Assembly (NCBI GenBank): GCA_029959545.1
Contig: JASCPH010000003.1
Span: 1 to 64,000, forward strand
Direction: 5' to 3'
Origin: Microbacteriaceae bacterium PS02066
GTDB taxonomy: Bacteria; Actinomycetota; Actinomycetes; Actinomycetales; Microbacteriaceae
DNA: 64,000 bases
The notes below the pieces were generated by a model, which was not told where the DNA came from, did not search any database, and saw only the letters and a list, made by a program, of their open reading frames with translations. Each line of letters opens with the position of its first letter. Positions within the stretch are counted from its first letter, which is position 1. Shown here piece after piece: positions 1 to 64,000 of this stretch. A program made the translations under genes and the position numbers.

Positions 1-23
1 CCGCACGGGAGCCCCAGGCTCCC

Positions 24-884
24 GTGCGGCGGGGCGCCGGGCGTGACCTGTCCTGGCTCGGCCTTACCCCGTTCGCGGCGTACATCGCCCTCTTCCTCGC
101 CCTGCCGACCGTCCTCGCCGTCGGCTCCGGGCTCTTCGACGCGCACGGCGCCTTCACACTCGACAACATCGCGGCGCTGGGCGACCCGGTCATCCTCATG
201 ACCTTCTGGAACTCCACCTGGGTGTCGCTGCTCACGGCGCTGCTCGGCGCGGTCGTAGGCGCCCTGGTCTGCTACGCGATGCTGGGCCTTTCCGAGACCG
301 GTTTCGTGCGCAGCACGGTGGATGCGGCATCCGGCGTGCTCGCGCAGTTCGGCGGCGTGATGCTCGCCTTCGTCATGGTCGCGGCGATCGGCACGCAGGG
401 GGTCGTCACCCTGATGCTGAAGAACCTGCTCGGCATCGACCCGTACGCGGATGGCGCGTGGATCTACTCCGTTCCCGGCCTCATCCCGGCGTACATCGTC
501 TTCCAGGTGCCCCTCATGATCATCACCTTCATGCCCGCCCTCGCGGCTCTGAAACCCCAGTGGGCCGAGGCGCACCTCACCCTCGGCGGCACGCCTCGCA
601 GCTTCTGGCGGCACATCGGAATCCCGGTGCTCGCCCCGTCGTTCCTGGCGAGCCTGCTGCTGCTTTTCGCGAACGCGTTCTCGTCGTACGCGACAGCGGC
701 GGCGCTCGCGAGCCAGGGCTCGCAGATCGTGCCCCTGCAGATCCGCACGGCCCTCACGAGCGAGACGCTGCTGGGGCGGGAGAATCTCGCGGGCGCCCTG
801 GCGTTCGGCATGATCGTGGTCGTCGCCGTCGTGATGGGCGTGTACGCGCTCATCCAGCGCCGGACGGCGAGGTGGCAGGCGTGA
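24..884 (+). CDS. ABC transporter permease, PotB-like; 5' end uncertain
   Basis: First of two inner-membrane permeases of an importer. The protein has about six hydrophobic helices and, around residues 188-213, the EAA loop (EAHLTLGGTPRSFWRHIGIP) that contacts the ATPase, as in the spermidine/putrescine, iron and thiamine branch of ABC importers. The GTG at 24 is the first start inside the window, but the frame is open to the window edge, so the true start may lie upstream. A perfect 13-bp stem with a 3-nt loop covers bases 1-29. It may be an intra-operon hairpin after a substrate-binding protein gene off the left edge. The stop overlaps the next GTG (GTGA), so the genes are translationally coupled. 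The substrate cannot be read from the sequence. Confidence 0.85.
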   Translation: MRRGAGRDLSWLGLTPFAAYIALFLALPTVLAVGSGLFDAHGAFTLDNIAALGDPVILMTFWNSTWVSLLTALLGAVVGALVCYAMLGLSETGFVRSTVDAASGVLAQFGGVMLAFVMVAAIGTQGVVTLMLKNLLGIDPYADGAWIYSVPGLIPAYIVFQVPLMIITFMPALAALKPQWAEAHLTLGGTPRSFWRHIGIPVLAPSFLASLLLLFANAFSSYATAAALASQGSQIVPLQIRTALTSETLLGRENLAGALAFGMIVVVAVVMGVYALIQRRTARWQA

Positions 885-1684
885 AGACCTTCGCCCCCTC
901 ACCGCTCACCCGCTGGGTCATCGGCATCGTCGTCGGAGTCGTCTTCGCCGTGCCGTTCGCCGCGACGGTGCTGTTCACGCTCGCGCCGCTGCCCGGCACC
1001 GATACGCTCACACCGACGCGCTGGCTGGCGGTCTTCGATCCCGCGAACGCGGCGAAGTACGCTCCGATCTGGACGGGTCTCGGCAACTCGCTCTCGCTCG
1101 CGGCCGTCACCGTCGCCCTCGTGCTGTTCCTGTTCACGCCGACGATGGTGCTCGTCGCGCTGAAGTTCCCGCAGCTGCGGCGCGGTTTCGAGTTCCTCGC
1201 CCTGCTGCCGATCTCGATCCCCGCGATCGTGCTCGTCGTCGGCCTCGCGCCGATCTACCTGCAGATCGGTCGAACCCTCGGCACCGGCGCGTGGACGCTC
1301 GCCTTCGCGTACGGCGTGCTGGTGCTGCCGTTCACGTACCGCTCGATCCAGGCGTCGATCGACGCGATCGACATCAAGACGCTGTCGGAGGCCGCACGCA
1401 CCCTCGGTGCCGGGTGGTTCGCCGTGCTCCTGCGGGTCATCGTGCCCAACCTCCGACAGGGGCTGCTTGCCGCATCCCTCATCTCGGTCGCCGTCGTGCT
1501 CGGCGAGTTCACGATCGCGTCCCTGCTGAACCGCCAGGTGCTGCAGACGGCGCTCGTTCTCATCAACCGACAGGATGCGTGGGCCGCCGCCATCTTCACC
1601 CTGCTCGCACTCGCCTTCGCGTTCGTGCTGCTGCTCATCATCGGCCGGGCCGGACGCCTGGGCGCCGGAAGGAAGAACTCGTGA
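881..1684 (+). CDS. ABC transporter permease, PotC-like
   Basis: Second permease of the same importer, 267 residues from a GTG that overlaps the stop of the first permease. Hydrophobic segments alternate with short loops. The EAA motif is SEAARTLGAGWFAVLLRVIV, about 80 residues from the C-terminus. In PotABCD-type transporters the two permeases form a heterodimer through which the ligand delivered by a periplasm-facing or lipoprotein receptor passes. The receptor gene is not in the window. The end again overlaps the next start by GTGA, so permease 1, permease 2 and ATPase form a tightly coupled operon. Longer upstream readings in this frame lie inside the first permease gene and are rejected. 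Confidence 0.88.
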   Translation: MKTFAPSPLTRWVIGIVVGVVFAVPFAATVLFTLAPLPGTDTLTPTRWLAVFDPANAAKYAPIWTGLGNSLSLAAVTVALVLFLFTPTMVLVALKFPQLRRGFEFLALLPISIPAIVLVVGLAPIYLQIGRTLGTGAWTLAFAYGVLVLPFTYRSIQASIDAIDIKTLSEAARTLGAGWFAVLLRVIVPNLRQGLLAASLISVAVVLGEFTIASLLNRQVLQTALVLINRQDAWAAAIFTLLALAFAFVLLLIIGRAGRLGAGRKNS

Positions 1685-2787
1685 CCACGGCAGACACCCC
1701 GCTACGGGGACTCCCCTCCACCTCTGACAACATGCTGCTGGCAGAGGCCGGCTCCGGCACCCGGGTGCAGTTCCGCGGCGTCGTCAAGGACTACGGCGCC
1801 ACGCGCGTGCTGCACGGCGTCGACCTCGACATCGCCCCCGGCGAGTTCGTGTCGCTACTGGGTCCGTCGGGATGCGGCAAGACCACCGCGTTGCGCGTGC
1901 TCGCCGGCCTCGAGCGCGCCACCGACGGCGCCGTGCTCCTCGCGGGCCGCGACGTGTCGAGCGTGCCCACGAACAAGCGCGACATCGGCATGGTGTTCCA
2001 GTCGTACTCGCTCTTTCCGCATCTGCGGGTGCTCGAGAACACCGCCTTCGGCCTGCGCCGTCGCGGCGTCGGCAAGGCAGAGGCTGCTCGGCGCGCGGGA
2101 GACGCACTCGACCTCGTCGGCCTCGGTCACCTCGCTGACCGTTTCCCGCACCAGCTGTCGGGCGGTCAGCAGCAGCGTGTGGCGCTCGCTCGCGCGCTCG
2201 TGACCGAGCCGCGGGTGCTGCTGCTCGACGAGCCCCTGTCGGCACTCGACGCGAAGGTGCGCGTGCAATTGCGCGACGAGATCCGCCGCATCCAGCTGCG
2301 CCTCGGGATCACCACGGTCTTCGTGACACACGATCAGGAGGAGGCGCTCGCGGTGTCCGACCGCATCGCCGTGATGAACGCGGGCCGCATCGACCAGATC
2401 GGCACGCCCGAGGAGCTGTATCTGCGGCCCGCCACGGCGAAGGTGGCCGCCTTCGTCGGCGTCTCGAGCCTGGTTCCGGGCACCGTCGTCGGCGAGTTCG
2501 TCGACGTCTGGGGTCAGCGCTTGCCGCTGCAGACGCAGACGGATGCGGGATCGGTCGACGTTTTCGTACGCCCCGAGAACGTGCGCTTGACCGCATCCGA
2601 TGCCCCGGGCGTCGAGGCGACCGTGCAGGAGAGCACGTTCCTGGGCAGCTTCCGACGCTCGGTCGTGCGCACGTCGGACGGCACGATGTTGAACGTCCAG
2701 CACGACGCGGGTGAGCGTGTGCAGTACGGCGACACGGTGCGGATCGCGCTCGATCCCGTCCCGGTCGCCACGCGCCCGCGCGGCTGA
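1681..2787 (+). CDS. ABC transporter ATP-binding protein, PotA-like
   Basis: ATPase of the importer, 368 residues. Walker A GPSGCGKT is at about 61-68, Q-loop VFQSYSLFPHL near 105-115, signature LSGGQQQR at 159-166, Walker B LLLDEP near 181-186 and H-loop FVTHDQEEAL near 217. The last 100 residues form a TOBE-type regulatory domain, as in PotA/FbpC/CysA. It begins from a GTG overlapping the permease stop, with a roughly 30-residue N-terminal extension before the fold. The family powers uptake of polyamines, ferric iron, thiamine or similar small ligands, and nothing here decides among them. A 116-bp gap follows before the next gene. Confidence 0.9.
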   Translation: MTTADTPLRGLPSTSDNMLLAEAGSGTRVQFRGVVKDYGATRVLHGVDLDIAPGEFVSLLGPSGCGKTTALRVLAGLERATDGAVLLAGRDVSSVPTNKRDIGMVFQSYSLFPHLRVLENTAFGLRRRGVGKAEAARRAGDALDLVGLGHLADRFPHQLSGGQQQRVALARALVTEPRVLLLDEPLSALDAKVRVQLRDEIRRIQLRLGITTVFVTHDQEEALAVSDRIAVMNAGRIDQIGTPEELYLRPATAKVAAFVGVSSLVPGTVVGEFVDVWGQRLPLQTQTDAGSVDVFVRPENVRLTASDAPGVEATVQESTFLGSFRRSVVRTSDGTMLNVQHDAGERVQYGDTVRIALDPVPVATRPRG

Positions 2788-2903
2788 TCCGGCGCGCGGG
2801 ACCGCGACGAGGGCACGAAGTATCACCCGGGCCGGGGCCGCCTGTCGAGTCCAGCGACGGGTTCCGGCGCACCCCGTAGCGTGGTCGGACCCGAAGGAGG
2901 ACC

Positions 2904-4118
2904 ATGCTCGACAACCCCTGGGCCCAGTTCGCCCTGATCCTGGCCATCGCCCTCGTCGCGGCAGCGGTGGTGACCGTCGCAGCGACCGTCTCGACCCGAC
3001 TCACCGGTCGGCGGAAGTCGTGGCCCGCCGGTCTCGTCCGCCGCGCGCGAGCCCCTTTCCGAGCACTCGCGTTCCTCGTCGCGACGTGGATCGCGGTGAC
3101 GGTGGCCTTTCCGCTCCGGGAGTGGCGTCCGGTGCTCGACCAGGCGTTCACGATCCTCGTCATCGGCGCGACCGCGTGGCTGCTGGCGGCCCTCGTCGCC
3201 TTCACCACCGATCTCACGCTCGGCCGCTACCGCATCGATGTGCCCGACAATCGGCTCGCTCGCCGCATCCGCACCCAGACGCTCATCGTCAAGCGTCTCG
3301 CGATCGTCCTCATCGTCGTGCTGGCCATCGGCGCGGCACTGCTCACCTTCCCGGCCGTCCGGGCGGTGGGCGCGAGCGTGCTGGCATCTGCGGGAATCGC
3401 CTCGATCGTCGCCGGACTCGCCGCCCAGTCGGTGCTCGCCAACATCTTCGCGGGCCTGCAGATCGTGTTCAGCGACGCCCTGCGCGTCGATGACGTCGTC
3501 GTGGTCGAGGGCGAGTGGGGCCGGGTGGGTGAGATCACCCTCAGCTACGTCGTGCTGGATCTGTGGGACGAGCGCAGACTCGTGCTGCCGTGCACGTACT
3601 TCACGACCACGCCGTTCCAGAACTGGACCCGTCGCGGCTCCGAGCTGCTCGGCGCCGTCGAGCTCGACCTGGACTGGCGCGTGTCGCCCGCGCGGATGCG
3701 GGAACACCTCGACGACGTGCTCGCGCACACCGATCTGTGGGACGGCCGCGCCAGCGTCCTGCAGGTGACCGAGGCCACCGGTGGATACGTGCGCGTGCGC
3801 ATCCTGGTCACGGCGCGGGACGCGCCGACTCTGTTCGACCTGCGGTGCCTGGTGCGGGAAGCGATGGTCACCTGGACCCAGGCCGCCATGCCCACGGCCC
3901 TGCCCGTCCAGCGGGTGCTCATGACGGATCCGGGCGGTCCGGCCGTGCAGACGCACGAGCCGACCCCACAGGATGCGGGACTGTTCACCGGCAGCGCCGA
4001 GGCCGAGGCTCGCGCAGACACCTTCACGCAGGCGATCCCCGTCGCCTCAAGCGGGGACGAGCAGGATCAGAGTTCGAAGTCCACCGCGACGCGCGAGGAG
4101 ACCACCGAGCGCACGTAG
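2904..4118 (+). CDS. MscS-family mechanosensitive ion channel
   Basis: 404-residue membrane protein. There are hydrophobic segments near residues 5-27, 50-68, 75-100 and 128-150, then the pore-lining, Ala/Gly-rich TM3 (ASAGIASIVAGLAAQSVLAN, about 160-180) and the beta domain (LRVDDVVVVEGEWGRVGEI), the hallmarks of MscS. Such channels open under membrane tension to release solutes after hypo-osmotic shock. AAGGAGG sits 5 nt before the ATG. The C-terminus is a hydrophilic, probably disordered tail of about 60 residues that runs 52 bp into the 3' end of the convergent Dabb gene. This is a real antisense overlap of two coding regions. Confidence 0.9.
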   Translation: MLDNPWAQFALILAIALVAAAVVTVAATVSTRLTGRRKSWPAGLVRRARAPFRALAFLVATWIAVTVAFPLREWRPVLDQAFTILVIGATAWLLAALVAFTTDLTLGRYRIDVPDNRLARRIRTQTLIVKRLAIVLIVVLAIGAALLTFPAVRAVGASVLASAGIASIVAGLAAQSVLANIFAGLQIVFSDALRVDDVVVVEGEWGRVGEITLSYVVLDLWDERRLVLPCTYFTTTPFQNWTRRGSELLGAVELDLDWRVSPARMREHLDDVLAHTDLWDGRASVLQVTEATGGYVRVRILVTARDAPTLFDLRCLVREAMVTWTQAAMPTALPVQRVLMTDPGGPAVQTHEPTPQDAGLFTGSAEAEARADTFTQAIPVASSGDEQDQSSKSTATREETTERT

Positions 4119-4366
4119 GTGACGACCTCCTGGTGCGCCGGGTGGTCGATGTACTCGCGCAGACCGTCGAGGTCGTCGAAGTCGGCGACGATGGCCACAT
4201 CCCAGTTCTCGCCGCCGAGCACGTCCGCCCCCACGGAGATCGCGCGGATGCTGGGCACGACGCCGTCGAGGGCGAGAAGCCGCGTGGTGATACCGGCGGC
4301 GTCTTCGACGCGCTGATCGGCGTCAGTGGCGGCGAGCTTCCAGGCGACGATGTGGCGGATGGTCAC
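4067..4366 (-). CDS. Dabb (stress-responsive A/B barrel) domain protein
   Basis: 99 residues starting MTIRHIVAWKL, the typical first strand of the Dabb fold. It contains the family-typical ENWDVAIVADFDDLDGLREY and HPAHQEVV segments. These small alpha+beta barrel dimers are found as stress-responsive proteins and, in some plants and fungi, as cyclases; the bacterial roles are mostly unknown. The ATG overlaps the stop of the glutaredoxin-like gene upstream (ATGA), so the two are co-translated. The last 52 bp overlap the tail of the convergent MscS gene. Function beyond the family cannot be stated. Confidence 0.85.
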   Translation of the reverse strand: MTIRHIVAWKLAATDADQRVEDAAGITTRLLALDGVVPSIRAISVGADVLGGENWDVAIVADFDDLDGLREYIDHPAHQEVVTYVRSVVSSRVAVDFEL

Positions 4367-4650
4367 AGTGTTGCTCCTTCGGGGCGGGTGGCGTCTTCGA
4401 CGGCGGCACGCAACCGCTCGGGGTTCACACGCCAGTACGCGTGCAGGTCGTCATCGATCATGACGACGGGAATCTTCTCGGCCCACTGCTGGTGCAGCGC
4501 CGCGTCTTCGAGGATGGACTTCTCCTCGAGCTGGATCCGGTCAGCCGCCTCGTCGGGGAGTTCGGCGAGGACATGCTCGATCACCCCGCGCGCGACGTCG
4601 CAGAGGTGACAGCCTTCTTTGCCGATGAGCGTGATCGTTCTCACGCTCAC
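4363..4650 (-). CDS. Glutaredoxin-like thiol-disulfide protein
   Basis: 95 residues with a thioredoxin-type start (ITLIGKEGCHLCDVA). The CHLC dithiol is at about 14-17, and a cis-proline context, EKIPVVMID, lies near residue 60. It matches the short glutaredoxin-family (DUF836-like) proteins that reduce disulfides or handle redox signals in the cytoplasm. The start is a GTG at 4650. Its stop overlaps the Dabb start, and the rhodanese gene lies 22 bp upstream on the same strand. The trio looks like a small redox/sulfur operon, although the rhodanese has its own leaderless-type promoter. Confidence 0.85.
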   Translation of the reverse strand: MSVRTITLIGKEGCHLCDVARGVIEHVLAELPDEAADRIQLEEKSILEDAALHQQWAEKIPVVMIDDDLHAYWRVNPERLRAAVEDATRPEGATL

Positions 4651-4672
4651 ATCCTAAATCGGGTATACGACC

Positions 4673-4966
4673 TCAGGACTCGACCGGGTAGCCCGCGGCG
4701 ATCCACTCGCCCGTGCCGCCGTCGACGTTCGTGACCTCGTACCCGCGGGCCTCGAGTGCCTGCACGACGCGGGCCGAGCGACCGCCCATCTGGCAGATGA
4801 CGTCGAAGGGTCCCTCGGGAAGGCGATCCAGGTTGTCGCCGATGGTCGACATGGGAACGTTGACGGCACCGGGGACGTGGCCGGAGGCGAACTCCTCCAC
4901 CTCGCGCACATCGATGAGAGGAACGCCCTCGCGCTCGCGCAGCTGCTGCACCGTGATCGAATTCAT
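4673..4966 (-). CDS. Rhodanese-like domain protein
   Basis: 97-residue single-domain rhodanese: LIDVREVEEFASGHVPGAVN at the N-terminal half and an active-site loop with catalytic Cys in CQMGGRS (about residues 59-65). The C-terminal strand is YEVTNVDGGTGEWIAAGYP. The CXXGXR-like loop suggests sulfurtransferase activity on thiosulfate or a protein persulfide, as in GlpE/PspE. A TAGCCT box ends 6 nt before the ATG (complement of 4973-4978), with no Shine-Dalgarno sequence, so the transcript is probably leaderless. Its downstream neighbour is the glutaredoxin-like gene, consistent with a thiol-handling role. Confidence 0.88.
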   Translation of the reverse strand: MNSITVQQLREREGVPLIDVREVEEFASGHVPGAVNVPMSTIGDNLDRLPEGPFDVICQMGGRSARVVQALEARGYEVTNVDGGTGEWIAAGYPVES

Positions 4967-4985
4967 GTCACCAGGCTAGACCGCA

Positions 4986-5023
4986 GACACGAAGCGCCCG
5001 TCCAGGGGACAGGCGCTTGTGTC
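4986..5023 (-). terminator. Hairpin terminator after bS22 gene
   Basis: Inverted repeat between GACACGAAGCGCC and GGCGCTTGTGTC with GTCC/GGAC completing the stem and a 3-nt loop. One or two unpaired bases interrupt it. It lies directly after the bS22 stop on the minus strand. There is no U-tract, as is common for actinobacterial terminators. Confidence 0.65.
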
Positions 5024-5031
5024 GATGCCGC

Positions 5032-5130
5032 TTACTTCTTGTTGCGGCGCTGGTGGCGAGTCTTACGAAGCAGCTTGCGGTGCTTCTTCTTCGCCATGCG
5101 CTTGCGGCGCTTCTTGATGACAGAACCCAC
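5032..5130 (-). CDS. 30S ribosomal protein bS22 (AURKAIP1/COX24 domain)
   Basis: 32-residue, extremely basic peptide (MGSVIKKRRKRMAKKKHRK onward) from a GTG at 5130. It is the AURKAIP1/COX24-type micro-protein known as bS22 in actinobacterial ribosomes, where it sits near the decoding centre of the small subunit. GGTTTTCC in the upstream region reads as AGGAAAACC-type spacing rather than a strong SD. A hairpin terminator follows immediately. The HTH gene lies 82 bp upstream on the same strand, a pairing widely conserved in actinobacteria. Confidence 0.9.
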   Translation of the reverse strand: MGSVIKKRRKRMAKKKHRKLLRKTRHQRRNKK

Positions 5131-5212
5131 GGAAAACCTCACTGGTTGGCGGTCTGGGCGCAGGATGACCTGCTCCCGGGAACGAGGCACCGAAAAAATG
5201 CCTCGGATAAGT

Positions 5213-5404
5213 CTAGCCGACGTCGGCGATCGGCCGCTGCACGGCCTCTGTGACGGCGGATTCGGGCACCCGATAGCTGCGCCCGAAGCGCGCGGCGGGC
5301 AATTCGCCCGCGTGCACGAGACGGTACACCGTCATCTTCGATACGCGCATGATCTGCGCGACTTCGGCGACGGTGAGAAAGCGCACATCGGGCAGCTCAG
5401 CCAT
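5213..5404 (-). CDS. Small HTH DNA-binding protein, excisionase/BldC-like
   Basis: 63 residues that are almost entirely one MerR-type winged helix (FLTVAEVAQIMRVSKMTVYR, then VHAGELPAARFGRSYRV). This is the excisionase-family/BldC-like architecture. Such proteins bind DNA cooperatively on direct repeats. Despite the excisionase name there is no integrase or phage gene nearby, and the neighbour is bS22, so a housekeeping regulatory role is more likely. GGGGAGG lies 7 nt before the ATG at 5404. A TAGAGTGT-like box about 30 nt farther upstream could be the promoter. Confidence 0.85.
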   Translation of the reverse strand: MAELPDVRFLTVAEVAQIMRVSKMTVYRLVHAGELPAARFGRSYRVPESAVTEAVQRPIADVG

Positions 5405-5542
5405 GGTCCATCCTCCCCGCGGTTCAGCACACTCTAGGGCGATGCAGGGACGCGTGTAAACCGGCGTGACGCGTGTGACGCGCATGGCAGCGACATAGTC
5501 GGCACCGACGGAACGCTTCATCGCGCACGAAAACCTCTTCTC

Positions 5543-5974
5543 ATGACCACCGACGACACCACCCCCACGACCCGTTCCACGGTCGCACCGGTCCCCGCAC
5601 CCGCGCCTCCCACGATGGCCGCCGCGGACGCCGCCGCCGCCTACACGCCCCCCACGGCGCCCGAGGCAGCGCCGACTCGGATGCAACCTCGGCGGTCGCG
5701 CGGTCTCGTGATCGGCGCCATCGCCGCGGGTGCCGTGCTCACCCTCGGCGCCAGCTTCGGCGGTGGGATCGCCACTGACTGGGCGCTGTCGGGGACCGCT
5801 TCGACCTCCCAGTTCCAGGAAGGCGGCTTCGGCCCGGACGGATCGTCCGGCGGCGAGCGCCCGGAGTTCGGTCAGGGCGGGTCGGGTGGTCCTCAGCAGC
5901 AGGACGGCACGATACCTACCCGTCCCGACGACGACTCGACGACCCCCGACGAGGATTCCGGCAGCGGGTCCTGA
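5543..5974 (+). CDS. Hypothetical single-pass membrane protein, Pro/Gly/Asp-rich
   Basis: 143 residues of unknown family. The N-terminal 50 residues are Thr/Ala/Pro-rich and probably cytoplasmic and disordered. One hydrophobic helix (LVIGAIAAGAVLTLGASFGG, about 55-74) follows, then a Gly/Ser/Asp-rich acidic exterior tail ending DEDSGSGS. No catalytic motif is visible. Similar Pro-rich single-pass proteins are common in Microbacterium and may be envelope-associated. It converges with the ArsR gene, with 2 bp between the stops, and no terminator is visible. Confidence 0.6.
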   Translation: MTTDDTTPTTRSTVAPVPAPAPPTMAAADAAAAYTPPTAPEAAPTRMQPRRSRGLVIGAIAAGAVLTLGASFGGGIATDWALSGTASTSQFQEGGFGPDGSSGGERPEFGQGGSGGPQQQDGTIPTRPDDDSTTPDEDSGSGS

Positions 5975-5976
5975 GC

Positions 5977-6381
5977 TCAGCGACCGCGCTTGCCGAACGC
6001 CGCCGCGACCGCGCGGTTGACGGATGCGGCCGCGCGACCGACCGCTGCAGCCGCGTTCGCAGCCGGTTCCGGCAGCGTTGAGACGAACGCGGCCGTGGCA
6101 TCCTCGTCCTCCGTGAGGAAGGGCATGAGCCATGCGTCGATCTCGTCGAGAGGCTCGCGCGACAGGCTGTAGTAGCGGTGCTGTCCCTCTTCGCGCACCG
6201 AGACGAGGTCGCTCTCGCGGAGCACCTTGAGGTGCTTCGACACGGTCGGCTGGCTCACGCCCAGCTCGCTCACGATGTACGAGACGCTCGTGCCGTCTTC
6301 GCCGGATGTCGAACGGTCCAGCAGAAGACGCAGGATGTCGCGCCGGGTCGCGTCCGCGATCACGCCGAAGATGTCCGCCAT
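5977..6381 (-). CDS. ArsR-family transcriptional regulator
   Basis: 134 residues. The ArsR-type winged helix (IFGVIADATRRDILRLLLD, then SVSYIVSELGVSQPTVSKHL as the recognition helix, and HRYYSLSREPLDEID as the wing) occupies the first 95 residues. A 35-residue Ala-rich basic tail follows. There are no CVC or DXHXXXXH metal-site motifs, so a metal sensor role is not supported. The ATG at 6381 is preceded at 7 nt by TAACCT (complement of 6389-6394), suggesting a leaderless transcript, so longer readings upstream are rejected. Divergent from trkH by 87 bp, which makes control of the Trk operon possible but unproven. Confidence 0.88.
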   Translation of the reverse strand: MADIFGVIADATRRDILRLLLDRSTSGEDGTSVSYIVSELGVSQPTVSKHLKVLRESDLVSVREEGQHRYYSLSREPLDEIDAWLMPFLTEDEDATAAFVSTLPEPAANAAAAVGRAAASVNRAVAAAFGKRGR

Positions 6382-6468
6382 GCGCCTTAGGTTAGTCGGG
6401 CTCCGAGCGGAGTACCATGACACGCGTTCCGGTCGCTGACCGCTCCGCATCTCCGAAGGGTCCCACGG

Positions 6469-7911
6469 ATGACGTCCGACTCGGCGAGCTCCGCGACGCG
6501 GCGTCGGCTCAGCGCCCTGTGGGAGCGCATCAGCGACGCGGCCAAGACCTTCACGACCTCATCGCCGGCGCGGTTCGCGGTTCTGATCTTCTCCGCCCTC
6601 ATCCTGCTGTTCACGGCGCTCCTGTCGCTGCCCGCCATGGCGGCGAACGGTCGGGTCACACCACTCGCGGACGCCCTGTTCACCGCGGTGTCCACGATCT
6701 GCGTCACGGGCCTGTCGACGGTCAACATGGGCTCGCACTGGTCACCGCTGGGGCACGTCGTCATCTACATCGGCGTCAACGTCGGTGCGCTGGGTGTGCT
6801 GACCCTCGCCTCGATCCTCGGGCTCATCATCTCTCGCAGGCTGGGGCTGCGCGCGAAGCTCATCGCCGCCGGCGACAGCAACCCGATGCGCGTGCACGGA
6901 GGCCCCGTCAACGAGGGACAGACCGTGCGCCTCGGCGAGGTCGGTGCGCTTCTTCGCACCGTCGCCCTCTCCACGCTCGTCATCGAGGCAGGGCTCGCCG
7001 TCCTGCTGTACCCGTCGCTGCTCGCCGGCGGAGTGGACCCGATCACGGCGCTGTGGGAGGCGCCCTACTTCGCCGCGATGTCGTTCACGAACACCGGCTT
7101 CACCCCCAACGCCGACGGTCTCGCACCGTTCTCGCACGACTACCTGTTCATGACGGTGCTGATGATCGGCGTGTTCCTCGGGTCCATCGGTTTCCCGGTG
7201 ATCTTCACCCTGTGGCGGCACCAGTGGCACGTGCGCCACTGGTCGCTGCACACGAAGCTCACCCTCATCACGACCGTCATCCTCTTCTTCGCCGGCGCCG
7301 TCGTTTTCGTGAGTCTGGAATACGACAACCCGCTGACCTTCGGGGGGATGGATGCGTGGGACACGACCTTCCAGTCCTTCTTCCTGTCGGCGATGACACG
7401 CTCGGGCGGCTTCTCCGTGGTCGAGATCGGCGATCTGCACGGCTCCTCGCTGCTGGTCGGCTCCATGCTCATGTTCGTGGGCGGCGGGTCGGCGTCGACG
7501 GCGGGCGGCATCAAGGTCACGACGCTCGCGGTGCTCGCGCTGAGCGTCTGGTCGGAGGCCAAGGGACGCCCGTCGGTGCAGGCGTTCGGCCGCCGTATCC
7601 CGAGCGACGTGCAGCGCGTGGCTCTCTCGGTCGTGGCGTGGGGCGCGACGATCGTCGCGATCTCCACGATCACCATCGCGCAGATCACGAAGGCGGATGT
7701 GGACAAGGTCCTGTTCGATGTCGTGTCCGGCTTCGCCACGGTCGGGCTGTCGACAGGACTCACCAGCGACCTGCCGGACCCGGCGGTGTACGTACTGGCG
7801 GCCACGATGTTCATGGGTCGCGTCGGCACCGTGACCCTGGCGGCCGCGGTGGCCGCATCCTCCCGCTCCCAGCTCTACTCACTGCCGGTCGAGCGCCCCA
7901 TCGTCGGCTGA
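6469..7911 (+). CDS. TrkH/KtrB-type potassium uptake channel subunit
   Basis: 480-residue polytopic membrane protein with four pore repeats. Filter sequences are visible as CVTGLST, NTGFTP, SGGFSV and VGLSTG, each with the key glycine. The conserved GGGSASTAGGIKVTTLAVL before the last pore is also present. It forms the ion-conducting part of Trk/Ktr potassium uptake and needs a cytoplasmic NAD/ATP-binding RCK partner. That partner is encoded 64 bp downstream. Start ATG at 6469 follows CCGAAGGG. A second, separate TrkH lies at 60887. Confidence 0.92.
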   Translation: MTSDSASSATRRRLSALWERISDAAKTFTTSSPARFAVLIFSALILLFTALLSLPAMAANGRVTPLADALFTAVSTICVTGLSTVNMGSHWSPLGHVVIYIGVNVGALGVLTLASILGLIISRRLGLRAKLIAAGDSNPMRVHGGPVNEGQTVRLGEVGALLRTVALSTLVIEAGLAVLLYPSLLAGGVDPITALWEAPYFAAMSFTNTGFTPNADGLAPFSHDYLFMTVLMIGVFLGSIGFPVIFTLWRHQWHVRHWSLHTKLTLITTVILFFAGAVVFVSLEYDNPLTFGGMDAWDTTFQSFFLSAMTRSGGFSVVEIGDLHGSSLLVGSMLMFVGGGSASTAGGIKVTTLAVLALSVWSEAKGRPSVQAFGRRIPSDVQRVALSVVAWGATIVAISTITIAQITKADVDKVLFDVVSGFATVGLSTGLTSDLPDPAVYVLAATMFMGRVGTVTLAAAVAASSRSQLYSLPVERPIVG

Positions 7912-7975
7912 ACGGCGCGGCCTGAATCGGGATCGCGGTCGATGCGGACTGAGCGATCGCCGTAATCTGTTGCCC

Positions 7976-8647
7976 ATGGTTGAGAAGCTCCGCAACGACG
8001 CCCCCGTGCTCGTGATCGGCCTCGGTCGCTTCGGCGCCGCCTGTGCGGGCGAGCTCGACCGGCTGGATCGCGAGGTGCTGGCGATCGACGACAACCTCGA
8101 TCTGGTGCAGAAGTGGTCGGAGCGGGTCACCCACACGGTGCAGGCGGATGCCCGCAACATCGAGGCGCTGACGCAGGTGGGGGCCGCGGACTTCCAGGTG
8201 GCGGTCGTCGCCGTCGGCTCGTCCATCGAGGCGTCCGTACTCATCACCGCGAACCTCGTCGACCTGAAGGTCCCGCAGATCTGGGCGAAGGCCGTCTCGC
8301 AGTCGCACGGCAAGATCCTCGCCCGCGTCGGCGCCAACCACGTCATCTACCCCGAGCGAGAGGCCGGCGAGCGCGTCGCGCACCTCGTGAGCGGTCGGAT
8401 GCTGGACTTCATCCGCTTCGATGACGACTTCGTGCTCGCGAAGATGTACCCGCCGCGCTTCATCCGCGGCGTCAGTCTGAACGAGTCCGGCGTTCGCACC
8501 AAGTACAAGGTGACGGTCGTCGGCGTGAAGAGCCCCGGCAAGCCCTTCCGCTACGCCGAGGCCAACACGGTCGTGACCAACCACGACCTCATCATCGTCT
8601 CGGGAACCAACAGCGACATCGAGCGCTTCGCCTCCCTCGACCGCTGA
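7976..8647 (+). CDS. TrkA/KtrA-type potassium channel regulatory subunit
   Basis: 223 residues: an N-terminal Rossmann (RCK_N) domain with GLGRFG at 15-20 and the acidic ribose-binding DD near 43, then a C-terminal RCK_C domain. These rings gate TrkH/KtrB in response to nucleotides. ATG at 7976 is chosen because TAATCT ends 7 nt before it (leaderless pattern). A TTG two codons upstream is less likely. It follows trkH directly, and together they form one complete uptake system. Confidence 0.92.
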   Translation: MVEKLRNDAPVLVIGLGRFGAACAGELDRLDREVLAIDDNLDLVQKWSERVTHTVQADARNIEALTQVGAADFQVAVVAVGSSIEASVLITANLVDLKVPQIWAKAVSQSHGKILARVGANHVIYPEREAGERVAHLVSGRMLDFIRFDDDFVLAKMYPPRFIRGVSLNESGVRTKYKVTVVGVKSPGKPFRYAEANTVVTNHDLIIVSGTNSDIERFASLDR

Positions 8648-8650
8648 GCG

Positions 8651-9478
8651 TCAGCCGCCGGCGGCGAGCTCCTTCGCGCGGGCGAGGGCGGCATCCGTCG
8701 CCTCGGCGAACACGCGCTCGAGGCGCGCATCCTGCAGGACGGCGACAGCGCGCTCGGTCGTCCCCTTCGGACTCGTGACACGCCGGCGCAGCTCCGCCGG
8801 GTCTTCGCCGGTGGCATCGAGCAGCGCCGCGGCGCCGATGAAGGTGTGCTCCGCCATCAGCCGCGCCGTCGCGGCGTCGAAGCCCTTGCCGACCGCAGCC
8901 TCAGTGAGCTTCTCGATGAGCAGGAACACGTAGGCGGGCCCGGAGCCGGAGATGGTCGACAGGGCGTCGATCTGCTCCTCGGCCACCTCGACGACGGCGC
9001 CCACGGTCTCGAAGACCGCCCGCACGACGCCCATCGCGCGCTCGTCGGCGAGCGAGCCCGCAGCGATCCCTGTGACGGCCTTGCCGACCACGGCCGGCGT
9101 GTTGGGCATGGAGCGGACGACGACCGCATCCGGACCGAGAATCCGCTCGAACGTGGCGATCGTCACACCCGCCGCGAGGCTCACCACGATCGTGCCAGGA
9201 CGCAGGTGCGGGCCGATCTCGGCGAGCAGATCCGGGACCATGCCGGGCTTGACGCCGATCAGTACGACCTCGGCGGATGCGGCCGCATCGACGTTGGCCG
9301 CTGCGTCGTCCTCCAGTGCGAGCGAGCGGATGCCGGGGTCGGTCAGCAGCTCGGCCTTGGCACGGCTGCGGTTGGTGACGACGACGTCACCGGCGCGCCC
9401 GGAGGCTGCGACTCCCTGCGCGATGGCGCCGCCCATGGAGCCGGCGCCGAGGATCGCGAGAGGGGGGAGCTGACTCAT
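8651..9478 (-). CDS. proC: Pyrroline-5-carboxylate reductase
   Basis: 275 residues. The enzyme reduces 1-pyrroline-5-carboxylate to proline with NAD(P)H, the last step of proline synthesis. The N-terminal dinucleotide fold shows ILGAGSMGGAIAQG at 9-22. The family signature lies in the helical dimer domain, with STISGSGPAYVFLLIEKLTE and RRRVTSPKGTT. Length is normal. TAGGGT ends 6 nt before the ATG (complement of 9485-9490) without an SD, so it is probably leaderless. It converges with trkA, with 3 bp between the stops. Confidence 0.95.
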   Translation of the reverse strand: MSQLPPLAILGAGSMGGAIAQGVAASGRAGDVVVTNRSRAKAELLTDPGIRSLALEDDAAANVDAAASAEVVLIGVKPGMVPDLLAEIGPHLRPGTIVVSLAAGVTIATFERILGPDAVVVRSMPNTPAVVGKAVTGIAAGSLADERAMGVVRAVFETVGAVVEVAEEQIDALSTISGSGPAYVFLLIEKLTEAAVGKGFDAATARLMAEHTFIGAAALLDATGEDPAELRRRVTSPKGTTERAVAVLQDARLERVFAEATDAALARAKELAAGG

Positions 9479-9568
9479 TTTTCCACCCTACGACCCGGGG
9501 CGGCTTCAGGTGCCCCGACTATCATCGGAACGGCCGGGGCCGCGATGTGCCCCCTCCTGGAGGCGTCC

Positions 9569-10699
9569 ATGATCGAACCCACCAGCCCCCTGTTCGACGG
9601 CATCACCGCCCGACAGGTGGACACTGCACGTATCTCCGCGCGCGTTCTGCTGCGCGACGGCGACCGCAGCGACACCCCCGCCGAGCGCACCGTGGTGCTC
9701 CTGCACGGTCTGCTGTCGTCGTCGCTGATCTGGCAGGAGTTCATGGAGGATCTCCCGAGCGATCTGCGCGTCGTCGCGATCGACCTGCGCGGGTTCGGGG
9801 GCACAGAGTCGCTGCCGGTAGACGCCACTCGCGGGGTGGGCGATTTCGCCGACGACCTTCACGCCGTCCTCGATGCTCTCGAGATCCGGGCAGCGCACCT
9901 CGTCGGCACCGACCTCGGCGCATCGACCGCGGCGCAGTACGCGCTCGACGGCCACGGCGCACTGTCGCTGACGCTGCAGGCGCCCATCTCCCCCTACGGC
10001 GTGGGCGGCACCCGCCTCGACGGCAGCCGTCTCACCGACGACGGCGCTGGGACCGGCGCCGCCGCCGCGAATGCGGAGTTCGTGCGCCAGCTGACCGCCC
10101 GCGACAAGAGCGACGAATCGCCCGCGTCGCCGCGGAGCGTCTTCCGTGCCGAGTTCGTCTCGGAGGCGTACCGGACGGCCCGCGAAGACGTCTGGATCGA
10201 CGCGATGCTCTCCACCTCCACCGCCGCCGGCAACTACCCGGGCGATACCGTGACGAGCCCGAACTGGCCTGGAGCAGCCCCCGGCGATCTGGGCGTGCTC
10301 AACGCACTCGCCCCCACTCACTTCGACCAGTCCGCGCTCGCGCACCTCGGCGCGCGCACCCCGGTCCTGTGGATCCACGGCGAACTCGATGCGATCGTCT
10401 CGGACGCCTCGTTCCTGGACCCGGCCCACCTCGGCTCGCTCGGCATCCTGCCGGACTGGCCGGGTGCGGATGAGGCGCCGTCCCAGCCGATGGTCTCGCA
10501 GACGCGTGCTGTGCTGGATGCGGACGCCGCGACCGGTGCGGATGTGCGCGAACTCATCGTCGAGGGGGCCGGCCACCTCGTTCACCTCGAGCGTCCCGCC
10601 GCCGTGCGGCAGGCGCTGCTGGAGGTCATCGGATACATCGGGCACGCCCCGAACCCGGCACCCCCCACCGAAACGATCGTGCTGAAGTCCTCCGACTGA
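9569..10699 (+). CDS. Alpha/beta hydrolase with Asp nucleophile position
   Basis: 376 residues of alpha/beta-hydrolase fold. The oxyanion loop LLHGLLSSS is near 44-52, the strand-5 elbow is VGTDLGAS (112-119), and the late His is in GAGHLVHLERP near the C-terminus. The elbow carries Asp115 where esterases have Ser. An Asp nucleophile is characteristic of epoxide hydrolases and haloalkane dehalogenases, so the enzyme may form an alkyl-enzyme ester. The C-terminal half has unusual insertions, so the substrate is open. GGAGG is 6 nt before ATG 9569, which decides that start over the ATG at 9545. Confidence 0.82.
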   Translation: MIEPTSPLFDGITARQVDTARISARVLLRDGDRSDTPAERTVVLLHGLLSSSLIWQEFMEDLPSDLRVVAIDLRGFGGTESLPVDATRGVGDFADDLHAVLDALEIRAAHLVGTDLGASTAAQYALDGHGALSLTLQAPISPYGVGGTRLDGSRLTDDGAGTGAAAANAEFVRQLTARDKSDESPASPRSVFRAEFVSEAYRTAREDVWIDAMLSTSTAAGNYPGDTVTSPNWPGAAPGDLGVLNALAPTHFDQSALAHLGARTPVLWIHGELDAIVSDASFLDPAHLGSLGILPDWPGADEAPSQPMVSQTRAVLDADAATGADVRELIVEGAGHLVHLERPAAVRQALLEVIGYIGHAPNPAPPTETIVLKSSD

Positions 10700-10725
10700 G
10701 GCCCGTCACGGGGCAGACTGACTCC

Positions 10726-11652
10726 ATGGAGTACTGCGTCTTCACGGAACCGCAAGAGGGATTCGGCTACCGGGACCAACTGGCGTTCGCGCAGCGCGCG
10801 GAGGAGCTCGGTTTCGACGGGTTCTTCCGCTCCGACCACTACATGCGGATGGCCCCCGGTGATCCGCTGCCCGGGCCCACGGACGCCTGGACGACTCTCG
10901 CGGGCCTCGCGCGGGAGACCTCCCGCATCCGCCTTGGCACGCTCGTCTCATCCGTCACCTACCGCGTGCCGGGAGTCCTCGCCGTCCAGGTCGCGCAGGT
11001 CGACGACATGAGCGATGGCCGGGCGGAGCTGGGACTCGGAACCGGCTGGTTCGCCGAGGAGCATGCCGCGTACGGCATCCCTTTTCCCGAGAAGCGCTTC
11101 GGGCTGCTCGAGGAGCAGTTGGATATCCTCACCGGGATGTGGCAGACCCCTGTCGGCGAGACCTTCTCCTTCCACGGCGAGCACTACCGGCTCGATGAGA
11201 GCCCGGCGCTCCCGAAGCCGGTGCAGGAGCGCGTGCCGGTCATCGTGGGCGGCGGCGGCCCGCGGCGCACGCCTGCCATCGCGGCGCGCTTCGCGAGCGA
11301 GTTCAACATCGGGTTCGCGACCGATGAGGTGATCGCGGAGAAGTTCCGCACGGTGCGAGCCGCCTGCGAGAGCATCGGACGCGATCCCGCGAGCCTCAAG
11401 CTCTCGGTGGCACTGCCGACCATCGTCGGGCGCACCGCCGCCGAGCGTGAACGACGCGCGGCCGCCCTCGGCACGGATGCGGCGAGCTTCGACAATGGAG
11501 CGAACATCATCGGCGATCCGGCCGCCGTGCTCGAGCGGGTCGAGCGGCTGCAGGCCCTCGGCGCCGATCGCGTCTACTTCCAACTCATGGATATGCGCGA
11601 CCTCGAGCACCTCGATCTTCTGGGTTCCGAGGCGCTGCCTCTGCTGCCGTAG
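10726..11652 (+). CDS. LLM-class flavin/F420-dependent oxidoreductase
   Basis: 308-residue luciferase-like TIM barrel. Typical segments are AEELGFDGFFRSDHY (about 28-42), RIRLGTLVSSVTYR, the phosphate-contact GLGTGW near 104 and VIVGGGGPRRTP. The family (TIGR03560-like in actinobacteria) usually uses F420 or FMN and oxidises or reduces varied small molecules. The substrate is unknown. CAGACT ends 6 nt before the ATG, a weaker version of the leaderless box. It is separated by 26 bp from the hydrolase gene, so a two-gene unit is possible. Confidence 0.88.
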   Translation: MEYCVFTEPQEGFGYRDQLAFAQRAEELGFDGFFRSDHYMRMAPGDPLPGPTDAWTTLAGLARETSRIRLGTLVSSVTYRVPGVLAVQVAQVDDMSDGRAELGLGTGWFAEEHAAYGIPFPEKRFGLLEEQLDILTGMWQTPVGETFSFHGEHYRLDESPALPKPVQERVPVIVGGGGPRRTPAIAARFASEFNIGFATDEVIAEKFRTVRAACESIGRDPASLKLSVALPTIVGRTAAERERRAAALGTDAASFDNGANIIGDPAAVLERVERLQALGADRVYFQLMDMRDLEHLDLLGSEALPLLP

Positions 11653-11669
11653 CGCGGTGTGAGATCGCT

Positions 11670-12137
11670 TCAGCGGCGGGCTGTGAAGAACGCCTGCAAC
11701 TGCGCGGATGCGGCCTGCTCGGCCACTCCCCCGATGACCTCGACGCGATAGGGCAGTCGACGATCGCGCAGCAGGTCGTACATGGATCCCGCGGCTCCCG
11801 CTTTGTCGTCCCACGCGGCGAACACGACGCGGTCGATGCGTGCCTGCAGGATCGCGCCCGCGCACATGACGCATGGCTCGAGCGTGACCACGAGGGTGCA
11901 GCCGCTGAGGTTCCACGACCCGGCGGATGCGGCTGCCCGCCGCAACGCCACGACCTCCGCGTGAGCGGTGGGGTCCCCCGTGAGCTCGCGCTCGTTGCGT
12001 CCCTCCGCGATCGTGCGACCGTCGGCATCGAGCACGACCGCACCGACGGGGACATCGCCGTCCGCCGAGGCGTGCTGCGCCACCTCCAGCGCACGCGCCA
12101 TGGCAGCGTCGTCCGCGGGTCGGTTGGGCAGATTCAC
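11670..12137 (-). CDS. tadA: tRNA-specific adenosine deaminase
   Basis: 155 residues with the zinc-dependent cytidine-deaminase fold: HAE at 59-61 (His zinc ligand, Glu proton shuttle) and PCVMC at 88-92 (two Cys ligands). TadA converts A34 to inosine in tRNA-Arg(ACG). The ARIDRVVFAAWDDKAGA segment and the SMYDLLRDRRL region fit TadA better than guanine deaminase. GTG start at 12137; TAGTCT ends 6 nt upstream (complement of 12144-12149). The IS-derived element begins 44 bp upstream of the start and leaves this promoter intact. Confidence 0.92.
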   Translation of the reverse strand: MNLPNRPADDAAMARALEVAQHASADGDVPVGAVVLDADGRTIAEGRNERELTGDPTAHAEVVALRRAAASAGSWNLSGCTLVVTLEPCVMCAGAILQARIDRVVFAAWDDKAGAAGSMYDLLRDRRLPYRVEVIGGVAEQAASAQLQAFFTARR

Positions 12138-12173
12138 CCGGCCAGACTAGCTCCGCGGCCCGCATCCGCGTGA

Positions 12174-12181
12174 CGTAATCT
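12174..12181 (+). repeat. Left target-site duplication CGTAATCT
   Basis: Direct 8-bp repeat abutting the left inverted repeat, identical to 14992-14999. Eight base pairs is the usual target duplication of ISL3-family elements. Confidence 0.85.
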
Positions 12182-12203
12182 GGCTCTCCGCATTTGAGCG
12201 GGG
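12182..12203 (+). repeat. Left terminal inverted repeat of ISL3 element
   Basis: 22 bp beginning GGCTCTCCGC and ending TTGAGCGGGG. It pairs with the complement of 14970-14991 with three transition differences. Confidence 0.85.
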
Positions 12204-12215
12204 CGTGTGCTGATT

Positions 12216-12790
12216 TCATGCCGCTGGTCTCTGCCCTCGGGTGAGGGCGATGTGGACCATGATGCGCCTTCGGTAGTTGTCCATGTTGGTGAAGCCGCAT
12301 CCGACACGCTTGGTTTACTTGATGATCCGGTTGAAGCCCTCGGTGCGGGCGTTGGTCACGTCCTCGGTGAGCGCGACGAGCACCGCTGGCCACCAGGTGT
12401 CGATCGTGGTCGCCAGGCGGCTGGTTTCCTCCATGTCGGCGCGGGCGGCGTCGTCGTAGAAGTCGTACAGCCTGCGCCGGATCTGGTGCGGCTGGTGATC
12501 GGCCAGCAGCAGGCGCAGGCGTTCCTTGACGGCATGCGCGGCGGCGATCTCGTTGGTCGGGTCCTCGGCGGCGAGGGCGGCGTTGAACCGGGCCTTTTGC
12601 TTGACGGTGAGGTGCTCGTAGCCGGTGAGCAGCAGTTGCCGGCTGGCCCAGACTTTGTCGGTGGCGGTGCCGCGGCGGCCGTGCAGTTGCCGGGTGATCC
12701 GTTGACGGACCTGGGTGACCATGAGGTTGGCGAGGGCGACGAGATGCCACTTGTCGACTGCGATCCGCGCGTCCGGCAGGGCGGTGCGGA
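12216..12790 (-). pseudogene. ISL3-family transposase, C-terminal fragment with premature stop
   Basis: Reading leftward, the frame encodes the C-terminal half of an ISL3 transposase: PDARIAVDKWHLVALANLM, RRRLYDFYDDAARADMEE, TNARTEGFNRIIK. A TAA at 12315-12317 then stops the frame. Read through, it continues TKRVGCGFTNMDNYRRRIM and reaches a natural TGA at 12216-12218. The family has a glutamine at the stop position (IIKQTKR), so the TAA is a one-base CAA-to-TAA change. Homology ends at about 12790, where IS3 sequence on the other strand begins. The N-terminal and central parts, including at least one catalytic Asp, are missing here. Confidence 0.85.
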
Positions 12791-12919
12791 TCCCGGATCG
12801 ACAGGTACAACAGCGCCCGCCCGCACACCCGCCTCGGCAACGCCCCACCCGCCGAGTACGAGGCAGCGCACTGCGCTGAGCCCACCAAGTCATCGCGACC
12901 GGCAATGACACCTGCATAG
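12791..12919 (+). pseudogene. IS3-family transposase orfB, C-terminal remnant
   Basis: The plus frame reads RIDRYNSARPHTRLG followed by NAPPAEYEAAH and ends at TAG 12917-12919. This is the standard ending of IS3-family orfB integrases (YN.RRPHS.LG..PP.EYE). About 40 codons survive; the DDE core is gone. It abuts the ISL3 fragment directly. Confidence 0.75.
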
Positions 12920-12968
12920 ACGTGGCATCAACGCGTAGATGTTTCAGTTTCTTCTGTCTGGGGCTGTG

Positions 12969-14060
12969 TCAGGTGCTGGACCGGGTGTAGGCAGCGGCGC
13001 GCACCACATCGTCGTCCTCCAGTCCAGCTCCTAGTGCTCCGCCCACGGTGGCCAGGCTGGCGGTGAGCCAGCTGATCCTCGCGTAGTCCAAAGCGTTCAC
13101 TGGGTGACCGGCGACATCGGCCAGTACCTGCTCGTCGATGAGCAGCAGCGCGCCGGCCCAGGACAGGATGAATAAGACGAGGTAGAACACCACAACCCCG
13201 ATGGCCACGGTCGCGGTGGTGGCCAAATTGAACAGGATCACCTGCTCACGTTGGGCTCGCCGCCGTGGGCGCTCCCACAAGCCGGCTCCCAGGATCAGGG
13301 TGGCACTCACCGCCCCGATCGCCATCACCGCCAGCAGGGCCAGGCGCACCGGCCCGTAGTCCATGGCCAGTACCCATAGGTCCGAGGCCACCAATGTCAG
13401 CATGCCGGTGGCCGCTGCCACGACCATCGCCCGGGAGAGCCGGGCCACGAAGGCCCAAGGCTGGTTGGCGCGGATCATGCCCAGCAGCAACCGCACGTTG
13501 CCGCTCAGCACTCGGGCCGTGAACTGCACGACGTTGTCGTCCGGGCGTTCGTCGAGATCGGTGGACAGCTGGTGGGCTCTTCGAGCAAGATCCCGCTGGG
13601 CGTTGCGGTCTTCGGCGTCGTAGCCCAGGAGCTGCCCGACCACGTGCACGGTGGTCTCTTGCGCCTTCTGCCGCACGTGCACGGCTCCCAGGGTTGGGAC
13701 GGAGACCAGTCCTACCCCGTGCACGGGGCTGAGCTGGGCGAGCACCGGACGTCGGCCGGTCTTCAGGGGGATCTCGGTGAGCACCACGGCCAAATCCCAG
13801 TTCTCCTCCAGCACGCGGTTTCGGGCCGCCTCCAGCAGGTCCAAGGTCTCGGTGGGTGGATCGACCAGCCGGTCTTCGGCCATCTTCAGTTGCCAGCGCA
13901 CTCCCGGATACCGCTGCACCAAAATCTTGCGCACGGAGGTGGTGACCTCGGGGCCGAGCACCGCACTCAGGGATGGTGAGACCACCAGGCCGATGAGCAG
14001 CTCGGCATCGGAAAGGGGTTCGGCAGGATCGGCGGTGGATCGGCCACGCTCAGCAGTCAC
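12969..14060 (-). CDS. Passenger membrane protein of unknown function
   Basis: 363 residues from a GTG at 14060, the only intact gene inside the mobile unit. The first 210 residues are soluble and mixed alpha/beta (PSLSAVLGPEVTTSVRKILV, WDLAVVLTEIPLKTGRRPVL), including a long amphipathic stretch. The rest has three or four membrane helices (about 230-250, 255-280, 300-325 and a C-terminal one) separated by an Arg-rich loop. No catalytic motif or named family was recognised. The upstream frame is open to 14132, so an ATG there is possible. GGAGGG lies just before the GTG. The codon choice (more CAG, CTG, TCC, fewer GCG/GAC runs) looks different from the chromosomal neighbours and fits an imported gene. 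Confidence 0.7.
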   Translation of the reverse strand: MTAERGRSTADPAEPLSDAELLIGLVVSPSLSAVLGPEVTTSVRKILVQRYPGVRWQLKMAEDRLVDPPTETLDLLEAARNRVLEENWDLAVVLTEIPLKTGRRPVLAQLSPVHGVGLVSVPTLGAVHVRQKAQETTVHVVGQLLGYDAEDRNAQRDLARRAHQLSTDLDERPDDNVVQFTARVLSGNVRLLLGMIRANQPWAFVARLSRAMVVAAATGMLTLVASDLWVLAMDYGPVRLALLAVMAIGAVSATLILGAGLWERPRRRAQREQVILFNLATTATVAIGVVVFYLVLFILSWAGALLLIDEQVLADVAGHPVNALDYARISWLTASLATVGGALGAGLEDDDVVRAAAYTRSST

Positions 14061-14455
14061 CCCTCCATGGTGAGGCAACCACGGGTCGGATTGCCACTGG
14101 CTCGATGGAGCCCCCAAGGTTTCGTGCAGCACCGCGGACCGGATTCGGTGGTCGCCTCGATCCCGGAAAGAGCGGTGCTGCTCACTGCGAAATCCTCTCC
14201 CCGCCGACGCCGCCAGCGCGAAGACATCACAGCCAGCGGGCCCGGGACCTGCCGGTGTCGAGGATGGCTTCTCGATGATGCTGCAGTGACGGATCGCTTG
14301 AAGTGCTTCGGCGGTGTGGGAGCAGTGATCAGCGTGGGGCCGGTCGATTCCGTTCGGACAGGTGATGCATCGACTGCCCAGCGGCAGGTGCGGTACTGAT
14401 GCGGGGGTGAATCGGCCTGACTTTCGTTCCGTTCTTCAAGCAAGGGTGGAACTCG
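14061..14455. other. Gene-free spacer inside the mobile element
   Basis: About 395 bp between the passenger gene start and the IS3 orfA remnant. Short frames exist on both strands but none has a plausible ribosome site or family resemblance. It presumably holds the passenger promoter and the left end of the IS3 copy. A TGAATCGGCC stretch at about 14407 is a possible IS3 terminus. Confidence 0.5.
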
Positions 14456-14717
14456 ATGAACAGGAAGTACTCGCCGGAGATGCGTGAGCGGGCGCTGCGG
14501 ATGCTCGCGGAGACGCGGCCGTCGCACCCGACGATGATGAGCGCGGTCCGTCACGTGGCCGGTCTGCTCGGGATGAGCCCCGAGACGCTGCGACTCTGGC
14601 AGCGGCGCCTCGAGGTCGACGCCGGCGCCAAGCCCGGCGTCACGACCGAGGCCGCGCAGCGGATCAAGCAGCTCGAGAAGGAGAACGCCGAGCTGCGCAA
14701 AGCGAATGAGATGGCCG
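14456..14717 (+). pseudogene. IS3-family transposase orfA, truncated
   Basis: Starts MNRKYSPEMRERALRML and contains the HTH (ETLRLWQRRLEVDAG) and the leucine-zipper-like KQLEKENAELRKANE of IS3-family orfA. It breaks after about 87 codons, where orfA would normally continue EILKAAS and frameshift into orfB. From about 14718 the bases belong to the ISL3 transposase on the opposite strand. It has a start codon and AGGGTGGAA upstream, but the fused 3' reading has no family match. Confidence 0.8.
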
Positions 14718-14727
14718 ATTCAACCAG

Positions 14728-14892
14728 TGGCCGCTCCTTGATCCTTGAGGTGAGCACCCCGCACTCGGGGCAGGCGCCCTCCGGGTCGATGACCTCGATG
14801 ACGACACGCACCGTGTCGGCATCGATTCGTTCGAGCTGCAGGACGGTGAACTCGTCCTCCAGCCCGAGCAGCACTGACGTACCCTCGTTCAT
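14728..14892 (-). pseudogene. ISL3-family transposase, N-terminal fragment
   Basis: ATG at 14892 (complement). It encodes about 55 residues of the ISL3 N-terminus: LLGLEDEFTVLQLERID, then the zinc-ribbon half CPECGVLTSRIKERPLV. Upstream of it lies a 9-bp inverted repeat (CTCGTGGCC at 14894-14902, GGCCACGAG at 14942-14950), then the right terminal repeat. With the fragment at 12216-12790 it accounts for about 60 percent of an ISL3 transposase; the middle is lost. Confidence 0.8.
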
Positions 14893-14969
14893 GCTCGTGG
14901 CCTCGCTGTTGTCGCGTTGTGAGAGACCAACAGCATGTCGGGGCCACGAGCCCCATCAACTACCGGGCA

Positions 14970-14991
14970 CCCCGCTCAAGCGCGAAGAGCC
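14970..14991 (-). repeat. Right terminal inverted repeat of ISL3 element
   Basis: Complement reads GGCTCTTCGC then GCTTGAGCGGGG. It matches the left repeat at 19 of 22 positions. Confidence 0.85.
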
Positions 14992-14999
14992 CGTAATCT
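14992..14999 (+). repeat. Right target-site duplication CGTAATCT
   Basis: Identical to 12174-12181. It includes the TAATCT that forms the upp -10 box. Confidence 0.85.
14994..14999 (+). promoter_or_regulatory. -10 box of upp (leaderless type)
   Basis: TAATCT followed by 6 nt (GGACCC) and the upp ATG. There is no Shine-Dalgarno sequence. The mobile element ends 2 bp before this box, so any -35 now comes from the element end. Confidence 0.7.
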
Positions 15000-15005
15000 G
15001 GACCC

Positions 15006-15638
15006 ATGCGCCTGCACGTCGCCGACCACCCGCTCATCACGCACAAGCTCACGGTGCTGCGAGACAAGAACACCCCTTCCCCGGTGTTCCGTCAGCTCAC
15101 GGAGGAGCTGCTGACCCTCCTCGCATACGAGGCGACGCGCAACGTGCGGGTCGAAGAGCTCGAGATCGAGACACCGGTGACCTCGACGACGGGCGTGCGG
15201 ATCTCCGAGCCGCGACCCCTGGTCGTTCCGATCCTGCGCGCCGGTCTCGGCATGCTCGACGGCATGGTGAAGCTGCTGCCCACGGCCGAGATCGGCTTCC
15301 TCGGCATGGCACGCAACGAGGAGACCCTGCAGCCGTACACGTACGCGGAGCGTCTGCCCGACGACCTCAGCGACCGCCAGTGCTTCGTGCTCGACCCGAT
15401 GCTCGCCACCGGCGGGTCGCTGGGCGCGGCGATCGACTTCCTCTTCGCCCGCGGCGCGCAGGACGTCACCGCGATCTGCATCCTCGGCGCGCCGGAGGGC
15501 GTCGCCAAGATCGAGGAGCTCGTCGGCGATCGCGACGTCACCCTCGTGCTCGGCGCTCTCGACGAACGCCTGAACGAGAAGGGCTACATCGTGCCCGGTC
15601 TCGGCGACGCCGGCGACCGCCTGTACGGCACGGTCTGA
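15006..15638 (+). CDS. upp: Uracil phosphoribosyltransferase
   Basis: 210 residues, the usual length. It salvages uracil plus PRPP to UMP in the cytoplasm. The N-terminal [16 protein letters not shown] is typical. The conserved [10 protein letters not shown] segment and the PRPP loop [17 protein letters not shown] follow, then [12 protein letters not shown] at the end. Its promoter -10 is the target-site copy left by the adjacent mobile element. Downstream, corA converges with 7 bp between stops. Confidence 0.96.
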
Positions 15639-15645
15639 CCCCCAC

Positions 15646-16647
15646 TCACAGCCACTTCTTCTTCCGGAAGATCACCCACAGGGCGACCGCGAACACCCCC
15701 ATGCCACCGACGGCGAGCGGGTAGCCGTACTCCCAGTGAAGCTCGGGCATGTTCTCGAAGTTCATGCCGTAGATGCCCGCGATGAGGCCGGGAGCGAAGA
15801 TGATCGCTGCCCACGACGAGATCTTCTTGATCTCGTCGTTCTGCGCCAGGTTGGCCTCGGTCTGCCGGCGGGCGACGAGAGCGGAGTGCACGGTCAGAGC
15901 CTTGTCGAGCAGCGCACGGAACCCGTCGATGCGGTCCGCGATGCGGATGACGTGGTCGAGTACGTCACGGAGGTTGCGCTGCACCTCGAGGTCGACGTCG
16001 TACTTCTCGTAGCCGCGACGCAGCCACTCCAGCATCCCGGCCATCGGCTGCACGGCACGCCCGAAGCTGATGACCTCGCCGAAGAGCTCGTAGATGCGGC
16101 GTGAGAGCGCGTCGTCGTCGCTGTCGCCGAAGAGCTGATCCTCGATCTCGTCGATGTCGTTCTCGATACCGGCGACGACGGGCTCGTACTCGTCGACCAC
16201 ACGGTCGAGGATCGCGTAGAGCACGGCCTCCGGACCCAGCTCCAGCAGCTCCGGCTGGTGCTCGAGCCGCTGCCGGACGGCCGCGAGGTTCGGCGACTCC
16301 GCGTGACGGATGGTCACCACGAAGCGGGGGCCCACGAACAGGTGAAGCTCGCCGAAGTCGACGTGCTCGAGCTCGTCGTCGTAGTGGGCCGGACGCAGCA
16401 CCACGAACAGGGTGTCGCCGTACCGTTCCACCTTGGAGCGCTGGTGTCCCTGGAGGGCATCTTCGACGGCCAGCGGGTGCAGACCGAATTCGCCGGCGAC
16501 GCTCGCGAGTTCTGCCGGCCCGGGCCGATACATCCCGATCCAGGCGAAGCCGTCGTGGGCGTCGAGGAGTTCGTAGGTCTCGTCGAGGCTGCGCGGGGTC
16601 TCCACGCGGTGCCCCTGGACATAGATGGCGTTGTCGATCAGGGTCAT
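15646..16647 (-). CDS. corA: CorA-type magnesium/cobalt transporter
   Basis: 333 residues. There is a large cytoplasmic N-terminal domain rich in acidic residues and long helices (about 1-270), then two C-terminal membrane helices. The selectivity motif GMN lies in IYGMNFENMPELHWEYGYPL between them. The C-terminus is basic (FRKKKWL), as in CorA pentamers. It carries Mg2+ into the cell, gated by cytoplasmic Mg2+. The ATG at 16647 has AACCGGAGAACCTC just upstream as a ribosome site. A leader of about 235 nt with strong hairpins precedes it. Confidence 0.93.
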   Translation of the reverse strand: MTLIDNAIYVQGHRVETPRSLDETYELLDAHDGFAWIGMYRPGPAELASVAGEFGLHPLAVEDALQGHQRSKVERYGDTLFVVLRPAHYDDELEHVDFGELHLFVGPRFVVTIRHAESPNLAAVRQRLEHQPELLELGPEAVLYAILDRVVDEYEPVVAGIENDIDEIEDQLFGDSDDDALSRRIYELFGEVISFGRAVQPMAGMLEWLRRGYEKYDVDLEVQRNLRDVLDHVIRIADRIDGFRALLDKALTVHSALVARRQTEANLAQNDEIKKISSWAAIIFAPGLIAGIYGMNFENMPELHWEYGYPLAVGGMGVFAVALWVIFRKKKWL

Positions 16648-16892
16648 GAGGTTCTCCGGTGTTGCGGGCGCGACACGGCGCCAGAGGATGTGGTTGCGCT
16701 CTCCGCCAGGGCGCCGCCACCGGATCCCGTCTCTACCGGAGGGATGCGGCGGTGTGCGCCGTGGCGCACGAACTATCGCCGGCCATGGCCATCACCGCCT
16801 CTCCGTCTTTCTCGGGCGCTCTTCTCGGATGAGATCTCTCCCGCACGGGACGTGCCCGTGCTCCGCCCGCTCAGCGGGCCCGGGCGATCATA
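16648..16892 (-). promoter_or_regulatory. corA promoter and long structured 5' leader
   Basis: On the minus strand TATGAT (complement of 16887-16892) is a good -10 and overlaps the end of the upstream helicase gene. The transcript would begin near 16880 and run about 235 nt to the corA ATG. It contains two clear hairpins, CCCGCTGAGCGGG and GCACGGG-CACGT-CCCGTGC, then purine-rich GAGAAGAGCGCCCGAGAAAG and further GC-rich pairing. No complete match to the M-box or another known riboswitch was recognised. Confidence 0.5.
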
Positions 16893-19800
16893 CCTCTCCC
16901 GGGTGACCGAATCGCATCCCTGTCGCCGTGGCCGACGACGGCTCGTCCTCGCCGACCAGTCGCGCGAACGCACTCAGCCGCGCCACTCCCTCCGGCGTGC
17001 GCGGCAGGTCATCCAGCAGGTCCGGCGAGAAGACGACGTACGCGGCGAACTGCGCCCGCGAGACCGCCACGTTCAGGCGGTTCTGCAGGAGCAGGAACTC
17101 CAGGCCGCGGGGGGCCTCGCGGCCCGAGGACGCGGCGAGCGACACGATCGCGACGACTGCCTCCTGCCCCTGGAACTTGTCCACGGTCCCCACCCGGATG
17201 CCGGTGAGCCCCGCCGCCTCCAGCGCGCTCTCCACCTCGACCTGCTGACCGTTATAGGGCGTCACGACGATGATGTCTGCGGCGGTGAGCGGCCGAGCGG
17301 CGGCCCCACCGTCGTCATGGCACGTCCAGGTGCGGCCGATCGTGTCGCGGACGATGCGCACCACCTCCGCAGCCTCCTCGGGAGAGGCGACCGCATTGCC
17401 CGCGTGCACCACCGGCACCGGGTGCACGCCCGGTTCGACGCCCTCGAGCGAGCGAGTGGCCGTCACCGGGGCGGAGGCGAGCTCGCCGTCGTAGGAGAGC
17501 TCCGACACGGCACTCGCGAGCGCCGGGTGCATCCGCCACGTATGGGAGAGGAAGTAGCCGTGGGATGCGGGCAGTACCGCCAGCCCGTCCATGACCCACC
17601 CCAGCGCCGACTCGTCGACGGGCTCGGGATGCGTGCCCTGGCTGACCTGCGGCAGCTGCTGCGGGTCGCCCAGCAGCAGCAGACGGCGCGCTGCCCGCGA
17701 CACGGCGATCGTGGAGGCGAGGGAGAACTGGCCGGCCTCATCGATGACGAGCAGATCGAGACTGCGGCGGGGAACGCGGCCCGCGTGGCTGAAGTCCCAC
17801 GCGGTTCCCCCGATGACGAAGCCGCCCGGCCGGTCCTCGGTGAACGCCGCGAGTGCATTCTTCTCGAACACCGTGAACGACACGGCATCCGCCTGCCTCG
17901 GGTCTTTCAGCGCCTTGCCGACGAGGTTCGAGGGGAGCCCCGCGGCAACGATCCGATCCAGCATGTGTTCCACGACGGCGTGGGACTGCGCGACGACACC
18001 CACGCGGAAGCCGCGCTCGGCCACGAGGCGTGCGACGACGTGTGAGCCGACATAGGTCTTGCCCGTGCCAGGAGGGCCCTGCACCGCCAGATAGCTGTCA
18101 TCGAGGTCGACGACGCTGCGCACGATGGCCGCGATGTCGTCGCCGGCCGAGGGTGTGAGCGCATCCGTCGTGGTGCGCGGAGCCACACGACGCAGGATGT
18201 CGGTGGCCGCGTCCAGCGGGAAGTGCGGATCGGCGTCGATCAGCGCGTCCGCCCAGGCGTCGATCGCCGCCTGCTGATTGCCTGCTGCGGGGGGAGCCGC
18301 GGGCGCGAGGGCGATCGGCAGATCCGACCAGGTCTCGCCGTCGGCGGCGAGCTCTTCCACGACGGCGCCGTCATCGAGCGCCTCGACGATGCGCACCGCA
18401 CGCGCCGCATGGATCCACCGCGGGGAAGCCTCGCCGAAAGGCGCCGGGGTCGCGTACACGAGGAAGGGCTGGGTGCCGACGCTCAGCCGAGTGCCCGGCG
18501 CGGGATCCCCCCGGAGCTCGAGGCGGCGACGCAGCGCACGCTGACGCCCCTGACCCGGCTGCCAGTCGTCGACGACACGCGTGCGCGTACCGTCGAGCAC
18601 GACGACGTCGCGGGTGTCCTCCCACAGCGACACCGGCTCGCGGAGCCGGAGGAAGTGCGAGGCCCAGAAGGTCTTCGCCTCGCGCGGGTAGTAGTCGATC
18701 GCCGCGGCGCCGAGGCGAAGGGCGGCCGCATCCGCTTCGTCGTCGGTGACGGCGGCACGACGCTGGAGAGCGACGGAGCGGAACGACGGCTCGTAGACGG
18801 CCTCGCCCACCACGGGATCGGCCGACGGGAAGAGCTGGGCCTCGCGTGCACGGTCGACGAGCCAGTCGCGCAGGCGCAGCGTCGAGACGCAGTCGTCGCG
18901 GTTGTACTCGGCCAGATCGTCGAGCACGGCCTGAGCCTGGTCGTCCTGCCCCGCCTCGAGCAGCGTGCGCGCCTCGACGTATCGCACGATCGAGTCGTCG
19001 CCGCGCTGCACGTCGCTCGTACGGCGCTGGGCCCCCATGTACAGCGGCTCGAGCTTCTTGATGGAGTACGACCGTGACCCGACCCGCAGCGCCCGGCGGA
19101 CGATCGGATACAGGTCGACGAAGACGCCGTCGCGCAGGAGACGGTCGACCTCGGCCTCGCGGGTGCCGTGGCGCGCGGCCATCGCCAGCAGGTGCGTCGG
19201 CTCGTAGGGCGCGTAGTGGTAGATGTGCATGCCCGGATGGGCGCGCCGACGCAGATCGACGAAGTCGATGAACGTCTCGAGCGCCGCCTTCTCGTCGGCG
19301 AACGAATGCGCCCACAGCGCCGAGTACTGCTGCTCGGGATCGATCCATCCGAAGAGGTAGTCGATCCCCCAGTCGCCGGCGCCCTCGGTGTACAGCGGGT
19401 CGCCCTCGAAATCGAAGAAGAGGTCGCCCGCGTCGCGTCGCGGCAGGGCGGCGAGCGCCTGCGGCAGCACGACCTCGTAGCGGGGCACGGCGTCGACCGG
19501 CACCGTGCCGTCGGGTCCGGGAACGCCCGCCGGACTCTCCAACTGGAGGCGGGCCTGCGTCCGCAGCGACGTGAAGACCTCGTCGCTCATGCGCTCCGGC
19601 GCTCCCGCCGCTGCCGCCAGCTCGTCGATCGTCGTGATGCCGGCGGCGCGCAGACGCTCACGCTGCACGGGGCGCATCCCGGCGACGAGCAGCAGGTCGC
19701 GGTGCGCTGCCACCTCCGTCTCGCACGTCGCACAGCGCCCGCACGCCACGACACGCAGCGCCCCTCGGGCGTCTCCCCACGCGAGCGGCGCGCCGGCGGC

Positions 19801-20442
19801 ACCCGCGGCGAGGTCGCGGTCGGCGATCAGCGCACGCAGTCGTGCACGACGCTGCCGGTACACCGGCATGAGGTCGCGCACCCGGTGGGTGCTGACCGAA
19901 CCGTCGCCCAGCAGCAGCTCCACGCGATCGGCACGGGCCACGCCCGCCGCATCCAGCTGGTCGACGTATGCCGCCAGCTGCATCAAAGCGGTGACGCGCG
20001 CGTGGCGGGCGAGTTTGGTGTCCTGCACGATCCACGCGCCGTCGCCTGTGCGCACCAGGAAGTCGGCGAAGCCGACGAACTCGTCGGTTCGGAACGCCGC
20101 CTGGTAGACGACGTGGGCGCCCGGATCGGCGAGGGCGGCGACGGTCGCGGCGACCGCATCCGTCATCGCCGCCTCATCGCCCGAACGCGTCTCGGGGATC
20201 TCGACGACCGCATCGCCGAACTCGTCGCGATAGCGCTGCAGCACGGCCAGCTCGTGCCGCGTGCCGAGTCGCGCGGCACGCTCGAGCATGACGTCCTCGG
20301 GTTCGATGACGGCGGGGATGCGCCCCAGCCGCGCATCGAGCTGGCGCAACCACGCGAACTCGCACTCCGCCGCGGCCTTGAGGTCGCTCGCGCTCCACAC
20401 CACGTGCCCGCTGTCGGACCCCGCAGGCTCGATGTATCGCAT
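16888..20442 (-). CDS. TM0106-type RecB-like nuclease fused to SF1 helicase
   Basis: 1,184 residues. An N-terminal RecB/Cas4-like nuclease includes VQDTKLARHARVTALMQLAAY. One Cys lies in AAECEFAWL near 24 and three more in CGRCATCE near residue 240, the spacing of a Cas4/AddB-type 4Fe-4S cluster. A YprB-like RNase-H-fold domain follows (FFDFEGDPLY, HYAPYEPTHLLAM). The C-terminal Dna2/Nam7 SF1 helicase has Walker A GPPGTGKTY, DEAGQFS, VTPYNGQQVEVE, VDKFQGQEAVV and NVAVSRA. It probably processes DNA (or RNA) ends. ATG 20442 is chosen over an ATG 18 bp upstream because AAGGGAG sits 4 nt before it. Confidence 0.88.
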   Translation of the reverse strand: MRYIEPAGSDSGHVVWSASDLKAAAECEFAWLRQLDARLGRIPAVIEPEDVMLERAARLGTRHELAVLQRYRDEFGDAVVEIPETRSGDEAAMTDAVAATVAALADPGAHVVYQAAFRTDEFVGFADFLVRTGDGAWIVQDTKLARHARVTALMQLAAYVDQLDAAGVARADRVELLLGDGSVSTHRVRDLMPVYRQRRARLRALIADRDLAAGAAGAPLAWGDARGALRVVACGRCATCETEVAAHRDLLLVAGMRPVQRERLRAAGITTIDELAAAAGAPERMSDEVFTSLRTQARLQLESPAGVPGPDGTVPVDAVPRYEVVLPQALAALPRRDAGDLFFDFEGDPLYTEGAGDWGIDYLFGWIDPEQQYSALWAHSFADEKAALETFIDFVDLRRRAHPGMHIYHYAPYEPTHLLAMAARHGTREAEVDRLLRDGVFVDLYPIVRRALRVGSRSYSIKKLEPLYMGAQRRTSDVQRGDDSIVRYVEARTLLEAGQDDQAQAVLDDLAEYNRDDCVSTLRLRDWLVDRAREAQLFPSADPVVGEAVYEPSFRSVALQRRAAVTDDEADAAALRLGAAAIDYYPREAKTFWASHFLRLREPVSLWEDTRDVVVLDGTRTRVVDDWQPGQGRQRALRRRLELRGDPAPGTRLSVGTQPFLVYATPAPFGEASPRWIHAARAVRIVEALDDGAVVEELAADGETWSDLPIALAPAAPPAAGNQQAAIDAWADALIDADPHFPLDAATDILRRVAPRTTTDALTPSAGDDIAAIVRSVVDLDDSYLAVQGPPGTGKTYVGSHVVARLVAERGFRVGVVAQSHAVVEHMLDRIVAAGLPSNLVGKALKDPRQADAVSFTVFEKNALAAFTEDRPGGFVIGGTAWDFSHAGRVPRRSLDLLVIDEAGQFSLASTIAVSRAARRLLLLGDPQQLPQVSQGTHPEPVDESALGWVMDGLAVLPASHGYFLSHTWRMHPALASAVSELSYDGELASAPVTATRSLEGVEPGVHPVPVVHAGNAVASPEEAAEVVRIVRDTIGRTWTCHDDGGAAARPLTAADIIVVTPYNGQQVEVESALEAAGLTGIRVGTVDKFQGQEAVVAIVSLAASSGREAPRGLEFLLLQNRLNVAVSRAQFAAYVVFSPDLLDDLPRTPEGVARLSAFARLVGEDEPSSATATGMRFGHPGEV

Positions 20443-20542
20443 TCGCTCCCTTTCCTTCATCGACCCTAGTTGCGGCCCCCGACAGCGCCTCCCGGTGACG
20501 CAACCCCGTTCCTCGCCGCGGTGCGGGTGCCAGACTGGAGGC

Positions 20543-22600
20543 GTGAGCACGCACCTGCCCTTCACGAACCCCTACCGCCACGGCTTCGCCCGCGTCGCCG
20601 CCGTCACGATCCCGGTCAGCGTGGCCGATCCCGCGACGAACGCGGAGGCCGTGCTCGCCGAGGCGCGCGCCTGCCACGACGACGGCGTCGCGGTCGCGCT
20701 CTTTCCCGAGCTGAGCCTGAGCGGCTACGCGATCGAGGATCTCGTCCTGCAGGACCCGCTGCTGGATGCTGTGGTGGTGGCCATCGAGCAGCTCGTCGCG
20801 GCATCCGTGGATCTGCGCCCCGTCCTGGTCGTCGGCGCGCCGCTCGTCCACGGCAACCGGCTGTACAACTGCGCGGTCGTCATCCACCGCGGCGAGATCC
20901 TCGGCGTCGCCCCGAAATCGATGCTGCCGACCTACCGCGAGTTCTACGAGCGCCGCTGGTACGCCCCGGGCGACGACCAGCGCGGTGGCGACATCCGCGT
21001 CGGTGATCTCTACGCGCCCTTCGGGCCCGACCTGCTGTTTGAGGCGCTGGATGTCGACGGGCTCGTCGTGCACGCCGAGGTCTGCGAGGACATGTGGGTT
21101 CCCGTGCCGCCCTCGTCCGAGGCCGCCCTCGCGGGTGCCACGGTGCTGCTGAACCTCAGCGGCAGCCCGATCACGATCGCCCGCGCCGACGACCGCAAGC
21201 TGCTCTCGCAGTCCCAGTCGCTGCGCTGCCTGGCCGCCTACGCCTACGCCGCGGCGGGCCAGGGCGAGTCGACGAACGATGTCTCCTGGGACGGCCAGAC
21301 CATGATCTACGAGGGCGGCCAGCTGCTCGTCGAGACGGATCGGTTCCCGTACGCGGCGCGCCGCAGCGTCGCCGACGTCGATCTGGACCGCCTGCGCCAG
21401 GACCGCCTGCGCCAGGGCACCTTCGACGACAACCGGCGCTCCCTCGCCGAGCGCGTGGGAGCATTCCGCACGATCCACTTCCGCCTGGACCCGCCCGCCG
21501 ACCTCACGGGGCTGCGTCGGCCCGTCGCACGGTTCCCGTTCGTGCCGGCCGACCCCGCGCGCCTCGCACAGGACTGCTACGAGGCCTTCAGCATCCAGGT
21601 CTCCGGACTCGAGCAGCGGATGCGGGCGATCGGCTCCCCGCGCCCCGTCATCGGCGTCTCGGGGGGCCTCGACTCCACCCACGCACTCCTGGTCGTCGCC
21701 CGCGCGATGGACCGGATGGGGCGTCCGCGCAGCGAGATCCTCGCCTACACGATGCCGGGCTTCGCGACCGGCGACGGCACCAGATCCAATGCGATCGAGC
21801 TCGCCGAGGCGATCGGCGCGACGATCGAGACGATCGACATCCGTCCCGCCGCCACCGAGATCCTGCGCGGGATCGGCCACCCGGCCGCGGACGGCGAGCC
21901 CCTCTACGACGTCACCTACGAGAACGTGCAGGCGGGGGTCCGCACCGACCTGCTGTTCCGCCTCGCGAACCGCCACGGCGGCATCGTCATCGGAACCTCC
22001 GACCTCTCCGAGCTGGCGCTCGGCTGGGCCACGTACGGCGTAGGCGACCAGATGAGCCACTACGCCGTCAACGCCGGCGTCCCCAAGACGCTCATTCAGC
22101 ACCTCATCCGCTGGGTCATCGCCGACGGCGTCGGGATCGACGAGCGCACGGCCACCGTGCTGCAGGCGGTGCTGGACACCGAGATCAGCCCCGAGCTCGT
22201 CCCCGCCGGCGAGGACGGCAAGGTGCAGTCGACCGAGGACACCATCGGCCCGTACGCCCTCCACGACTTCACGCTGTTCCACATCCTTCGCTTCGGGATG
22301 CGGCCGTCCAAGATCGCGTATCTCGCCGACGTCGCCTTCGCCGACGCGGAGGCGGGGCTCTGGCCGGCGGGCTTCCCCGACGACGAGCGCTACGCCTACG
22401 ACCGCGAGACGATCGTGCGGTGGCTGCGGGTCTTCCTCACGCGCTACTTCGGCTTCGCCCAGTTCAAGCGCACCGCGATCCCCAACGGCCCGAAAGTCTC
22501 CCCTGCGGGATCGCTGTCGCCGCGCGGGGACTGGCGGGCACCGAGCGACGGGAACGCCGCCGCGTGGCTCAGCGAGCTGGACGCCGCCCTGGAGGCCTGA
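20543..22600 (+). CDS. nadE: Glutamine-dependent NAD+ synthetase
   Basis: 685 residues, the long two-domain form. The N-terminal nitrilase-like glutaminase has the catalytic triad Glu56 (LFPELSLSGY), Lys125 (APKSMLP) and Cys181 (EVCEDMW). The C-terminal ATP-pyrophosphatase synthetase has the P-loop GVSGGLDSTHALLV and SELALGWATYG. It converts nicotinic acid adenine dinucleotide to NAD+ using ammonia channelled from glutamine. A GTG at 20543 with CAGACT 6 nt upstream is the preferred start; longer readings overlap the divergent helicase gene. Confidence 0.95.
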   Translation: MSTHLPFTNPYRHGFARVAAVTIPVSVADPATNAEAVLAEARACHDDGVAVALFPELSLSGYAIEDLVLQDPLLDAVVVAIEQLVAASVDLRPVLVVGAPLVHGNRLYNCAVVIHRGEILGVAPKSMLPTYREFYERRWYAPGDDQRGGDIRVGDLYAPFGPDLLFEALDVDGLVVHAEVCEDMWVPVPPSSEAALAGATVLLNLSGSPITIARADDRKLLSQSQSLRCLAAYAYAAAGQGESTNDVSWDGQTMIYEGGQLLVETDRFPYAARRSVADVDLDRLRQDRLRQGTFDDNRRSLAERVGAFRTIHFRLDPPADLTGLRRPVARFPFVPADPARLAQDCYEAFSIQVSGLEQRMRAIGSPRPVIGVSGGLDSTHALLVVARAMDRMGRPRSEILAYTMPGFATGDGTRSNAIELAEAIGATIETIDIRPAATEILRGIGHPAADGEPLYDVTYENVQAGVRTDLLFRLANRHGGIVIGTSDLSELALGWATYGVGDQMSHYAVNAGVPKTLIQHLIRWVIADGVGIDERTATVLQAVLDTEISPELVPAGEDGKVQSTEDTIGPYALHDFTLFHILRFGMRPSKIAYLADVAFADAEAGLWPAGFPDDERYAYDRETIVRWLRVFLTRYFGFAQFKRTAIPNGPKVSPAGSLSPRGDWRAPSDGNAAAWLSELDAALEA

Positions 22601-22615
22601 GCGCGCCGGGGCCGA

Positions 22616-23194
22616 TCAGCCCTCTTCGGGAGCCCAGGCGAGCGTGATCACGAAGGCATTCCGGGACAGATCCTGGATCGTGTAGCTCGTCGGCCGATCC
22701 CGCACCCACCCGCGGTGGCCGCCCTGATCGAGCTTCACGGCAGTGGCCGACAGCCGCGGTCCGCGCCCGTCCGCGGCCAGCACCGCCTGTGCCCGGCTCC
22801 AGTGGGTGAGCAGGTCGAGATCGGTCGCGCCCTCCCACATCTGGCTCTGCGCTCGCATCACGGCGCGGGTGTGCGTGTCGGGGTGCAGGTCGCGCAGGTC
22901 GATGCCCACGCGGACGCCGGGTTCACTGACCGCGACGACATTGGCCGCGCGGTACTCGGCGACCGTCACGACGAGATCGAGCTCCTCGCCGTCGAGCGAG
23001 GCGATGAGTCGCGTGTGGTGACCGAACGTCGTGGGCGCTTCGCGTTCGATGCGCACGGAGGCCGGGTCGACGCCGAGTCGCGCACCGATGATCGCCCGGG
23101 CGAGCAGACGTTTGCGGTCGTGCGCGGTGACCGAGGGGTCCCACCCGAGTCGAGCGTCGATTCCCGCCGGGGTGTCGAGAACGACCGATTCCAT
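22616..23194 (-). CDS. 4'-phosphopantetheinyl transferase-like protein
   Basis: 192 residues resembling the Sfp fold. VRVGIDLRDLHPDTHTR (about 105-121) aligns with the Mg-binding VGIDxE motif, and HWSRAQAVLAADGRG (about 138-152) aligns with the WTRKEAxxKAxG motif. Several key residues differ: Arg follows GIDL where Glu is expected, and the KEA Lys-Glu pair is replaced by RAQ. It may therefore be a divergent or inactive member. A normal enzyme would attach phosphopantetheine to carrier proteins. GGGAGG is 4-5 nt before the ATG. It converges with nadE. Confidence 0.6.
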   Translation of the reverse strand: MESVVLDTPAGIDARLGWDPSVTAHDRKRLLARAIIGARLGVDPASVRIEREAPTTFGHHTRLIASLDGEELDLVVTVAEYRAANVVAVSEPGVRVGIDLRDLHPDTHTRAVMRAQSQMWEGATDLDLLTHWSRAQAVLAADGRGPRLSATAVKLDQGGHRGWVRDRPTSYTIQDLSRNAFVITLAWAPEEG

Positions 23195-23371
23195 CGCTGC
23201 CTCCCGAGATCGCGGGCACAGCCGTCTGCGCCCTGTCTTCGACCCTAGCCCGGGCCCGCCACGCGGCGATCGGTCGATCCCGGAAGTAATGGGAATGGAC
23301 GGCGGTATCCCCGTCTTGTCCATAGGGAGTGCGCGCACACTGACCGTGCGCAGCAGCGACGAAAGGACATC

Positions 23372-24322
23372 ATGACCCGCATCGGACGCAGCGACCTCGA
23401 CGTCTTCGGACTCTCCCTCGGCGGCAACGTGTTCGGCTGGACGGCCGACCGTGACGCCTCCTTCGAGATCCTCGACACGTTCCACGACGGCGGCGGCAAC
23501 TTCATCGACACCGCCGACGCCTACAGCGCGTGGGTGCCGGGCAACAGCGGAGGAGAGAGCGAGACGCTCATCGGCGAGTGGTTGGCCGCGCGCAAGCCCC
23601 GCGACATCGTCATCGCGACCAAGGTGAGCCAGCACCCGGAGTTCCGCGGCCTGTCCGCGAAGAACATCCGTGCGGCCGCGGAGGCGTCGCTGACGCGACT
23701 CGGCGTGGACACGATCGACCTCTACTACGCCCACTTCGACGACCCCGAGACGCCTCTCGAGGAGACCGTCGCCGCCTTCACCGACCTGGTCAACGACGGC
23801 CTCGTCCGCTACACCGCCGTCTCCAACTACTCGGGCGACCGCATCCGCGAATGGATCGAGCTCGCGCAGGCCGCCGGCGGGCCGCTCCCGATCGCCGTGC
23901 AGCCGCACTACAACCTCGTGCACCGCAACGACGTGGAGGAGCACATCATCCCCGTCGCCGAGGAGTTCGACCTCGCGCTCGTGCCCTACTACGGACTGGC
24001 CTCGGGGTTCCTGACGGGCAAGTACCGGTCGGCGGATGCGGCGGGTGCGGGTTCCCCGCGCGCACAGGGCGCCGCCAAGTACGCGACGCCGCAGGGGCTC
24101 GCGATCATCGACGCCCTCGAGCGCATCGGCGCCGAGCACGGCGCGTCGATCGCAGCGACGGCATTGGCCTGGCTCCGCCAGCGGCCCACTGTGGTGGCCC
24201 CCATCGCGAGCGCCTCCCGCGCATCGCAGGTCCCCGACCTGCTCACGAGCGTCGGGGTCGTACTGACCAGCGAGCAGATCGCGGAGCTCGACCGCCTCTC
24301 CGCCTGGCAACCCGCCTCCTGA
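23372..24322 (+). CDS. Aldo/keto reductase
   Basis: 316-residue TIM-barrel oxidoreductase. The catalytic tetrad is visible as Asp in NFIDTADAYSAW, Tyr in the same segment, Lys in VIATKVSQH, and His in LYYAHFDDPETP. NADPH contacts lie in the C-terminal part (VVAPIASASRASQV). Reduces aldehydes or ketones; the substrate is unknown. GAAAGGACATC precedes the ATG. A 16-bp-stem terminator begins 9 bp after the stop. Confidence 0.92.
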   Translation: MTRIGRSDLDVFGLSLGGNVFGWTADRDASFEILDTFHDGGGNFIDTADAYSAWVPGNSGGESETLIGEWLAARKPRDIVIATKVSQHPEFRGLSAKNIRAAAEASLTRLGVDTIDLYYAHFDDPETPLEETVAAFTDLVNDGLVRYTAVSNYSGDRIREWIELAQAAGGPLPIAVQPHYNLVHRNDVEEHIIPVAEEFDLALVPYYGLASGFLTGKYRSADAAGAGSPRAQGAAKYATPQGLAIIDALERIGAEHGASIAATALAWLRQRPTVVAPIASASRASQVPDLLTSVGVVLTSEQIAELDRLSAWQPAS

Positions 24323-24330
24323 GCACGCCG

Positions 24331-24368
24331 GACGAGCCCGCGACGACCACGATCGTCGCGGGCTCGTC
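24331..24368 (+). terminator. Strong hairpin terminator
   Basis: Perfect 16-bp stem (GACGAGCCCGCGACGA at 24331-24346 with its complement at 24353-24368) and a 6-nt loop. It directly abuts the TACGCT -10 box of the next gene. Confidence 0.85.
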
Positions 24369-24380
24369 TACGCTCGCAGG

Positions 24381-24524
24381 GTGAGTCTTTTCGGTTCCGG
24401 TCCCAGCGACGACCAGGGCAAGCCCTCCGCCACCCGCATCGGCATCTGGATCGCCGTCGCCGGCGTCGGCCTCTTCTTCCTCATCTCGGGGATCATCGGC
24501 ATCGTCAGCGGAGGCGGCAACTGA
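24381..24524 (+). CDS. Small single-pass membrane protein
   Basis: 47 residues from a GTG: a hydrophilic start (SLFGSGPSDDQGKPSATR) followed by one membrane helix (IGIWIAVAGVGLFFLISGII) and a GGGN end. TACGCT ends 6 nt before the GTG, so the transcript is probably leaderless. The stop overlaps the nucleosidase start (TGATG), which supports it being a real, coupled gene. Function unknown. Confidence 0.7.
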   Translation: MSLFGSGPSDDQGKPSATRIGIWIAVAGVGLFFLISGIIGIVSGGGN

Positions 24525-25081
24525 TGCGCCTGCTCGTCGCGGCGCTCGAGAGCGAGGTCGTCGCCTTCCCCGCAGAGCTCGACGGCTTCGACCGGCTCAT
24601 CACCGGGCCCGGCAAGCTGCCGGCCGCGGTCAACCTCACGCGCGCGCTCAGCGCCGCCGACTACGAGGAGATCGTCGTCGTCGGCACCGCCGGCTGCATC
24701 GATCCGCTGCTGCAGGGCGACCTGCACGAGATCGCCGGCGCGATCCAGCACGATGTGACAGACCCCGACGGCGTCGTCGGTCAGCACCTCTCGCTCCCCG
24801 CGAGGGTCGGTCACGATCGTGAGGGTGTCGTCATCGCGACGGGTGATTCGTTCGTCGACGACGCCGAGACCGTGAAGCTCATCCGGTCGCTGGGCGCTGG
24901 CCTCGTCGACATGGAGACGTACGCGTACTTCTGGGTCGCCGCCGAGTTCGGTGTGCCGATCCGTGTGCTCAAGGCGGTCTCCGACAATGCCCAGGACGAT
25001 GCGATGACCGACTGGGACGCGGCCGTGACCGCCTGCAGCCACATCCTGCGCGAGCGCATCCGCTCCGACTACGGGGTCTGA
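24524..25081 (+). CDS. Nucleosidase / nucleoside-phosphorylase superfamily protein
   Basis: 185 residues of the PNP/UDP superfamily. ITGPGKLPAAVNLTRAL and VVVGTAGCIDP supply the phosphate/ribose-site loops. DMETYAYFWVAAEFG contains the purine-site Met-Glu (VDMETYA), and LKAVSDNAQD has the catalytic Asp as in MTA/SAH nucleosidases. It is shorter than Pfs (about 230), as are many actinobacterial homologues. Likely splits a purine nucleoside such as methylthioadenosine. Coupled to the small membrane protein gene upstream. Confidence 0.82.
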   Translation: MRLLVAALESEVVAFPAELDGFDRLITGPGKLPAAVNLTRALSAADYEEIVVVGTAGCIDPLLQGDLHEIAGAIQHDVTDPDGVVGQHLSLPARVGHDREGVVIATGDSFVDDAETVKLIRSLGAGLVDMETYAYFWVAAEFGVPIRVLKAVSDNAQDDAMTDWDAAVTACSHILRERIRSDYGV

Positions 25082-25088
25082 TCCCGGA

Positions 25089-26591
25089 TCAGGATGCGGC
25101 GTCGGCCACCCTCTGGGAGCGACGCCGGGCACCGAGGTCTGCCACGGCGATGACGAACGCCACCGCGAGGAACAGCGCGACGGTCACCATCCCGAATCCG
25201 TACGCGTCGTGGAACACGACCGCATCCTCGGCGGCGTGGCCGTCTTCGCGATAGACCGTCGCGTAGAAGAGCGCGAGCGCCACCGCCGTGCCCACCGCCG
25301 TGCCGATCCGCTGGCCGAGCTGGCCGACCGAGCCCGCGAGCCCGCCCTCGCGCACAGGGATGTCGGCGAGGGTGAGGGTCTGGTTCGGCGAGACCACGAG
25401 GCCGCCGCCGATGCCTCCGACAAGCATCGCGCCCGCCATGACGAACGGCGTGACGGCGTCGGGCACGTAGAGCGCGGTGGCGACCAGGCCCGCGACGCAG
25501 GCCAGCATCACGCCGAGCCCTACGACGACAACGGGCCTGCCGAACCGCACGACGAGCGACCCTCCGACGTAGGAGGAGACGGCGCTCGCGAGCGCGAATC
25601 CGATCGTGACCATTCCCGCGAAGACGGGTTCGATGTGCAGACCGCTCTGCAGATAGAGCGTGGTCATGAGGAACATCGACGGCACGGCGGCGAAGTACGT
25701 CGTCTGCAGGAGCGTGCCGTTGCGGTACGAGCCGATCCGGAAGAGCTTCAGCGGGATGAGCGGCTGCTTGCCGATGCGGGTGTAGCGCTGCTCCCACGCC
25801 ACGAACGCGGCGGCGAAGAGCACGAACAGCACGAGCAGCCACCACCGTCGCGGGTCGTCCCCGGGCGCCCCCGTGGTGAACAGGAACGGCCACATGAGCG
25901 AGATCACCGTGAGGGCGAACAGGAGCACGCCGACCGGGTCGAGCGCGAGCTTGCGGTGCGAGCGGGTGCGGGTGGCCGGGAGGAGGAGCGCCGCCAGCAG
26001 GATGGCGATCAGCCCGAGGGGCAGGTTCATCCAGAAGATCCACCGCCACCCGTCCTGAGCGCCGCCCACGGCGATGAGCAGACCGCCGAGCGTCGGCCCG
26101 AACGCGGTCGCCACACCGATCGTGGCGCCGAACAGCCCGAACGCGCGGCCGCGCTCCTTGCCCTGGAAGAGCTGCTGGATGAGACCGAGCACCTGCGGCA
26201 TCTGGATGCCGGCGGCAGCGCCCTGCAGGAGGCGTGCGACCAGGAGCACCGTGGAGTTCGGGGCGAGCGCGCAGACCACGCTCATGGCGGTGAACAGCGT
26301 GAGCCCGATCAGGAACAGGGCACGGCGGGAGCGCTGGTCGCCGATGCGTCCCATCGGCACGAGGAACAGCCCGAAGGTGAGCACGTAGCCGGAGACGATG
26401 AGCTGCAACTCCGTCGCGCCGGCGGAGAAGGCCGTCTCGATCGAGGGCAACGCCACATTGACCTTGGACAGATCGAGGATCGTGAGACCGGCGACGGCGA
26501 CACACACCCAGAAGGCGCGCCAGCGCGCGGCGGAACTCAGCGGGATGTCGGTCGTGACCGGGTGCGCCTGGGATGCGCCGTCGGCCGCCAC
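25089..26591 (-). CDS. MFS drug exporter, DHA2 (14-helix) type
   Basis: About 500 residues with 14 predicted membrane helices. Motif A is GRIGDQRSRR after helix 2, motif B/C-like segments are GLIQQLFQGKERGRAFGLFG, and LTILDLSKVNVALPSIETAF is helix 1 with the family's D/N-V-ALP signature. Proton-driven export of drugs or small hydrophobic compounds is expected. The GTG at 26591 lies 2 bp after the stop of the small membrane gene; a GTG eleven codons further in is an alternative. Longer upstream readings would overlap that gene and are rejected. Confidence 0.88.
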   Translation of the reverse strand: MAADGASQAHPVTTDIPLSSAARWRAFWVCVAVAGLTILDLSKVNVALPSIETAFSAGATELQLIVSGYVLTFGLFLVPMGRIGDQRSRRALFLIGLTLFTAMSVVCALAPNSTVLLVARLLQGAAAGIQMPQVLGLIQQLFQGKERGRAFGLFGATIGVATAFGPTLGGLLIAVGGAQDGWRWIFWMNLPLGLIAILLAALLLPATRTRSHRKLALDPVGVLLFALTVISLMWPFLFTTGAPGDDPRRWWLLVLFVLFAAAFVAWEQRYTRIGKQPLIPLKLFRIGSYRNGTLLQTTYFAAVPSMFLMTTLYLQSGLHIEPVFAGMVTIGFALASAVSSYVGGSLVVRFGRPVVVVGLGVMLACVAGLVATALYVPDAVTPFVMAGAMLVGGIGGGLVVSPNQTLTLADIPVREGGLAGSVGQLGQRIGTAVGTAVALALFYATVYREDGHAAEDAVVFHDAYGFGMVTVALFLAVAFVIAVADLGARRRSQRVADAAS

Positions 26592-26593
26592 GC

Positions 26594-26773
26594 TCAGTCC
26601 CCGCTGCGGCTGAGGGCCGAGCGCAGCACGAGGAAGACGACGAGCGCGACGGCGGCGACGATGACGAGCTTGAAGACGAAGGCGATCACCGAGAAGAGCA
26701 GGTTGACGAGGAACCAGCCGATCACGATCGATGCGATGACGGCCAGCACGGTCCACAGGGTGTTCTTGCTCAC
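26594..26773 (-). CDS. Small two-helix membrane protein
   Basis: 59 residues from a GTG: two hydrophobic segments (TLWTVLAVIASIVIGWFLV and SVIAFVFKLVIVAAVALVVF) separated by a short turn, then a basic tail. TAAGGT ends 6 nt before the GTG (complement of 26780-26785), a leaderless promoter. It sits 2 bp before the MFS exporter start, so the two are co-transcribed. The role is unknown; an accessory micro-protein of the exporter is possible but only inferred from position. Confidence 0.72.
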   Translation of the reverse strand: MSKNTLWTVLAVIASIVIGWFLVNLLFSVIAFVFKLVIVAAVALVVFLVLRSALSRSGD

Positions 26774-26845
26774 CCCTCCACCTTAGGCGCGCGTGCCGAC
26801 TCGGGTCCCGGCTCGCGTCGCACGACGATTCGTCGATCGTCGTCA

Positions 26846-29803
26846 TCACTGCCGGATGACGCTCGGTCCCTGCGGCGTCGCCTCGATCGTCAGCTGAGCG
26901 GGCAGCTGGCCCTTCATCGCCTCGACGTGGCTGATTACTCCCACCGTCCGACCCCCCGCGCGGAGCTCGTCGAGGACGCTCATCGCGAGTTCGAGCGTCT
27001 CGGCGTCGAGCGACCCGAATCCCTCGTCGATGAAGAGGGTGTCGAGCCGCATCCCGCCGGCGCGAGCGGTGACGACCTCAGCCAACCCCAGCGCGAGCGA
27101 CAGCGATGCGAGGAACGTCTCGCCGCCCGAGAGCGATTGCGGCGGGCGCAGCTGGCCGGTGAACGCGTCCATGACCTCGATCCCGAGTCCGGATGCGGCG
27201 CCGCGAGCGGCCAGCGCATCGGAGTGGTGGAGGGTGTACCGGCCCGCCGACATCTCGGCCAGGCGAACGTTGGCCGCGATGACGATCTCCTCCAGCTCGG
27301 CCGCGAGCACGAACGTTTCGAGGGTCATCCGCCGCGTGTTCGGTGCGCGCCCGAGCAGGGTGTCGGCCAGACGCGTGATCACCGCCGTCTCGTGGGCGAG
27401 TTCGGCCACCGACGCGTAGGCGTCGTCGATGCGCACGACGAGATCGGACAGCCGGTCCGCCATGGATTGGGCCCGGCTGAGTTCCGCGATCGCGTGCCCG
27501 CGCGCCCGGTCCGCCTCGTCGGCCTTCTGTCGCGCCTCGTCGAGCTCGACCGGCCCCTCCGGCACACCGGCCAGCTCGAGCTGCAGGTCGAGCAGGCGCG
27601 CTCGCACCAGCGCGAGATCGCGCTCGTGCGTCTGGACCCGGTCGACGAGCGCCGCCGTGTCGGTGCGCGAGCGCAGGGCATCGGCAGCGTCCAGCGGATC
27701 GGCGAATCCTGCCCGCTCGGCTCCCTCGGCGACCTCGGCCACCGCGACATCCGCGGCTTCCTGGGCGATGCCGAGCGCCGCCCGCGCGCTACGCCGCCGA
27801 CGTGTCCGCTCTCGTCGTGCGATGAGCGCCGCACGGCGGTCGGCCACGCTCTCGAACTCCTCGCGCGCACGCTCGACGGTCTGCGCGATCTCCTCCCGGC
27901 GCGCCGCCAGCGCGGTGACGCGCGTGGCCGCTTCCCGTTCGTCGACCGTCGCGCTCTCGACCGCCGCGGCGAGTTCGACCTGCTGCGTGTCGATCAGTGC
28001 GAGGTCGCGTTCGATCCCATCGAGACGCGCCTCGGCGTCACGGGCCCGCTGCAACGCCTCCTGGGCGTCGCCAAGCGCCCGGTCGAGCTCTTCGGCGTCG
28101 GCGCCTCCCGCGACGGAGCGGGCGTCGGTGAGCTCATCGCGCAGACCACGGGCCTCCTGGGCCGCACGTGTCTCCTCCGCGCGCGCTCGCACGACGGCCG
28201 CTTCGGCTTCGGCGATCGTCTCGTCGGTCACGGCGTCGTGGGCGCGCGGCGCGGGATGCGGGTGCTCGGTCGAACCGCAGACGGCACAGGGCTCGCCGGG
28301 CACCAGTGCCGCCGCGAGTTCGCCCGCGCGCTCCGCGACGCGTCGACGCATCAGACGCGCGAGCGCCGCGGATGCCGCAGCCGACGCGTCGAGCGCGGCG
28401 GTGTAGGCGGCCTCGGCGGTGGTGAGTCGTGCGTCCGCATCCGATGCCCGCTTGCCCGCCTCCTGCCGGAGCCGAGCGGCCTCGACGGCCCTCTCCCCCT
28501 CGACGATCCGGCTCGCCTGGGCGGCGGCCTCGGCGCGGGCGGCGAGCAGGGCCTCACGGCGGACCGGCGCTTCGGTCGTCTCGGCGGTCAGGCGTCGCAG
28601 CGCCTCCCCGGCATCGACGAGGGCATCGTGTGCGATCACGAGCTCCGCATCCAGCGTCTCGAGCTGACGCTCGTTCTCGGCTGCGGCGTCGACCCGGGCG
28701 AGCTCTCCCGTCAGCTCTTCCTCAGCCGCGTCGAGATCCGCGTCCGGGTCCTCACCGGCAGCGAGCCACTCTTCATCGGCTGCCGCGGCCTCGGTCTCGG
28801 CGGCCCGGGCGGCGAGACCCGTCCGGGCGGCACGTTCGATGGCACCGCGCAGCGCCTCGGCGGCGACCGCGCGGTCACGTTCGAGGCGTGCTTGCGCGAC
28901 GCTGTCCGCCTCGGACTCGAGCGCCGCGAGCCGGGCATCCGCCTCGTCGCGGGCGCGTTGCGCCTGAAGCTGGCGCTCGCGCAGCGCGAGGTCGGCGGCG
29001 GCCGCGGTCCACGCCTCATCGGCCTTCGCCCGCGCGATCTCGGCCGTCTCGACCCGGTAGCGCGCCCGCTCCGCCGCGGTGCGCACCGCCTCTCGCCGCG
29101 CGGCGAGATCATCGGATGCGGGAAGCTCGACCTCGTCGTCGATCAGCAGCTCGGCTTCGGTCAGAAGCGCCTCGGCGTGCACGCCCCGCTCACTCAGCTT
29201 CTGCTGCGTTTCGCGCCGCCGGTCGTCGAGCTCGCGGGCGTAGTCCTCGTAGCGCCGAGTGCCGAACAGCGTGCGCAGCAGTGCCTGGCGCTCGTCGTTT
29301 CGTGCCAGCAGGAAGCGGGAGAACTTGTTCTGCGCGAGCAGGATGACCTGTTGGAACTGCTGCAGATTCAGTCCCAGCACCCGATCGAGGATCTCGGCGA
29401 CATCCCGCGGCCGGGAGGCGCGGCCGATCCAGGCCTCGTCGACGAGCTCGAACAGTTCGGCGCGCGCGGGCTCTGTCGTCATCCCGCCGCCGCGCAGCTT
29501 CGGGCGCGCATACTCGGGCGAACGGACGACCCTCCAGCGCACATCGCCCACCGTGAACTCGAGGCTCACCTCGGTGGGGTCGTCGGGCGAAGCATGGTCG
29601 CTGCGCAGACGCTTGTCGGGACCGTCGTAACGCGGGACGTTGCCGTAGAGCGCGAACGCGACACCGTCGAGAACGCTCGACTTCCCGGCGCCCGTGCGGC
29701 CGGTGATGAGGAAGATGCCGTCGTCGGCGAACGCGTCGAAGTCGACGATCTGCCGATCGCGGAACGGACCGAAACCCGCCAGTTCGAGCCGGTGGAGCCT
29801 CAC
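26846..29803 (-). CDS. sbcC: Exonuclease subunit SbcC (Rad50-like SMC ATPase)
   Basis: 985 residues. The N-terminal half ATPase has MRLHRLELAGFGPF and Walker A TGRTGAGKSSVLDGV. Long coiled coils (Ala/Glu/Arg-rich, about 170-800) carry a central zinc hook (GEPCAVCGSTEHPHP). The C-terminal half has the signature SLSGGETFLASLSLALGLAE and Walker B LFIDEGFGSLD. With SbcD it forms the Mre11-Rad50-type complex that cleaves hairpins and blocked DNA ends. The GTG start at 29803 overlaps the sbcD stop (GTGA). Confidence 0.95.
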   Translation of the reverse strand: MRLHRLELAGFGPFRDRQIVDFDAFADDGIFLITGRTGAGKSSVLDGVAFALYGNVPRYDGPDKRLRSDHASPDDPTEVSLEFTVGDVRWRVVRSPEYARPKLRGGGMTTEPARAELFELVDEAWIGRASRPRDVAEILDRVLGLNLQQFQQVILLAQNKFSRFLLARNDERQALLRTLFGTRRYEDYARELDDRRRETQQKLSERGVHAEALLTEAELLIDDEVELPASDDLAARREAVRTAAERARYRVETAEIARAKADEAWTAAAADLALRERQLQAQRARDEADARLAALESEADSVAQARLERDRAVAAEALRGAIERAARTGLAARAAETEAAAADEEWLAAGEDPDADLDAAEEELTGELARVDAAAENERQLETLDAELVIAHDALVDAGEALRRLTAETTEAPVRREALLAARAEAAAQASRIVEGERAVEAARLRQEAGKRASDADARLTTAEAAYTAALDASAAASAALARLMRRRVAERAGELAAALVPGEPCAVCGSTEHPHPAPRAHDAVTDETIAEAEAAVVRARAEETRAAQEARGLRDELTDARSVAGGADAEELDRALGDAQEALQRARDAEARLDGIERDLALIDTQQVELAAAVESATVDEREAATRVTALAARREEIAQTVERAREEFESVADRRAALIARRERTRRRRSARAALGIAQEAADVAVAEVAEGAERAGFADPLDAADALRSRTDTAALVDRVQTHERDLALVRARLLDLQLELAGVPEGPVELDEARQKADEADRARGHAIAELSRAQSMADRLSDLVVRIDDAYASVAELAHETAVITRLADTLLGRAPNTRRMTLETFVLAAELEEIVIAANVRLAEMSAGRYTLHHSDALAARGAASGLGIEVMDAFTGQLRPPQSLSGGETFLASLSLALGLAEVVTARAGGMRLDTLFIDEGFGSLDAETLELAMSVLDELRAGGRTVGVISHVEAMKGQLPAQLTIEATPQGPSVIRQ

Positions 29804-30960
29804 GCCCCGGCCTCGGCGAGGGCGTCCTGCTTCTCGGCGAGCGTGGTGCGCAGCAGCTCCGCTTCGGCGGGCGATGCGGCTTCGCCCTCGCGGACGTGCC
29901 CGAGGAACGCGTCGATGAGCTCGCGGTCGCTGCGTGCCTGACGTACGCGCTGCGCGTAGCTGGCGAGAACTCCGGCATCCGCGCGGTCGGGGACGTGCGC
30001 CACATTCGCGCAGAACGGGAACCGCTGCTGCAGGCGGCGCATGACGTCGCGCTGCGGCAGCGCGTCGGTGTACTCGGCGCTCACCCATGACGACTCGGCG
30101 TCGACGAAGCGCGGATCGGTCAGCAGGTCGTCGAGCGGCGCACGCAGCACCTCGAGACGGCGCGGGATGCTCACATCGCGCCAGGCGACCGACGCGAGCC
30201 CCGCCTCGTCGAGGTCGACGATCCAGACCCCCCGGCGGCGCCCCTTCTCGCCGAAGCCGTAGTGCAGCGGCGCCCCGGCGTAACGTACCCGGTCGCTCAG
30301 CTGCTGACGCCCGTGGATGTGGCCGAGCGCGACGTAGTCGGGCCCGTCGAACACCGACAGCGGCACGACATCGAGGGAGCCCTGCCGGATCTCGCGTTCC
30401 AGCCCCGGCGTCGCCTCGATCCCCGCCGCGAAGCAGTGTGAGATGACGACGGAGCGGCCCCCGCGCTCACCGCGGTCGGCGCGCACCAGATCCATCGCGT
30501 GCTGAAGGGTCTGCGCCTGGGTGCGCAGCTCGGCCTCCGGCCACAGATGACGTACCTGCGCGGGGGCGAGGTAGGGGATGCCGTAGACGTGCACCGGGCC
30601 GTGCTCGTCGTGCACCGTGATGGGCGCGGCGAGGCGGGTGGGATCGGTGAGAACGTGGATGCCGTCGCGCAGCAGCCGGGCCTGGAACCCGAGGCGTGCG
30701 GCCGAGTCGTGGTTGCCGCTGGTGACGATCACTTGCGCCCCGGCCTCGCGCAGCCCGACGAGGGCGTCTGTCAGCACTGTGTAGCACTCGGGCGCAGGGG
30801 CTGCCGAGTCGAAGACATCGCCGGCCACGATCACGAGGTCGACCGACTCGTCGCTCACGATCGACACCATCTCGGCCAGCACGCCGCGCAGGGCATCGAT
30901 CGTGGTGTAGCCGTGGAAGGTACGCCCGATGTGCCAGTCGGAGGTGTGCAGGATCCGCAT
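29800..30960 (-). CDS. sbcD: Exonuclease subunit SbcD (Mre11-like)
   Basis: 386 residues of metallophosphoesterase fold: SDWHIGR at about 7-13, GDVFDSA near 47, GNHDS near 82, SHCFA, and GHIHGRQ near 200. These supply the two-metal site. It is the nuclease of the SbcCD complex. The ATG at 30960 is preceded by TACCGT at 6 nt (complement of 30967-30972), giving a leaderless operon sbcD-sbcC. Readings extending to 31050 overlap the divergent Nudix promoter and are rejected. Confidence 0.95.
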   Translation of the reverse strand: MRILHTSDWHIGRTFHGYTTIDALRGVLAEMVSIVSDESVDLVIVAGDVFDSAAPAPECYTVLTDALVGLREAGAQVIVTSGNHDSAARLGFQARLLRDGIHVLTDPTRLAAPITVHDEHGPVHVYGIPYLAPAQVRHLWPEAELRTQAQTLQHAMDLVRADRGERGGRSVVISHCFAAGIEATPGLEREIRQGSLDVVPLSVFDGPDYVALGHIHGRQQLSDRVRYAGAPLHYGFGEKGRRRGVWIVDLDEAGLASVAWRDVSIPRRLEVLRAPLDDLLTDPRFVDAESSWVSAEYTDALPQRDVMRRLQQRFPFCANVAHVPDRADAGVLASYAQRVRQARSDRELIDAFLGHVREGEAASPAEAELLRTTLAEKQDALAEAGA

Positions 30961-31042
30961 GTGTTCACGGTACGGTCGGCCTCGGACACGGCGTCGGATG
31001 CTCGCCACAGTTCCGAAACATTGCCGCCGTAAGGTGACGGAC

Positions 31043-31531
31043 ATGGCCATCCGCGACGTCTGCGTCGTCTACATCCTGCGCGGTCATGCGCAGGATGCGC
31101 AGGTGCTGCTCGGCTACAAGCGCACGGGCATGGGACTGGGTCGTGTCGTGGGCATCGGCGGCAACACCGAACCGGGCGAGAGCGTCGTCGACGCGGCCGT
31201 GCGGGAGGTTCGGGAGGAGACCGGGCTCGAGATCGACCCCGCGCTCCTGGAGCCGGTGGGCCGACTCGTCTACCGATTCCCCTCACGCGACAGCTGGTCG
31301 CAGCGCTCGCACGTCTTCGTCTACCGCGGCCCGGTGGCGGAGCCCGTCGAGACGGACGAGATCGTGCCGGCCTGGTTCGGCCTCGACGAGGTGCCGTACG
31401 AGCGGATGTGGGACGACGCTCGCCGCTGGCTGCCCGCGGTGCTTCGCGGCGGCACGGCGTACGGCGGCTACACGTTCGGGGACGACCTCGCGACGGTCGT
31501 GGCCGAACTGCCGGGCACGCCCGCCGCGTGA
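31043..31531 (+). CDS. Nudix hydrolase, 8-oxo-dGTPase/MTH1-like
   Basis: 162 residues. The Nudix box GGNTEPGESVVDAAVREVRE, then ETGLEI, occupies about 48-71 with the metal-binding REXXEE glutamates. LLGYKRTGMGLGRVVGIGG and the substrate-side segments resemble MTH1-type proteins that hydrolyse oxidised purine nucleotides. TAAGGT ends 7 nt before the ATG. It is divergent from sbcD with short leaderless promoters on both sides, placing two genome-maintenance functions back to back. Confidence 0.88.
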   Translation: MAIRDVCVVYILRGHAQDAQVLLGYKRTGMGLGRVVGIGGNTEPGESVVDAAVREVREETGLEIDPALLEPVGRLVYRFPSRDSWSQRSHVFVYRGPVAEPVETDEIVPAWFGLDEVPYERMWDDARRWLPAVLRGGTAYGGYTFGDDLATVVAELPGTPAA

Positions 31532-31534
31532 GAG

Positions 31535-31762
31535 TCAGGCGTTGACCCGCTCCGCGAGGCTCGCGAGCTCGTCGTCATCGGTCTCGATGGCTGCGTCCGC
31601 GAACCGCTGACGCAGCACCTCCGCGACGCGTTCGAGAGGCAGACCCCTGACATCGACACGCGTCTGGGCGATGATCCCGTCGACCTTGTCCTGTCGCGTG
31701 GCGATGTGCTGGTCCATGACGGGCTCGTCCTGCGTGCCCTCGGGGAACGATCCGGTGCTCAT
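31535..31762 (-). CDS. Hypothetical small acidic protein
   Basis: 75 residues. There is a disordered start with Asp/Glu (GSFPEGTQDEPVMDQHIATR), then a helical segment GLPLERVAEVLRQRFADAAI and an acidic tail. No family was recognised. Its ATG overlaps the stop of the gene upstream (ATGA), so the pair is translated together. It converges with the Nudix gene, with 3 bp between stops. Confidence 0.65.
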   Translation of the reverse strand: MSTGSFPEGTQDEPVMDQHIATRQDKVDGIIAQTRVDVRGLPLERVAEVLRQRFADAAIETDDDELASLAERVNA

Positions 31763-31941
31763 TCGCTGTCTCCGCTCGTCAGGTCGGGGTCGGCGCCCTG
31801 CGACGGCTCGTCGGACTCCACCAGTTCGGGCGATGCCTCAGCGCGCTCGTTCTGCTCTGCGGCCTCCTCGTCGGAGGTGCCCTCCCAGCCGCCGGGCGGG
31901 TCGGCGTTGATCACGCCCTCGGGCAGATCACGATCGTCCAT
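31759..31941 (-). CDS. Hypothetical very acidic small protein
   Basis: 60 residues, highly acidic and probably disordered (MDDRDLPEGVINADPPGGWE, many Glu/Asp/Ser after). AGGGAG lies 6-7 nt before the ATG. Coupled to the next small gene by ATGA overlap. Similar short acidic proteins are common in Microbacterium genomes, but no function can be assigned. Confidence 0.65.
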   Translation of the reverse strand: MDDRDLPEGVINADPPGGWEGTSDEEAAEQNERAEASPELVESDEPSQGADPDLTSGDSE

Positions 31942-32032
31942 GCCGCACTCCCTTTCCTCGGGTCTCAGCATCCCGGAACGCGCAGGCGCGGCTTCAGGGG
32001 ATTGACGCCCGTGGACGGCGACGGTAGAGCGG

Positions 32033-32326
32033 TCAGACGCGCTGCTGGAGGATGCCCGCACGCTCGGGATGAGCGGCGAACCAGTCGGCGACGTACCAGC
32101 ACATCGGCACGATCTGACGATCGCCCGCCTTCTCGAGCAGGCTCACCGCCCGTTCGACGATCTCGCCCGCGTAACCGTGGCCGCGGAAGCTGGGCACGGT
32201 GAAGGCGCGCGTCATCGAGACGCTGCGCCCGTCGTCGCGGTAGTCCAGGACGCTCACGAGGTCGTCGCCGAGGTACAGCGCGTAGCGGGACGCATCCGTC
32301 TGGTCTTCGAAGCGGAACTCGGTCAC
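32033..32326 (-). CDS. GNAT-like N-acetyltransferase (short, YjdJ type)
   Basis: 97 residues of the small Gcn5-related family: FEDQTDASRYALYLGDDLVS, TRAFTVPSFRGHGYAGEIVE (acyl-CoA pyrophosphate loop R-G-H-G-Y-A near 49-54) and a conserved terminal Cys-Trp-Y-V-A-D-W-F-A segment followed by HPERAG. Probably transfers an acetyl group to an unknown small substrate or protein. The GTG start has TAGCCT 6 nt upstream (complement of 32333-32338), so it is leaderless. Confidence 0.85.
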   Translation of the reverse strand: MTEFRFEDQTDASRYALYLGDDLVSVLDYRDDGRSVSMTRAFTVPSFRGHGYAGEIVERAVSLLEKAGDRQIVPMCWYVADWFAAHPERAGILQQRV

Positions 32327-32366
32327 CCCGCCAGGCTACGCCGTCGGCGGGGCGACCGAGGCCGTC

Positions 32367-33812
32367 TCAACCGAGCTCGTCGGCGGCCGGGATCGCGCGG
32401 GTGCGCGCGAGACGCCGGTACCAGAGTCCGGAGTCCTTGATGGTGCGCTCGAGGGTGTCGAAGTCGACCCGCACCACGCCGAAACGCTTGGCGTAGCCGT
32501 AGCCCCACTCGAAGTTGTCCAGCAGCGACCACACGAAGTATCCGCGCAGGTCCACGCCCTGCTCGAGCGCACGGTGCGCGGCGGTGAGGTGGCGCTGCAG
32601 GTAGTCGACGCGCTCGGCGTCGTGCACCGCGCCGTCTGGCGCGACGTCGTCTGCGAAGGCGGCGCCGTTCTCCGTGATCATGAGCGGCTGCGCGGGGAAC
32701 TCGTCGCGCAGCGCCAGCAGCAGCTCTTCGAGTCCTTCCGGCGCGATGTTCCAGCCCATCTCGGTGTACGGACCCGGCTGCTCGACGAACTCGACGAGCT
32801 GGTCGCTGCCGGGCCAGGCGGTGCCTCCGGCGCTCGCCTTGTGCCCGTCGTTCTGCTGGCGCGGCGAGGAGCCGTCCCACAGGCGCACGGTCGCCGTCGA
32901 GTAGTAGTTGACGCCGAGCACGTCGATCGGCTGGTTGATCTGCGCCAGGTCGCCGTCCTCGACGAACGACCAGTCCGTGACGGATGCGGTGTCCGCCAGC
33001 AGATCGGCGGGGTACTCGCCCTTCAGCAACGGATGCGTGAACGCACGGTTCGCGAGCGCGTCGATACGACGTACCGCCTCACCCGCGTTGTCTCCCACGC
33101 CGCGCAGGACATGGAAGTTGAGGGTGACGGAGTACTGCGGATCGCCCGTCGAGGTGGCGCGCAGCGCCTGGACGGCGCGGCCGTGCGCGAGGTTCAGATG
33201 GTGCACCGCCGCGAGCGCCGCCGCGGGCTCGTGGCGGCCGGGGGCGTGACCGCCCTGACCGTAGCCGAGGTAGGCCGAGCACCACGGCTCGTTCAGCGTC
33301 GTCCAGGTGTGCACCCGGTCGCCGAGCGCTGCACCCATGACCTCGGCGTAGCGCTCGAAGGCATCCGCGGTGGCCCGCACGGGCCACCCGCCCGCATCCT
33401 CCAACGGCTGCGGAAGATCCCAGTGGTACAGCGTCGCCACGGGACGGATGCCGCGCTCGAGCAGCCCGTCGACCAGACGCGAGTAGAAGTCGATGCCGGC
33501 GCGGTTGACCTCGCCCGTGCCGGTGGGCATGATCCGCGGCCACGCGATCGAGAACCGGTAGGCGTCCAGTCCCAGCTCGGCCATCAGGTCGAGGTCGCTC
33601 TCCCAACGGTGGTAGTGGTCGCACGCCACATCGCCCGTGTCGCCGTTCCAGACCCGTCCGGGCGTGTGGCTGAAGGTGTCCCAGATCGAAGACCCGCGAC
33701 CGTCTTCCGCAGCCGCTCCCTCCACCTGATACGACGCCGTCGCCGACCCGAACGTGAATCCGGGAGGGAACACCAGCCCGCTGTCCCGGAAATCCGCGTT
33801 ACCCGTGCTCAT
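32367..33812 (-). CDS. GH1 family beta-glucosidase
   Basis: 481 residues of a (beta/alpha)8 glycoside hydrolase. The start [18 protein letters not shown] is the family N-terminal signature. The acid/base Glu175 is in TLNEPW and the nucleophile Glu381 in MITENGA. No signal peptide, so it acts in the cytoplasm on imported beta-glucosides. The ATG overlaps the stop of the GH31 remnant upstream (ATGA), so it was the second gene of a glycan-use operon. It is now probably read from the promoter and palindrome at 34104-34164. Confidence 0.93.
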
Positions 33813-34102
33813 CGGGTCACCTCCGCAAGGTCTGCGCGCAGCGTCTCGCTGCGTCCGTCGGGCGTGGTCACGATCACCTCGGCGATGCCTTCTCCGCCGG
33901 GGAACACCCGCAGCGTCAACCCCTCCAGGTAATCGTAGTCAGGCCGGTCGTCGCGGGCGCCCCACGGCAGGACGGCGCCGGGGCGCACGTACAGCGGCAG
34001 CGAGTCGACGCCGTGATGCTCGCGGTGCCACCCGCCGACCGCACGCTCCCCGGTCAACAGGTGAGTCCACTCGCCCTCCGGCAGGTAGAACTCCGCCGGG
34101 TT
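33809..34102 (-). pseudogene. GH31 alpha-xylosidase/alpha-glucosidase, C-terminal stub
   Basis: About 97 codons matching the end of GH31 enzymes (YicI-like): [45 protein letters not shown]. The catalytic barrel (normally more than 600 residues upstream) is absent. Family-like sequence ends at about 34102, right against the palindrome. A deletion that kept the promoter/operator and the last part of the gene explains the layout. A TTG start could still give an 82-residue peptide, but without catalytic residues. Confidence 0.75.
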
Positions 34103-34103
34103 G

Positions 34104-34119
34104 GTCGAAGCGCTTCGAC
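34104..34119 (-). promoter_or_regulatory. LacI-family operator-like palindrome
   Basis: Perfect 16-bp palindrome GTCGAAGCGCTTCGAC, with the central CG and AAGCGCTT core typical of LacI/GalR-type operators. On the minus strand a promoter TTGCGC (complement of 34159-34164), 18-nt spacer, TACCGT (complement of 34135-34140) lies just upstream. A bound repressor would block transcription toward the GH31 stub and the GH1 gene. No lacI-type gene is in the window next to it. Confidence 0.65.
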
Positions 34120-34208
34120 GCTGCTTCGTCCAGGACGGTAGAACACGATCGGATGCCAGCGCAATATGTTTCGCGGCGAAAACAACAAATCGGGGACCTG
34201 CGGTGCGT

Positions 34209-34238
34209 TTGACGCAGACACGCCCGGCACGTCATAAT
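34209..34238 (+). promoter_or_regulatory. Near-consensus sigma-70-type promoter
   Basis: TTGACG (34209-34214), 18-nt spacer, CATAAT (34233-34238), then 7 nt to an ATG. It is the best-matching -35/-10 pair noticed in the window. The transcript would start at or next to the ATG of the 33-codon leader frame and continue into the winged-helix gene. Confidence 0.75.
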
Positions 34239-34245
34239 CGGCCAC

Positions 34246-34347
34246 ATGACTGACAATGCACGTTCTCTGTCCGCCTGGGAGGCGAACGGGACTGCCGGCT
34301 CCATGATGGCCGGCCGCATTGTCATGTGTTGTCGAATGTGCCGCTGA
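34246..34347 (+). CDS. Candidate leaderless leader peptide ending in Cys-rich codons
   Basis: 33 codons beginning MTDNARSLSAWEANG and ending VMCCRMCR. The ATG is 7 nt after a strong -10 and has no ribosome site, so it would be translated from a leaderless mRNA. Three Cys codons (TGT TGT ... TGC) fall in the last six positions; TGT is rare in this GC-rich DNA. GTGTTGTC within these codons is complementary to GACAACAC near 34449-34456, and a CCGGC-GGCCGG hairpin lies within the frame. The arrangement resembles Cys-responsive attenuator peptides of mycobacteria. That role is inferred. Confidence 0.55.
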   Translation: MTDNARSLSAWEANGTAGSMMAGRIVMCCRMCR

Positions 34348-34505
34348 CTCGGCCACCCCGTCCGACGCCGCCGCGCATCTGAAGCGCCGCGCGTCCTCTG
34401 CATCCGCTCTGTGATGCTGCGCACCCGGCCCTGACCCTGGGCCGCGACTGACAACACCTGAATCGGGCACGAGTCCCGGTTCCTGTTCCGGCAAGGAATC
34501 CGCAC

Positions 34506-35222
34506 ATGTCCACTCCCGTTGCTCTCGACAACCGCACCTCCGCCCGCCCCGCCCTGCGTCTGGTCACCGACGCTCCCGCAGCTCCCGCTCCGGCGCCCAC
34601 CGCCGAGCGCAGTCTTCCCGCCGGCACCGCGCCGCGCGGCTTCGCGCTCTACGTCGGCTTCGACGAGGCGAAGGCTGCCGCCTCCGGCGTCTCTCTCGGA
34701 ACGATCGTCGAGGCCCTTCGCCGCACACTGCACGATCTCGCTCCCGCCGCAGAGACCTACGCGACCGTCGCCCTCGCCCCCGTCGGCGCCGGCGGTCGCG
34801 ACGTCGACGTCGTACGCCTGGCACTGCACGAGCCCTCGGCGGTGGCCCGCACGAAGCCCGAGATCGAGGTCGAGGAGCGCGCCGAGGCCGGCGTCGTCGT
34901 CGACATCTCCCGCAAGCGCGTGTTGATCGACGGCGAATCCGCCGCCTTCACGTTCAAGGAGTTCGAGCTGCTGCAGTACCTCGTGCTGCGCGAGGGACGC
35001 ACGATCGAGCGCGCCGAGCTGGTCGGCTCCCTCTGGCAGCAGGGCGACGCGGACGCGCCGGGCGAGCGCACGATCGACGTGCACGTGCGTCGCCTGCGCG
35101 CCAAGCTGGGGCGCTTCGAGGACATCGTGCGCACGGTGCGCGGAGTCGGCTACCGCTTCGACCGGCACGCCGACGTCGCCATCCGCTACGGCCACGGCAC
35201 CCCCTCCCCCGACCGTTTCTGA
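34506..35222 (+). CDS. Winged-helix DNA-binding regulator (OmpR/PhoB C-domain type)
   Basis: 238 residues. The C-terminal 95 (about 135-225) form an OmpR/PhoB-type winged helix: AAFTFKEFELLQYLVLREGR, ERTIDVHVRRLRAKLGRFED, TVRGVGYRF. The N-terminal part is not a receiver domain: a Pro/Ala linker is followed by a small alpha/beta segment (GFALYVGFDEAKAAASGVSL, VALAPVGAGGRDVDVVRLAL) with no phospho-acceptor Asp in the right context. It is therefore an orphan regulator with an unfamiliar sensor domain. Its transcript probably begins 260 nt upstream at the leader-peptide promoter. GGCAAGGAATCCGC precedes the ATG. Confidence 0.82.
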   Translation: MSTPVALDNRTSARPALRLVTDAPAAPAPAPTAERSLPAGTAPRGFALYVGFDEAKAAASGVSLGTIVEALRRTLHDLAPAAETYATVALAPVGAGGRDVDVVRLALHEPSAVARTKPEIEVEERAEAGVVVDISRKRVLIDGESAAFTFKEFELLQYLVLREGRTIERAELVGSLWQQGDADAPGERTIDVHVRRLRAKLGRFEDIVRTVRGVGYRFDRHADVAIRYGHGTPSPDRF

Positions 35223-35264
35223 GTCGGTCGGTCCGCTGTCGGCGGGCCGACGTAGGGTGTGCAC

Positions 35265-36239
35265 ATGGATGCGGGCGCCTCGACCATCGGGCGACGCCCG
35301 CCTCGGTCCGCAGCGCCGACGCATTCGCGACCTCGCGAAAGCGTCTACCGCCCTCGCGACGAGGTGGATCTCCATCGAACCGTCGTCTTCCAGCGGCGCG
35401 GGGCGCACGACCCCACGCTCGTCGTGGACGGCCACGTCATCTGGCGCGCGAGCAGAACTCCCGAGGGCATCGCCACCCTCGCTCTTCGCGCGAGCGGCAT
35501 CGGGATCCGCTTGGCGGCCTGGGGCCCCGGCGCCGGCTGGGCGCTCGACCAGGCACCCGCTCTCTGCGGCGCGGAGGACGACCGCGGCGACTTCGACGCA
35601 TCCCACCATCCACTCATCGCCGCGACGCACCATCGCCACCCGGGGCTGCGCCTGGGCCGCACCGACCTCGCCTTCGACGCCCTCGCGAGCGCGATCTTCG
35701 AGCAGAAGGTCACGGGCCTGCAGGCATTCGGGGCCTGGCGACGCATCGTCACCTGGTTCGGCGAGCGCGCGCCCGGCCCCACCCCGCGCCCGATGTTCGC
35801 ACCCCCCACCGTCGACGAATGGCGACGCATCCCCTCCTGGGCGTGGCACCGCGCAGGACTCGAACCACCGCAGTCACGCGCCGTGGTCAAGGCGGCGTCC
35901 CATGGCGACAGCATCGTTCGGGCGCTGGACGAAACCTCGGACAACACCCGGCGCGACTGCATCCTCACCAGCCTTCCCGGCATCGGGCCGTGGACCTCGG
36001 CCGAGACCCGCATCCGCGCCTGGGGCGACGCTGATGCGGTGAGCGTGGGCGACTACCACCTCGCACACGAGGTCGGGCACGCGCTGACCGGTCACCGCGT
36101 GGACGACGACGCCATGCTGGCGCTGCTCGCCCCGTGGGCGGGGCAGCGTCAGCGGGTGATCCGGCTGCTGGCAGCGAGCGGCGTGCACGAGCAGCGCCGC
36201 GGTGCCCGCCTGGCGCCCGAGGACCACCGCTCGCGCTGA
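35265..36239 (+). CDS. DNA-3-methyladenine glycosylase-like (AlkA/HhH-GPD)
   Basis: 324 residues. The N-terminal beta domain is AlkA-like. The HhH-GPD part has FDALASAIFEQKVTGLQAF, the hairpin LTSLPGIGPWTSAETRIRAW and the catalytic Asp in AVSVGDYHLAHEVG. Removes alkylated purines to start base-excision repair. There is no C-terminal Fe-S Cys cluster. The ATG is 6 nt after TAGGGT (leaderless). It follows the winged-helix gene by 42 bp but has its own promoter. Confidence 0.85.
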   Translation: MDAGASTIGRRPPRSAAPTHSRPRESVYRPRDEVDLHRTVVFQRRGAHDPTLVVDGHVIWRASRTPEGIATLALRASGIGIRLAAWGPGAGWALDQAPALCGAEDDRGDFDASHHPLIAATHHRHPGLRLGRTDLAFDALASAIFEQKVTGLQAFGAWRRIVTWFGERAPGPTPRPMFAPPTVDEWRRIPSWAWHRAGLEPPQSRAVVKAASHGDSIVRALDETSDNTRRDCILTSLPGIGPWTSAETRIRAWGDADAVSVGDYHLAHEVGHALTGHRVDDDAMLALLAPWAGQRQRVIRLLAASGVHEQRRGARLAPEDHRSR

Positions 36240-36264
36240 GTCTTCCACCCCCTACGCTGGGCGC

Positions 36265-36489
36265 ATGACGAACTCGAGAACGGGCTGGCCGCGCGGTCGC
36301 ACCATGTGGATCCTCGGCACGCTGGCCCTGTTCGCGGCGGGTGTCGTGGTCGGCATCGCCCTGGGCTCGGTCTGGATCGGCCTGCTCCTCGCTCTGATCG
36401 TGTCCATCGGATGGCTCATCGCCTACGAGTCGTGGCGGGGTCGCAACGTCGGCATCTACGACAGGGACGACGACGGCGCCCAGCTCTGA
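36265..36489 (+). CDS. Small two-helix membrane protein
   Basis: 74 residues. A basic N-terminus is followed by two hydrophobic segments (MWILGTLALFAAGVVVGIAL and VWIGLLLALIVSIGWLIAY) and a charged tail ending DRDDDGAQL. TACGCT ends 6 nt before the ATG. No family recognised. Such short actinobacterial membrane proteins are usually of unknown role. Confidence 0.7.
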   Translation: MTNSRTGWPRGRTMWILGTLALFAAGVVVGIALGSVWIGLLLALIVSIGWLIAYESWRGRNVGIYDRDDDGAQL

Positions 36490-36669
36490 GCGCGCTGACT
36501 GCTTGATCACGCGCTTTTCTTGCGCCTCGCGGCGGAAGTCCACGGGTACTGCCGAGACCTCCACGATGAGTCCATCGCAGCGATGCTCACGCCACCGCAG
36601 CTCCGCGGCCGGGCCGAATGGCGCACCACCCCCGGAGGGCGCGCACAGCCGGCTCCTAGGATGGGGCGC

Positions 36670-37473
36670 GTGACCACCACAGATCCTGCCCTGCCACCGA
36701 TCGATCCGCCCGCCGCATCCGGACCTGCTCTGCAGCTTCGCGGCCTGACCAAGCGCTTCGGTGACAAGGTGGCCGTCGCCGGCATCGACCTCGACGTGCC
36801 CACCGGATCCTTCTACGGGCTCGTCGGCCCCAACGGGGCGGGCAAGACGACGACGCTGTCGATGGCCACGGGTCTGCTGCGCCCGGATGCGGGAACCGCC
36901 GTCCTGCACGGGGTCGACGTGTGGCGCGACCCGGTCGCTGCGAAGGCGATGATCGGCAACCTCGCCGACGGCGTGCGCCTGTTCGACCGACTCACCGGCG
37001 AGCAGCTCATCACATACACCGGCATGATGTTCGGTCTGGCGCGCGACGAGGTGGCCGCCCGCACCGCCGATCTGCTGACCCTCATGGACCTGACGGAAGC
37101 CGCCGGCACCGCCGTCGTCGACTACTCCGCGGGCATGACGAAGAAGGTCGCGCTCGCCTGCGCCCTGGTGCACGCGCCCCGCATCCTCGTGCTCGATGAA
37201 CCGTTCGAGTCAGTGGATCCCGTTTCCGCCGCCAACATCGAGGACGTGCTGCGCAGCTACGCCGGCAGCGGCGGCACCGTGATCGTCTCGAGCCACTCGA
37301 TGGACCTCGTTCAGCGCATGTGCGACCACGTCGCGGTCATCGCGAGCGGACGTGTTCTCGCGGCGGGCACGATCGACGAGGTGCGGGCCGGACAGAGCCT
37401 GCAGGACCGCTTCGTCGACCTCGTCGGCGGCCGCCACCACTCGGAGGGACCGCAGTGGTTGCGACTCTCCTGA
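36670..37473 (+). CDS. ABC exporter ATP-binding protein
   Basis: 267 residues, CcmA/NatA-like. Walker [21 protein letters not shown] is near residues 56-75, the signature is degenerate (VDYSAGMTKKVALA in place of LSGGQ), Walker B is ILVLDEPFESVDP and the H-loop VSSHSMDLV. The atypical signature is common in ATPases paired with large ABC-2-like permeases. TAGGAT ends 7 nt before the GTG at 36670. Readings up to 150 bp upstream are rejected on that basis. The stop lies inside the next gene (19-bp overlap). Confidence 0.88.
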   Translation: MTTTDPALPPIDPPAASGPALQLRGLTKRFGDKVAVAGIDLDVPTGSFYGLVGPNGAGKTTTLSMATGLLRPDAGTAVLHGVDVWRDPVAAKAMIGNLADGVRLFDRLTGEQLITYTGMMFGLARDEVAARTADLLTLMDLTEAAGTAVVDYSAGMTKKVALACALVHAPRILVLDEPFESVDPVSAANIEDVLRSYAGSGGTVIVSSHSMDLVQRMCDHVAVIASGRVLAAGTIDEVRAGQSLQDRFVDLVGGRHHSEGPQWLRLS

Positions 37474-39053
37474 AGCTGCGCTTCCGCGTCCTCGGCAACA
37501 CGCTCGCCGCCAACCCGTGGCAGCTCGTCGGATTCATCCTCGGCGGACTGTGGGCCGTCGGACTCCTGATCGGCGTGTGGGTCGGACTGTTTGCGGCGGG
37601 CTTCGCCGGGCTCGACGTCGTGTCGACGGTCGTCACGGCGGGCGGCGGCATCCTCGTGCTCGGGTGGGCGCTCGGTCCGCTGTTCATCGCCGGGGTGGAC
37701 ACGACGCTCGATCCCGTCAAACTCGCCCCGTTCCCCCTGACGACCAACAAGATGATGGTCGCCCTCACAGCCGCCGGGCTCACCGGCATGCCCGGCATCG
37801 CCTCGATCGCGGGAGCACTGGGCCTCTTTCTGGCCCTGTGGCGCTGGCCGATCGCTCTCGTCGCCGCCCTCGTGTGCATTCCGCTCGGCATCCTCACGTG
37901 CGTCGTCGTGTCGCGGCTCATCGCCGCGCTCAGCAGCAGCGCCGGCGGGAACCGCCGCACGCGGGAGCTCCTCGGCGGTGTCGCGTTCCTCGTGATCATG
38001 CTCGCCGGGCCCATCACGATCGGCATCATGAACCTGCTCGACGCGGGAGTCAGCGCCGCGGGCAATCCCACCGACCGCATCAGTGGCATCATCTCCGCGG
38101 CATCCTGGACCCCGATCGCCGCGGCGTGGGCGGCGCCGGCGACGCTCGCCTCGGGCGACATCCTCGGGGGCATTCTGAAGCTGCTGATCGGAGCTGCGAC
38201 CCTGGTCGTCTTGTGGTGGCTGTGGCGGAGATCGCTGGCCGCGGCCCTGGTTTCGCCGCCGCGTGCGCGCACCGCTACGGTCAAGGCGGGCAAGATCGGC
38301 TGGTTCGGGCGCATGCCCACCGGCGGAACCGGGGCGACGTGGGCACGGGCACTGACGTACTGGCTGCACGACCCGCGCTACCTCCGTCAGCTCCTGGTGG
38401 TGCCGATCTTCCCCGTGCTCATGCTGTTCTACTCGGGCGGCGACGTACGCAGCCCGCTGTTCGCATACTCCGCCGTACTCGTCGCTTTCGTGCTCGGCAT
38501 CGTCTCCTACGCGGACGTGTCGTACGACGGCACCGCTTTCGCGACGGTGCTCGCCACCGGTGTGCGCGGCCGGCAGGACCGCGCTGGCCGTCTCCTCGCC
38601 GCGGCGGGGCTCGGGGTACCGCTCACTGTCGCGATCGCGATCATCACCGTGGGCCTGTCCACGGAGTGGTCGTTGCTGATCCCGGTGCTCGGCGCGAGCC
38701 TCGGCCTGCTGCTGACCGGATACGGCGTGTGCGCGATCAGCTCGGCATCGATCGTGCAGCCCGTCCCCGCCCCGGGCGACAGCCCGTTCAAGCGGGTTCC
38801 CGGAGCCAGCGCCGTGACGGCTCTGCTCATGTTCGTGATCTGGATCGGCATCGCGGTGCTCTCGTTGCCCTCGCTCATCCCCGCGATCCTCGCCGGCGTG
38901 ACGGGCGATGCGATGTGGGGATTCGTGGCGCTCGCCGCGGGCCTCGTTCTCGGCGTGGTGTTCGCGATCGTCGGGGTGCTGGTGGGCGGTCGCGTCTTCG
39001 ACCGCAACGCACCGGCACTTCTCGCACAGCTGCAGAGCTTCAAGGGCGCCTGA
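37455..39053 (+). CDS. ABC transporter permease, large polytopic
   Basis: 532 residues with about 12 hydrophobic segments (for example AVGLLIGVWVGLFAAGFAGL and AVLVAFVLGIVSYADVSYDG). It is the membrane partner of the ATPase whose gene it overlaps by 19 bp. GGAGGG lies 6 nt before the GTG at 37455. Its layout resembles uncharacterised ABC-2-type permeases of actinobacteria that export peptides, lipids or antibiotics; the cargo is unknown. A 44-bp palindromic terminator follows the stop. Confidence 0.85.
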   Translation: MVATLLKLRFRVLGNTLAANPWQLVGFILGGLWAVGLLIGVWVGLFAAGFAGLDVVSTVVTAGGGILVLGWALGPLFIAGVDTTLDPVKLAPFPLTTNKMMVALTAAGLTGMPGIASIAGALGLFLALWRWPIALVAALVCIPLGILTCVVVSRLIAALSSSAGGNRRTRELLGGVAFLVIMLAGPITIGIMNLLDAGVSAAGNPTDRISGIISAASWTPIAAAWAAPATLASGDILGGILKLLIGAATLVVLWWLWRRSLAAALVSPPRARTATVKAGKIGWFGRMPTGGTGATWARALTYWLHDPRYLRQLLVVPIFPVLMLFYSGGDVRSPLFAYSAVLVAFVLGIVSYADVSYDGTAFATVLATGVRGRQDRAGRLLAAAGLGVPLTVAIAIITVGLSTEWSLLIPVLGASLGLLLTGYGVCAISSASIVQPVPAPGDSPFKRVPGASAVTALLMFVIWIGIAVLSLPSLIPAILAGVTGDAMWGFVALAAGLVLGVVFAIVGVLVGGRVFDRNAPALLAQLQSFKGA

Positions 39054-39060
39054 CCACGCC

Positions 39061-39104
39061 GATGACGAGGGCCCCGGAGCGCGCGCTCCGGGGCCCTCGT
39101 CATC
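39061..39104. terminator. Bidirectional 44-bp palindromic terminator
   Basis: Perfect 22-bp arms (39061-39082 and 39083-39104) with centre GAGCGCGCGCTC. It lies between convergent genes, 7 bp after the permease stop and 7 bp after the HAD stop on the other strand. Confidence 0.9.
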
Positions 39105-39111
39105 TGTCGGT

Positions 39112-39918
39112 TCAGGCGGGGAAGAGCTCCTCCAGCACCCGGATGACCCCGTGGTCGAGGTGCGACGGCGCGCGCAGACGGGCCCGAGCTGCCACATCCG
39201 GGTGCGCGTTGGCCATCGCGTACGAGTGGTACGCCGCATCCATCATCTCGAGATCGTTCAGGTAGTCGCCGAACACGGCGGTCTGCTCGGCCGAGACGCC
39301 CAGCACGTCCTGCAATCGGCGCAGCGCGACACCCTTGTTGACACCGCGGTTCATGACATCGACCCAGTGCGCCCCGGAGACGACGACCTGGTGGGTGCGG
39401 GCGATGTCCGCCAGCGCGGGGGCTGCGCCCGTCTCGGCGTCTCCGAAGTCGTAGACGGCGATCTTCAGGATGTCGTCATCGACGAGCTCGAGGTCGGGCA
39501 CGTGCTCGAGCAGGGCGTAGTACTTCCCCGCCTCCGCGCGGAACGCATCGTCGTCGCGCTCGATGTAGGCGGAACGCTTGCCGCAGAGCACGACGCCGAC
39601 ATCGTGGCTCATCTCCCGCACGCGGCTGAGGACGTCGGCCACGAGATCGCGGTCGAGGGTATCGGAGGCCAGCTCCTCCCCGTCGCGCACGACGTACGTG
39701 CCGTTCTCGGCGATGAAGACCATCCCCTCGGCGTGGTCCTCGAACTCCCGTCGCAGGGTCGCATACTGCCGGCCGCTCGCCGGTGCGAAGAGGGCTCCGA
39801 CGCGCCGCATCCGCTCGAGGATCGGCCACAGCCCGTCGGGGACGCGGCCGTCGCCGTCGAGGAGCGTCCCGTCCATGTCGACGGCGACCAGGCGGATGTC
39901 GGATGCGGGCTCGCTCAT
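39112..39918 (-). CDS. HAD-superfamily phosphatase, Cof-type
   Basis: 268 residues. Motif I DMDGTLLDGDGRVPD (about 13-27), motif II within FAPASGRQY, motif III Lys in NKGVALRRL, and motif IV GDYLNDLEMM near 215. The large C2-type cap between motifs II and III is typical of Cof/YidA phosphatases, which act on sugar phosphates, flavin or PLP phosphates in the cytoplasm. The specific substrate is not evident. Length is normal. Confidence 0.92.
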   Translation of the reverse strand: MSEPASDIRLVAVDMDGTLLDGDGRVPDGLWPILERMRRVGALFAPASGRQYATLRREFEDHAEGMVFIAENGTYVVRDGEELASDTLDRDLVADVLSRVREMSHDVGVVLCGKRSAYIERDDDAFRAEAGKYYALLEHVPDLELVDDDILKIAVYDFGDAETGAAPALADIARTHQVVVSGAHWVDVMNRGVNKGVALRRLQDVLGVSAEQTAVFGDYLNDLEMMDAAYHSYAMANAHPDVAARARLRAPSHLDHGVIRVLEELFPA

Positions 39919-39954
39919 CCCTCCATCCTCCCCGATCCGTGGGGACGTCCGCGC

Positions 39955-41331
39955 TCAGGCGGTCGCCGCAGCCTGGTCGGCGAGCGGGGCCGGCGTCTCG
40001 GCGTAACTGCGCGAGAGACGCCGGTACTGCGGCGACAGGAACGCGATGACCACGATCAGCAGCATCACCAGGCTCGCCGCGACGAACACGAGCGCGATCC
40101 CCCGCGCCTCACCGTCGCCCAGCAACCAGCGCCACCCGTCGCGGCCCGCGTCGGTGCGCATGTACGGGATGAGCCAGAACTCCGCGAGCGGGCCGATGAG
40201 GAAGGCGGAGATCGGAGCGGCCGCGGACTCGATGCTCGCCGCGAACCCGAACACGCGCCCTTGCGTCTCGTAGGGCACCACCCGCTGGATGATCGTCTGC
40301 TCAGCGGCCTCTGCCACCGGCATGAGTGCCATGAACACCAGCATCCCCACCGCGTACAACCACCACCATTCGCGGAGGGCGAAGGTGAGCCCCAGCACCG
40401 AGACGCCGACGTTCACCCACAGGAGGGTGCGCACAGGGTTCTTGCCGAGGCCGAACTTCGCGACGAGACCGCCGCCGATGATGAAGCCGATGCTGGTCAC
40501 ACCGAGCACGATGCCCCACACCTCGACGCTGAAGAGCGTCAGACCGTACGGGTCCATGAGCGCCACAAAGACCCCGCCCACGAGGTTGTTGAATGTCGTG
40601 AACAACAGGAGCGGCATGAGCCCGGGCACCGAACGAATGGCAGGAAGCACTCCGCGGAAGGTGAGCCGGCGAGGCGGCGCGTCCGGGTCGTGGGCCACGC
40701 CCCGCTCGGGGATCGGCACGAACAGCAGGTGAGCGAAGGCGACGGCCGTCGCGACGATCGCGATGAACACCGTCGGCCCCATCCCGAGCAAGCCCACCGA
40801 CAGCCCCGAGAACACGCTCGTGACCATGAACGCGACGCCTTGGACGGTGCCCACCAGTCCGTTCGCGCGGTCGCGGCGCTCGGCGGGCACGAGGAGGGTG
40901 ACCGTCGTCGACAGGGCGATGTTGCGGAGGTTCTCGACGACCCCGCCGATCAGGATCACGCCCGCGAACAGCCAGAACCAGGGGCCGCCCCAGTCGATGA
41001 GCGCGGATGCGGGGGTCGCAAGGAACAGGGCGCCCGCCAGCAGATACGTGGCCAGGGTGATGAGGCTGGAGAGCACCATCACGGCCTTCTTCTTCATGTG
41101 GTCGACGATCGCCCCGAAGACGATGCCGAAGACGGCCACCAGCAGCATGTAGCTGCCGCCGATGATCGAGGTGGCGAGCACATTGCGTGTCTCCAGGTAC
41201 GCCCAGAACGTGAGCGCGAACCAGAGGTAACTGGTGGTCACGTTGGCCACGAGCGTGTTCGCCAGCACCTGATAGAAGCTGCGCATGCGCGATGCCTGGG
41301 TGGGCTCGGCCGTGGCGGGACGTTCGAGCAT
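39955..41331 (-). CDS. MFS transporter, 12-helix type
   Basis: About 458 residues with 12 membrane helices. DHMKKKAVMVLSSL after helix 2 is the motif A position. A central loop carries PERGVAHDPDAPPRRL. It resembles MFS proteins such as macrolide or enterobactin exporters (MefA/EntS-like), with proton-driven efflux expected. The ATG at 41331 has GCGGAG at 7 nt. In-frame ATGs at 41364 and 41367 and a GTG-type start at 41385 are alternatives and would add an Ala/Pro/Glu-rich leader. Confidence 0.86.
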   Translation of the reverse strand: MLERPATAEPTQASRMRSFYQVLANTLVANVTTSYLWFALTFWAYLETRNVLATSIIGGSYMLLVAVFGIVFGAIVDHMKKKAVMVLSSLITLATYLLAGALFLATPASALIDWGGPWFWLFAGVILIGGVVENLRNIALSTTVTLLVPAERRDRANGLVGTVQGVAFMVTSVFSGLSVGLLGMGPTVFIAIVATAVAFAHLLFVPIPERGVAHDPDAPPRRLTFRGVLPAIRSVPGLMPLLLFTTFNNLVGGVFVALMDPYGLTLFSVEVWGIVLGVTSIGFIIGGGLVAKFGLGKNPVRTLLWVNVGVSVLGLTFALREWWWLYAVGMLVFMALMPVAEAAEQTIIQRVVPYETQGRVFGFAASIESAAAPISAFLIGPLAEFWLIPYMRTDAGRDGWRWLLGDGEARGIALVFVAASLVMLLIVVIAFLSPQYRRLSRSYAETPAPLADQAAATA

Positions 41332-41467
41332 GACGGGCTCCGCTTCACTGGATGGTGGCTCCATCATGACGGCGGGGGCCGACATCCGCGAGGGTTCGGG
41401 TTTTCCCGAACCCGGTCGTCGGGATTGCTCCGATGTGGCCCGCGCAGTGCGCCCCTACGTTGGAGAC

Positions 41468-42727
41468 ATGACTTCCGCAGCTCCCACCGTGCGACGCGCG
41501 AGACGCCTCGCTCCGGCGCAGACCGCCGGGGCGATCGCCCAGCTCGCCGCGCTCGGCCTCATCGGCCCCTTCATCCTGAGCGCCCTGCTGGGCCTGCTCG
41601 GCACCGGAGTCGGGCTCGTCCCCGCCCTCGGCGTAGGCCTGGTCGTCCTCGTCGGACTCGTCTATGTCATGTACGCGGTCGGGTGGCTGGAGATCGCGCG
41701 GATCGACGGGCTCTACGGACTCGGCCTCCCGGCACCGCGCTTCAGCCCCCGCCCCCGACCGGGCTTCGGCGGCTACCTGCTCGCGCTCTGGCACCAGTTC
41801 ATCGATCCCTCGATGTGGCGCGCGCTGGCCAACACGGCCATCGCCACCGTCATGGGCGTCACGGTCATCAGTCTCGTCTCGATCTTCACCGGCGCGATCG
41901 GCGTCGCCTTCGCGCCCCTCTCGGGAGTCGACGAGGTGTGGATCGGCGTGGGCATGGTCCCCGCCGGCTGGGCTCCGGTGGTGGGGATCCTGGCCGCGCT
42001 GCTCGCCCTGGCCGCGACCGTCGGACTCGGCGTGTTGCACGGCGTGATCAGCCGAGCCATCCTCGGCCGCTCCCGCACGGCGATGCTGGCGCAGGCGGCA
42101 CGCACCTCCGACGCACAGCGGGCCGGAGCCATCCGTGCCGCCGATGTCGAACGCACCCGCATCGAGCGGGATCTGCACGACGGCGTCCAACCGCGTCTCG
42201 TCTCGGTGGGCATGACCCTGGGACTCGCGCAGCAGAAGATCGACGACGACCCGGCGGCCGCCAAGGCGCTGCTCGAAGAGGCGCACACCTCCACGAAGGC
42301 CGCGATCACCGAGCTGCGTCAGCTGGCCCGCGGCATCCACGCCTCCGTCCTCGACGACCGTGGACTGGATGCGGCGCTGTCCGCCCTCGCCGCCCGCTCG
42401 CACGTGCCGGTGGCACTGGACGTGCGCGTCGACGGCCGCTGCTCCCGAGAGGCCGAGACCGCGGTGTACTTCGCGATCGCCGAATCCCTCACGAACGCGG
42501 CGAAGCACTCGCGTGCCGCGGAGTGCCGCGTGGTCGTCCGCGTCCGCGACGGCGGCACCCTCTGGGCCCGCATCGAGGACAACGGAATCGGTGGCGCGCG
42601 GGTTCTGCCGGGCGGCGGCCTCGACGGCATCTCGAACCGCATCCTCGCCGCCGGCGGAAACGTCCGCCTCGACAGCCCGCAGGGCGGGCCGACCGCTCTG
42701 GAGGTGAGCGTGCCGTGCGCATCCTGA
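41468..42727 (+). CDS. Sensor histidine kinase, HisKA_3 type
   Basis: 419 residues. The N-terminal four-helix membrane sensor (about 20-190) resembles the putative-sensor domain common in Streptomyces kinases. The HisKA_3 motif ERTRIERDLHDGVQPRLVSV has phospho-acceptor His237. The HATPase has ESLTNAAKHSRAAECRVVV and EDNGIGGARVLPGGGLDGI. TACGTT ends 6 nt before the ATG. The 3' end overlaps the response regulator by 13 bp, so kinase and regulator are produced together. It should sense an envelope or membrane signal. Confidence 0.9.
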   Translation: MTSAAPTVRRARRLAPAQTAGAIAQLAALGLIGPFILSALLGLLGTGVGLVPALGVGLVVLVGLVYVMYAVGWLEIARIDGLYGLGLPAPRFSPRPRPGFGGYLLALWHQFIDPSMWRALANTAIATVMGVTVISLVSIFTGAIGVAFAPLSGVDEVWIGVGMVPAGWAPVVGILAALLALAATVGLGVLHGVISRAILGRSRTAMLAQAARTSDAQRAGAIRAADVERTRIERDLHDGVQPRLVSVGMTLGLAQQKIDDDPAAAKALLEEAHTSTKAAITELRQLARGIHASVLDDRGLDAALSALAARSHVPVALDVRVDGRCSREAETAVYFAIAESLTNAAKHSRAAECRVVVRVRDGGTLWARIEDNGIGGARVLPGGGLDGISNRILAAGGNVRLDSPQGGPTALEVSVPCAS

Positions 42728-43407
42728 TCTGCGAGGACTCGGTCCTCCTGCGCGAAGGACTCGTCCGGCTCCTGGCGGACGCCGGGCACGACGTGGTCGC
42801 CGCCCTCCCGGACGCGAGCGAGCTCGATGAGAGCGTCGTCGCCACCGACCCGGAGCTCTGCATCCTCGACGTGCGCCTTCCCCCGAGCTACACCGACGAG
42901 GGCATCCGTGCGGCGCTGCGCCTGCGCGCGGCACACCCGCAGCTGCCCGTGCTCGTGCTCTCGCAGTACGTCGAGGAGCGGTACGCGAGCGAGCTGATCG
43001 CCGCGAACGGCGGAGCGCTCGGCTACCTGCTGAAGGATCGGGTCGCGGATGTGGCCGATTTCCTCGATACGGTGCGCCGTATCGGCGGCGGAGCCACCGT
43101 GCTCGATCCCGAGGTCATCGCGCAGCTGCTGAACCGTCGCACCCGCGACGAACGGATGCGGCGGCTCACCGAACGCGAGTCGACGGTGCTGGCGCTCATC
43201 GCCGAGGGGCGGTCGAACCAGTCGATCGCCGCGACCCTCTTCCTCTCGGAGGCCTCGGTCGAGAAGCACATCACAGCCATCTTCCAGAAGCTCGAGCTCG
43301 AGCCCGGCGAGTCGGGCAACCGCCGCGTCCTCGCCGCCCTCGCGCACGTCGAGCACGGCGCCGGCGACGCCGGCCCTCAGACACCTCAGAGAGGAGCAAC
43401 ACGATGA
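42715..43407 (+). CDS. NarL/LuxR-family response regulator
   Basis: 230 residues from a GTG. The receiver domain has ILICEDSVLLREGL, phospho-acceptor Asp52 (LCILDVRLPPSYTDEG) and Lys in YLLKDRVADV. The C-terminal LuxR HTH is LTERESTVLALIAEGRSNQS, then ASVEKHITAIFQKL. Partner of the overlapping kinase gene. Its stop overlaps the DUF4097-like gene (ATGA). The expected target includes its own operon, although no operator was identified. Confidence 0.92.
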   Translation: MRILICEDSVLLREGLVRLLADAGHDVVAALPDASELDESVVATDPELCILDVRLPPSYTDEGIRAALRLRAAHPQLPVLVLSQYVEERYASELIAANGGALGYLLKDRVADVADFLDTVRRIGGGATVLDPEVIAQLLNRRTRDERMRRLTERESTVLALIAEGRSNQSIAATLFLSEASVEKHITAIFQKLELEPGESGNRRVLAALAHVEHGAGDAGPQTPQRGATR

Positions 43408-44252
43408 GCACGCTCACCCCTCCCCCCGCGACCCCCGACGAGGCCGCGCACTCCAGCCCGGTGACGCCGCCCCGGCATCCGGCCGGCAAGGCCGTCGCGA
43501 TCACCGCGATCGTCATCGGCGCCGTCATCCTGGGCGGGACCGTGGTCTCGGGCGCCGCCAACGCCGTCACCTCCTCGCTGCCGACCTCCTCACAGACGCT
43601 CACCGCGTCGACCGCCGGCGTCACCGAGGTGGACGTGGATGCGAGCGCGGCGCTGTTCGAGCTGCGATTCGACGACGTCGACGAGGCCACGCTCCAGGTC
43701 ACCTCCGGCCGGTCCGCCTGGCGGATGGACCGTGACGGCGACGAGCTGAGGATCAGCGCTCCGGACGGGTTCTTCGGCATCGGCTGGATCGGTCAGCAGC
43801 CGCGGGTCCTGTTGACCCTCCCGCAGTCGCTCGAGGGCGTGGATGCGTCGCTCACGCTCTCCGCGGGAGAGCTTCGCGCCACGGGCACCTTCGGCGAGCT
43901 CGAGACGCACCTCTCCGCGGGCAGCCTCATCGTCTCCGGCGAGGCCCGCACGATCGACTCGTCCATGAGCGCCGGAAGCTCCGACATCCGCCTGTCGGGT
44001 GTCACCGAGGCCGAGTTCGAGCTCTCGGCGGGTGACCTGACCGCCGAGTTGACCGGAAACGCTCCGCGCAGCATCGACATCGGCGTCAGCGCCGGGTCCG
44101 CGGATGTCACCGTGCCGCGCGGCAACTACGACATCCGCTCCAACGTAGAGGCGGGCGGCGTCGACAACCGCCTCTCCGCCGGCAGCGGCCCCCGCATCCC
44201 CGTCGAGGTCCGCGTCTCCGCGGGCGACGTCACCCTCCGCGACAACGGCTAG
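43404..44252 (+). CDS. DUF4097-like beta-repeat membrane-anchored protein
   Basis: 282 residues. A cytoplasmic Pro-rich start and one membrane helix (AVAITAIVIGAVILGGTVVS, about 30-49) precede an outside domain of repeated short strands with the recurring phrase LSAGxL/SAGSxDIxL (LTLSAGELRATG, HLSAGSLIVSG, MSAGSSDIRLSG, ELSAGDLTAELTG, VSAGSADVTVPRG). This matches the DUF4097/LiaF-like beta-solenoid. Coupled to the two-component pair, it is probably a sensed or protective envelope component. A hairpin terminator follows at 44269. Confidence 0.82.
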   Translation: MSTLTPPPATPDEAAHSSPVTPPRHPAGKAVAITAIVIGAVILGGTVVSGAANAVTSSLPTSSQTLTASTAGVTEVDVDASAALFELRFDDVDEATLQVTSGRSAWRMDRDGDELRISAPDGFFGIGWIGQQPRVLLTLPQSLEGVDASLTLSAGELRATGTFGELETHLSAGSLIVSGEARTIDSSMSAGSSDIRLSGVTEAEFELSAGDLTAELTGNAPRSIDIGVSAGSADVTVPRGNYDIRSNVEAGGVDNRLSAGSGPRIPVEVRVSAGDVTLRDNG

Positions 44253-44268
44253 GCGCGAACGAGCATCC

Positions 44269-44310
44269 ATTGAGCGAGCGAGCATCCGATCGGGTGCTCG
44301 CTCGCTCAAT
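44269..44310 (+). terminator. Hairpin terminator of the kinase operon
   Basis: 16-bp perfect stem (ATTGAGCGAGCGAGCA at 44269-44284 with complement 44295-44310) and a 10-nt loop. It lies 17 bp after the DUF4097 stop. Confidence 0.85.
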
Positions 44311-44313
44311 CAA

Positions 44314-44625
44314 TGCTCACTCGGCGAGCGCAGCGCGTGGCAGCCGATCGTCCGAGCGGTGCGGCTGCGCGGCGGGATGCAGCCCGCCACCGCCGCAGAG
44401 ATCGCGGCGGACTTCGAGGCACGGCCGGAGTCCGCACGCGTCGGACTGACGCCCGCGGACTGGATGCTCTGGTGGCTCGCGCCCACGCACGTGGAGTTCT
44501 GGCAGGGCTCTCCCGACCGACGCCACGCACGCATCATGTACGAGCGACAGGGCGAGAGCTGGCACCGCGAGGTGCGCGGCGGGGAGACGAGCACCCGCAC
44601 CGGGGGAGCTGCATCCCGGCGATAG
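44314..44625 (+). pseudogene. PdxH-like (PNPOx family) C-terminal remnant
   Basis: The frame encodes the end of a pyridoxamine-phosphate-oxidase-type protein: IVRAVRLRGGMQPATAAEIA, FEARPESARVGLTP, then the C-terminal signature VEFWQGSPDRRHARIMYERQ and ESWHREV, equivalent to the FWQGxxxRLHDR...W...RLxP ending of PdxH. The FMN-binding N-terminal half is missing, and the frame starts against the terminator at 44310. A GTG at 44359 could express 88 residues, but these lack the cofactor site. A remnant, or a transplanted end, is the best reading. Confidence 0.6.
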
Positions 44626-44634
44626 CCTCGAAGG

Positions 44635-45378
44635 ATGCAGCAGGAGCAAGGTCTTTCGGGCGGCAACTCGGCGGGCGCCGTCTTCCGCGCGGGTGACACC
44701 GTCCGCAAGCCGTGGACGCCGGCATCTCCGCACGTGCACGCATACGTCGCGTCGCTACGAGAGGCCGGAGTCGAGGCGCCCGCCCCGCTCGGCCGCGACG
44801 AGCAGGGCCGCCAGGTATGGGAGTTCATCCCCGGGACGCTGGCGGCGGAGGGCCTGACGCGGCCGGAGCTTCATCGTGTGGGCGCGATGGTGCGGGCGAT
44901 CCACGACGCGAGCGCGGGATTCGCTGTGCCGGCGGATGCGGTCTGGGATTCTGCGATCCCGGCGCCCGGCGCCGAGCTGGTCTGCCACAACGACCTCGCC
45001 CCGTGGAACCTCGTGACGGGCGATCGGTGGGTCTTCATCGATTGGGATGCGGCGGCTCCCAGCACCCGACTCTGGGATCTCGCGTACGCCGCCCAGGCGT
45101 TCACGCTCAACGACCCGTCGCGTTCCCCCGACGGCGCCGCCGCGGATCTGGCCGCGTTCGCCGACGGCTACGGGGCGGACGCCGCGCTGCGTGCGGCTCT
45201 GCCCGCGGCGATGGCCGCACGGGCGGAAGCGATGCACGAGCTTCTGCGCTCTTCCCACGCCGCGGGCCGTGAGCCCTGGGGCTCAATGTTCCTGTCGGGT
45301 CACGGCGAGCACTGGCTCGCCGCATCCCGTTACGTACGAGAGCACGCGGGTGCCTGGGCCGAGGCGCTGGGCGCGTAG
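44635..45378 (+). CDS. Phosphotransferase, APH/choline-kinase-like
   Basis: 247 residues with the kinase-like core of the APH family: VCHNDLAPWNLVTGDRWVFI (Brenner motif HxDxxxxN near 124-129) and IDWDAAAPSTRLWDLAY (metal-binding DxD equivalent). N-terminal nucleotide-lobe motifs are short. Such orphan proteins phosphorylate small alcohols or aminoglycosides; resistance is not implied by sequence alone. TAGCCT ends 6 nt before the ATG, so the gene has its own leaderless promoter placed within the end of the PdxH remnant. Confidence 0.85.
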   Translation: MQQEQGLSGGNSAGAVFRAGDTVRKPWTPASPHVHAYVASLREAGVEAPAPLGRDEQGRQVWEFIPGTLAAEGLTRPELHRVGAMVRAIHDASAGFAVPADAVWDSAIPAPGAELVCHNDLAPWNLVTGDRWVFIDWDAAAPSTRLWDLAYAAQAFTLNDPSRSPDGAAADLAAFADGYGADAALRAALPAAMAARAEAMHELLRSSHAAGREPWGSMFLSGHGEHWLAASRYVREHAGAWAEALGA

Positions 45379-45391
45379 CCGAGCCGCCGCC

Positions 45392-46219
45392 TCAGAGCTC
45401 CAGCATCCGCTCGCTGCGCTCGAAGAGCTCGCGGGCCAGAGCCGCATCGTTCGCCTGCGGGTTCGTGCGCGCGGGCTTGCGCTTCACGTAGTACTCCCCC
45501 GTCGCGTAGTCGCGGCCCGGCTCACCCTCCGCGAGGTACCCGAGGGTGTCGGCCCCCTTCGGGATGCTCGTGAGGAAGAGCTTCTTGAGAGGCGTCTGGT
45601 AGATCAGACGCATCGGCGAGCTGGGCGCGTTCGAGAAGCTCGTGGCGATGTTTCCCGGATGGAACGCCACGGCGCCGATACCCTGCGCGCGGTAGCGACG
45701 ATCGAGCTCCTTCACGTGGAGGATCTGCTCGAGCTTGGCGGTGCCGTAGGCGCGCGTCGCACTGAAGGAGCGTTCGTTGTCGAGGTCGTCGATGTCCAGC
45801 TGGCCGAACAGGCGCGCGCCGACGCTCGAGGTGTTGATGATCGTGGCCGTGGAGGCGATGAGCCGCTCCATGAGCAGCTGCGTGAGCAGGAACGGCGCGA
45901 GGTAGTTCACCTGGAAGGTCATCTCGTGCCCGTCGATCGTGCTCTCGCGCACCTTGCCGAAGATGCCACCGGCGTTGTTGGCGAGCACGTCGATGCGGTC
46001 GTACTGTGCGAGCAGATCGTCGGCCAGTTCCCGGACGCTCGCGAGATCGGCGAAGTCCGCGAGGTGCACTCGCGCACCCACATCCCGGGCGATCTGCGCC
46101 GTGCGCTCGCGATTGCGCCCGACGGGGATGACGGCGTGCCCCTGCGCGTGCAGCACCCGCGCCGCCTCCCGTCCGATGCCGTCGCTCGCACCGGTGATCA
46201 CGATCGTCTTGCTCAGCAT
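45392..46219 (-). CDS. SDR-family NAD(P)-dependent oxidoreductase
   Basis: 275 residues. The Rossmann start ITGASDGIGREAARVLHAQG (TGxxxGxG) is at about 9-28, NNAG in DVLANNAGGIFG, catalytic Ser in IINTSSVGARLFG, and YxxxK in AYGTAKLEQ. The PG motif follows in HPGNIATSF. It belongs to the retinol-dehydrogenase/WW-oxidoreductase-like classical SDRs. Substrate unknown. It converges with the phosphotransferase (13 bp apart). AAGGAGGCCTC precedes the ATG at 46219. Confidence 0.92.
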   Translation of the reverse strand: MLSKTIVITGASDGIGREAARVLHAQGHAVIPVGRNRERTAQIARDVGARVHLADFADLASVRELADDLLAQYDRIDVLANNAGGIFGKVRESTIDGHEMTFQVNYLAPFLLTQLLMERLIASTATIINTSSVGARLFGQLDIDDLDNERSFSATRAYGTAKLEQILHVKELDRRYRAQGIGAVAFHPGNIATSFSNAPSSPMRLIYQTPLKKLFLTSIPKGADTLGYLAEGEPGRDYATGEYYVKRKPARTNPQANDAALARELFERSERMLEL

Positions 46220-46303
46220 GAGGCCTCCTTCGCCGCTGCTCGCGAAAGCCTAGTCCGCGTTGTCAGCGAGGCAGCAGGAAGAAGAGTGCGAGCAAGGATC
46301 CCG

Positions 46304-47098
46304 TCAGGGCACGCGGCAGATGATCTCACCGTGCAGGACCGAGAACCAGCCGTGGTCGGATGCGGCCCACTCACGCCATCCCGCGGCGATCCGGTCGAGC
46401 TCGTCGACGTCGGTGTCGGGGCTGCTCTCCAGCTGGCGTGCGAGAGCGGACTGACGGATGCGGTCCGCCCACAGATTGCCCCACCACATCCGCTCATCGG
46501 CGCTCGCGTAGCACCAGGTGCTCGACGACGCGCGGATGTGGATGAGCCCTGCCTCTCGCGCCCAGGACAGGAGCCGCCGACCGCCGTTCGGCTCGCCGCC
46601 GTTGGCGCGGGCCGCCGCCTGATACAGCTCCAGCCAGCGATCCATCTCAGGCAACTGCGGCCACCATGCGAACCCTGCGAAGTCGGCGTCGCGCACCGCG
46701 ATGATCCCGCCGGGTCGGGTCACCCGCGCGAGTTCCCGCAGCGCCTGCACCGGATCCGCGATGTGCTGCAACACCTGGTGTGCGTGCGTCACGTCGAACG
46801 AGTCGTCGTCGAACGGCAGAGCGTGCACGTCGGCGATCCGCACGTCGACGTTCGGCACTCCGCGCTCGTCCACGGTCGCGCGCGTCAATGCCGCCTCGTC
46901 CTCCCCGATCTCGGTGGCGGTGACGTGGGCCACGCGTTCCGCGAGATCGACCGTGATCGTGCCGGGGCCGGCTCCCACATCCAGCAGCCGGTCGTCATGG
47001 CTGAGGAAGGGCAGGAGGTAGGCGGCGGAGTTCTCGGCGGTGCGCCAGCGGTGCGATCGCAGGACGGATTCATGGTGACCGTGCGTGTAGGTGGACAT
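46304..47098 (-). CDS. Class I SAM-dependent methyltransferase
   Basis: 264 residues. Motif I LLDVGAGPGTITVDLAE is near 37-53, the acidic motif II region is VTATEIGEDE, motif III is VRIADVHALPFDDDSFDVTH, and VLQHIADPVQALRELARVTR is the post-I helix. This is the UbiE/Methyltransf_11 group, often acting on small molecules. GGAGG is 2-3 nt before the ATG at 47098. It is divergent from the HTH regulator at 47187, which may control it. Confidence 0.9.
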   Translation of the reverse strand: MSTYTHGHHESVLRSHRWRTAENSAAYLLPFLSHDDRLLDVGAGPGTITVDLAERVAHVTATEIGEDEAALTRATVDERGVPNVDVRIADVHALPFDDDSFDVTHAHQVLQHIADPVQALRELARVTRPGGIIAVRDADFAGFAWWPQLPEMDRWLELYQAAARANGGEPNGGRRLLSWAREAGLIHIRASSSTWCYASADERMWWGNLWADRIRQSALARQLESSPDTDVDELDRIAAGWREWAASDHGWFSVLHGEIICRVP

Positions 47099-47186
47099 GC
47101 CTCCACATTCCGGCTTCGAGGCGCTGCCGCGGAAGACCGTACTGTTCATAGGAGCGATCCACCCACCCAGCCGAGAGGAGCCGGTC

Positions 47187-47957
47187 ATCTCGAACGAACT
47201 CGGCGACTTCCTCCGCGCTCGCCGTCAGGACAGGGCGCTCGCACCCGAACACGACTCCCCCGGCGCCAGGCGGACTCCGGGCCTACGCCGGGAAGAGGTC
47301 GCGACCCGCGCCGGGATCAGCGTCGACTACTACATCCGCCTGGAGCAAGGACGGGACTCCCACCCGAGCGACGCCGTGATCGCCGCCCTCGCCCACGCGC
47401 TCGCGTTGTCGCCGGATGCGGCGCGACACCTCGTGCGGCTTCGCGATGCCGACGCCGCTCCGGCGGAGCCGACCTCCGACGCCGATCTCCTCCCGCGGAT
47501 GTCGGCGCTCGTCGCGGCGGTCCGCCCACAACCCGCGTACGTGCTCGACAGGTTCAGCACGATCGTCGCGGCGAACGAGGAGGGGATGTCGCTGTACGCC
47601 GGGCTCGCCGAACTCCCGCCCGAAGAGCGCAACACCTGCCGTTACCTGCTCACAGACCCGCGCGCCCGTGAGACGTTCCTCGACTGGGAGGAGCTCGCCC
47701 GCGGCGCCGTCGCCCACCTGCGGGCGGCGAACGTCGACCGCCTCGATGACCCTCGGCTGGGCGATCTCGTGCGCGAGCTCGAAGCGGTCAGCGAGCAGTT
47801 CACGGCGTGGTGGAGCGGGCACATCGTCGAGCGGCGCCGGGGCGCGACCACCCGCATCCGCGGACTGGACGGTGTCGTCGTCGAGCGGAGCTACGAGATC
47901 CTCCACCTGCCGGACGACGCCGTGCGGCTCACAATCTGGCTCCCGCCGGCGGCATGA
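47187..47957 (+). CDS. XRE-type regulator (MmyB-like) with ATC at the start position
   Basis: 256 residues if begun at 47187. The HTH is TPGLRREEVATRAGISVDYY, then IRLEQGRDSHPS, and the C-terminal MmyB-like ligand domain has YVLDRFSTIVAANEEG and WEELARGAVAHLRA. Homologues start just before ELGDFLRARR. Here GAGAGGAG (47173-47180) sits 6 nt ahead of an ATC where an ATG would be expected. The only upstream in-frame starts, at 47091-47097, lie on the divergent methyltransferase start. It may use ATC inefficiently, use the distant start, or be silenced. Related regulators often control an adjacent divergent enzyme gene. Confidence 0.75.
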   Translation: MSNELGDFLRARRQDRALAPEHDSPGARRTPGLRREEVATRAGISVDYYIRLEQGRDSHPSDAVIAALAHALALSPDAARHLVRLRDADAAPAEPTSDADLLPRMSALVAAVRPQPAYVLDRFSTIVAANEEGMSLYAGLAELPPEERNTCRYLLTDPRARETFLDWEELARGAVAHLRAANVDRLDDPRLGDLVRELEAVSEQFTAWWSGHIVERRRGATTRIRGLDGVVVERSYEILHLPDDAVRLTIWLPPAA

Positions 47958-47979
47958 GCACCCAACCTACACTCGTGCC

Positions 47980-48288
47980 ATGAGTGCCTTCCTCCCCGGT
48001 TCCCGCGGCACGCAGCCGTGCCCCAACTGCGGCGCCCAGGTCGCGCAGTCCGACCGGTATCCCGAGTATCTCTGCGACGAGTGCGAGGCGCGCGCGGTGG
48101 ATGCGGACGGCGCCCGCGTCACCGGATCGAACGCCTCCTTCGGCGGCGGGTTCGTCTTGCACTGGCCGGACGGCGAGCACGAGTCCCTCCCCTGTGCCTC
48201 GGCACGGGTGTGGGTCGATGGACGCGAGCGGGAGTACTCCGAGGCGCGCTTCGGCGGCGTGCTGATCACACCCGTCCGCGAGCGCTAA
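47980..48288 (+). CDS. Small zinc-ribbon protein
   Basis: 102 residues. The CPNCGAQVAQ and YLCDECEARA pairs (about 14-17 and 32-35) form a two-CXXC zinc ribbon at the N-terminus. The rest is a beta-rich domain (GGGFVLHWPDGEHESLPCAS, RVWVDGREREYSEARFGG). No specific family recognised. TACACT ends 6 nt before the ATG, so it is probably leaderless. It may bind zinc in a structural role. Confidence 0.78.
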   Translation: MSAFLPGSRGTQPCPNCGAQVAQSDRYPEYLCDECEARAVDADGARVTGSNASFGGGFVLHWPDGEHESLPCASARVWVDGREREYSEARFGGVLITPVRER

Positions 48289-48602
48289 CCCGGCAGTCGG
48301 CTGTCCGATGACAGTGATTCTGTCGTCCGTGCCACCGATCCTGTGATCGCCTTCCGCGTCTTCGCGCTGCTTGGCCGTTGGGGGCACCTCGACGGTGGCG
48401 GTATCAGCGCCAGCGGATGTGTAGTTCGTCGAAGCGGCATATGCATCTGAGTCACCTCGGCCGAACGGCCCGTGTTTGGATCGACGTGAGTATTGGGCGG
48501 ATTCGCGCATGGGTTGTGTGAGGACGCACGCGGGGAAGCCACGTGGGCGACAAAGCTGTATGCGTGTCGAAACGCGCGGACCCCGACAGTCCTCACTTCC
48601 CC
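48289..48602. other. Intergenic region without a clear gene
   Basis: 314 bp between the zinc-ribbon gene and the DUF6611-like gene. Short frames on both strands have no ribosome site or family resemblance. Base composition drops below the flanking GC. It may be the left border of the different-looking right arm of the window. Confidence 0.5.
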
Positions 48603-49121
48603 ATGGCAGGCCAGTACTCATCCACGGAGGTTGTCGGCACGCAACGGTGGGGGCACATATCCCGGTCCACCGGCCGATATGGCAGCGTCACGACGCATCT
48701 GGTCGTATACCCGCCCGACTCGTTCGACCGGGAACGTCTCTGGGCCGACGCGTCTCGCACACTCACCCCCCTCGGCATAGGCGGCGCGGTTATCGCCGCG
48801 ATCGTTCTGCTGGGAACCGGGGCGTCGCCCGAGCTGACGCTGCTGTCGATCGCAGGCCTCTTCGTGATCGGCTGGGTGGTTCTGTCTTCCCGGACGATCG
48901 GGGTCCGTCGCAAGTCCGCATCCATCTGGGTGTGCACGTCGGCGATCTCGCCCGACCACGATCGTTCCCGGGCGCAGACTCATCTCGAGGCTCTCGCGGA
49001 GACGATGACGGAAGCAGCGAGCGCCCGTCGCGCGGGAACGATCACGGCAGACCAGTACACGAGAGCCTGGCGTAACGTGTTCGGCGAGGTGACACTGCTC
49101 AGTCTGCAACGAAACGGCTAG
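48603..49121 (+). CDS. DUF6611-like membrane protein
   Basis: 172 residues from ATG 48603. The start is WGHISRSTGRYGSVTTHLVV then YPPDSFDRERLW, followed by two membrane helices (about 60-78 and 80-98) and a C-terminal helical part ending AGTITADQYTRAWRNVFGEV. The pattern matches short actinobacterial DUF6611 proteins as I remember them. Function unknown. An open reading 60 bp upstream (48543) is possible, but no ribosome site favours it. Confidence 0.65.
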   Translation: MAGQYSSTEVVGTQRWGHISRSTGRYGSVTTHLVVYPPDSFDRERLWADASRTLTPLGIGGAVIAAIVLLGTGASPELTLLSIAGLFVIGWVVLSSRTIGVRRKSASIWVCTSAISPDHDRSRAQTHLEALAETMTEAASARRAGTITADQYTRAWRNVFGEVTLLSLQRNG

Positions 49122-49186
49122 CCATCGGCTGGCCGTCGGGCAGAGGACATCGCCCCCGCCTGGTTTCGATCGCGGTGTGGCCGCGA

Positions 49187-49714
49187 TCAGGCGAAGATCT
49201 CCGCGGCCACGTCGTGGACGGATCGGTCACGGACGTCCGCCCAGTCCAGCGAGAGCGCGCCCCAGATATTGGGGGAAGGGTGCGTGCGGACGTACTGGAG
49301 AAGCCGAGCGTTCAGCCGCGCGTGGGACGCGCAGTCGGTCACGTCGATAAAGACGACATCGACGTCCCACCCCAGTTCTCTCTCGGCCCGCGCGTGAAAG
49401 TCTGTGGCCGCCGCGTAAGCGAACCGTTTGCAGGAGCGAGGGCGATGGCCGGGACCCCGCCGGTACAGCACGATCACATGATGCACGGTCGGCGAGCGAC
49501 GCAGCACATCGCGAATGGGCCGCCAGGAACCGCGGAGGCGGTTGCGTACCTGTAGCCCCGCTGCGCTGTCCTCCAGCTGGATCCCCCACACGATGCCGCC
49601 CACGAACGAAGAGCTCGCACCTTTGTCCGTAGCCGGCTGCTCTGCGTCGGGTCCATGTAGAGATCCGCCGGTCAGCAAGCACATCCTGCCGGAGGTGGAG
49701 GTGCGGAAGGTCAT
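49187..49714 (-). CDS. Unknown protein, homologous to the one at 62315-62833
   Basis: 175 residues from an ATG that overlaps the stop of the upstream gene (ATGA). A core alpha/beta pattern is visible: VGGIVWGIQLEDSAAGLQVR, helix, HHVIVLYRRGPGHRP, DVDVVFIDVTDC, LSLDWADVRDRSVHDVAAEI. It aligns over nearly its whole length with the protein at 62315 (shared VDV..-DVT-C and AL-WAD-R--S). The alternation of strands and helices could be a Rossmann-like fold, but no named family or catalytic motif was recognised. Last gene of a three-gene unit transcribed away from kdp. Confidence 0.65.
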   Translation of the reverse strand: MTFRTSTSGRMCLLTGGSLHGPDAEQPATDKGASSSFVGGIVWGIQLEDSAAGLQVRNRLRGSWRPIRDVLRRSPTVHHVIVLYRRGPGHRPRSCKRFAYAAATDFHARAERELGWDVDVVFIDVTDCASHARLNARLLQYVRTHPSPNIWGALSLDWADVRDRSVHDVAAEIFA

Positions 49715-50265
49715 TTCGCGCATCGCGTCCACGTCTCCATCGAGTTTCTTTCGTTTGGGGTCGTGGCGGGGTGGTGCCGTACGGTGGCCAGCGCGATCGT
49801 TCCCGCGCACGGGACGACCAGAAGATCCCCAGCCTGGATTTCCTGGGGCACCTCACCCGGCAGCGGTGCTGCTCCGATCGTTTCGATGCTGGCGGGCGCC
49901 CGACTGCCAGCGTCGGGGCGGCCGAGCACGGTCGACCCCGCCCAGTCCGGGGTGACTTCCGTCATGTCGCCGTCGACGCGGACGTGCAACGCGCCGCGCG
50001 TGTCCCCGGCGACAGCGAGGACACGCGTGATTACGAGGGTGACATAGGCGTCAGAACCTCCAGTCCGTTCGGGGTGTCCGGCGGGGTGGATGAGTACCGC
50101 GGGTGTGCCCCGCGTCGTGGCGAGTCCGAGCAGCGAGTGCCCACCGACCAGCACGTCCTCGCGAGTGTGAACGGTGTCCATGGGCCACCCGTGTGCCCGC
50201 GGCGTCGCTGCAGGGATCCGGTTCCGGAGGAGTCGGGCGCTGAGGATGGTGTGTAACAGAGTCAC
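49711..50265 (-). CDS. Unknown protein, paralogue of the next gene upstream
   Basis: 184 residues from a GTG. Similar to the 50282-50893 product: both have VLVGG-SLLGLA-like strands, AYVTLVITRVLAVAGDTRGA versus SVVITRVVMTVNNLDSQRVI, a D-W/V-W segment, and near the end GDLLVVPCAGTIALATVRHH versus GDLLALPCEGTVPLGRVRPV. The shared GDLL-(V/L)PC-GT ending looks like a small beta-barrel. No family recognised. Coupled to the downstream gene by ATGA and separated by 16 bp from the upstream one. Confidence 0.62.
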   Translation of the reverse strand: MTLLHTILSARLLRNRIPAATPRAHGWPMDTVHTREDVLVGGHSLLGLATTRGTPAVLIHPAGHPERTGGSDAYVTLVITRVLAVAGDTRGALHVRVDGDMTEVTPDWAGSTVLGRPDAGSRAPASIETIGAAPLPGEVPQEIQAGDLLVVPCAGTIALATVRHHPATTPNERNSMETWTRCAK

Positions 50266-50281
50266 GTCAACTGTCTCCGTT

Positions 50282-50893
50282 TCAGAGCTGGGGGGTCAGG
50301 GCGGACAAGAGACCTGGGGCGATGTCGATGGCCGGGGACACCGCGATAGCCGGAGACAACGGTGCTGTGTCATGGCGCGGCAGTGGCACCGGACGCACGC
50401 GCCCCAGGGGCACTGTGCCTTCGCACGGCAGTGCCAGCAGGTCGCCTTCGGCGAGGTCGGCGGGAAGCCGCACCGGAGGAGACGGGTAGGCCGGGGCGGC
50501 TGCTTCCGCGGCCAGCAAGATGCCAGGAGCCGACGCGGCGGCGGAGATCCGGTCGATCAGGCGCGCCTCGGACCACACCGCAGGGACGTCGCTGAAGTTC
50601 GCGTCGATGAGGATGACGCGTTGGGAGTCGAGGTTGTTCACTGTCATCACGACACGGGTGATGACGACCGACACGTCCGAGCGGAGCACCTCGGCCTGGC
50701 GGGGGTTCGTGCGAATGATGCGGTCAGTGTTGTGGACGCAGGGGGTGCCGCACATCTCGGCCAGACGCCGCATCGACACTCCGGCGACGACCACGTCGGT
50801 CGTCGTCGGCGTCGTGTGATCCGGCCAAGCCCTCGCCCGAAGTGGAACGGGAAGGGTGCGTCGCAGCGTGGGGACGATATCGGTGAGAGTCAC
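50282..50893 (-). CDS. Unknown protein, first gene of the three-gene unit
   Basis: 203 residues from GTG 50893 (VTLTDIVPTLRRTLPVPLRA). Paralogous to its downstream neighbour across most of its length, with the same order of motifs and the conserved GDLLALPCEGTVPLGRVR ending. It is slightly longer because of a Pro/Ala-rich tail after the barrel. No signal peptide or membrane helix. Transcribed divergently from kdp, sharing the 336-bp region 50894-51229, so co-regulation with potassium uptake is possible. Confidence 0.62.
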   Translation of the reverse strand: MTLTDIVPTLRRTLPVPLRARAWPDHTTPTTTDVVVAGVSMRRLAEMCGTPCVHNTDRIIRTNPRQAEVLRSDVSVVITRVVMTVNNLDSQRVILIDANFSDVPAVWSEARLIDRISAAASAPGILLAAEAAAPAYPSPPVRLPADLAEGDLLALPCEGTVPLGRVRPVPLPRHDTAPLSPAIAVSPAIDIAPGLLSALTPQL

Positions 50894-51229
50894 ACCGTCT
50901 GTCCTAGCCCGCCCATCCGCACGATCGGTGGGGTCCGAACGGAATACATGCGCGGAACGGCCCGCTTCGCCCGGATTGCTCACGGTCTGCTGACATGACG
51001 AGCAGAAGCCGGGCGGGGTATGAGCACTCGGGGCGGAGGTGGTCGCCGGCATCGGGGAGGGCGCGGGACGTCGGGGATGTATGGACGGCCGTTAGCTTTC
51101 GACGGGTGGCCGTATGCGTTTCGTTAGGGCTGTGATTTCGCCGTGAGCGCAGGTGTTTGATCGGGAGTTGCGTCTGAACGACGCGCGGCCCTCGCCCGGG
51201 GGTTCGACAGCTTTCGAATGGAGTTCCTC
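50894..51229. promoter_or_regulatory. Divergent control region between unknown genes and kdp
   Basis: 336 bp without a gene. Contains two direct copies of AGCTTTCGA (51094-51102 and 51209-51217), the second immediately before the kdp micropeptide genes, and GTTAGGG/CGTTAG elements between them. KdpE of the downstream operon is the natural candidate to bind here, but its operator in this genus is not known to me. Short frames in the region lack ribosome sites. Confidence 0.45.
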
Positions 51230-51313
51230 GTGCTCGACATCGTGTACGTGCTGGGCGTTATCGTCCTGTTCGCGCTGGTCGGTCTGATCGGCAAGGCGGT
51301 GGAGAAGCTGTGA
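51230..51313 (+). CDS. Membrane micropeptide upstream of kdpF
   Basis: 27 residues, one hydrophobic helix with a Lys-rich end ([20 protein letters not shown] then GKAVEKL). ATGGAG lies 6 nt before the GTG at 51230, which decides that start; an ATG at 51218 would add four residues. The stop overlaps the kdpF GTG (GTGA). It resembles KdpF in size and hydrophobicity but is a separate peptide. It may be a second small subunit stabilising KdpFABC; that is inferred from position only. Confidence 0.65.
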
Positions 51314-51399
51314 TCGTCTTCGACCTGCTCGCCGCTGCCCTCGGCCTCGCGGCGCTGGTGTATCTGGTGACCGCTCTGGTGAAGCCGGAGAAGTTCTGA
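51310..51399 (+). CDS. kdpF: Potassium-transporting ATPase small subunit KdpF
   Basis: 29 residues ([20 protein letters not shown] then TALVKPEKF), the expected single helix with the L-x-Y-L-V-x-A-L-x-x-x-E-x-F ending of KdpF. GGAG is 5-6 nt before the GTG. The stop overlaps kdpA (TGATG). KdpF stabilises the KdpABC complex in the membrane. Confidence 0.82.
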
Positions 51400-53072
51400 T
51401 GGAGTGGCTGTTCCTTGCCGCCAGCCTGGCGACTCTGATCCTGTTCCTGGGCGTCGCGTACCGCCCCGTCGGCGACTACATGGCCTGGGTCTTCACCTCT
51501 CGGAAGGACTGGAAGGTCGAACGCGGGATCTACCGCGTCATCGGCGCTGACCCCAGGTCCGAGCAGACCTGGCAAGCGTATCTGCGCGGAGTCTTGCTGT
51601 TCTCCCTTGTCGGGGTCCTGCTGCTCTACCTGCTGCAGCGCACCCAGCAGTGGCTTCCCTACGCTCTGGGTCTCCCCGCTGTCCCGGAGGGGCTGTCGTT
51701 CAACACCGCGATCTCGTTCGTGACGAACACGAACTGGCAGGCATATTCCCCCGAGCTCACCCTCGGTTACACCGTGCAGTTCGCAGGACTCACGGTGCAG
51801 AACTTCGTCTCCGCCGCGACCGGCATCGCCGTCGCGATCGCCCTCGTGCGCGGGTTCGCCTATCGACGCACCGGAACGATCGGCAACTTCTGGGTCGACC
51901 TGGTGCGCGGCTCGTTCCGCATCCTCCTGCCGTTCTCCGTGATCGCGGCGATCGTCCTGCTCGCCGGAGGGGTCGTGCAGAACTTCGCCGGGTTCACTGA
52001 CATCACCACCGTATCCGGCGGATCACAGGTCCTGCCCGGCGGTCCCGTCGCGTCGCAGGAGGCGATCAAGGAGCTCGGCACGAACGGCGGAGGGTTCTTC
52101 AACACCAACGCCTCCCACCCGTTCGAGAACCCCGCGGCGTGGACGAGCATCTTCGAGGTGTTCCTCCTGCTGCTCATCCCGTTCTCGCTCCCGCGCACGT
52201 TCGGGCGGATCGTGGGCGACAACCGCCAGGGCTACGCCATCCTCGCCGCGATGAGCACCCTGTTCGTCGTCTCGCTCGGCGCGCTGGCCGCGTTCGAGTT
52301 CGCCGGAAACGGCACCGCCCCGCAACTCGCGGGTGCCGCCATGGAAGGCAAGGAGGCCCGGTTCGGTCTGGTCCAATCCGTGTTGTATGCGAGCGGCACC
52401 ACACTGACCTCCACCGGTTCGGTCAACTCGATGCACGACTCCTACACCGCGCTGGGGGGCATGATGCCGATGCTGAACATGATGCTCGGCGAGATCGCCC
52501 CTGGAGGTGTCGGGGCGGGTCTGTACGGGATGCTCATCATCGCAGTGATCGCCGTGTTCATCGCCGGGCTCCTCGTCGGACGCACCCCCGAGTACCTGGG
52601 TAAGAAGATCGGGCCTCGCGAGATCAAGCTGGCCAGCCTGTACATCCTCGTCATGCCGACCCTGCTCCTGGGAGGTGTCGCCCTCAGCTTCGCGATCCCC
52701 GGAGTCCGAGAGGACGTGGAAACGACCTCGATATGGAACCCCGGCGTCCATGGCCTGTCGGAGCTCGTGTACGCGTTCGCGTCCGCGTCCAACAACAATG
52801 GGTCCGCGTTCGCCGGCCTCACCGCGAACACGCCGTGGCTGAACGCCGCGCTGGGCGTGGCGATGCTGCTGGGCCGGTTCGTGCCCATCGTCCTCGTTCT
52901 CGCCCTGGCCGGTTCCCTGGCCGCACAGGACAAGGTACCGGCCACCGCCGGCACCCTCCCGACCCACCGACCGTTGTTCATCGGCCTCGTGGTCGGCACA
53001 GCGGTCCTGGTGACCGCGCTCGTCTTCTTCCCCGTTCTCACGCTGGGTCCCCTAGCGGAAGGGCTGCTGTAA
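51399..53072 (+). CDS. kdpA: Potassium-transporting ATPase subunit A
   Basis: 557 residues, normal length, with ten membrane helices. Four pore loops are visible, including [50 protein letters not shown] and [14 protein letters not shown]. KdpA is the channel-like, potassium-binding part of the high-affinity KdpFABC pump. ATG overlaps kdpF, with GGAGAAGTTCTG upstream. kdpB follows after 3 bp. Confidence 0.96.
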
Positions 53073-53075
53073 ACC

Positions 53076-55238
53076 ATGACCACCATCACACCCACCCCCG
53101 AATCCCCTGCCCCTTCCCGGGGCGATGCCCCGCGGGCACCGCGGAAGGCCTTTACCTGGGCACAGGTGCGGGCTGCCCTCCCGGGCGCGTTCCGCAAGCT
53201 CGATCCGCGCGCCCAATGGCGTAACCCTGTCATGTTCCTCGTGTGGGTCGGTGCGGCATTGACCACCGTGCTCGCGATCGCGGAACCCTTCCTCGGCGGT
53301 CCAGCACCCTCCGGCGGCACCGAGGTGCCGTGGCCATTCACCGCGGTGATCGCGATCTGGCTGTGGCTGACCGTCCTGTTCGCGAACCTCGCCGAGTCCG
53401 TGGCGGAAGGACGCGGGAAGGCGCAGGCGGACACGCTCCGCAAGACACGCACCAGCACCACCGCCCACCGAATCGATGGGTACGACTCCGCCACGGATGC
53501 CGGCGCCGAACAGGCGACGACCACTGATGTGTCCTCCGCGGACCTGCGCCTCGGCGACATCGTGGTGATCTCCGCCGGTGAACTGATCCCCGGGGACGGG
53601 GACATCGTGTGGGGAATCGCAAGCGTGGACGAGTCCGCGATCACCGGCGAGTCCGCACCCGTGGTCCGCGAATCGGGCGGCGACCGTTCCGCCGTCACGG
53701 GCGGCACCCGGGTGCTCAGCGACCGGATCGTCGTGCGCATCACCTCCAAGCCCGGCGAAACCTTCGTCGATCGCATGATCGCCCTGGTCGAAGGCGCTGC
53801 TCGACAGAAAACGCCGAACGAGATCGCGCTGAACATCCTCCTGGCGAGCCTGTCGATCGTGTTCGTCGTCGTCGCGCTCACCCTCAACCCCATAGCGTCT
53901 TACGCCGCCAGCCCGGCCAGCATCACGGTGCTGATCGCGCTGCTGGTGTGCCTCATCCCAACGACGATCGGTGCACTGCTCTCTGCGATCGGCATAGCGG
54001 GCATGGACCGGCTCGTGCAGCGCAACGTGCTCGCCATGTCCGGACGCGCCGTCGAAGCCGCCGGCGACGTGACCACCCTGCTGCTGGACAAGACCGGCAC
54101 CATCACCTACGGCAACCGGCGCGCCAGCGAGTTCGTCCGGATGGACGGGGTGCGTGAGCAAGAACTGGTCCACGCTGCCGCCGTCTCGTCCCTCGCGGAC
54201 CCGACACCGGAAGGCACCTCGATCGTCGACCTTGCCCGCGCCCAGGGCGAGGACGTCGACACGAGCACCGCCGGCGAGATCGTCCCGTTCACCGCGCAGA
54301 CCCGCATGTCCGGTCTCGACCTTCCCGACGGTGCTCAGATCCGCAAGGGCGCCGGGTCCGCCGTCACCGCATGGTTGGAATCGGAGGGGAGGAGGTTGCC
54401 GTCCAGCGAGCTGGCCGAGCTCGAGGACCACACCGAACGCATCGCACAGTCCGGCGGCACCCCGCTGGTCGTCGCCGTGAAGGACCCCTCCGGCGAGGGC
54501 CGGGTGCTAGGTGTGGTCCACCTCAAGGACATCGTGAAGGAGGGACTCACCGGGCGGTTCGCAGAACTGCGTGCGATGGGCATCCGCACCGTGATGGTCA
54601 CCGGCGACAACCCGCTCACCGCGGCCGCGATCGCACGGGAGGCGGGCGTGGACGGCTTCCTCGCTGAGGCCACTCCGGAACAGAAGCTCGCCTACATCCG
54701 CAAGGAGCAGGAGGGCGGCAACCTCGTCGCGATGACCGGCGACGGCACGAACGACGCGCCCGCGCTCGCGCAGGCGGATGTCGGGGTGGCGATGAACACC
54801 GGCACGTCGGCCGCGAAGGAGGCCGGCAACATGGTCGACCTCGACTCCGACCCGACCAAGCTCATCGACATCGTGCGCATCGGCAAGCAACTGCTCATCA
54901 CCCGCGGGGCGCTGACCACGTTCTCGATCGCCAATGACATCGCGAAGTACTTCGCGATCATCCCGGCGATCTTCATGGGTGTGTTCCCGGGCCTGGCGGC
55001 GCTGAACATCATGGGGCTGCACTCCCCCGCCTCTGCGGTGCTCTCGGCGATCATCTTCAACGCGATCGTGATCATCGTCCTGGTCCCCCTCGCGCTGCGC
55101 GGCGTGAAGTACCGCGCGGCGAACGCATCCAAGATCCTCGGCCGAAACCTGCTCGTCTACGGACTCGGCGGGATCATCACCCCCTTCATCGGCATCTGGC
55201 TCATCGACCTCGTCGTGCGCCTCATCCCCGGGTTCTGA
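53076..55238 (+). CDS. kdpB: Potassium-transporting ATPase ATP-binding subunit B
   Basis: 720 residues, a P-type ATPase. The phosphorylation site is Asp in [10 protein letters not shown], the actuator loop [11 protein letters not shown], the hinge [11 protein letters not shown], and [21 protein letters not shown] Pro/Ala-rich N-terminal extension of about 40 residues precedes the first helix, longer than in E. coli. It hydrolyses ATP to drive potassium through KdpA. Confidence 0.96.
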
Positions 55239-55267
55239 CCCGGGATCGTCAAGGAGACAACACGTTC

Positions 55268-55882
55268 ATGAACACCGCTACCCGCAGCACCGGCCGCAGC
55301 CTCTGGGTCGCCACCCGTGCCCTCCTGCTGTTCACCGTGGTGCTCGGCATCGGCTACACCCTGCTGATCACCGCGGTCGGTCAACTCGCCTTCCCTGCAC
55401 AAGCCAACGGAAGCCTCGTCCGGAACGCTGAAGGCGAGGTCGTCGGGTCGTCTTTGATCGGCCAGAACTTCACCGCCGCTGACGGTGAGCCGCTACCGGA
55501 GTACTTCCAGCCCCGGCCCTCCGCAGCCGGCGACGGCTACGACGGAGGCGCGTCCTCAGGTTCCAACTGGGGTCCCGAGAACGAGGACCTGATCGCGGCG
55601 ATCGAGGAACGCAAGGCACAGATCGCCGAGTTCAACGGAGTCTCTCCCGATGAGATCCCCGCGGACGCGGTCACCGCATCCAGTTCCGGACTCGACCCGC
55701 ACATCAGCCCCCAGTACGCACAGCTGCAGGTGCAGCGCGTCTCCGACGCGCGGGGCCTGACCGTAGACCAGGTGCAAGGCATCCTCGACGAGCACGCCCA
55801 AGGTCGAGACCTCGGATACTTGGGAGAACCGACAGTCAACGTCGTGGAACTTAACCTGGCGCTAGACCAGTTGGAGGACTGA
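55268..55882 (+). CDS. kdpC: Potassium-transporting ATPase subunit C
   Basis: 204 residues. One N-terminal membrane helix (LLLFTVVLGIGYTLLITAVG) precedes an extracytoplasmic domain with GSSLIGQNFTAADGEPLPEY, FQPRPSAAGDGYDGGASSGS, ASSSGLDPHISPQYAQLQ and GVNVVELNLALD-like ending. It assists potassium capture in KdpFABC. AAGGAGA lies 11 nt before the ATG. Confidence 0.94.
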   Translation: MNTATRSTGRSLWVATRALLLFTVVLGIGYTLLITAVGQLAFPAQANGSLVRNAEGEVVGSSLIGQNFTAADGEPLPEYFQPRPSAAGDGYDGGASSGSNWGPENEDLIAAIEERKAQIAEFNGVSPDEIPADAVTASSSGLDPHISPQYAQLQVQRVSDARGLTVDQVQGILDEHAQGRDLGYLGEPTVNVVELNLALDQLED

Positions 55883-55885
55883 CAG

Positions 55886-58396
55886 ATGAGCACACGGGGG
55901 CGGCTTCGCGTACTCCTCGGCGCCGCCCCCGGCGTCGGCAAGACCTACACCATGCTCGAGGAGGGCAGACGCCTTCTCAGCGAAGGCAAAGACGTGGTCG
56001 TCGCGGTCGTGGAAACCCACGGGCGCGCCGCCACGTCCGCGATGACCGAAGGCTTGGAGATCCTCCCCCGCCGCGTCGTCTCCCACCGTGGCGTCGAGCT
56101 CACCGAGATGGACATCGACGCCACCCTCGCACGCAACCCGGCTGTCGCTCTCGTTGATGAGCTCGCCCACACCAACGCTCCCGGATCCCGCAACGAAAAG
56201 CGGTGGCAAGACGTCCACGAACTGCTGGACGCAGGCATCGACGTCATCTCCACCGTCAACATCCAACACATCGAATCTCTCAACGACGTCGTCGAAAAGA
56301 TCACCCGAGTACCCCAACGAGAGACCATCCCCGACCGCATCCTCCGCGAAGCCGACCAGGTCGAAGTCATCGACCTCGCCCCGCAGGCCCTGCGAGACCG
56401 CCTCGCAAGCGGCGTCGTCTACCCCGCCGAACGCATCGACGCCGCCCTGTCCAACTACTTCCGGCTCGGTAACCTGACCGCGCTGCGCGAACTCGCACTG
56501 CTGTGGCTCGCCGACGAGGTCGATCAGGCGCTGAAAAGCTACCGCAACGAGCACGGTATTGACAGCCAATGGGAGGCCCGGGAACGCGTGGTGGTCGCCC
56601 TGACCGGCGGACCCGAAGGTGAAACCCTTCTCCGCCGCGGCGCCCGTATCGCCGCCCGCTCCGCCGGCGGAGAGCTGATCGCGGTGCACGTGACCAGCCA
56701 GGACGGACTGCGCACCTCCAGCCCCACCGCGTTAGCGGCGCAACGCTCCCTCGTTGACAAGCTCGGCGGTACGTATCACCAGGTCATCGGGGACGACATC
56801 CCCCACTCGCTCGTCGAGTTCGCCCGGTCCCTCAACGCGACACAACTCGTGATCGGCGTCAGCCGCCGCAGCCGGCTCAGCGCGGCGCTCACCGGCCCCG
56901 GTATCGGTGCCACGGTCATCCGCGAGTCCGGCGACATCGACGTGCACATCGTCACCCACTCCGCCGCCGGCGGACGCCTCGCCCTGCCCCGCAGCGGCGG
57001 CGCGCTGACCATGAAACGCCGCATCGCCGGGATGATCCTCGCCCTGATCGGCGGCCCCGCTCTCACCTGGCTGCTCGCGACCTTCCGCAGCCCCGAGTCC
57101 ATCACCAGCGATGTGCTCAGCTACCAGCTGCTCGTCGTCATCGTCGCTCTCGTCGGAGGGATCTGGCCCGCCCTGTTCGCTGCCGTGCTGTCCGGGCTCA
57201 CCCTGGACTTCTTCTTCATCGAACCGTTCTACACCGTCACCATCGACGATCCCCTCCATCTTCTTGCACTCACCCTGTACGTCACCATCGCAGTGCTGGT
57301 CAGCTTCATCGTCGACCGCGCAGCTCGACAGACACGCGTCGCACGTCGCGCTGCCGCCGAATCCGAACTCATCCAAACCATCGCCGGAAGTGTCCTGCGA
57401 GGACAGAACGCCATCGAGGCGCTCGTGGAGCGCACCCGCGAAGCGTTCGCCTTGGCTGGCGTGCGACTGCGCGAAGGGGACACGGTGCTGGTAACATCCG
57501 GCGAACCCCTCGCCGACGGCCGATACTCGACCGTCCCAGTAAGCAAACGCACCGTGCTCGAACTGCACGGCCCTGACCTCCCAGCCCGCGAACAACGCCT
57601 CCTGACCGTCGTCGCCGCGCAAATCGCCGTCGCGCTCGAACACCGTGAGCTCACCGAGACTGCCAGCGGCATCGCCCCACTCGCCGCCTCCGACAAGATT
57701 CGCACTGCCCTACTGTCCGCACTCAGCCACGACCTCCGCCGGCCACTAGCCGCCGCGACCGCCGCCGTCAGCGGCCTCCAAGCCGCCGGAGACTCCCTCA
57801 CCCCTGCCGATATGGCTGAGTTGGTCACCACCGCCGGCGAAAGCCTCACCACCCTCTCCGTCCTCGTCACCGACCTTCTCGACGTCAGCCGTCTTCAAGC
57901 CGGGGTCCTCGCCATCCTCCCCACCCACGTCGACGCCGCCGACGTCATCGTCCCCGCGCTCGATGAGCTCGGCCTCGGACCCGACGAGCTCGAGCTGGAC
58001 CTCAACCCCGAGATCCCCCTAGTCTCCGCCGACCCAGGCCTGCTGCAACGCGTCGTCGTCAACCTCCTCGCCAACGCCACGCGCCACTCCCCAGACGACT
58101 CCAAGGTCCGGATCACCACCAGCTCCTTAGACGACATCGTCGAGATCCGCGTCATCGACCACGGCCCTGGAATCCCACCCGACCGCATCGACGACGTCTT
58201 CGTTCCCTTCCAACGCCTCGGCGACACCGACAACACCAGCGGCCTCGGCCTCGGCCTCGCGCTCTCCAAAGGGTTCGTCGAGGGCATGGGCGGCACCCTC
58301 ACCCCCGAAGACACGCCCGGCGGCGGACTCACCATGGTCGTCGCTCTCCCCACCCACAACAGCACCACAGCCCAGCCAGAGGACACCCCGTCATGA
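55886..58396 (+). CDS. kdpD: Osmosensitive potassium sensor histidine kinase KdpD
   Basis: 836 residues. The KdpD N-domain has Walker A GAAPGVGKT at 12-20 and DELAHTNAPGSRNEKRWQD. A universal-stress-protein domain follows (VVALTGGPEGETLLRRGARI). Four membrane helices lie at about 375-475, then a GAF-like linker, the phospho-acceptor His in LLSALSHDLRRPLAAATAA, and the HATPase (DHGPGIPPDRIDDVFVPFQ, GLGLGLALSKGF). It senses low potassium or high ionic strength and controls KdpE. kdpE overlaps its stop (ATGA). Confidence 0.95.
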   Translation: MSTRGRLRVLLGAAPGVGKTYTMLEEGRRLLSEGKDVVVAVVETHGRAATSAMTEGLEILPRRVVSHRGVELTEMDIDATLARNPAVALVDELAHTNAPGSRNEKRWQDVHELLDAGIDVISTVNIQHIESLNDVVEKITRVPQRETIPDRILREADQVEVIDLAPQALRDRLASGVVYPAERIDAALSNYFRLGNLTALRELALLWLADEVDQALKSYRNEHGIDSQWEARERVVVALTGGPEGETLLRRGARIAARSAGGELIAVHVTSQDGLRTSSPTALAAQRSLVDKLGGTYHQVIGDDIPHSLVEFARSLNATQLVIGVSRRSRLSAALTGPGIGATVIRESGDIDVHIVTHSAAGGRLALPRSGGALTMKRRIAGMILALIGGPALTWLLATFRSPESITSDVLSYQLLVVIVALVGGIWPALFAAVLSGLTLDFFFIEPFYTVTIDDPLHLLALTLYVTIAVLVSFIVDRAARQTRVARRAAAESELIQTIAGSVLRGQNAIEALVERTREAFALAGVRLREGDTVLVTSGEPLADGRYSTVPVSKRTVLELHGPDLPAREQRLLTVVAAQIAVALEHRELTETASGIAPLAASDKIRTALLSALSHDLRRPLAAATAAVSGLQAAGDSLTPADMAELVTTAGESLTTLSVLVTDLLDVSRLQAGVLAILPTHVDAADVIVPALDELGLGPDELELDLNPEIPLVSADPGLLQRVVVNLLANATRHSPDDSKVRITTSSLDDIVEIRVIDHGPGIPPDRIDDVFVPFQRLGDTDNTSGLGLGLALSKGFVEGMGGTLTPEDTPGGGLTMVVALPTHNSTTAQPEDTPS

Positions 58397-59136
58397 AGAT
58401 CCTGATCGCCGACGACGACCCTCAGATCCTCCGAGCCCTTCGCATCACCCTGACCGCCAAAGGGTACGAAATCATCACCGCGACCAACGGCGCCGAAGCC
58501 ATCAGCGCCGCTATCGACCACAAGCCCGACATCTACCTCCTCGACCTCGGCATGCCCGAACTCGACGGCATCGACGTCATCCACGGCATCCGCGGCTGGT
58601 CAGAATCCCCCATCCTCGTCGTCTCCGGCCGCACCGGCGCCGCCGACAAAGTGGACGCCCTCGACGCGGGCGCCGACGACTACGTCACTAAACCCTTCTC
58701 CGTCGAAGAACTCCTCGCCCGCATCCGAGCCCTCACCCGCCGCCTCTCCCCACACGACAGCAACCCCGCTGTCCACCTCGGCGACATCGTCATCGACCTC
58801 GCCGCCCGAAGCGCCACACGGACCCGTGACGGACACGACGCGCCGATCCGCCTGACCCCGACCGAATGGCAGGTCATCGAGATCCTCATCCGCAACACCG
58901 GCAACCTCGTCACCAGGCAAACCCTGCTCACCAGCATCTGGGGCACCGAGCACGCCACCGACACCGGCTACCTCCGCCTCTACGTGTCTCAACTGCGCAA
59001 GAAGCTCGAGCCCGAACCCTCCCACCCGCGCTACCTCATCACCGAAGCAGGCATGGGCTACCGCCTCCACATCGACAGACCCAACACCGCGGCCGCGATA
59101 ACGGCCGAAGACACCACGCCGCCGCTCAACCCCTGA
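58393..59136 (+). CDS. kdpE: Response regulator KdpE (OmpR family)
   Basis: 247 residues. The receiver has ILIADDDPQILRAL and phospho-acceptor Asp51 (DIYLLDLGMPELDGIDV). The winged helix has RLTPTEWQVIEILIRNTGNL, YLRLYVSQLRKKLEPEPSHP and EAGMGYRLH. It activates kdpFABC when phosphorylated by KdpD. The C-terminal tail of about 15 residues is Thr/Ala/Pro-rich. The likely target is 50894-51229. Confidence 0.95.
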   Translation: MKILIADDDPQILRALRITLTAKGYEIITATNGAEAISAAIDHKPDIYLLDLGMPELDGIDVIHGIRGWSESPILVVSGRTGAADKVDALDAGADDYVTKPFSVEELLARIRALTRRLSPHDSNPAVHLGDIVIDLAARSATRTRDGHDAPIRLTPTEWQVIEILIRNTGNLVTRQTLLTSIWGTEHATDTGYLRLYVSQLRKKLEPEPSHPRYLITEAGMGYRLHIDRPNTAAAITAEDTTPPLNP

Positions 59137-59305
59137 TCGGAATACCCGACACGTCGCCCCCGGACATCCGCTAGGAGACCAGGTCAGGAGGACGACACCG
59201 TGCTCACAGTCCGCGCCACCGCACCCCACACGGGTGATGGGGCGTATACGCGCGACCCTCGCCGATGACCCCGGGGAGCTTCTCAAGTCGCTCGGCGCAC
59301 TCGAG
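59137..59305 (+). other. Possible 5' gene remnant between kdpE and nhaA
   Basis: TCAGGAGGACGACACC precedes a GTG at 59201, a good ribosome site, but the frame closes after 22 codons (VLTVRATAPHTGDG onward). In the next frame the sequence MGRIRATLADDPGELLKSLG continues toward the end of nhaA on the other strand. It looks like the start of a small regulatory-domain gene broken by a frameshift and truncated by the convergent nhaA gene. No family assigned. Confidence 0.35.
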
Positions 59306-60649
59306 TTACGGCCGATCGTAGACGTCAGGGATGCCGTCGTTGTCGGTGTCTTCCGCGTCGTTCTGGGCGATCTTGCGGTAGCGGCGGTTCCGGCTGGCGA
59401 GCAGGGCCGAGGCGATCACGGCCGCGACGACGGAGGCGAGCAGGATCGCGACCTTGGCGTGGTCGTGGTGCGGGTCGGTCGCGGTGAAGCTGAGTTCGGT
59501 GACCAGGAGCGACACCGTGAACCCGATCCCGGCGAGCAGGCCGACGCCGGTGATGTCGACCCACCTCAGCGAGGGGTCAAGTCGGATGCCGCGGACTCGG
59601 GTGGTCAGCCAGGTCGCCAGGACGATGCCGACCGGCTTCCCGACGACCAGTGCGGCGATGATCCCGATGGTCACCGGGTCGGTGAGCGCGGAGAGGAAGC
59701 CCTCCGCCCCGCCGATGGCGACCCCTGCGGAGAAGAATGCGAACACCGGTACGGCGAACCCGGCGGAGAGCGGGCGGAAACGGTGCTCGAACTCCTCCGC
59801 GAGACCTGGTTCGGTGTCGGGCACCTGGTCGCGGCGGCGGTGAATGACGGGGATGGTGAAGCCGAGCAGCACGCCGGCGATGGTGGCGTGGATGCCGGAG
59901 GCGTGGACGAATGCCCACGCGACCACGCCGATGGGCAGCAGGATCAGCCATGCGGCGGCGGGCTTGAGGTGGAAGAACTGCCGGTACCGCTGCGCGAGTA
60001 CGGCGTACACGGCGATCGTGAGCAGGCCCATCAGCAGCGGCACGATGGCGATCGTCTCGGTGTAGAAGATCGCGATGATGCTGATCGCGATGAGATCGTC
60101 GACGACGGCGAGGGTGAGCAGGAAGATCCGCAGCGGGCCCGGCAAGTGAGAGCCGATGAGCGCGAGAACGGCGACCGCGAACGCGATGTCGGTCGCGGTC
60201 GGTATCGCCCATCCGCGCAGGAGACCGGGAGTCTGGGCGACGATGGCCACGTAGACCAGGGCGGGGATGATCACGCCGCCGGCCGCGGCGACGACCGGGA
60301 CGATCGCGGTGCTGAAGCGGCGCAGGTCGCCGGCGACGAACTCGCGTTTGAGCTCGAGGCCGATGAGGAAGAAGAAGATCGCCAGCAGCCCGTCGGCGGC
60401 CCACGCGCCCAGACTGAGCTGCAGATGCCACGGCTCGTAGCCGACCTCGAGGTCGCGGAGGGTGAAGTAGGCCTCTGCCCAGGGCGAGTTGGCCCACAGG
60501 ATGCCGATCGCGGCCATGAGCACGAGAAGCCCGCCGCCGACGGTCTCCTTGCGTAGCAGTGTGCCGATGCGCAGCGCTTCGGCGTAGCTGCCGCGGAGAG
60601 GGAACTGCGCACTCGCGGGAGTGTTCCGGGCAGGGTCGGGAGAGGTCAT
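59306..60649 (-). CDS. nhaA: Na+/H+ antiporter NhaA with acidic C-terminal tail
   Basis: 447 residues. It has the NhaA fold with the paired membrane aspartates in LAVVDDLIAISIIAIFYTE, the discontinuous-helix segment PTATDIAFAVAVLALIGSHL, and GLLAGIGFTVSLLVTELSF near the end. Exports sodium in exchange for protons, keeping Na+ and pH in balance. The last 18 residues carry DTDNDGIPDVYD, which looks like a calcium-binding D-x-D-x-D-G repeat as in thrombospondin type 3, unusual for NhaA. ATG 60649 has no strong SD; TCGGGAGAGGTC on the other strand is inside the gene. Confidence 0.92.
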   Translation of the reverse strand: MTSPDPARNTPASAQFPLRGSYAEALRIGTLLRKETVGGGLLVLMAAIGILWANSPWAEAYFTLRDLEVGYEPWHLQLSLGAWAADGLLAIFFFLIGLELKREFVAGDLRRFSTAIVPVVAAAGGVIIPALVYVAIVAQTPGLLRGWAIPTATDIAFAVAVLALIGSHLPGPLRIFLLTLAVVDDLIAISIIAIFYTETIAIVPLLMGLLTIAVYAVLAQRYRQFFHLKPAAAWLILLPIGVVAWAFVHASGIHATIAGVLLGFTIPVIHRRRDQVPDTEPGLAEEFEHRFRPLSAGFAVPVFAFFSAGVAIGGAEGFLSALTDPVTIGIIAALVVGKPVGIVLATWLTTRVRGIRLDPSLRWVDITGVGLLAGIGFTVSLLVTELSFTATDPHHDHAKVAILLASVVAAVIASALLASRNRRYRKIAQNDAEDTDNDGIPDVYDRP

Positions 60650-60886
60650 AGGCGGTTCCGATCGGGTCGACGAAGGACGGTGTCGACCAGGCTTCCCGAC
60701 GCGCCTCCCCCAGCCTACAAGAGGCCGCATGGAGGTGCCCTGGCAGGTCTTCAGAACATCCTCGGCGGTCCAAAACCCCGCGGCATGGAGGGGGTTCGGA
60801 TCAGCCGAACTATGCTTGTCGCCGGAGTGCCGGGAAGCCTGGTCGGCGGCGACCCTCGGGTCGTCTGATCTGATGAGGAGACCCCG

Positions 60887-62281
60887 GTGGCGCGAGACCG
60901 CGGTATGCGATGGTTGCCCGAGACGGTGCTGCGGCCGGGTCGCTATCTCCGCGACCTGGCGAAGCGGTCGCCGTCGCGGATGGCGGTGCTGATCTTTTTT
61001 CTCGCCGCCGTGCTGTTCTCCGGCCTGCTCACGCTGCCGGTCTCCTCTGCAGATGGGCGCGCCGCGCCGCTGCAGGATGCCGTGTTCACCGCCACCTCCG
61101 CCGTCACCGTCACCGGGCTGACCAGTGTCGATACCGCCACACAGTGGTCCTTCTTCGGGCAGGTCGTGATCCTGCTCGCGATCCAGGCCGGCGGGCTGGG
61201 GATCGTGACGATCGCGCTGCTGCTGATGAGGGCCGTCACCCGCCACCTCGGGGTGCGAGGGAAGCTGTTCGCGCAGCAGAGCATCGGCGGCGCCTCCAAG
61301 CTCGGCGAGGTCGGGCAACTGCTGCGCATCGTCGTGGTCACGACCCTGACCATCGAAGCGATCCTGGTCCTCGCGCTAGTCCCCCGGTTCGTGATGATCG
61401 AGGAACACTGGTGGGAGGGGCTGTGGAATGCCCTGTTCTATGGCATCTCGGCGTTCAACAACGCCGGGTTCTCCATCCACGAAGGCGGGCTCGCCCCGTT
61501 CGACGGCGACCTGTGGATCCTGGTCCCGATCATGATCGGAGTGTTCGTCGGCAGCTTCGGATTTCCAGTGTTCCTCACTCTCATCATCCACAAGTGGCAC
61601 CGGCGCAAGTGGAGCCTGCACACCAAACTCACCCTCACCACGACCACCATCCTGCTCGCGGTCGGCGCGCTCGCGTGGGGTCTGCTCGAGTGGGGTAACG
61701 ACCGCACCATCGGCCACCTGAACCCCGCCGAGAAAGCGTTCCACGCGCTGTTCGCCTCGGTCATGATGCGCTCTGGCGGGTTCGCGCTCACCGACACGAA
61801 CGAGTCCACCCCGATCACCTTGCTCGTCTCCGACGCGCTGATGTTCGTCGGCGGCGGCTCGGCGTCCACCGCCGGCGGCATCAAGGTCGCCACCCTCGCG
61901 GTGCTGTTCCTCGGCATCATCGCCGAAGCACGCGGCGACCGGCACGTCATCGCGGCAGGACGCCACATCCCCGACGGCTCGCTCCGCCTCGCGATCAGCG
62001 TCACCTTCCTCGGCGCCACCCTGGTGCTCGTCGCCACCGGGCTGGTGATGACCGTCAGCACCGCGCCGCTGGACCGGATCCTGTTCGAGGTGATCTCCGC
62101 GTTCGCGACCTGCGGACTCTCGGTCGGCCTGTCCGCCGAGCTCGAGCCGTTCGGGAAGTACGTGCTCAGCCTGCTCATGCTCGCCGGCCGCATCGGCCCC
62201 ATCGGCTTGGCCGCCGCCCTGGCGCTACGGCAACGGAACCTGCTCTACACCCTCCCCGAGGAACGCCCCATCATCGGCTGA
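60887..62281 (+). CDS. TrkH/KtrB-type potassium channel subunit (second copy)
   Basis: 464 residues with the four pore motifs TVTGLTS, NAGFSI, SGGFAL and CGLSVG and the GGGSASTAGGIKVATLAVL segment. About half of its residues appear shared with the TrkH at 6469, so it is a paralogue rather than a duplicate. No trkA lies next to it; it may share the RCK protein at 7976 or one elsewhere. GAGGAGACCCCG precedes the GTG. Divergent from nhaA by 237 bp, which holds no recognised regulatory RNA. Confidence 0.92.
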   Translation: MARDRGMRWLPETVLRPGRYLRDLAKRSPSRMAVLIFFLAAVLFSGLLTLPVSSADGRAAPLQDAVFTATSAVTVTGLTSVDTATQWSFFGQVVILLAIQAGGLGIVTIALLLMRAVTRHLGVRGKLFAQQSIGGASKLGEVGQLLRIVVVTTLTIEAILVLALVPRFVMIEEHWWEGLWNALFYGISAFNNAGFSIHEGGLAPFDGDLWILVPIMIGVFVGSFGFPVFLTLIIHKWHRRKWSLHTKLTLTTTTILLAVGALAWGLLEWGNDRTIGHLNPAEKAFHALFASVMMRSGGFALTDTNESTPITLLVSDALMFVGGGSASTAGGIKVATLAVLFLGIIAEARGDRHVIAAGRHIPDGSLRLAISVTFLGATLVLVATGLVMTVSTAPLDRILFEVISAFATCGLSVGLSAELEPFGKYVLSLLMLAGRIGPIGLAAALALRQRNLLYTLPEERPIIG

Positions 62282-62314
62282 ACCCCGGAGGCCTTGTCGC
62301 GGGTGAGAGGCTGG

Positions 62315-62833
62315 TCAGTAGTAGTCGGCCATTGTGGCACGCGCGATCGAAGTGCCGCGGATATCCGCCCACGTCAGCGCCGCCGCCGAGTAAGCACCGG
62401 CCCGGCCACTGATCCGCTCCATGATCCGATCCGCCAGAACCGTCGTGTCGTCGCACTCGGTCACATCGAGCAGGGTCACATCGACGTAGCGGGCGGCGCT
62501 GCGCTCCAGCATCGCGTGCGCCCGCAGGGCGGCACCGTCGGCGGCTCCCTGAACGCGGCTCGGGTCCAGGCCCCGAGGGATCTGGTAGGCGATCAGCAGG
62601 TGGATCGCTCCGGGATACCGGCGCGCCGCTTCGGCCCACCGGGTCACCTGTCGCTTCAGTTCCGCCCGCACCTCTCGTGCAGACCGGGCGCCCGTCAGGT
62701 CCACCCCGACGACCAGCCCACGCACGCCGCCGCGTGGCTCCAGGTCCTCGTCGGAGTCGATCACGCCGCGGTGCGGGGTCAGCTGGCGTAGGGAATCGAG
62801 ATGGTCGCCCAGGGCGACGACGGTGTGTGTCAC
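62315..62833 (-). CDS. Unknown protein, homologous to the one at 49187-49714
   Basis: 172 residues from GTG 62833 (VTHTVVALGDHLDSLRQL). Core strands are VRGLVVGVDLTGARSAREVR, IHLLIAYQIPRGLDP, YVDVTLLDVTECDDTTVLAD and ALTWADIRGTSIARATMADY. They align one for one with the 49187 protein. No signal peptide, membrane helix or catalytic motif is obvious. GGAGAAGCG precedes the GTG. It converges with trkH (33 bp apart). The two homologues bracket kdp, nhaA and trkH. Confidence 0.65.
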   Translation of the reverse strand: MTHTVVALGDHLDSLRQLTPHRGVIDSDEDLEPRGGVRGLVVGVDLTGARSAREVRAELKRQVTRWAEAARRYPGAIHLLIAYQIPRGLDPSRVQGAADGAALRAHAMLERSAARYVDVTLLDVTECDDTTVLADRIMERISGRAGAYSAAALTWADIRGTSIARATMADYY

Positions 62834-63091
62834 CGCTTCTCCGTCTGTTCGGTGTGCCGGAGCGGTCGCGCGACCGCTGCCGACCAGACTTCCCGGCTCA
62901 CCGTGACCCCGGAGGGGGATCCACGACACCCTACCCGCAGCGGGCGCGAGAAACACCGCGCCACGGCTGTGCTGTGAGAAGAAGCCTGCGTTGTGCGACC
63001 CGGCCCGCCAAGGCCGGGTGCGGCGTTCCGCAACGAAACCCCGCAGCTGGACGACATCACTGGACAGATTGGTGAACGCATGATTAGTATG

Positions 63092-63107
63092 CTGAACGTG
63101 AGTTCAG
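63092..63107 (+). promoter_or_regulatory. Palindrome over the tetR start, probable autoregulatory operator
   Basis: CTGAAC-GTGA-GTTCAG inverted repeat overlapping the GTG at 63098, just after the TAGTAT -10 box (63085-63090). A TetR protein bound here would block its own promoter. Confidence 0.65.
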
Positions 63108-63799
63108 TCCGGGATGCTGGCGACCTGACGATGCGTGCGCGCATCCGGGATGCCGCCATCGAGGTCTTCGCCGAGGCGGGCTTCGATCGGGCCACGGTGC
63201 GGCAGATCGCGGCGCACGCGGGCGCGAGCCCCGCCCTGGTGCTGCACCACTACGGCTCCAAGGCCGGTTTGCGTGAAGAGTGCGATGAGCACGTGGTCTC
63301 GACACTGCTCGCGGACCGCACCATCGCGATCGACGACCCCACCGCGCAAGGGATCGACGCGGTGCTGGCGGGCGTCGGCGTCCACGCGGGCAGGTTGGGC
63401 TATTTGGTTCGGCTGCTCGCCGATCCCGGCGACGCCGGTCGGCGGGTGTTCGACGCGTTCCTGGAGCACACCCGCAAGATGCTCCGTGATGTGGGAGACA
63501 AGTGGCAGACGCAGACGATGTCCGACCCCGAGGCCACCGCGCTGCTGCTGACCGCCTACGGGCTGGCGCCGCTGCTGCTGCAGGGTCAAATCGCTCGGGT
63601 GCTGGGCGTCGACCCACTAGGCCCGGAAGGGGCGCGGCGGCTGGCGCTTCCCGGCCTCGAGCTGTTCACCCACGGGCTGTTCCAGGACGACAGCCTGCTG
63701 ACGGCGGCGAAGGAAGCACTCGCCCGGCCCGCCGGGCCCCGCAGCGACAAGGGCGACGGCGACCCGAATCAGGATCCGGATCCCCCGGCGGCGCGGTAG
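63098..63799 (+). CDS. TetR-family transcriptional regulator
   Basis: 233 residues. The N-terminal TetR HTH is [20 protein letters not shown], then [20 protein letters not shown]. An all-helical ligand domain follows, with a Pro/Asp-rich tail. TAGTAT ends 7 nt before the GTG (leaderless). A palindrome covers the start. The ABC ATPase gene begins 41 bp downstream, the usual arrangement for a regulator of an ABC drug or metabolite exporter, which it probably represses in the absence of ligand. Confidence 0.88.
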
Positions 63800-63840
63800 C
63801 GTCCTCGATCCTCATCCCTGATTCGAAAGGAACCACCGCC

Positions 63841-64000
63841 ATGACCGTGGCGATCCACACCCGTGCGCTGCACAAGCGCTACGGCTCGCACACCGCGCTG
63901 CACGGACTCGACCTGACCGTCCAGTCCGGCTCGGTGTTCGGGCTGATCGGCCCGAACGGGGCCGGCAAGACCACCACCCTGCGGACGCTGCTCGACATCA
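63841..64000 (+). CDS. ABC transporter ATP-binding protein, 5' part
   Basis: Only the first 53 codons are in the window: [20 protein letters not shown], then Walker [21 protein letters not shown]. The short N-terminus and GPNGAGKTT match exporter-type (NatA/CcmA-like) ATPases that pair with an ABC-2 permease encoded further right. TTCGAAAGGAACCACC gives a clear ribosome site before the ATG. Probably in one operon with the TetR gene. Confidence 0.88.

Follow-up and report, generated by a model that had tools for sequence, protein, structure and literature searches.

In the window, by which we mean the whole 64,000-nt stretch of Microbacteriaceae DNA that was analyzed, an orphan transcription factor is preceded by a very short frame ending in Cys codons, and we read this arrangement with moderate confidence as a leaderless attenuator of the transcription factor, read by the ribosome, rich in sulfur amino acids, and a variant of the polycysteine attenuators of mycobacteria. 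As far as sequence comparison can show, the frame is conserved, it is rich in Cys and Met, it contains RNA helices, it pairs with RNA downstream, and its linkage to the regulator is constant. Found in this soil bacterium and in most relatives examined, the tiny Cys/Met-rich frame lies in structured RNA and probably enables the ribosome to gauge the supply of amino acids and adjust the regulator accordingly. The locus is laid out as follows.

34209..34238, plus strand: promoter TTGACG-N18-CATAAT, with TTGACG at 34209-34214, an 18-nt spacer and CATAAT at 34233-34238
34246..34347, plus strand: small frame of 33 codons, MTDNARSLSAWEANGTAGSMMAGRIVMCCRMCR, by its position presumably leaderless
34493..34497, plus strand: Shine-Dalgarno-like AAGGA of the regulator gene, from reading the sequence
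34506..35222, plus strand: orphan regulator of 238 aa, with an OmpR/PhoB-type winged helix at residues 144-218 (PF00486)

The promoter and the 7 nt between CATAAT and the ATG at 34246 had been proposed in a first-pass annotation of this DNA, and both were recovered at those positions, the promoter independently by a scan that scored it at 10/12 matches. In 33000-36500 that scan reports 2 sites, whereas 50 shuffles give 0.0 (sd 0.1). Because the spacing from promoter to ATG fits, the transcript would start at or next to the ATG. The aligned loci of the genus have a similar −35/−10 pair at an equal distance before the small frame. Over 136 loci, a TATAAT-like hexamer with at least 4 matches ends 7 nt before the ATG in 66 and 6 nt before it in 21; 4 have one at 1-4 nt, and 45 have none by the strict rule. 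The stop of the frame ends at 34347, leaving a gap of 158 nt to the regulator gene, and the window's genome holds a single copy of the frame.

Conservation of the frame, of the place where it starts and of its Cys codons goes beyond chance in both genus and family, the opposite of the lack of conservation that the first-pass annotation had named as evidence against its idea. Of 198 Microbacterium genomes, a search with the 33-residue peptide matched 194 at E ≤ 1e-4 and 196 at E ≤ 10, two of these being weak (E 0.5 and 0.2), with no match in two genomes. The regulator is found in 198/198 of the same genomes at E ≤ 0.001, a few of them via other winged-helix proteins only. Named records matched by the regulator come nearly all from Microbacterium, and the window is assigned to this genus accordingly. 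Across Microbacteriaceae, a 20-row profile matches 219 of 299 genomes, from 73 of 85 genera, at E ≤ 0.1, where matches close to the threshold may be chance. A search of 297 genomes across the order gave 22 strong matches, all within Microbacteriaceae, and 13 matches outside the family with E from 0.009 to 0.1. Many of the loci numbered L001-L141 were fetched by the frame itself; the loci fetched by the regulator alone (L001-L030 and 80 named records) make up the unbiased set. The frame is in 29 of those 30, L021 being cut by the contig end, and in 78 of the 80 named records (73 parsed, two further parses being false, and 5 recovered); of the remaining two, the sequence of L223 begins 120 nt ahead of the match, and L217 is the other. 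From L001-L141, 136 loci were parsed at once, and the regulator follows the frame in 133 of these; L092, L122 and L138 have the frame with an MS start, and L061 was a chance match. Neither Pfam nor NCBIfam has anything for the small frame, and no covariance model of Rfam 15 matches 33500-35500 at E ≤ 1.

The 3' end of the window's frame reads ATG TGT TGT CGA ATG TGC CGC TGA, with two TGT and one TGC among its Cys codons. The suggestion that the Cys end is written in rare TGT codons holds for two of the three, TGT making up 5 of the 34 Cys codons in the 19 long ORFs of the window, but Cys 32 is TGC. Cys amounts to 0.4% of the 8473 codons of those ORFs. The 124 distinct main peptides have 2-4 Cys, with several Cys codons near the stop.

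A further question is what has become of the frame in the genomes that the profile does not match. Of 80 such genomes in the family, 20 were inspected; 19 have the regulator, and in 15 of the 19 a short, diverged frame with the same kind of end lies upstream of it. These frames end in MCACRMCCCC, MCCRMCA (twice), ACCRMCCC, ACRMCR (twice), MCCRMHA, CACRRMCCSN, PCRMRA, MCSRMCS, MCMCMCMCR, RSKMCA, MRRMCA, RNRMCM and RRRMCR. The other four (L287, L293, L297 and L301) have the regulator and no recognizable frame upstream. The 15 diverged frames average 3.3 Cys and 4.1 internal Met each, and Cys makes up 11% of their residues versus 0.4% in the genes of the window; three of the 15 have just one or two Cys, and two have one. 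That Cys and Met are kept or gained as the rest of the peptide diverges would fit a read-out of Cys or of sulfur amino acids. The end with four Met-Cys repeats, MCMCMCMCR, which has no CGA, belongs to a small-genome relative (L298:1-1101, genome G210).

The N-terminal region of the regulator finds orthologs in two more families of the order, here f6 and f7, in 10 genomes each (149 searched). In f6, frames are present in 6 of 10 loci and end in CCRMHA, CCRMQA, CCRRMQA or CGRRMPR, and none was recognized in L179, L180 and L194. In f7, 5 of the 6 loci fetched (of 10) have a frame, ending in a C-V-R pattern as MLCVRD, MLCVRCR, MRCVRGLR or MLCVRDLTC, while L189 has none. The frames as a group span 14 to 48 codons, and all bring R-M in frame just before the stop.

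Among 126 distinct frames the start position is fixed, the length varies in whole codons from 32 to 34, and the stop (TGA, TAG or TAA) and the Cys codons (TGT or TGC) both vary, yet many other synonymous sites are frozen. One explanation would be that the nucleic acid is what is conserved, either as a structured RNA or as a protein-binding site (TGTCGAATG), with the frame incidental. The frozen sites speak for it, and so do three helices found inside the coding stretch.

34252..34323, plus strand: helix C, 34252-34259 with 34316-34323, pairing codons 3-5 with codons 24-26 and closing a junction
34266..34290, plus strand: hairpin A, codons 7-15, with 79.1% of cells paired and recovered in consensus folds
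34294..34314, plus strand: hairpin B, GCCGGC-loop-GCCGGC, with Met codons in the loop and 82.8% of cells paired

Hairpins A and B sit inside helix C, and consensus folds place hairpin A in a shifted register in other genera. In 90 sequences helix C has changes on both sides at 8/8 of its pairs, with 75.6% of cells paired. Taken together over the 90 frames, the internal helices have 79.2% of cells paired versus 31-51% when the partners are slid, and a covariation score of 0.167, where slid partners give 0.051-0.083 and shuffles 0.127. How many pairs are changed on both sides does not distinguish them, the number being 14 against 12-15 slid, with 71 of 500 shuffles reaching 14. The helices explain much of the synonymous fixation. 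In one f6 locus, L184, the GTG at which the frame should begin is also not in register with the motif, whereas an ATG farther in is. Against an incidental frame, the stop and the third positions of the Cys codons vary while their meaning stays, so the reading matters, and frames as different as 14 and 48 codons in length all have R-M in frame shortly before a stop. We regard conservation of the nucleic acid alone as very improbable.

The loop of hairpin B also offers a pairing of its own. Its sequence AUGAUGAUG (34300-34308) complements CAUCAUC(AUG) at the regulator start (34498-34508) in many relatives; in the window, this loop holds just two Met codons and CATCATC is absent. In Microbacterium, CATCATC occurs in 29/40 loci with MMM versus 5/29 without (p 7e-6), and elsewhere in 21/50 versus 2/8 (p 0.46), and the association is probably confounded by descent.

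The first-pass annotation had also proposed that the Cys codons pair with a segment about 115 nt downstream, and the features concerned are these.

34326..34333, plus strand: segment 1, GTGTTGTC, covering the Cys codons and complementary to GACAACAC at all 8 nt
34450..34457, plus strand: segment 2, GACAACAC, the partner of segment 1, 116 nt from it
34460..34482, plus strand: hairpin GAATCGGG...CCCGGTTC before the ribosome-binding site, with no T-run after it (from the sequence, a scan and a fold)

Over 127 leaders, the codons for C-C-R-M pair with the region behind the stop with a mean probability of 0.53, versus 0.25 when the leader is dinucleotide-shuffled, and the probability exceeds 0.5 in 77/127 of the leaders' own sequences versus 2/127 shuffled (Wilcoxon p 5e-17, over loci that are not independent). 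The pairing thus survives as a prediction, but the exact register is one of several. Folding 69 Microbacterium leaders to a consensus favors a shifted register and predicts a GAACCC...GGGTTC-like hairpin at the place equivalent to 34460..34482. An RCARCA motif is found 25-85 nt before the regulator start in 56 of 127 leaders and is absent there in 71. Where it is present, its purines fit the Cys codons. At the second Cys, TGC meets only G (17/17), and TGT meets A in 17 cases and G in 22 (Fisher p 0.001); at the first Cys, TGC again meets only G (6/6; Fisher p 0.006), neither value being corrected for descent. When leaders are swapped between loci, the longest-duplex score is not separated, at 19.1 for own and 18.6 for foreign leaders, because the downstream sites of the loci resemble one another. 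In f6, 4 of the 6 loci with a frame set TCGAATGC opposite GCATTCGA, and in f7 an exact complement of 9-11 nt follows soon behind the stop in 3 of 5 frames (CGTTCGCGACC, CGTCCGCGGCC, CGTTCGCGA), so that the letters differ and the predicted pairing stays. The folding results support a Cys-codon segment that pairs with a site some 100-140 nt downstream in a register specific to the lineage.

The question is then how a ribosome on the frame would act on the gene behind it. The T-run terminator of a classical transcription attenuator is not there, as the scan gives 0 terminator-like sites in 33000-36500; a terminator ending the transcript before 34506, which the first-pass annotation had held would tell against it, is by the same result not found among T-run terminators. 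In a thermodynamic folding model of 119 leaders, masking the RNA over the length of a ribosome, at one or the other Cys codon or at the stop, gives no consistent change in exposure of the Shine-Dalgarno or start; local pairing before the ribosome-binding site rises a little, from 0.336 to 0.366-0.376, and to 0.357 with the ribosome at the stop. The ribosome-stalling attenuator first proposed for this locus keeps its conserved leaderless-type frame, its terminal Cys and its pairing, but modeled stalling leaves the Shine-Dalgarno and start unexposed. Behind the frame, C exceeds G in 127/127 leaders, with means of 42.5% and 24.8%, and along the window 260 of 6386 sub-windows are as skewed to C over G. 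Rho prefers C-rich, G-poor RNA. Since no T-run is found, unmasking of the ribosome-binding site is not supported by the folding model, and the leader is C-rich, we favor Rho or the coupling of transcription to translation. In our view the likeliest output step is termination inside the C-rich leader, either Rho-dependent or coupling-based, and less likely ones are a T-run terminator and exposure of the Shine-Dalgarno.

We infer translation, stalling, the Cys signal, its sign and the output step, and the chain of events would run as follows. A 70S ribosome would read the 33-codon leader directly on a transcript starting at or next to the ATG, and would come to an end with many Cys and Met codons (MxxxxxMCCRMC). 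The RNA being read would itself be folded, in helix C and hairpins A and B, and its Cys segment would be paired with a site upstream of the ribosome-binding site of the regulator. When sulfur amino acids or their charged tRNAs run short, the ribosome would slow or halt on the Cys (and Met) codons, both this fold and the degree to which the C-rich, G-poor RNA behind the frame is exposed would change, and with them the amount of full-length mRNA or protein of the regulator.

The most invariant codon is not a Cys codon. Arg 30 is CGA in 126/126 distinct frames, and CGA-ATG is their most constant part, although CGA accounts for 58 of the 697 Arg codons (8.3%) in the genes of the window. It is kept in 13/15 diverged frames and 6/6 f6 frames; in f7, 3/5 frames have CGA-ATG, farther from the stop, and 2/5 lack it. 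The partner segment differs between lineages, and therefore pairing does not account for the invariance of CGA. This codon is read only by tRNA-Arg with inosine 34, which the product of tadA makes. The tadA gene is about 1-3 kb from the regulator in 8/8 other genomes of the family that were compared. The order tadA - upp - small frame - regulator is seen in several other genera (L038, L045, L051 and L060), with upp lying between tadA and the regulator in L060 and L045. The window's own tadA occupies 11667-12113, at a distance of 22 kb.

These figures for CGA, its independence of the varying partner and the nearness of tadA would all suit a codon-specific pause, in which the ribosome must slow down or arrest at CGA with ATG behind it, and Cys and Met are part of a nascent arrest peptide. 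L298 and L299, however, have no CGA in the frame despite tadA in the genome, two f7 frames do without CGA-ATG, tadA in the window is far away, and the gene order may be unrelated inheritance; we hold a codon-specific pause to be quite unlikely. A combined sensor of a Micrococcales type is a speculative extension that we doubt, in which a leaderless frame ending Cys-Cys-Arg(CGA)-Met-Cys would have two parts: Cys/Met supply would set the ribosome occupancy of the leader, an obligatory pause at the inosine-read CGA would time the refolding of the large leader RNA, and the regulator, present in nearly the whole family, would get its input at the RNA level, not via a sensor kinase.

Polycysteine-encoding leaderless short ORFs of mycobacteria were reportedly studied experimentally by Canestrari et al. 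in 2020. Our frame has in common with them a short ORF, here presumably leaderless, Cys near the stop, a position before the presumed target, and no T-run terminator. It differs in having an orphan transcription-factor gene as its presumed target instead of a Cys or sulfur operon, in being Met-rich as well, with an invariant CGA-ATG and inside a conserved multi-helix RNA, and in its lineage. Passages of PMC13236596 and PMC9094748 cite the experimental work on the mycobacterial ORFs, and a passage of PMC4633059 indicates that they were first seen there. The part of Seliverstov et al. 2005 (PMC1262725) that deals with candidate Cys leader peptides of Actinobacteria describes runs of Cys codons near the stop, as here, with no conserved terminator hairpins, and suggests Rho; those candidates lie ahead of cys operons and of cbs, in Mycobacterium, Propionibacterium acnes and Bifidobacterium, and that part reports no pairing of the Cys codons. 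A full-text literature search that included the peptide letters, with subscription papers mostly outside its coverage, found no title or abstract describing the element.

The other precedent is whiB7/wblC, where, according to the relevant passages of PMC13236596, an upstream ORF controls a transcription factor as it would here, whiB7 being induced by stalling in that ORF; there the signal is antibiotic stalling and the regulator is of another family. By analogy, the frame might sense translation stress in general, with any slowing in it, from an antibiotic or an uncharged tRNA, altering the leader and raising the regulator, and Cys not the specific signal. The nature of the controlled gene agrees with this, and the least Cys-rich frames (RRMCA, RRRMCR) retain both position and CGA-ATG. 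The Cys content of about 11% in the diverged frames against 0.4%, together with runs such as CCCC and MCMCMCMC, exceeds what a general sensor would need, and we judge such a sensor unlikely. A secreted or antimicrobial peptide was also considered and rejected, as the RNA helices, the pairing in the leader and the fixed place before one regulator fit control in cis.

If the attenuator reading is right, a transcription factor in nearly every genome of a large family would get its signal via a ribosome on a leader of 14 to 48 codons, and an uncharacterized regulator would gain a testable input, either sulfur amino acids or the speed of translation. Leaderless Cys attenuators would then extend beyond mycobacteria and beyond biosynthetic operons, and the question is posed of why every one of the 126 distinct frames compared uses the same rare codon, CGA.

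The regulator's winged helix is well matched (PF00486, E 3.3e-20), and its best structural matches are tied: GlnR of S. erythraea (8hig), with Z 14.5 at 46% identity, and PhoB of E. coli (1gxq), with Z 14.4. The likeness to GlnR and other OmpR/PhoB-type regulators is in the winged helix; unlike them, the regulator here does not have a receiver domain of normal length, and its N-terminal region is unlike any Pfam family. That region (about 43-118) has no significant Pfam match, and the structure model has a mean pLDDT of 67.5 with the N-terminal part unreliable. The domain had been called an unfamiliar sensor; unfamiliar it is, by Pfam and for want of a confident model, but sensing is only putative.

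Direct repeats of the OmpR type lie across or ahead of the promoter at 34209-34238 and those of relatives, as with GACGCATT, repeated 10 bp apart in Microbacterium. In many Microbacterium promoters the repeats overlap the −35 region, which suggests that the regulator may control itself. An operator-like repeat was sought in 59 genomes and gave 9 matches in 8 genomes, of which 5 are at the element's own promoter; the other 4 lie elsewhere and carry 2-3 mismatches, none is in the window's genome, and we infer no regulon from them. Beyond its own promoter, no operator tying the regulator to sulfur genes was found in the 59 genomes. Among the loci L181-L194, those of family f6 have direct repeats, TTGTTACTTGC...TTGTTACATGC, at or before the promoter. 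As for the neighbors in the window, a glycoside hydrolase family 1 gene (33812-32367, minus strand) is divergent to the small frame, and the gene downstream of the regulator (35259-36239) weakly resembles DNA-3-methyladenine glycosylase 2 (NCBIfam E 0.00028, below the cut-off).
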